From Saccoglossus kowalevskii (Eukaryota; Hemichordata; Enteropneusta; Harrimaniidae): 21,063 nucleotides of DNA. Shown here in pieces: positions 1-21,063 of this stretch. The position numbers were made by a program, and so were the translations under genes. The DNA is taken from NCBI RefSeq assembly GCF_000003605.2, contig NW_003120925.1, forward strand, positions 400,102 to 421,164. Direction: 5' to 3'. Under the pieces are notes generated by a model. That model was not told the DNA's origin and made no database searches. It was given only the letters and a program-made list of their open reading frames with translations. Every line of letters starts with the position of its first letter. The stretch's first letter is position 1.

Positions 1-458
1 AACGAGCGAACGTTATCGAGAGAAGGAACAGCCAACAAGACATTATGGGTAAAGCGTGAATATTCGATGGGTTATTTGTGTTATTACTTTCTATTAGAAT
101 ATAAGTACAAAAACGTGTAACTACACTAAACGAACTAAAATCATGCGCTAGGAACATAACTATGCTGAATTTGATTTGTTAGTTATCACCTAGGTTTCTC
201 TATTGAATTTTGGCTGATCATTTTATTGATTTAGCTAACTAATAACAGACGTCCAAAACAAAAAGGGTTGCACATGTTCATATGAATATTTATTATAATG
301 CATTACGTGTTATGTAAACAAGTAATGTAATTATGTACATGTATTTATTTAATTACTATCAGATGTAGGTTCTATAACCCAGTAGGTCGAAGCATTTAAC
401 ACTACACAAATTGGGTCGTGTTACGCGCCGCAGGTGTCACCCCGTACCCTTGGAACGA
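1..458. other. Non-coding, no recognised feature
   Basis: AT-rich sequence with stops in all frames. I see no gene, repeat or RNA. The last 60 bases, next to the MITE, are more GC-rich. Confidence 0.5.
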
Positions 459-631
459 TTAAAGCGGGAGCGTCGTCACTTGCGCACGCGCGAGAATTGA
501 GTCCTAAGCGACGATAACAACACGGGCTAAAAAGGCAAAGGCTCATGGGTAGACGCTTGTTTGTAAACATCGACACGCTAAGACCATCTGACGCCTGCAC
601 AGGTGACGACGACCCCCCCCCCCCGCTTTAA
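459..631. mobile_element. TTAA-flanked MITE, copy 1
   Basis: A 173-bp element bounded by TTAA at 459-462 and 628-631. Its ends are inverted: AAGCGGGAGCGTCGTCAC on the left and GTGACGACG followed by a 12-C run and GCTTTAA on the right. Inside the left end is TGCGCACGCG and inside the right end GACGCCTGCACAGG. It has no coding capacity. TTAA target duplication is typical of piggyBac-type transposition, but the ends do not start with the usual CCY, so the superfamily is a guess. Three further copies at 2042, 7896 and 20326 confirm that it is an element. Confidence 0.75.
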
Positions 632-652
632 TGATTCACATACTAGACTGTG

Positions 653-922
653 TGACGTCATGCTATTTAATATTTGAGACAGCTTGGTTCAAGGAGTTAT
701 TGCTATTTTTGTGGCTGAAATCTGACGACAGATTCACGTACTACAGTCAGCGTACTATAGTTGCACTTAGCGTTTAACATCGAAGTCTGAGAAGTCTGAA
801 GTCAACCTTGGAAGGAAACCTGGTGCTGCGGTTGCGAAGGTGGGATTCGACGCTTTAATTCGCGAACTTCAGTCGCTGGCCACCTAGAAGCCACTTAAAC
901 ATTTAGAAGTACGGCAGGAAAC
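653..922 (+). promoter_or_regulatory. Candidate promoter and non-coding first exon of the HNMT-like gene
   Basis: A perfect CRE palindrome TGACGTCA (653-660) is followed by TATTTAATAT (about 663-672), which could serve as a TATA-like element. A region richer in CG dinucleotides extends to a splice-donor-like AAC|GTAAGG at 923. A matching acceptor could be the TATATTCAG ending near 1771, which would give a 5' UTR exon spliced to the ATG exon. This is inference from motif order; no transcript evidence is visible. Confidence 0.28.
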
Positions 923-1818
923 GTAAGGTACCGAACATTCCCAGACACTAGTTAGTCCTATGCTTTCTTTCAGTTACTAGTATGCTGTTAATTTCTAGAA
1001 TTGAGTATGGCATGCTGTTTACTTTCGTCGCATGATGTTACCGACTTTTCTGTGGTGTCTGCAGTGCGTAATTTCGTAACCCCCGCCGGTATTCCCGTTG
1101 ATGCTTGGCGAGGGCTGCGTTTACTGCCGAATCGTTGAAGGGCGGGTGATACTGTCGGGGACGAGATCTATATCATGTATACATTTGTGTACCTAATAAC
1201 TATGGTTCGACGTACATGTAAAGCCATGTGTGGCGTCATAGTAATACGTATAAGATTAAACGGTGTACATTATTGTTTCTAATTATATATGCATACAATG
1301 TCACATTGGTACCCATCAGTCTATTGCGTAATTTTAATTTTGTTAAGAGCCCGCACACGAGAGGGTAAAATTATTTGCTATTATAAAATGATTTGGGTTA
1401 ATATCTCGTGGCAGTTGCAATCACCTGAACAATCCACGCCAAATTAAATGTCACTCTGATTAAAACATGCATGTGTCTGTCGTACACCGGGTGACGTACA
1501 GTGACGTAATGTCGTAACAGGAGACACAACTCTGCCTCTATGACGTCAATAGTATAAACAACTCTAAATGAAGGGGCGCGTTCACTCGTGTATGTTCTAT
1601 GATCAATTTGACCATACATTGCTATTCGTGTGTTGTTGTTTTTTCAATTTGTCTGTGTTGTTAGACTTGGGTAATGCATAAATACTGGTTTTGTGTATCT
1701 GTTAGATATATTGATTAAACCTCACGCCCCTACATGTTATGATGTGCTGATTGTTATCATGTTTATATTCAGATAAGAACACGTTATAATTACAGTCAAC
1801 GATCACACCCACATCGTG

Positions 1819-2005
1819 ATGGAATCGTCGTCACGTGACTTATGTCAATATCCAGAAGCATACCACGCGGGTTTTCAAACTATGATGACCTATGGTTTAA
1901 AATCTAGAGAGAATCGTTACAAGAAAGATGCAATAACAATTGTAGCAAAGCTACGACCAAAATCATCGAACGAAGTCCGGGTTCTTTCTGTTGGGTCCGG
2001 CAATG
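1819..2005 (+). CDS. HNMT-like gene, coding exon 1
   Basis: Encodes residues 1-62 plus the first base of codon 63. It covers the N-terminal helix region and most of SAM motif I. It ends at CAATG|GTATGT, a good donor. A possible 3' splice site (TATATTCAG) ends near 1771, so the exon may start there with about 48 nt of 5' UTR, or the transcript may simply start nearby. Confidence 0.82.
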
Positions 2006-5000
2006 GTATGTTTTTTTGCTTATGTAAATGTGTTCGTGGAATATTTGCGGAGGATCATCATCTGCGCACGCGCGGGAGTTGAGTCCCAAGCTAAACACAC
2101 AAAGGCTCATGGGTAGACGCTTGTTTGTAAGCAATGACACGCTATGACCATCTGACGCATGCGCAGGTGACGACTCCTCCGCTTTAAAGATCGGTGGTCG
2201 TAGTATGCGCAGCACGGCTTCGAATATTAAATATGTAAATAAAAAATACATTTTACACGCGTTGAGTACGTCGCTATGAGTCCCATAGCGAACAGGTCGC
2301 GTTTATTCAGTAAACTTATTATTAGTGGTATTGGTGTGTTAGCAAATTATATAAACGTTCTGACAGACGTATTATGTACAACTTTCATTCATGCGTAGTC
2401 AAACAATAGTCGTTCATAGGATTCTTAAATTCTGAATACTGTAAAGGGGGAAATTATTCACTGGGTTTTAATTTAGCTTATTTCTCTGACTGGAAAAATG
2501 CGCTACAAAGCACAGTAGTGTTTATGTGTTCTGTACTGTATAGTGTAACTAAAATAAAAGATAGCCAGTGCTATCAAAATTAGCAAACATGTACCCAGTG
2601 AGACCTTGCACAATTGTGAAGTCAAAGTACACAAAATAAGATCATGAATGTTTTGTATATAACTACAGTGGGGAAATAGCCAGGGCCTTCAAACTTGGCA
2701 AACGTGTTCCCAAATTCGATCAGCAACACATGGACACAACAGACAGGGACAATAGTTTGAAGGTCATGGTCATATCATTGATTTATGTTATTTATATCCA
2801 GTATTAAGCTACTTGAGACATACGCTCCCTATGTAACTCGCATGACATGGTGGTCAAAGGTCAAAGTATATATGTGTATGTATGTTAACAATATAACTAC
2901 CAGGGAAAAATCGCTATTGTCTTTAAAACTTGGCACACATGATCCCAATATTTTACAGGACTGTTGCCAAGTATTGATATAAATATTAAAGAAATCTGGA
3001 ACATGTTGACATCTCTCCTGAGTTGTGAGTGTTATCTAGTTTCCAATTTATTTTAGGGGATGTCGATCTCCACTTCATCAATGCTCTGGTGGGTAAATAT
3101 ACGACGGTACACTACATTGTGGTGGATCCAGCATCTGATCAAATAGATGAATTCAAGACCTTAATTGAAGACCACAAGAGTCAGTGGAAAGGAGTCACAT
3201 TCAGTTTCCATATACAAGAAATAGATATGTATCTCTTAGAAGGTGGTAAATCCGATAACTACGACCTCATACACGCGTGTCATTCGATTTATTACTGTCG
3301 TGATGTGGCAAAAACAGCGCGCAGTTTATATGGTTCGCTGTTCAGTAATGGGTTGCTTCTCATAAGAGTCTCCACAGGTTAGTTCTTGCCATTGATTTTT
3401 GGAAACGGCATATGGGATAATTATAGGTGAAAGCTTGAACTTGATCTAGTAATTTGTGTCATATATAATGTCAGACATTTTCAGATTAACAACAAAACTA
3501 CACAAGCATTCACTCACTCTTAGACTGTCTGTCTCACTGGAGCTTACAAATGAGTTACAACATGTCAAACGTATATAAACTACCACAAATGTTTTCAACA
3601 AAATGTATTCGATTACCTGAAGCACCACAACGCTGGGTGGAAACAAATCACAACTAGAAGGCACTCCGTGAGCATAATCCTTTACCCTAGTATACGTTCT
3701 CTTTGTATGAAAAATCTTATTTATCGTATTTACAAAACCATTTATTGTTTAAGAGAAAGACAAAATTAAGTTTAGAATGAGTTATTCTAGCAATGAAGAA
3801 GAATTTGTCTCAATAGCTACTAGATGCAGATCTCACCTGAAATATACTCATTTGGTTTTGAAAAACGTCTCGTCCTAATCAACTAAAAAGAAAAATTGTA
3901 AGCCTTTTTAATTATCTATCAAAGATAGTCATTTAGAATCGTCTTTAGAATGATTTTGTTTCCATGGCAACGAGATCTAAAATACAACTTACCAATTTTA
4001 ATCTGTTTTCAAGGGAACCCCCTGAAAATGTCATGATAATCTATAATTTTGTTAAGTAAGTACAAATTACATTGAATGATGGAAGTTATTGTTACCATGG
4101 CAATCTGATTTGCATCACCAGATAAATCTAAATCATTCCCGTGTCAAAGGCAACCACTGACAAATCATTCTCCTAAATTGGTGTTCCAATTCACATCTTT
4201 TTCAAAATCTCTACGATTGGTTCACGCGTTTGAGCACAATATTATAATAATTACAGTTATAAAAGTCATTTCAAAATGTGTGATTCCATTGCAACCACGC
4301 CCACTTTCCGCATATTCTCGACCCTACCAAAAGTTACTTGGGCTCGTTCTTTTTTCAAGAGTAATATTTCACGAAAATCTATAAACTTTTGACTTGATAC
4401 AACTGCTTCCATCCTTTAGTATTGAGGATGTTCGATAAATGTTAAAATCATTATATGCATATTTATTTAAAACAATGACGTAAGCACCCTAATTGATTGG
4501 TATTGTAGTATACAATATCCTTCTCCTAAAAAAACAAGTAATTTATCAAATGAAAGGTACCTACAATATGGCAGCCTTCGCAACAAGTTGTCAACACATC
4601 GATTAAACCATAAAATTAGCCAAACAGGAATGTTTCAAGCTGTGATCGATGTGAAATGCCTCATTATAAAATTGTAGAAAACAACATATTCGCTCATGTG
4701 TGCCATAACTACTACTGACAAACACCAAATTTTCTTTGTCACACAAAAAGGGAAGCATTTCAATTACATGTATTTCAGTTTATATTCTTATTATATTCAC
4801 AGGTGGCGGATGGAAGAAATATTTTAAACTGGTCGGATATTCATCGACTGGTACAGATATCAAACCTTTGATAGTCCGCCATATTCCTGATTCCACCATT
4901 GAAGTAATATGTGACACTGCAGAAGTCATTGTTAATGAGTGTTTTGACGAAAGTTCATTAGATGGCAATAGAATGTGGGATTTTCTAAACCATGTTTTAC

Positions 5001-5134
5001 ACTTCAGGCAATCAGGCTCACCAGAACTGATTGCTGAGCGATTGAAATATTTAAAAAATGAATGCTGTTATATAAAGGGCGATGATATATTGCTAGACGT
5101 AGTTGAAGAAGACATCATTATTTTTAGCAGATGA
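1819..5134 (+). CDS. Histamine N-methyltransferase-like protein, three coding exons
   Basis: Spliced coding region 1819-2005, 3057-3377 and 4803-5134, which joins in frame to 840 nt (279 aa plus TGA). All junctions are GT..AG and both introns are phase 1. The product looks like a class I SAM-dependent methyltransferase of the HNMT family (human HNMT is 292 aa). Residues 55-63 (VLSVGSGNG), completed across the first junction, form SAM motif I. The VVDPASDQI stretch at 84-92 supplies an acidic residue (D86) and Q91 where HNMT has its SAM-contacting Glu and Gln. IYY at 140-142 matches the paired tyrosines of the HNMT substrate pocket. GGGW near the start of exon 3 matches the GSSGW region, and WDFL resembles the HNMT C-terminal lobe. 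The likely reaction is cytosolic N-methylation of a small amine. The substrate is uncertain because some histamine-contact positions differ. Start: first ATG at 1819; the preceding GTG is not used. Family call strong; histamine specificity not supported. Confidence 0.88.
2042..2187. mobile_element. TTAA-flanked MITE, copy 2, in intron 1 of the HNMT-like gene
   Basis: Same orientation as copy 1, sharing GGCTCATGGGTAGACGCTTG (2104-2123) exactly and most of the rest. The left end is eroded (TTGCGGAGGATCATCATC) and the right end is intact (CTCCGCTTTAA). It begins only about 36 nt inside the intron after the exon 1 donor. Confidence 0.72.
2271..2291. repeat. Small hairpin
   Basis: Perfect 8-bp inverted repeat TCGCTATG / CATAGCGA with a 5-nt loop in intron 1. 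Function unknown; it may be chance. Confidence 0.4.
2437..2495. mobile_element. Solo end of a TACTGTAAAGGGG foldback element
   Basis: Begins TACTGTAAAGGGGGAAATT and continues through TTCACTGGGTTTTAATT. This closely matches the terminal repeat of the element at 19084-19283. No matching inverted partner is visible nearby, so it looks like a truncated copy. Confidence 0.6.
2545..2960. repeat. Degenerate tandem repeat, ~117-bp period, intron 1
   Basis: About four diverged units. The anchor motif CAAACTTGGCAAACGTGTTC (2690-2709) recurs in decayed form near 2582 (AGCAAACATGTACCC), near 2814 (GAGACATACGCTCCC) and near 2932 (GGCACACATGATCCC), giving spacings of 115-118 bp. Each unit also carries a GGTCAAAG/GTCAAAG-like stretch. 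The TTCAAACTTGG anchor also occurs in the array at 17838. Confidence 0.6.
3057..3377 (+). CDS. HNMT-like gene, coding exon 2
   Basis: Acceptor TTTATTTTAG ends at 3056 and donor CACAG|GTTAG begins at 3378. The exon starts by completing a Gly codon and reads DVDLHF, the continuation of SAM motif I (compare GEIDLQ in HNMT). It carries the acidic loop VVDP, the YDLIHACHSIYY segment and the beta strand LLLIRVST. It is phase 1 at both ends. Confidence 0.88.
3958..4295. promoter_or_regulatory. X-box-like (RFX-type) motifs in intron 2
   Basis: GTTTCCATGGCAAC at 3958-3971 and GTTACCATGGCAAT at 4091-4104 are imperfect inverted repeats that resemble RFX X-boxes. GATTCCATTGCAAC at 4282-4295 is a weaker version. 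They may be units of a decayed repeat rather than functional sites. The rest of intron 2 (3378-4802) is AT-rich with nothing else recognised. Confidence 0.35.
4803..5134 (+). CDS. HNMT-like gene, terminal coding exon 3
   Basis: Acceptor TATATTCACAG ends at 4802. The first codon completes Gly, giving STGGGWKKYF. The exon encodes the C-terminal part of the fold, including WDFL and a hydrophobic last strand (DIIIFSR), and stops at TGA 5132-5134. The same reading frame is open a little upstream of the acceptor, but that part reads as intron. Confidence 0.87.
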
Positions 5135-5508
5135 AGCGATGAAGAATAGTAAACTGACTGATTATTGTGACCACCAGTAAAAGTGATAAAATCAACAACA
5201 AAGGGGTTACTTTACTTTATTTTAAGAGTAACTTCTACATTCAGGATTTCTCATCTAAGCCTTCACGATGCTTACATAGATACGTCATCTAGGTGCTCCA
5301 GTCTCTCATTACGCTACGCCGATCATTAGTGTACATTTAAAAGATAAGAATTGATTTGCAACCCTCCAGTCCTGCTAGTGGATGTCGGTGATTCGACGAT
5401 TTAGTACTTTGAAGCCAAATGATGTAGCAAGTGACCAAACATCACTGGTAAGTTTGTAGGTGCTAACAATCAAAGAAGAAAAAAACAGTGATTTTAATGT
5501 GACTGTTC

Positions 5509-5514
5509 AAATAA
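5509..5514 (+). terminator. Poly(A) signal of the HNMT-like gene
   Basis: Canonical AATAAA 375 nt downstream of the TGA stop, the first clear one after the gene. It implies a 3' UTR of about 400 nt. Confidence 0.55.
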
Positions 5515-7895
5515 AAAACTAAAAGCAGCCGAGATTATGGATATTTATATTTGTTTAAGTGAACTGTGATCCTGGACTGCTACACCATAGAATCGCCGTT
5601 GAAAAAAAAAATATACGTGCCGGTCTTTTGTTGGTCTAGTTGGCAAATTATATAGTACTACAACACTGCAAAAAGCGGAACAAATTCAGTTTTCTTTACT
5701 CGGGCTCTGTAGACATACTCTTACTTTGTTCAGCACATCTGCTTTGATAACTCAGTCAGGGTCATGCTTAGTACATCAACACGATCATAACAGTGGCGTC
5801 AGTCGTGGAACAAGAAACATGTTTACCGGTTTGAACGCTGCAATCGAACGCTCTTTGTCGCGTAAACATGACAGACAACGATGTTCTTTGAAATCTATTG
5901 TGGTTGGTTGCCGATAATGTGTCTAAATTATTAAATAGCATAAATTATTCATTTCTACTATATTATGCAAGCTCACTTTTGAAGAAGGTTATAAAGTCAA
6001 TCAGTCAAAAATTGTTTATTATACTAGGTATTTTAGAATAATTGCAAATTACCTTGCATGATAAATTTGCGTTTGGTAGTAAGTACTACGAATGAAGAAT
6101 ATTTACTGGTTGAATGTTCCAAGGTTAGATAACCTCAGGATAACCTTTGTTTTGTTCTTTGAAGTTGGAAATTTTTGTCATAGGATTCTTCTTCGATCTA
6201 TCTCAGATTTAGAGTATAATAATAATTATATGTGAATAGCAGTTTGTTAGTACATTATCGTTGCTCAGTGTAAGTGTATGATCGAGTCAATACAATTGTC
6301 TTTGCTGTTACCTACATGCATTGTAGCACCACTCTATAGACATACAAACAACAGTTGATGGTTAGAATATATAGTCACATATATCCAATGTTAAAAATCT
6401 CAAACACTATATAATGTTTGTATGCATAGACAATTTGTGGACACTATTTATCGCCCTCGAACATGAAGTACTATATATTAATTTGAATTTCAGTGACTCT
6501 TTCTTATCATTGATTACGTCATGTGACTTTTTGAGGATATATACATTTACATACAAAATGTTGTATCATACACGAGTTCACGAACCTGGAGACAATAATA
6601 TTTAATTATGTATTAACTACAATCATCTGACAAATGTATATATCAGATACATGTTACATGTGCATTAAATTATTGTATAAATTAGCATATAAAAATAAAG
6701 TGCCTTTTCGTTGATCATAGCACAAATATGCAGTGTTCTACAAAAAACGCGAATTCTGAGATAGACCGCAATTACATGTGCCTGTCGATATTCAGTTTGT
6801 AGCCATAGCAACGAAAGCTCAAGAGTATGTACTTCAATATATTACTCTCAAGCACAATTTTCTGACAATGATGTTTGTTTTTGTACTCACGTGATAAATC
6901 TGTATGAATGAGAACTTGAGTAAATAACCGGTCTGACCCGAGGGTTTGAACATGTTTGGAATATCTCCTGATATTTAATTAAAAATCAAATACCGACAAG
7001 CCGTTGCTATAAATTGCGCCCCCTAGCGACGAAACGCTTTCGTGACGTCAAAATGACGCATTTGGATGAAAATCGACAACTGTGAAAATTGTAAAACAAC
7101 TCGAAAACATTTTTTTTATTGATGGATGACTGAAGATAAGAACATCAGAGCAGCGCATAATTTCTAGAGGGCGCACTGCTTTTGACAAGTTGTTCTCAAC
7201 AAGTCTACTTGAAGCATACACATTCCATTTGTATTTGTTTATTTCCGTGTTCAACTTTAAAGCAGATGGAAGAGTGTGATAATATTTTTGAATAACGAAT
7301 CTTTGTTTATTATCTCATTTTCCATGTACATCGGGTCAGACACATATCGCCTAGTAAAATATTGCGATGGTAATAATCGTTGATCAACACTATACACGCC
7401 AAGGTCAGAAATATGTTGGGACGCTACACTGTCCATTTCACCAACTTTGTATGAATGTTCACTAAGAACTCTTTAGAATCACGGTAATTTGCAGAGCTCG
7501 GCATTTATATGTTTCCACATCTAAATACCCGTGTGGTAGACTATTTGTTTGATAGTCATGCCGACAATGTTTGGCTTTCGTTTCCTTTGGTTACTTGGCT
7601 GGGGTGACTACAGACAAGAACATCATGGTTTAGTCATTTTATGCGAAAAAGTGGAGAATATTGAAATACTAGTAATTGATTTTGCTCAAATGTAAAAAAT
7701 TTACTTTATTGACATACTTGACTTTGTACAAGCATCGATACAGCGTGTTTTTGTCGCAATACATATGCGCAACAGTTCTAGTGGTTCACAGAAACAGGGG
7801 ACAGTTAAGCCCAGGATGTTTTAGACAGATTTTTTGAAACGTTTTTGCTAAAATTTGATGTTGCCATAAAGCAAGAAATATTTGAAAGTGGGTGC
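5515..7895. other. Intergenic region without a recognised gene
   Basis: AT-rich sequence with only short open frames of no recognisable content. Motifs noted: a full X-box match GTAGCCATAGCAAC at 6799-6812, a CGAAACGCTTTCG palindrome inside 7029-7043, and a CRE TGACGTCA at 7043-7050. A short CG-richer patch at about 7010-7060 could be a promoter, but no exon follows that I can recognise. Confidence 0.45.
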
Positions 7896-8019
7896 TTAAA
7901 GCGGGAGAGTCGTCACCTGCGCATGCGTCAGATGGCCATAGCGTCAAGCGTCTACCCTCTGCGTTTTAGCGTGTGTTGTAATCGTCGCTTGGAACTCAAT
8001 TCCCGCGCGTGCGCTTTAA
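7896..8019. mobile_element. TTAA-flanked MITE, copy 3, internally deleted
   Basis: 124 bp between TTAA at 7896-7899 and 8016-8019, in the opposite orientation to copies 1 and 2. The left end AAGCGGGAGAGTCGTCACC is complete. The right end runs from CGCGCGTGCG straight into CTTTAA, so the outer CAGGTGACGACCCTCCC of the inverted repeat is missing. A dozen internal bases around the TTGTTTACAAAC motif are also lost. Confidence 0.7.
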
Positions 8020-8559
8020 GTGTCCGACATTTATTGTCTTGCTTCTTCGAAATTGCATTGAATTCTTAGACTATTCCAATCCAATATTTGTAATACCCAA
8101 ATCAGAGTCGGAATTACTGTATCATAAACTGTTGATGTGGTGGTTAGTGTTGTTGAACCCGGTAAAAGAGCCTGAAGCAGGTGAACTGCATACACAATAT
8201 GCCACAATATGCTGTGGTTATTTGAAGACTGTAAACGCTTTCTATCATACTAAACTGGTCACTAAATTTCACAACTGCTTTTTCGGTTTAAAATGACATC
8301 TAAAGAGCCACGGCAAGCCGAAATATGTCTCGATTGTATACAGCGCCACCAGTGACTGTTCTCGGCACCATGCGTCCAGAAATTCGGTAGAGGGATCCTA
8401 TGACGTGGGCTGGGTTCGTCATTTTTTGCGGACTGATGGGGGGGGGGGGCACGTCTCTCCTCAATCCGCGCGTGAAACATCTATCACCCATGTGCTACCA
8501 ACAGTAAGCTGGCGTGCATTTGATAGTACATGCCATCAAATTTACCGATGTGGGAGCGC
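8020..8559. other. Non-coding stretch with a G-run
   Basis: No recognisable exon. A run of 11 G at about 8439-8449 lies in a moderately GC-rich patch (8320-8520). Short open frames on both strands here show no known protein features. Confidence 0.4.
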
Positions 8560-8910
8560 TGCTATATTCATGATGGCGGCCCCATATAGTAAATATTTTA
8601 TTTTATTACCACGTGTACGCCAACTGACTGTAGTCACAGTCCCTCTATAGTCTACACAGGGACTGTGCGCTGTACTTTGTGCTACATCTTGTCACCGCAT
8701 CACTAACCAATAGAATCCTGTACTTGCCCAACTGAGGGCGCTGTTGACATGACCTTTGTTTTGTTGGGAGGCCTTTTGTCAGCGAGAGGGTTTGCCTGGT
8801 TCCTAGCTTCACCGTAGTTTAGTGCACGTTTAGCGCTAAATATCCCATTTTACCTCGAAAGATTCGTTTATTGAATTCATCACTGTGTAATCGACAGTTA
8901 GTGAGTTACA
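8560..8910 (+). promoter_or_regulatory. Candidate promoter / 5' UTR exon of the zinc-finger gene
   Basis: The segment contains ATGATGGCGGC (8570-8580, YY1-like), a CCAAT box in ACCAATAG (8707-8711), and a moderately CG-rich stretch ending in a strong donor-like ACA|GTAAGT at 8911. The next good acceptor that leads to a real exon is at 13627. A non-coding exon here joined to the zinc-finger exon across a ~4.7-kb intron is plausible but unproven. Confidence 0.28.
8635..8667. repeat. Hairpin with perfect 10-bp stem
   Basis: CACAGTCCCT (8635-8644) and AGGGACTGTG (8658-8667) are perfectly complementary with a 13-nt loop. It lies within the candidate promoter region. Confidence 0.6.
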
Positions 8911-9309
8911 GTAAGTGTGTTATGTTGATTTATTTTCCCTGTGTCATGATGTTTGCCGGGGGTATTTGGTTGAAATGTTGTCACACTGCTCTCCCAACTG
9001 ACGCCTGATTTTATGCGCGACTCCATTGCCTTTTCGACTTGTGGGTATGGCGGTGGTTAACTGTTTTTACCTACATGGTACTGCATTATTACTTATCGAA
9101 AAACACTGTTTCATGGTTATTACAGACATGGGTTGCCGTGACGTGGTTGTTTTCAAAATTGCAGAAATAGTTGAAAGGTCAAACGGAGAATGGCGATCGA
9201 GTATGAAGTTAGCAACAGATTCAGATTTCATCCACTGATTCTAATTTAAAAAAAACAAAAACAGGTCAAATTGCAGTCAAACTAGTAGAATCACAAATCA
9301 ACACAACAC

Positions 9310-9400
9310 AGTATGATTATTATGATCATACTATTCATAGAACTGTGAATTTAATAATTCACAGAATTAAATTTTTGCTCTTTCCACTGATCAGTGAAAA
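9310..9400. repeat. Cluster of three palindromes
   Basis: Three palindromes lie in a row. AGTATGAT/ATCATACT (9310-9332, 7-nt loop); CTGTGAATT/AATTCACAG (9343-9364, 4-nt loop TAAT); and CACTGATCAGTG, a perfect 12-bp palindrome at 9385-9396, extending to 9381-9400 with one mismatched pair. Confidence 0.65.
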
Positions 9401-9504
9401 TGACTGAGTTAAATTCATACCGGGCTATGATAATCCATTTACATCAAAGAAAAATAAATAATTACATATAACTCTGAAAGTAATCTACCATGGGGTCACA
9501 CGTA

Positions 9505-9656
9505 CAGTGGCGGATCCAGCAAAATGTATTGGGAGGGGGGGCTTCGCTTAATATTACGGAGCGTAAATCGCAGTGAAACTATGCGTAATCTAGAAGATAT
9601 GAATCGTCATGCGTTGGAGGGGAGCATGGCCCCCTGCCCCCCCGGATCCGCCACTG
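9505..9656. mobile_element. hAT-like MITE with 8-bp target-site duplication
   Basis: A 152-bp non-coding element with 13-bp perfect terminal inverted repeats CAGTGGCGGATCC and GGATCCGCCACTG, and G-rich/C-rich inner flanks that extend the fold. It is flanked by the direct repeat CACACGTA at 9497-9504 and 9657-9664. An 8-bp duplication and CAGTG-type ends fit the hAT superfamily. The element must rely on a transposase encoded elsewhere. Confidence 0.85.
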
Positions 9657-9688
9657 CACACGTACACACACAGGTATTATAAAACAAA

Positions 9689-10385
9689 CTATCTATCAAC
9701 ATTTTCCTTAATGAAAATAACTAAAAGACGCTTAAAAATTGGTAAACTGGTACATTGCTTATTGTCAGGTAGAGTGTTCCACGTGCTTACACCACGCATA
9801 CTAAACGTTCTGTGCCCACTCCCTGAACAAAATTTGGGTAGAAGCAGATCCTTATGTGCTGCACCACGAGTTTGATATTGATGTACTTGATTCATCTGAG
9901 TAAATATGTTGCATAGATACAGTGGAGCAGTACTATTGAGACATTTGAAAACAAGGATAGCAGTGAAATAATAAATACGCTGTCTAACTGAGAGCACATT
10001 TATTGAACTAAACAGAGAGTTAGTTGGTGTATCAAAAATAACATTTAAAATTACACGCATTGCTCTTTTTTGTAATGTAAAAACTCTACTTAAATTATGA
10101 CATGTGGTATTTCTCCATACAACACAGCAATAATCCATAGCTGATTGTATTAATCCAAAGTACAATACTTTACATAACTGAAAAGGGATGTATTTACAAA
10201 TACAATGCAAAAGACCAATCCTTTTACTTATGATGACACAAAGTTCATCAATATGTGAAGAAGATAATTGTCTAAGAAGACACCCAACATTTTGTGAGAA
10301 TTAACATTACAAATTTCCCTTCCATCCATAATAATGCTAAGTAATTCATTATTGGTGGCAGTCCTGTTAATAAGCATAGCATAGG
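9689..10385 (-). pseudogene. LINE (non-LTR retrotransposon) reverse transcriptase C-terminal fragment, broken
   Basis: Reading on the - strand, the segment matches the C-terminal third of a LINE reverse transcriptase ORF. Landmarks in order are LSIIMDGREIC, HKMLGVFLD, SSHIDELC, SKRIGLL, FGLIQSAMDYCCVVW (the usual LDYC.VVW motif), LQKRAMRVIL, VLSVRQRIYYF, VFKCLN, YQTRGA, FSMRGVSTWNTLP and FKRLL, then TAG at 9689-9691. A frameshift near 10260-10270 separates HKMLGVFLD from SSHIDELC. The catalytic F/YXDD region, the endonuclease and ORF1 are absent, so the copy is 5'-truncated and dead. Clade uncertain (CR1, Jockey or RTE-like). Confidence 0.85.
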
Positions 10386-10539
10386 TAGCATAGTGGTTGT
10401 TGCATCAGACTTATGATAGGTAGAGTAAGTATATATTTTGTGTTATCCTACCGACACCATAACAAACCATGTGAAAATAGAGAGCATTTATGTCTAATAC
10501 CTTATAATACCATAGCCATTTTTGCACATTGTCCCTTTT

Positions 10540-11485
10540 GGTTTTACATCTTCCGAACATTATGGAATATTCTTACAACTTCGTGTATGCATAACATCTT
10601 CTATTATGATGTCCTTTATGTATTATACTACTTTTATGAAATACACGAAAGGTATTTTTCTAGTCATCACTAAAAAATCACACATGGCTTTTTATGGATT
10701 GGGCCATATTGCTGTTGGTATGGATTTATTGTTTATTATGGTATCAGCTATTATGGACGTTATGGCTTTTTATGGTAAAATTAATTACACTTATATGATA
10801 CTTGATTGTGTAATGGTATATTATGGCTTCAGATTTATAATTTTATGGTAATATATGGTGTCAGAGTTCACTAAACCATGTGTTACTATACCATCATAAT
10901 TTTATTAAAATTTGATACACAGGAGCAAATCTGTTTAGACTAATGACATATTTTTGCTTCTAGCTGTTTTTGTTTATCATATTCATACTTAGGTTTTCTT
11001 TAGCCAAAATAAATTAGTGGTCAAACTGTAGAGATGGTTATTTCTTTTGATAAACAAATTCTTCTAAGATCATATTTAATATTAATATTTTAAAATGAAA
11101 GCTGTTTTAGCCCATGAAAAGGTTACTACATGGGCAGTACATGTAAATGCTAAATCTGTTGACAACATTTTGAGTTTCAAAATAAATTCAGAGTTTGACG
11201 GAATTTGATTGCCTCATTTAGGGAATTATATTCTGAAGCCATATTTTACCATAACATGTTATTTTATGGACCAAAGATTTCCTTTCCCAAGCCATAAAAA
11301 CCCATATTGTCTGGCTGAATACTTATTCCTACTGAAACCATATTGTACCATATCTGTAATTATTACTGAAGCCATATAATTCCGCAAGATAAATGCCTTA
11401 AGTTCTGCACAATCTGAACGCATAAAATACCATATAATTGATTTTAGACTGGAAACACCCCAAGCCATACAAAACCATATTTTGG
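10540..11485. repeat. Mirrored TATGG-rich and CCATA-rich blocks
   Basis: On the + strand, 10681-10860 holds nine TATGG and one CCATA, whereas 11221-11485 holds ten CCATA and one TATGG. The arms share longer words when one is reverse-complemented, such as ATGGCTTCAG (left near 10823, right near 11236 and 11374) and ATGG-TTTTTATGG-TTGGG (left near 10684, right near 11290). The spacer, about 10861-11220, lacks the pattern. The block is non-coding; open frames across it are low-complexity. Confidence 0.6.
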
Positions 11486-12700
11486 GGGGTAAATTTTTGT
11501 GCACCCTCCAAAATTCAAATTCTCCAGTAGCATAGTTACCGTAAATGATAAACCATGACTTACTCTTTTAGGCAAGTTCACTTTTATTTCTGGTTTCATG
11601 ATTTATTGCTGGTAAAGGATTGACCAGCTTTGTTATTAGTCCAAAAAAAAATTTTTCAGCTTGGAATGTGTCTGAACCCCTCATTAGGATACAAGAATGT
11701 AGGAATGTACCAAGAAAATTGTTTTTCTGGAGTAAATTGTAGTGTATTTTACTTATGAAAGGTCAAAAAGTGCATGGAGATTTTATGAAAATGTCTGGAT
11801 GTTAACAGAATAATGTCGTTTGGTCACAGTTACGTAATAAATGATGGACTATTTTTGGCGTAGCTATAAAATGTGTCACCGAAGTACTCACACGTGTGCA
11901 TGATTCCAATAGTTTGTGCTGTGAAGAAACTCCATTAGAAAATAAGTATTGTGTAATTTGTGGTGAGAACAGATTTATGTTTATGAATCTTGTGTCTTTT
12001 CAAAGTGTATTTATATAATAAAAATTGTTTATGAAAATGTTTTTTTATATTTTTTCGATGGATTGAATTTACAAATGATGAGTTATTTTGTTATACCATC
12101 ACTCGAATTATGTGTTACAAATTTCTGATAGTTTAGACTTTGTGTTCTTGTGAAATGCAGGTTATGTTAGGAAAAATTACTTCCACTCAAATGTCACTCT
12201 CAGATCATTCAAATTGCAATCTTGTTTTCTTTGTATACATCTAACTTATTATTGTTAATTGTCTTCTAAAATATGGACTAAAAAAACCCTCTCCTAAATC
12301 AAGAATGCACTACAATAGTGGCCCACTGCTCAGATATTGTATTGTGCCTTTTGACCTCCATTCTGTCTACCGGTATATAATATTTGTCTTAATAATTCAC
12401 TTACAGTTGTATAAGAATATACAGGCAACAGTGATACAGAAAACCTGCATATTTTTCTGTTATTAGGAGATCAAAAACCATTTTCTTTTTTTCAACAATT
12501 GATGACTATTAAATTTACAACATTATAGCACTGTATGTCAAATGTATAAGTTTTTTTTTAAAGGGAAGAGATTCAAGGGGAAAGAAGTAAAAGTCACTCA
12601 CTGTTACATAACACCAGCAATAAGCTGACTTAGCATTATTATATGCAGGCTTTTTGTTTTTATTTTTACACCCTGAATTTTAATAGCCACACAATCATAC
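11486..12700. other. Non-coding, AT-rich, nothing recognised
   Basis: Probably part of the first intron or the upstream region of the zinc-finger gene. No exon, RNA gene or clear element seen. Confidence 0.45.
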
Positions 12701-12706
12701 AAATTA

Positions 12707-12755
12707 TTGTAAAACTCTTTATTTTCGCTTGGAATTAATCTTCGCTATTTTCGAT
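12707..12755. mobile_element. Decayed end of a TTGTAAAA foldback-type element
   Basis: TTGTAAAACTCTTTATTTTC followed by two TTTTCGCT/TTCGCTATTTTCG words resembles the common animal foldback repeat starting TACTGTAAA. No partner end is found. Weak call by pattern only. Confidence 0.3.
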
Positions 12756-12954
12756 GAAGGAATGATTCAGTGTAAATCAAATCTAGCGAATATACCTTTT
12801 TTCCCCAAATTTTACACTCAACAAATTAACAAAATAGTCTTATTTTTTTTAAATTTTTGTTAATTTTTTTGTGCCAGGCGACAGTGTCGGACATTGAATG
12901 TTACTGTTGACTCTCCTGACTCGCCGAGGGTGATCTTTCTGATAAATATGGTAA

Positions 12955-13410
12955 AATATTTTGAAATACAAAAAAATATTATAACACTGCAGTGTTGGAA
13001 ATATATTGTATGATTTTAAGCAATGCTCATTTCAAAGTTGGTAGTTTTTGACACAATCGAATTAGTTTGATTTGCGCAATATTTTATAAAAATATAGGTA
13101 CATGATGAGATTTGTTCACAGAGTTAAAACACATGATTGTCAAAATAAAATAAATTAAATTATGACACTAAGATAAAAACTGTAGTCTTTTGAAATGCAA
13201 ATAAATACTATAATTTGCAGTCTTGGAAATCAAGATTTTACGCAATGCTCGGTTCAAAGTGGGTAATTGACAAAATTTCTAATCCACAATCAAGAAATGC
13301 AATGAGTTTATATTTACAAAGAGAAAATACAAAAATATATTTGCATTGTACAGTAGAACCAAAAAATGTGATGGTTTGTCAGAATAAATTAAACCATAAC
13401 ATTTTTTTTT
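12955..13410. repeat. Tandem duplication, ~230-bp unit, upstream of the zinc-finger exon
   Basis: Unit 1 (about 12955-13185) and unit 2 (about 13186-13410) share colinear landmarks. GAAATACAAA..ATTATAA near 12963 matches GAAATGCAAA..CTATAAT near 13191. GCAATGCTCATTTCAAAG near 13020 matches GCAATGCTCGGTTCAAAG near 13241. ATGATTGTCAAAATAAA near 13133 matches ATGGTTTGTCAGAATAAA near 13370. Offsets are 222-237 bp, so the copies are diverged. Non-coding. Confidence 0.6.
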
Positions 13411-13640
13411 TTATTTTTGGCATCAGTACCTGTTTTGATGGACAGTATGATACATGTGCAATAACCCATGACATGTTGTTGTAAAACTAGCAATTGGCAA
13501 AATATTAATGTTCTCGAATGCGAATTGGCTAATTGCTTGGGTTTTGCCTGAACAGTTGCCTGTACAAAACTTTATACTTTCTGTTATTGCAAAAATGTCA
13601 AAATTGCATGTGTCATTTCTCTTCTAGGTGTTACATACAG

Positions 13641-16600
13641 ATGCAGATGACATGCTGTGACAAGATGACAGATCAAGAAATGTGTCAGGAAAATTTGTTG
13701 GAAACTGCCGCTTTGACAAATAATATCCAGATTCATACAGAAAGCAAACCTTTTCGCTGTGAACTATGTGCAAAGAGTTTTGCACACAATATTTATTTGA
13801 CAGTTCATATGAGAACACACACTGGTGATCGACCCTTTCAATGTTTGCAATGTGGGAAGTGCTTTAGCCAGCAAACGACTCTAACAAGACATATATTGAC
13901 ACACACTGGAGAGAAACCTTTTAAATGTGAACAGTGTGAGAAGAGTTTCAGCCAACAGGGAACTCTGACAAGGCATATGTTGACACATTCAGAAGAGAAG
14001 CCATATCAATGTCTACAGTGTAATGGACGTTTTCGTGACCTGAATAGTTTGAAAAAGCACATGAAAGTTCATAACAAACCATTCCATTGTGAACAATGTG
14101 GACAGAGCTTTACCAAAAATATTGATTTGGGAATTCACATGAGAATACATGCTGGTGAGAAACCATATCAATGTGAACTATGTGGGCAGAGTTTTGCACA
14201 CAAGATTTATTTGACAGGTCATTTGAGAATACACACCGGTGAGCGACCATTTGAGTGTAAGCACTGTGGGAAATGCTTTAGCCAGCAGACAACTCTTACA
14301 CGACATACGATGACACACACAGGGGAGAAGCCATTCAAATGTGATCAGTGTGGGAAGAGTTTCAGTCAACAGGGAACTCTGACGAGGCATTCATTGATTC
14401 ATTCGGAAGAAAAGCCATTTCAATGTCAGCAGTGTAATGGATGTTTCCGAGACCCAAATAGTTTAAAAAAGCACATGAAAGTTCATAACAAACCATTCCA
14501 TTGTGAACAATGTGGACAGAGCTTCACCAAAAATACTGATTTGGGAATTCACATGAGAATACATGCTGGTGAGAAACCATTTCAGTGTGAACTGTGTGGG
14601 CAAAGTTTTGCACAAAAGATTTATTTGACAGTTCATTTGAGAACACATACTGGTGAGCGACCATTCGAGTGTAAGCATTGTGGGAAATGCTTTAGCCAAC
14701 CAACAACGCTGACTAAACATACATTGACGCATACTGGAGAGAAGCCATACAAATGTAAAGAGTGTGAGAAAGGCTTCACTCAGCAGGGAACTCTGACGAG
14801 GCACATGTTGGTACATACAGGAGAAAAGCCGTTTATATGTCTACAGTGTAATGGACGTTTCCGTGACCTGAACAGTTTGAAAAAGCACATGAAAGTTCAT
14901 AACAAACCATTTCATTGTGAACAATGTGGACAGAGCTTCACCAAAAATACTGATTTGGGAATTCACATGAGAATACATGCTGGTGAGAAACCATATCAAT
15001 GTGAACTATGTGGGCAGAGTTTTGCACATAAGATTTATTTGACAGGTCATTTGAGAATACACACCGGTGAGCGACCATATAAATGTAAAGACTGTGGGAA
15101 GTGTTTTAGCCAGCAGACAACGCTTACTAAACATACATTGACACATACTGGTGAAAAGCCTTTCAAATGTGAACAGTGCGAGAAAAGCTTCACTCAGCAG
15201 GGAACTCTGACGAGACATTTATTGATACACACAGGAGAAAAGCCATTTGCATGTGAGCAGTGTAATGGACGTTTCCGTGAGCAGAGTAGTTTAAGAAAGC
15301 ACATGAAAATACATGACAAACCTTTTCATTGTCAACAGTGTGGACGCAGCTTCGCCGATGATAATCTATTGAGAAGTCACATGAGAATTCATGCTGGGGA
15401 AAAACCATTTAAATGTGAACTATGTGCAAAGTATTTCACTCAAAACCTACATTTGCGTGTTCATATGAGAACCCATACTGGCGAGAAGCCATTTCGATGC
15501 AACCTATGTGGAAAGGGATTTAGCCAACAGGGTACGATGACTAGGCATAAATTGACACACACAGGTCAGAAGCCATACCAGTGTAAACATTGTGGCCAGC
15601 GTTTCAGAGAAAAGATTAGTATGAGACGTCACACAAGAACACATGAAACAAAACTGTTTCATTGCAAGAAATGTGGGCTTAGTCTGGCCCAGAAGAGTGA
15701 CTTAAGAATTCACATGAGGACGCATGCAGATGAAAGGCATTTTCAGTGTGAACTTTGTGCCAAGATGTTTGCACAAAGAACTTATTTGCGAATTCATATG
15801 AGGACCCATACAGGGGAGAAGCCATATCAATGTAAACAGTGTGGGAGGCGCTTTAGTCAACATGGGACTATGACGAGGCATGCTTTGACACACACAGATC
15901 AACTTCAATATCGAGAATGTGAGAGACCAGATACTGAATTGTCGAGTATAAGAAACCAAGAGTGTATGGCAAGCCAACAACAACAAGACTTGGAGAGTTC
16001 CATAAAGTCGCTTGCTATTAAACATGCAATTCATTGTAAAGAATGTGATAAACTCTTTGCCAGCAATATTGCATTGAGAATTCATATGAGGACTCACACC
16101 GGTGAGAAGCCATACAAGTGTAATCTATGTGGAAAGAGTTTCAGCCAGCATGGGACTATGACAAGGCATGTATTGACACACTCGGCTCATAAACCATTGA
16201 AGTGCGAACAATGTGGTCGACGTTTTCGTGAAAAAAATAGCCTGAGAAGACACTTGAGAATACATGATGAGAAACAGTATCAGTGTGGTGAATGTGATCA
16301 GAAGTTTGTTCAAAAGAATGATTTGAGGATCCATATGAAGACGCATACAGGTGAAAAGCCTTTTCAGTGTGAATTATGTGCAAAGAGATTTGCACAACTG
16401 GTCTATTTAAAAATCCATTTGAGGACCCATACCGGTGAAAAACCATTTCAATGTACACACTGTGATAAGCGCTTCAGTCAACATGGAACAATGACTAGGC
16501 ATACTTTGATACATGCGAGCCAAAAACCTTTTCAGTGCAATCAATGTGATCGACAATTTTCTGAAATGTATAGTATGGAGAAACATATGAGAACACATAA

Positions 16601-17231
16601 TAAGAAACTCTTCTGCTGTGAACACTGTGGTTGTAACTTCACATTATACAAAGATTTGAGAATTCACATGAAGATTCATAAGGGGGAAAAGCTCTTTAAT
16701 TGTGAACTATGTGAAAAAGGTTTTACCCGGAAAAATTATTTAAAAGTTCACATGAGAACGCATAGTGGGGAGAAGCCATTTAAATGTCAAATATGTGGGA
16801 AAAGATTCAGTCAGCATGGTACAATGTCACGGCATACATTATTACACAAAGGAAGGCAATCATTTCAGTATACATGTATACTACGTGGAAAACATACACA
16901 AGTTGATCATAAGGATCAAGGAGTTCTCTATCCCATACAATGTGTTCCTGCCTCTACATTTACAAATGTTAATTATGAGTATGAACTAGGAATTAACGGC
17001 TACACTCATGAGTTAAATGCTCATCCTGAACAAATGGTTATAGTATACGATGCAGATACACGTCTGTTAAACACTGTACATGGTAACGATTTATCACGAG
17101 TGTCACCATCTAGTCAATATGATGTATCCAATTATATCAATGTATGTAATGGAGCTGTGGTTACAAAACTTGAAGAGTGTTTGACAGAGATAGAAGGAAT
17201 AGAAACTTATCATGCCATGTGGTGGCACTGA
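13641..17231 (+). CDS. Large C2H2 zinc-finger protein, 36 fingers
   Basis: One uninterrupted exon with an acceptor (TTTCTCTTCTAG) ending at 13627; the open frame upstream of it reads as intron. First ATG 13641 gives 1196 aa; ATG 13665 (AAGATGA, better Kozak) is an alternative. Residues 1-37 have no KRAB, SCAN, BTB or ZAD domain. Thirty-six C-X2-C-X12-H-X3-H fingers follow: 1-26 at residues 38-756, a 40-residue spacer (757-796) holding a decayed finger, then 27-36 at 797-1069, joined mostly by TGEKP-type linkers. Residues 1070-1196 form a tail with no recognised domain. The protein is presumably a nuclear sequence-specific DNA-binding factor; with no effector domain its activity cannot be inferred. 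Fingers 1-19 form near-identical five-finger modules and 20-36 mostly four-finger modules. Finger 24 has Leu in place of the core Phe. An upstream exon could add N-terminal residues. Confidence 0.93.
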   Translation: MQMTCCDKMTDQEMCQENLLETAALTNNIQIHTESKPFRCELCAKSFAHNIYLTVHMRTHTGDRPFQCLQCGKCFSQQTTLTRHILTHTGEKPFKCEQCEKSFSQQGTLTRHMLTHSEEKPYQCLQCNGRFRDLNSLKKHMKVHNKPFHCEQCGQSFTKNIDLGIHMRIHAGEKPYQCELCGQSFAHKIYLTGHLRIHTGERPFECKHCGKCFSQQTTLTRHTMTHTGEKPFKCDQCGKSFSQQGTLTRHSLIHSEEKPFQCQQCNGCFRDPNSLKKHMKVHNKPFHCEQCGQSFTKNTDLGIHMRIHAGEKPFQCELCGQSFAQKIYLTVHLRTHTGERPFECKHCGKCFSQPTTLTKHTLTHTGEKPYKCKECEKGFTQQGTLTRHMLVHTGEKPFICLQCNGRFRDLNSLKKHMKVHNKPFHCEQCGQSFTKNTDLGIHMRIHAGEKPYQCELCGQSFAHKIYLTGHLRIHTGERPYKCKDCGKCFSQQTTLTKHTLTHTGEKPFKCEQCEKSFTQQGTLTRHLLIHTGEKPFACEQCNGRFREQSSLRKHMKIHDKPFHCQQCGRSFADDNLLRSHMRIHAGEKPFKCELCAKYFTQNLHLRVHMRTHTGEKPFRCNLCGKGFSQQGTMTRHKLTHTGQKPYQCKHCGQRFREKISMRRHTRTHETKLFHCKKCGLSLAQKSDLRIHMRTHADERHFQCELCAKMFAQRTYLRIHMRTHTGEKPYQCKQCGRRFSQHGTMTRHALTHTDQLQYRECERPDTELSSIRNQECMASQQQQDLESSIKSLAIKHAIHCKECDKLFASNIALRIHMRTHTGEKPYKCNLCGKSFSQHGTMTRHVLTHSAHKPLKCEQCGRRFREKNSLRRHLRIHDEKQYQCGECDQKFVQKNDLRIHMKTHTGEKPFQCELCAKRFAQLVYLKIHLRTHTGEKPFQCTHCDKRFSQHGTMTRHTLIHASQKPFQCNQCDRQFSEMYSMEKHMRTHNKKLFCCEHCGCNFTLYKDLRIHMKIHKGEKLFNCELCEKGFTRKNYLKVHMRTHSGEKPFKCQICGKRFSQHGTMSRHTLLHKGRQSFQYTCILRGKHTQVDHKDQGVLYPIQCVPASTFTNVNYEYELGINGYTHELNAHPEQMVIVYDADTRLLNTVHGNDLSRVSPSSQYDVSNYINVCNGAVVTKLEECLTEIEGIETYHAMWWH
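13752..15323 (+). repeat. Coding higher-order repeat, 414-bp five-finger modules
   Basis: Fingers 5-9, 10-14 and 15-19 begin at 14082, 14496 and 14910, exactly 414 bp apart (four 28-aa fingers plus one of 26 aa). Fingers 1-4 (13752-14081) are the same module lacking its first finger. Long runs are nearly identical between units, for example around CATTGTGAACAATGTGGACA at the start of each. Each module ends with a finger of the NGRFRDLNSLKKH type followed by a shortened HNKP or HDKP linker. This indicates recent tandem duplication or gene conversion. Confidence 0.9.
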
Positions 17232-17272
17232 GTAAAACCTGGCTACATACATATGTGCGTATATACATACAG

Positions 17273-17278
17273 AATAAA
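17273..17278 (+). terminator. Poly(A) signal of the zinc-finger gene
   Basis: AATAAA 41 nt after the TGA stop (17229-17231), implying a very short 3' UTR of about 60-70 nt. Confidence 0.65.
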
Positions 17279-17688
17279 GTAAAATAGTATCGCGCCTTGG
17301 CGTCTTTATTGTCAACTGTATTGGATTATTAGGCAGTGTAAATTCACTAAATTGTCGCTTTGTTATCAATTGTATCTTAAAATTGAGTAGATAATGTAGA
17401 AGGCTCTGGGTTTAACTCTTGCCACCAATAATATTTTCGCAAATGTTCTTAAGAGAAATATGACTCTCAAATCGAATTAAACAATGCTTTTTTCATTGTA
17501 ATTTAATAATACAATTGGTGACCAGCTTTTGCAGAAATACATCTGTATGTTCAGCTATGTTGTTCCCATTAAAATTAAGCATTGTAAGTGGATGGATATA
17601 CTTGTGTATGAATCGCACTTGTGTAGTGGCTGTAATAGAATAAAGGTTTTTGTGATTTCACACATCTTTTTTCTGTCCTATTTTTTAA
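17279..17688. other. Non-coding downstream of the zinc-finger gene
   Basis: AT-rich intergenic DNA; nothing recognised. Confidence 0.4.
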
Positions 17689-17742
17689 CGTGCGTGCGTG
17701 CATGCATGCATGCATGCATGCATACATGCATGCGTGCGTGTG
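17689..17742. repeat. TGCG/TGCA tetranucleotide microsatellite
   Basis: Three TGCG-type units, about seven TGCA units with one interruption (CATACATG), then TGCG again. The tract is alternating purine-pyrimidine throughout and self-complementary in its TGCA core. Open frames reading MHACMHAC on both strands are produced by this repeat and are not genes. Confidence 0.9.
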
Positions 17743-17837
17743 TTCGAACCTGTATATTAGATGTGCCTGGACCAATCACAATCAAACATCACACATACAT
17801 TGTACATATGCACATCAATTTTTTGTTTCACCTTCTG

Positions 17838-18445
17838 ATTCAAGATGGCCAATGGCGGCCATTTTTGTTTTGAAAAATCATCAAAATTAAGCATTTCAAA
17901 CTTGGTATATACATTGGACATTATAGGACCTTGATGCGCATCATTTTGTTTTTCAGATAGGATTCAAAATCGCTGACTGGCGGCTATTTTGTTTTAATGA
18001 ATGGGCTTCTAGTGCCATATCTCTGACTTGCTTTGACTGATTATGTTCAAATTTTAAATATTCATTATACATCATGTTATAGATAGACAGATATATTGGT
18101 TTGACGATCCTATTCAAAATGGCCGAATGGTGGTCATTTTTGTGTTAACAATCATCAAATATCATTTCTGGCCTTTATGTTCAAACTTGGTACATACGTT
18201 AGACATTAGGGATTCCTGATGCATGCCATTTTAATTTTTTCAGATTGGATTCAAAATGGCTGACTGGCAGCCATTTTGTTTTAATGAATGAGCTTCTAGA
18301 GCCATATCTCTGACATGCTTGAATGATTATGTTCAAATTATATATATTCATTATACATCATGTTATAGATATACATATATACATGAATTCAAAATGGCTG
18401 ATTTTGTTTTAATTAAAGGCTGTTCTAGAGCAATATCTCTCAATA
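17838..18445. repeat. Tandem array, ~137-bp monomer / ~274-bp dimer, with AAAATGGC..GCCATTTT inverted motifs
   Basis: The anchor ATTCAAAATGGC (or variants) starts at 17838, 17962, 18112, 18249 and 18387. Spacings of 124, 150, 137 and 138 give 274-275 bp between alternate units, a dimeric higher-order period. Each anchor is a short inverted repeat such as AAAATGGCTGACTGGCAGCC followed by ATTTT. Other shared words are TTCAAACTTGGTA, ATATTCATTATACATCATGT (18345-18364 and near 18057) and GCCATATCTCTGAC. Non-coding. Confidence 0.85.
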
Positions 18446-19083
18446 TGGACAAGTACTCATTTGACAATCAGATACAAATGTCAATCATTTTAACGTTAAA
18501 CAATCATCATAATCAGATTCCTGACATGGTTATATTCCAGCTATATTATTATAAACAAAACTATATATCTTAATTTTGATAACTAATGGGGACTGCGCCA
18601 TGCATGGCTTGTTCTTTGAAGTATTTGCTATAATACATACAACATATCAATGTGTTAGAGAAGGGCACAAAGAAACAGTTCGCCACTTATACAAGGAAGT
18701 AGATGTATTTTTGTGGTGAAGATAAGAAAGACTCGTTTTATGCAACCATAAAATTAGTGTTTGGTTTTATGACTGAACCTTTTGAGTTCGACCTGGAACT
18801 CCACTGCTCTGAACACAGCCAGGTGTTAGTAATTTAAAAATTATTTTTATTTATTCAAGACAAAACTATTTGCCAACAGAAAGGTCAAGTGAAAGATGGA
18901 CGGTATACCAGTTTTTTTCAGTGGTGTTTCTTAGATTAAAAAAATTAAGTGATGATACTATGACCCTTTCTGGTGTTTTAACATAAGTACACATTTCTTG
19001 ATTTGTCAATACAAGAATATAATCTACAATCATCACTTTGACCAGAAGATAAATATAGCAACCCACCTGATGCAGTCACATGC
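18446..19083. other. Non-coding, nothing recognised
   Basis: AT-rich intergenic sequence without exon-like or repeat structure that I can identify. Confidence 0.4.
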
Positions 19084-19283
19084 TACTGTAAAATGACTAA
19101 TTTCACTGGGTTTAAATTTCACTGATTTCAGGCATATTCAGTGGGTGTTAAATTTACGGTTTTATCATTTAGATAATGTGCTAAAATTTACTTATTCACT
19201 GGGTTTTAATTAAGCGCATACTCCAGTCAGCAAAATTAAAAACCAACATTAAAACCCAGTGAATAATTTACCCCTTTACAGTA
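19084..19283. mobile_element. Foldback (inverted-repeat) element with TACTGTAAA ends
   Basis: A 200-bp segment begins TACTGTAAAATGACTAATTT and ends AATTTACCCCTTTACAGTA, whose complement starts TACTGTAAAGGGG. The motif TTCACTGGGTTTTAATT occurs directly at about 19196 and inverted at about 19248, with a related copy at 19101, so the interior is itself palindromic. No protein coded. The TA at each end could be the target duplication, which would suit a Tc1/mariner-type MITE, but this is unproven. A solo end of the family is at 2437. Confidence 0.7.
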
Positions 19284-20325
19284 TGTGCCTGAGTAGTGCA
19301 TATGCCATTTGAGCTGTATTTGCCAATAAACCATTTTATGAGAGTTACGCTCAGAATAATTGTTTAAATTGCTATATATTCATGAAAAGTACGACCAACC
19401 ATTTTTTTATGTTCAAGTTACAGACATAAATAAGCGATATTTTTTTTGATGTGTGATAACATGTTATACATACGATGTTTATTTGAAAACAGTATTGTTT
19501 TTGAGTTGACGTGTCATAAACAGTGAATCTATTTTAGACAGTTGGATGCTTCTACGGAAAGCCGAATTCTAACATAATATTTGCGATGATAAACGCGTTG
19601 GTATCGATCATGCACAATCCACCAATTCACTACGTTGTGTAGTGAAGAATTGTTGGAGTGACCATAATACGTAATTACGACCACACACATAACACATTTT
19701 GTCATTTATTTTATTATCTGCTGAAAAGCCACAAATAAACAGTGAGATAAACAATATCCCGGATTTTATGCCCAACACATACTCCAGATAATAAATAATA
19801 AGTACTTAGTTTATAAATCTACTATCTGTATGATTATACTACCAGCGTCAATAAGCATAAGCAATATTCGAAATCTTCGCCAATGTTTGAAGTCAGTTGT
19901 GTTTGTCTTCACTAATTACAGCTGAAAAGAGAAAATATGAAATTAAATTGAATGTTAAAATATGATATTTGCTACCCAGACACATATTTGGGATTGTGTA
20001 GCTTTATACATTATATGTATCACGGAAAAGTAACAACTTGGGTATCACGTGGGGATACCACGCGCTCATTCACAAATAACCGGGGAATCCATTCCACCTG
20101 CACTTACAGACTAACACAATATTTTATTTCGTTTATTATGCATCTATTTGTGATTGTTTGCATTGGTAAATTCGTTAAATATTGTCTTTCAAACTTAAAT
20201 TTCAAAAGCCAGCAAAGCATGGTCCATATTTCCTATCACGTTGAAGTAATACTGTATTACCACCTACAGTGTGCCTAGATGCCTTCAAAATAGGATATTG
20301 GTGGATGAACGAGTTTGAAAACTAC
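19284..20325. other. Non-coding, with one hairpin
   Basis: Mostly unrecognised sequence, possibly intronic to the - strand VWD gene. A hairpin lies at 19618-19657 (CCAATTCACTAC against GTAGTGAAGAATTG with a 2-nt bulge). Confidence 0.4.
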
Positions 20326-20467
20326 CTAAAAACGCATGCGCAGGTGGCCATAGCGTCATTGTTTACAAACAGGCATCTACCTATGAGACTTTGCGTTATC
20401 GTGTGTTGTTATCGTCACTTGGAACTCAATTCCCGCGCGTGCGCAGGTGACGACCCTCCCGCCTTAA
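20326..20467. mobile_element. TTAA-flanked MITE, copy 4, in an intron of the VWD gene
   Basis: Oriented like copy 3. The right end is well preserved: CGCGCGTGCGCAGGTGACGA, then CCCTCCCGCCTTAA. The left end has lost the outer inverted repeat and starts around CGCATGCGCAGG. It ends 45 bp from the splice donor of the VWD exon (- strand). Confidence 0.7.
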
Positions 20468-20512
20468 CATACTGCAGTCGACACTTTGTTAAAAAAAAAT
20501 ACATTTTCTTAC

Positions 20513-20805
20513 CTTCCTGGTATCTCCCAGCTGTTACCAAAATCCTCAAACTTGGTAGTAAATTTCCCATCTGACTTCTTCAAATCATTACTGCTAAACC
20601 CATCAGCGTCGCCAAGCATACCGTACACATTACCATACATCCGGGTATCATCGAGTCGGATCTTTATTTTGTGCTGTCGTCCGTTCCATGTCAGCATAAG
20701 CTTTGGTTTTGTCATTTTAACATAAACGTTTGTTTTATCAACATCAACATTTCCGTCTCCATTTCCGATAACAGCTGACGTGTTCTTGAAGCGCTTACCA
20801 TTGAT
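20513..20805 (-). CDS. Internal exon of a von Willebrand type D (VWD) domain protein
   Basis: A 293-bp exon on the - strand, from acceptor CCCTACAG|ATC (exon begins at 20805) to donor AG|GTAAG (exon ends at 20513). It has 97 full codons plus 2 nt. The translation starts INGKRFKN, passes through VYVKMTKPKLMLTWNGR and RMYGNVYGMLGDADG, and ends FGNSWEIPG. This is the C-terminal half of a VWD domain: the aspartate-rich GxxGDADG..SND calcium-type loop and the F..SW ending are characteristic. VWD domains occur in large secreted or extracellular-matrix proteins. The loop lacks the cysteine usual in GLCG, and no cysteine occurs in the whole exon. The parent protein cannot be identified from one exon. 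Confidence 0.82.
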
Positions 20806-21054
20806 CTGTAGGGATAGTGATCAATAATGTATTATAGAAACTTGTTCAAAATCAAGATTATCAATATTAAAAAGTATCAAAATCAATATTAAGACGTATC
20901 TATTCTTGTTAGCATATTTATTTTGTTTTTTCATATACATATTTGATTTCAAAAACTCTATACAATAATGATATCAAGATTATTAAAACGCTAAAAATAC
21001 AACGAAATAGTGCTTGTGTGTTCAACGTTTTTAAATTTACAATAGACACTCTAC

Positions 21055-21063
21055 CTGGAATGA
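21055..21063 (-). CDS. Last bases of the preceding VWD-gene exon (partial)
   Basis: On the - strand the window edge reads TCATTCCAG|GTAGAG, a donor after Gln. Its phase joins directly to the next exon to give SFQ|INGKRF, consistent with a VWD beta strand. The call rests only on the donor consensus and matching phase. The intron would be 249 bp. Confidence 0.5.

Follow-up and report, generated by a model that had tools for sequence, protein, structure and literature searches.

The window, which is the whole stretch of DNA analyzed here (C1347:400102-421164, 21,063 bases from an assembly of 572 Mb), carries 36 C2H2 zinc fingers in a single open frame on the forward strand (13533-17231, 1232 aa), as counted with the strict pattern C-X2-C-X12-H-X3-H. 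Zinc-finger genes together with exon-like pieces point to an animal as the source. The frame matched the Pfam family PF00096 (zf-C2H2) with 532 bits (cut-off 25.2), zf-H2C2_2 was also matched, and a C-terminal tail of 127 aa contains no fingers. With its finger pattern above the Pfam cut-off and its mostly five-residue linkers, the array has the features of a zf-C2H2 protein. KRAB, SCAN, BTB, ZAD and PR/SET were absent from the 11 Pfam families in the frame, a search that covered this frame alone, with any upstream exons lying outside it. Ahead of the coding part, a splice-acceptor-like sequence, ttctcttctag (13617-13627), was read by eye; given this putative acceptor, the frame probably begins within an intron, so that its first listed codons may be intronic, and it is probably one large 3' exon of a zinc-finger gene.

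The first 20 fingers (F1-F20) form four copies of a 414-bp module made of the finger types A-B-C-D-E (Table 1). Tandem Repeats Finder reported a period of 414 at 13758-15426, with 4.0 copies, 85% matches, and no indels. When helix positions -1, 2, 3, and 6 were taken as contact residues, contact identity among F1-F20 was 0.78 at a lag of five fingers, compared to 0.06-0.21 at lags 1-4 and 6-8, and the observed periodicity was matched by 0 of 2000 shuffles of the order of all 36 fingers. The most diverged D and E fingers among the four modules are those of module 4. The earlier note had described 3.8 modules of 414 bp at 13752-15323, and this proved correct; the stated end lies just short of F20, which starts at 15324 as the fourth E finger and has a helix altered to DDNLLRS. 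It had also listed helices that recur almost unchanged between modules; QQGTLTR is indeed present in 4/4 modules, but QQTTLTR and NTDLGI each occur exactly as written in only 2/4, the remaining helices at these positions being QPTTLTK and QQTTLTK (R to K at position 6) and NIDLGI and DDNLLRS, respectively. The repeat observation is real and extends beyond that description, since the array continues to 16847 and has a second period.

This second period is found in F21-F36, 16 older, diverged fingers in which a cassette A-C-D-E recurs with 333-nt spacing. In this part, lags 4, 6, and 10 gave contact identities of 0.46, 0.48, and 0.58, respectively, a pattern explained by a four-finger period minus one D and one E. 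The site of this loss is the 68-residue gap between F26 and F27, the latter being the weakest type-A assignment. The D-like part of the gap aligned best with the D finger F33, scoring above 200 of 200 shuffles, and is shortened, with 45 nt missing from the 333-nt register (a spacing of 621, i.e., 666 - 45); the part that follows keeps register at 333 nt with F30 and at 288 nt with F24 and, by this register, would be a degenerate E. At the N-terminal edge of the array, a further stretch gave its best gapped alignment with the E finger F30, at a score that 3 of 200 shuffles also attained, which moderately supports its assignment as a degenerate E finger. In a tree built from the DNA of all 36 fingers, these grouped mostly by type, with only 69 columns and many unresolved forks. 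Type B formed a single clade (98/92) within a B+C group (100/99), beside the old C fingers (91/81). B thus originated from a C-like finger, in an event that predates either the spread of the young modules or the loss of B from the old cassettes.

Table 1. Features of the zinc-finger array (positions in the window)
Feature	Position	Strand	Evidence
Putative degenerate E at N-terminal edge	13668..13751	+	414-nt register with F5 E, gapped alignment
Five-finger module 1, F1-F5 (A B C D E)	13752..14165	+	Repeat period, contact identity, DNA identity
Five-finger module 2, F6-F10	14166..14579	+	Repeat period, contact identity, DNA identity
Five-finger module 3, F11-F15	14580..14993	+	Repeat period, contact identity, DNA identity
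Five-finger module 4, F16-F20	14994..15407	+	Repeat period, contact identity, DNA identity
Homogenised tract (half D, E, A)	14031..14255	+	216/225 identical to partner 14859-15083
Partner of homogenised tract	14859..15083	+	216/225 identical to 14031-14255
Older cassette A-C-D-E, F21-F24	15408..15740	+	Contact identity, 333-nt spacing
Older cassette, A + C only, F25-F26	15741..15893	+	Finger pattern, contact identity
Degenerate shortened D and putative degenerate E	15903..16028	+	Register, alignment
Older cassette, F27-F30	16029..16361	+	Contact identity, spacing, tree
Older cassette, F31-F34	16362..16694	+	Contact identity, spacing
Final half cassette, A + C, F35-F36	16695..16847	+	Finger pattern, contact identity

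When the young modules were compared in 42-nt steps, DNA identity among modules 1-3 was 95-100% for the second half of D and the whole of E (96-99% for E itself), and that between A of module 2 and A of module 4 was 99%, compared to 76-86% for B and C. Synonymous divergence among the E fingers F5, F10, and F15 was low (pS 0.11). The 225-nt tract in Table 1, whose limits were set after inspection of the module-by-module identity, is 96% identical to its partner, and its flanks are 146/180 and 148/180 identical (81-82%). Such a tract between diverged flanks is better explained by gene conversion or by serial unequal exchange than by simple whole-module duplication, and it shows that homogenisation was patchy. 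The longest runs of identical third positions were longer than in shuffled data at lag 414 (P 0.025) and at lag 828 (P 0.0075), with no excess over shuffles at lag 1242 (P 0.59). Because synonymous sites are nearly identical in E, and in A of modules 2 and 4, the likeness of the helices in these fingers requires no selection.

We examined the contact residues by finger type. The C contacts Q-1, G2, T3, and R6 are present in 9/9 copies. Among young C copies, pS was 0.49, with a contact pS of 0.38 and a contact pN of 0.00; in pairs with old copies, contact pS rose to 0.78 and contact pN was again 0.00. The four contact codons of C have undergone at least 7 changes, all synonymous, with a P of 1e-4 to 3e-4 under neutrality for a type chosen as the best among five. 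Consistent with this, 4/4 contact columns of C are invariant, compared to 1/10 framework columns (P 0.005). Since the contacts are fixed despite near-saturated synonymous sites, C is under purifying selection. Type B showed a pS of 0.64 and a contact pN of 0.09 among young copies. Pure recent duplication was ruled out for B and C by this high pS with kept contacts, and selection on the contacts is the simpler cause of their likeness.

In D, Asp/Glu at -1, Ser at 3, and Lys/Arg at 6 are each found in 7/7 copies; E has Asp3 and Ile6 in 6/7, and A has Tyr3 in 7/9. The majority residue at position 3 accounts for 93% of copies on average over the five types. Neither A nor E has an invariant contact column (0/4 each). 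For A, young copies gave a contact pN/pS of 1.17 and pairs with old copies one of 0.99, meaning that its contacts vary about as readily as synonymous sites; for this type alone, a ratio near 1 shows neither selection nor its absence. For all types, contact pN/pS was 0.23 among young copies, 0.37 between young and old, and 0.31 among old copies, with framework values of 0.40, 0.48, and 0.55, respectively. No excess of amino-acid change at contact positions was found when all types were pooled, the comparison being between modules of one gene and not between species. Invariant columns numbered 14/20 for contacts and 26/50 for exposed framework in the young copies (P 0.19) and 8/20 and 7/50, respectively, in all copies (P 0.025); replacement-to-synonymous counts of contacts against framework gave P 0.12 and 0.11, and a majority-frequency test gave P 0.078. 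Overall, the contact columns are only weakly more conserved than the exposed framework, and the claim of selected contacts depends mainly on C. The earlier note had taken the reuse of the same helices to predict a tandemly repeated target, with recent gene conversion as the competing explanation, and had regarded synonymous sites as conserved as the helices as a mark of simple duplication. Selection on the helices and recent homogenisation both apply, to different fingers: synonymous sites are that conserved in E and in A of modules 2 and 4 and are not in B and C, and the free change of the A contacts counts against the note's reading. The graded copies within this one gene, i.e., old and near-saturated, young, and homogenised, make it possible to separate selection on contacts from youth, finger by finger.

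According to passages of PMC8084297, five-residue TGEKP-like linkers typify DNA-binding fingers, and a site of 12-15 bp is usually read by four or five fingers. In the array, the D-to-E linker is short in 7/7 cases, NKP or DKP in young units and four residues in old ones; the remaining linkers have five residues in 27/27 cases (27/34 overall). Across 14 further arrays from this genome, 7/179 spacings were short. The short D-to-E linker would bound docking units of the form E-A-(B)-C-D. We modeled the C-D-E-A unit with AlphaFold2 (7 rows) and obtained four ordinary fingers with a mean pLDDT of 88.8. When the model was compared with the PDB, TM-scores normalized by query length were 0.43-0.59 for the best 50 of 377 matches, and these low scores make the overall bend of the model uninformative. 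By sequence, many zinc-finger-DNA complexes in the PDB were matched, and alignments across the D-E junction needed two extra linker residues in every case among the five alignments listed. The predicted structure confirms only that the unit consists of four ordinary fingers.

In the zinc-finger recognition code, Arg or Lys at position 6 reads G, Gln at -1 reads A, Asp or Glu at -1 reads C, and Ser or Thr at 3 reads T. Under this code, the word predicted for D-C-B is 5'-GnC GnA GnA (read 5' to 3' against the protein order), the bases of A and E being less certain. The core word GTCGTA, derived with this code, occurred 8 times in the window compared to 5.4 expected, a count that 15 of 100 shuffles equaled or exceeded, i.e., no signal, and autocorrelation of the window outside the frame gave no 12- or 15-nt peak. 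Arrays of 12- or 15-bp units with the predicted core were found neither in the window, by Tandem Repeats Finder, nor in 137 kb comprising the window and loci of its own genome, a tiny and non-random sample. Beside another zinc-finger gene (L021:9-520), we observed a tandem array of 17 copies of a 30-bp unit, twice 15 bp, in which the predicted core was absent by eye.

On balance, we consider it moderately probable that the gene encodes an avidity-type poly-C2H2 protein with a cassette-duplicated array whose units share the core of a 12-15-bp word. A four-finger cassette (E-A-C-D if cut at the short linker) would have been multiplied by repeated unequal duplication; the C-like finger B would then have joined it, and the resulting five-finger module would have been amplified to four copies, with the D-E-A part homogenised later by gene conversion or serial unequal exchange. 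The short D-to-E linker would separate docking units along the chain, each with four or five fingers, and, in view of the contacts kept in C, and also in B, D, and position 3 of most types, the core of the 12-15-bp word would be identical or nearly so for several units. The protein may be held by avidity where the word recurs, or where a single good copy anchors the rest, and it may act in transcription or on chromatin. If the shared-word reading is true, the gene would represent a zinc-finger array that gains valency, not diversity.

That only the C-D core binds DNA, the other repeats being carried along and conserved for folding or for contacts with protein or RNA, appears somewhat unlikely to us. 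Conservation is clearest in C and D while A and E drift, and passages of PMC10287918 describe long arrays elsewhere as a core with dependent flanking fingers and note that many long arrays use only some of their fingers. However, there are 36 intact fingers, and the degenerate ones detected number three, of which two are E-like and the third is D-like; five-residue linkers are retained throughout most of the array, and E itself has kept Asp3 and Ile6 in nearly all copies. Plain recent duplication with gene conversion, by which the helices would be alike from youth or homogenisation without selection for a shared word, accounts for the near-identical E of modules 1-3 and A of modules 2 and 4, for the third-position runs at lags 414 and 828, and for the absence of constraint on the A contacts. 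We nevertheless regard it as unlikely, as the contacts of young B and C hold at the synonymous divergences given above, and old C copies near synonymous saturation show zero contact change. The tandemly repeated, in-register target of the earlier note leads to a further explanation, by which the array is selected to bind a satellite or minisatellite whose period is 12 or 15 bp. Fixed-length units, a recurring short linker, and the contacts kept in C, B, and D would suit such a target, and PDB entry 7ysf, by its title ZNF524 on telomeric DNA, provides a precedent; but no core-matching array was seen in the small sample searched, a short linker would be expected to disturb strict in-register docking, and we hold this explanation to be very doubtful. 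A broader molecular-ruler reading, by which a four- and then a five-finger unit with fixed core contacts was multiplied to suit a repeated or clustered target and several long zinc-finger genes of this host grew independently by cassettes that partly retained their specificity, opposite to the diversifying mode of many vertebrate expansions, is in our view quite unlikely.

Several features are shared with known systems. Like the poly-C2H2 families of the KRAB type and of invertebrates, the array consists of tandem 28-residue fingers with TGEKP-type linkers, duplicated within one frame; it differs in that a four- or five-finger cassette is copied and the C contacts are fixed. ZFY has a two-finger repeat, and to our knowledge the fingers of CTCF are not copies of a single cassette; both differ in this respect from the window gene, whose fingers are. 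What ZFY and CTCF share with it is a long array, in which, as passages of PMC10287918 and PMC8084297 have it, core fingers set the main site and the others are dependent. PRDM9 likewise has a coding tandem repeat whose copies are homogenised or duplicated within the gene, but it repeats single 28-residue fingers with positive selection at DNA-contacting positions, as stated in part of PMC5120217, whereas the window gene repeats multi-finger units and keeps its C contacts. The earlier view that most expanded families diversify their helix residues agrees with passages of PMC2604467 on many vertebrate poly-zinc-finger expansions, which report positive selection at -1, 3, and 6, but not with the fly and mosquito expansions tested, for which the same passages give no positive-selection signal. 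Finger lineages with largely invariant contacts are described in part of PMC5588721, so conserved contacts alone are not exceptional, and part of PMC6444547 mentions an insect family whose proteins contain 3-45 fingers. The notable parts of the window gene are its two-layer cassette structure and its fixed C finger. Neither this gene nor satellite-binding cassette arrays were described among the papers listed by the literature search, a negative result of little weight, as part of the search gave mainly off-topic papers.

To place the array among others, we compared 28 arrays of at least 7 fingers, i.e., the window and 27 from loci matching the module DNA or the Pfam family; this sample is not random, as five loci were picked for long frames and several arrays are truncated at locus ends. 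Contact periodicity with P < 0.01 was detected in 4/28 arrays (the window, L022, L026, and L066), which are 4/7 of those with at least 20 fingers. The window gene is thus a good example, and an uncommonly clear case, of a known route of cassette growth. Its contact quartets (20 of 22 compared) were carried by 0/407 fingers from the other arrays, so the cassettes either were invented independently or are of great age. L026 (C343, 1156-6531) resembles the window gene in having a five-finger cassette repeated about eight times, among 42 loosely defined fingers, with pS of 0.45-0.69. Its type d, picked by position only, has Ser2 and Gln3 in 8/8 copies (pS 0.45, contact pN 0.15, framework 0.18), and its type c was picked by helix motif, hence its constancy is circular. 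Unlike in the window gene, contacts are not kept in types b and e (contact pN 0.36 and 0.27 compared to 0.25 and 0.24 for the framework), the contacts are unrelated and unusual (Tyr-1/Val3; Leu-1/Gln3), and there is no regular short linker (2/33 short spacings).

Contact periodicity elsewhere was of four fingers in L022 (C3045) and L021 (C2856), the latter at P ~0.01 only, and of eight fingers in L066 (C1213). L024 (C912) contains seven nearly identical single fingers, and at C1912:108659 a zinc finger lies inside an open frame listed at 5736 residues. In viral contigs of public collections, no relatives were found. Relatives were present at 9 loci in bacterial genome bins, and L001 to L004 among these look like eukaryotic contamination. 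Zinc-finger-like arrays, mostly with 30-residue spacing, were observed in L005, L006, and L007, from Kistimonas bins, and may be bacterial or contaminant; in L005, contacts have a two-finger periodicity in two frames (lag 2 0.48 and 0.45).

Outside the frame, positions 10400-11600 of the window contain 24 TATGG/CCATA words in 1.2 kb, compared to 1-8 per 1.2 kb away from this region; in many cases about 10 nt separate one word from the next, and the cluster may be a decayed repeat. A dispersed G+C-rich repeat, probably a short mobile element, occurs in both orientations at 459-610, 2041-2187, 7896-8014, and 20333-20467. Two exon-like pieces were also observed, at 3050-3382, with a methyltransferase match below the cut-off, and at 4736-5131, with no Pfam match; both may resemble histamine N-methyltransferase.
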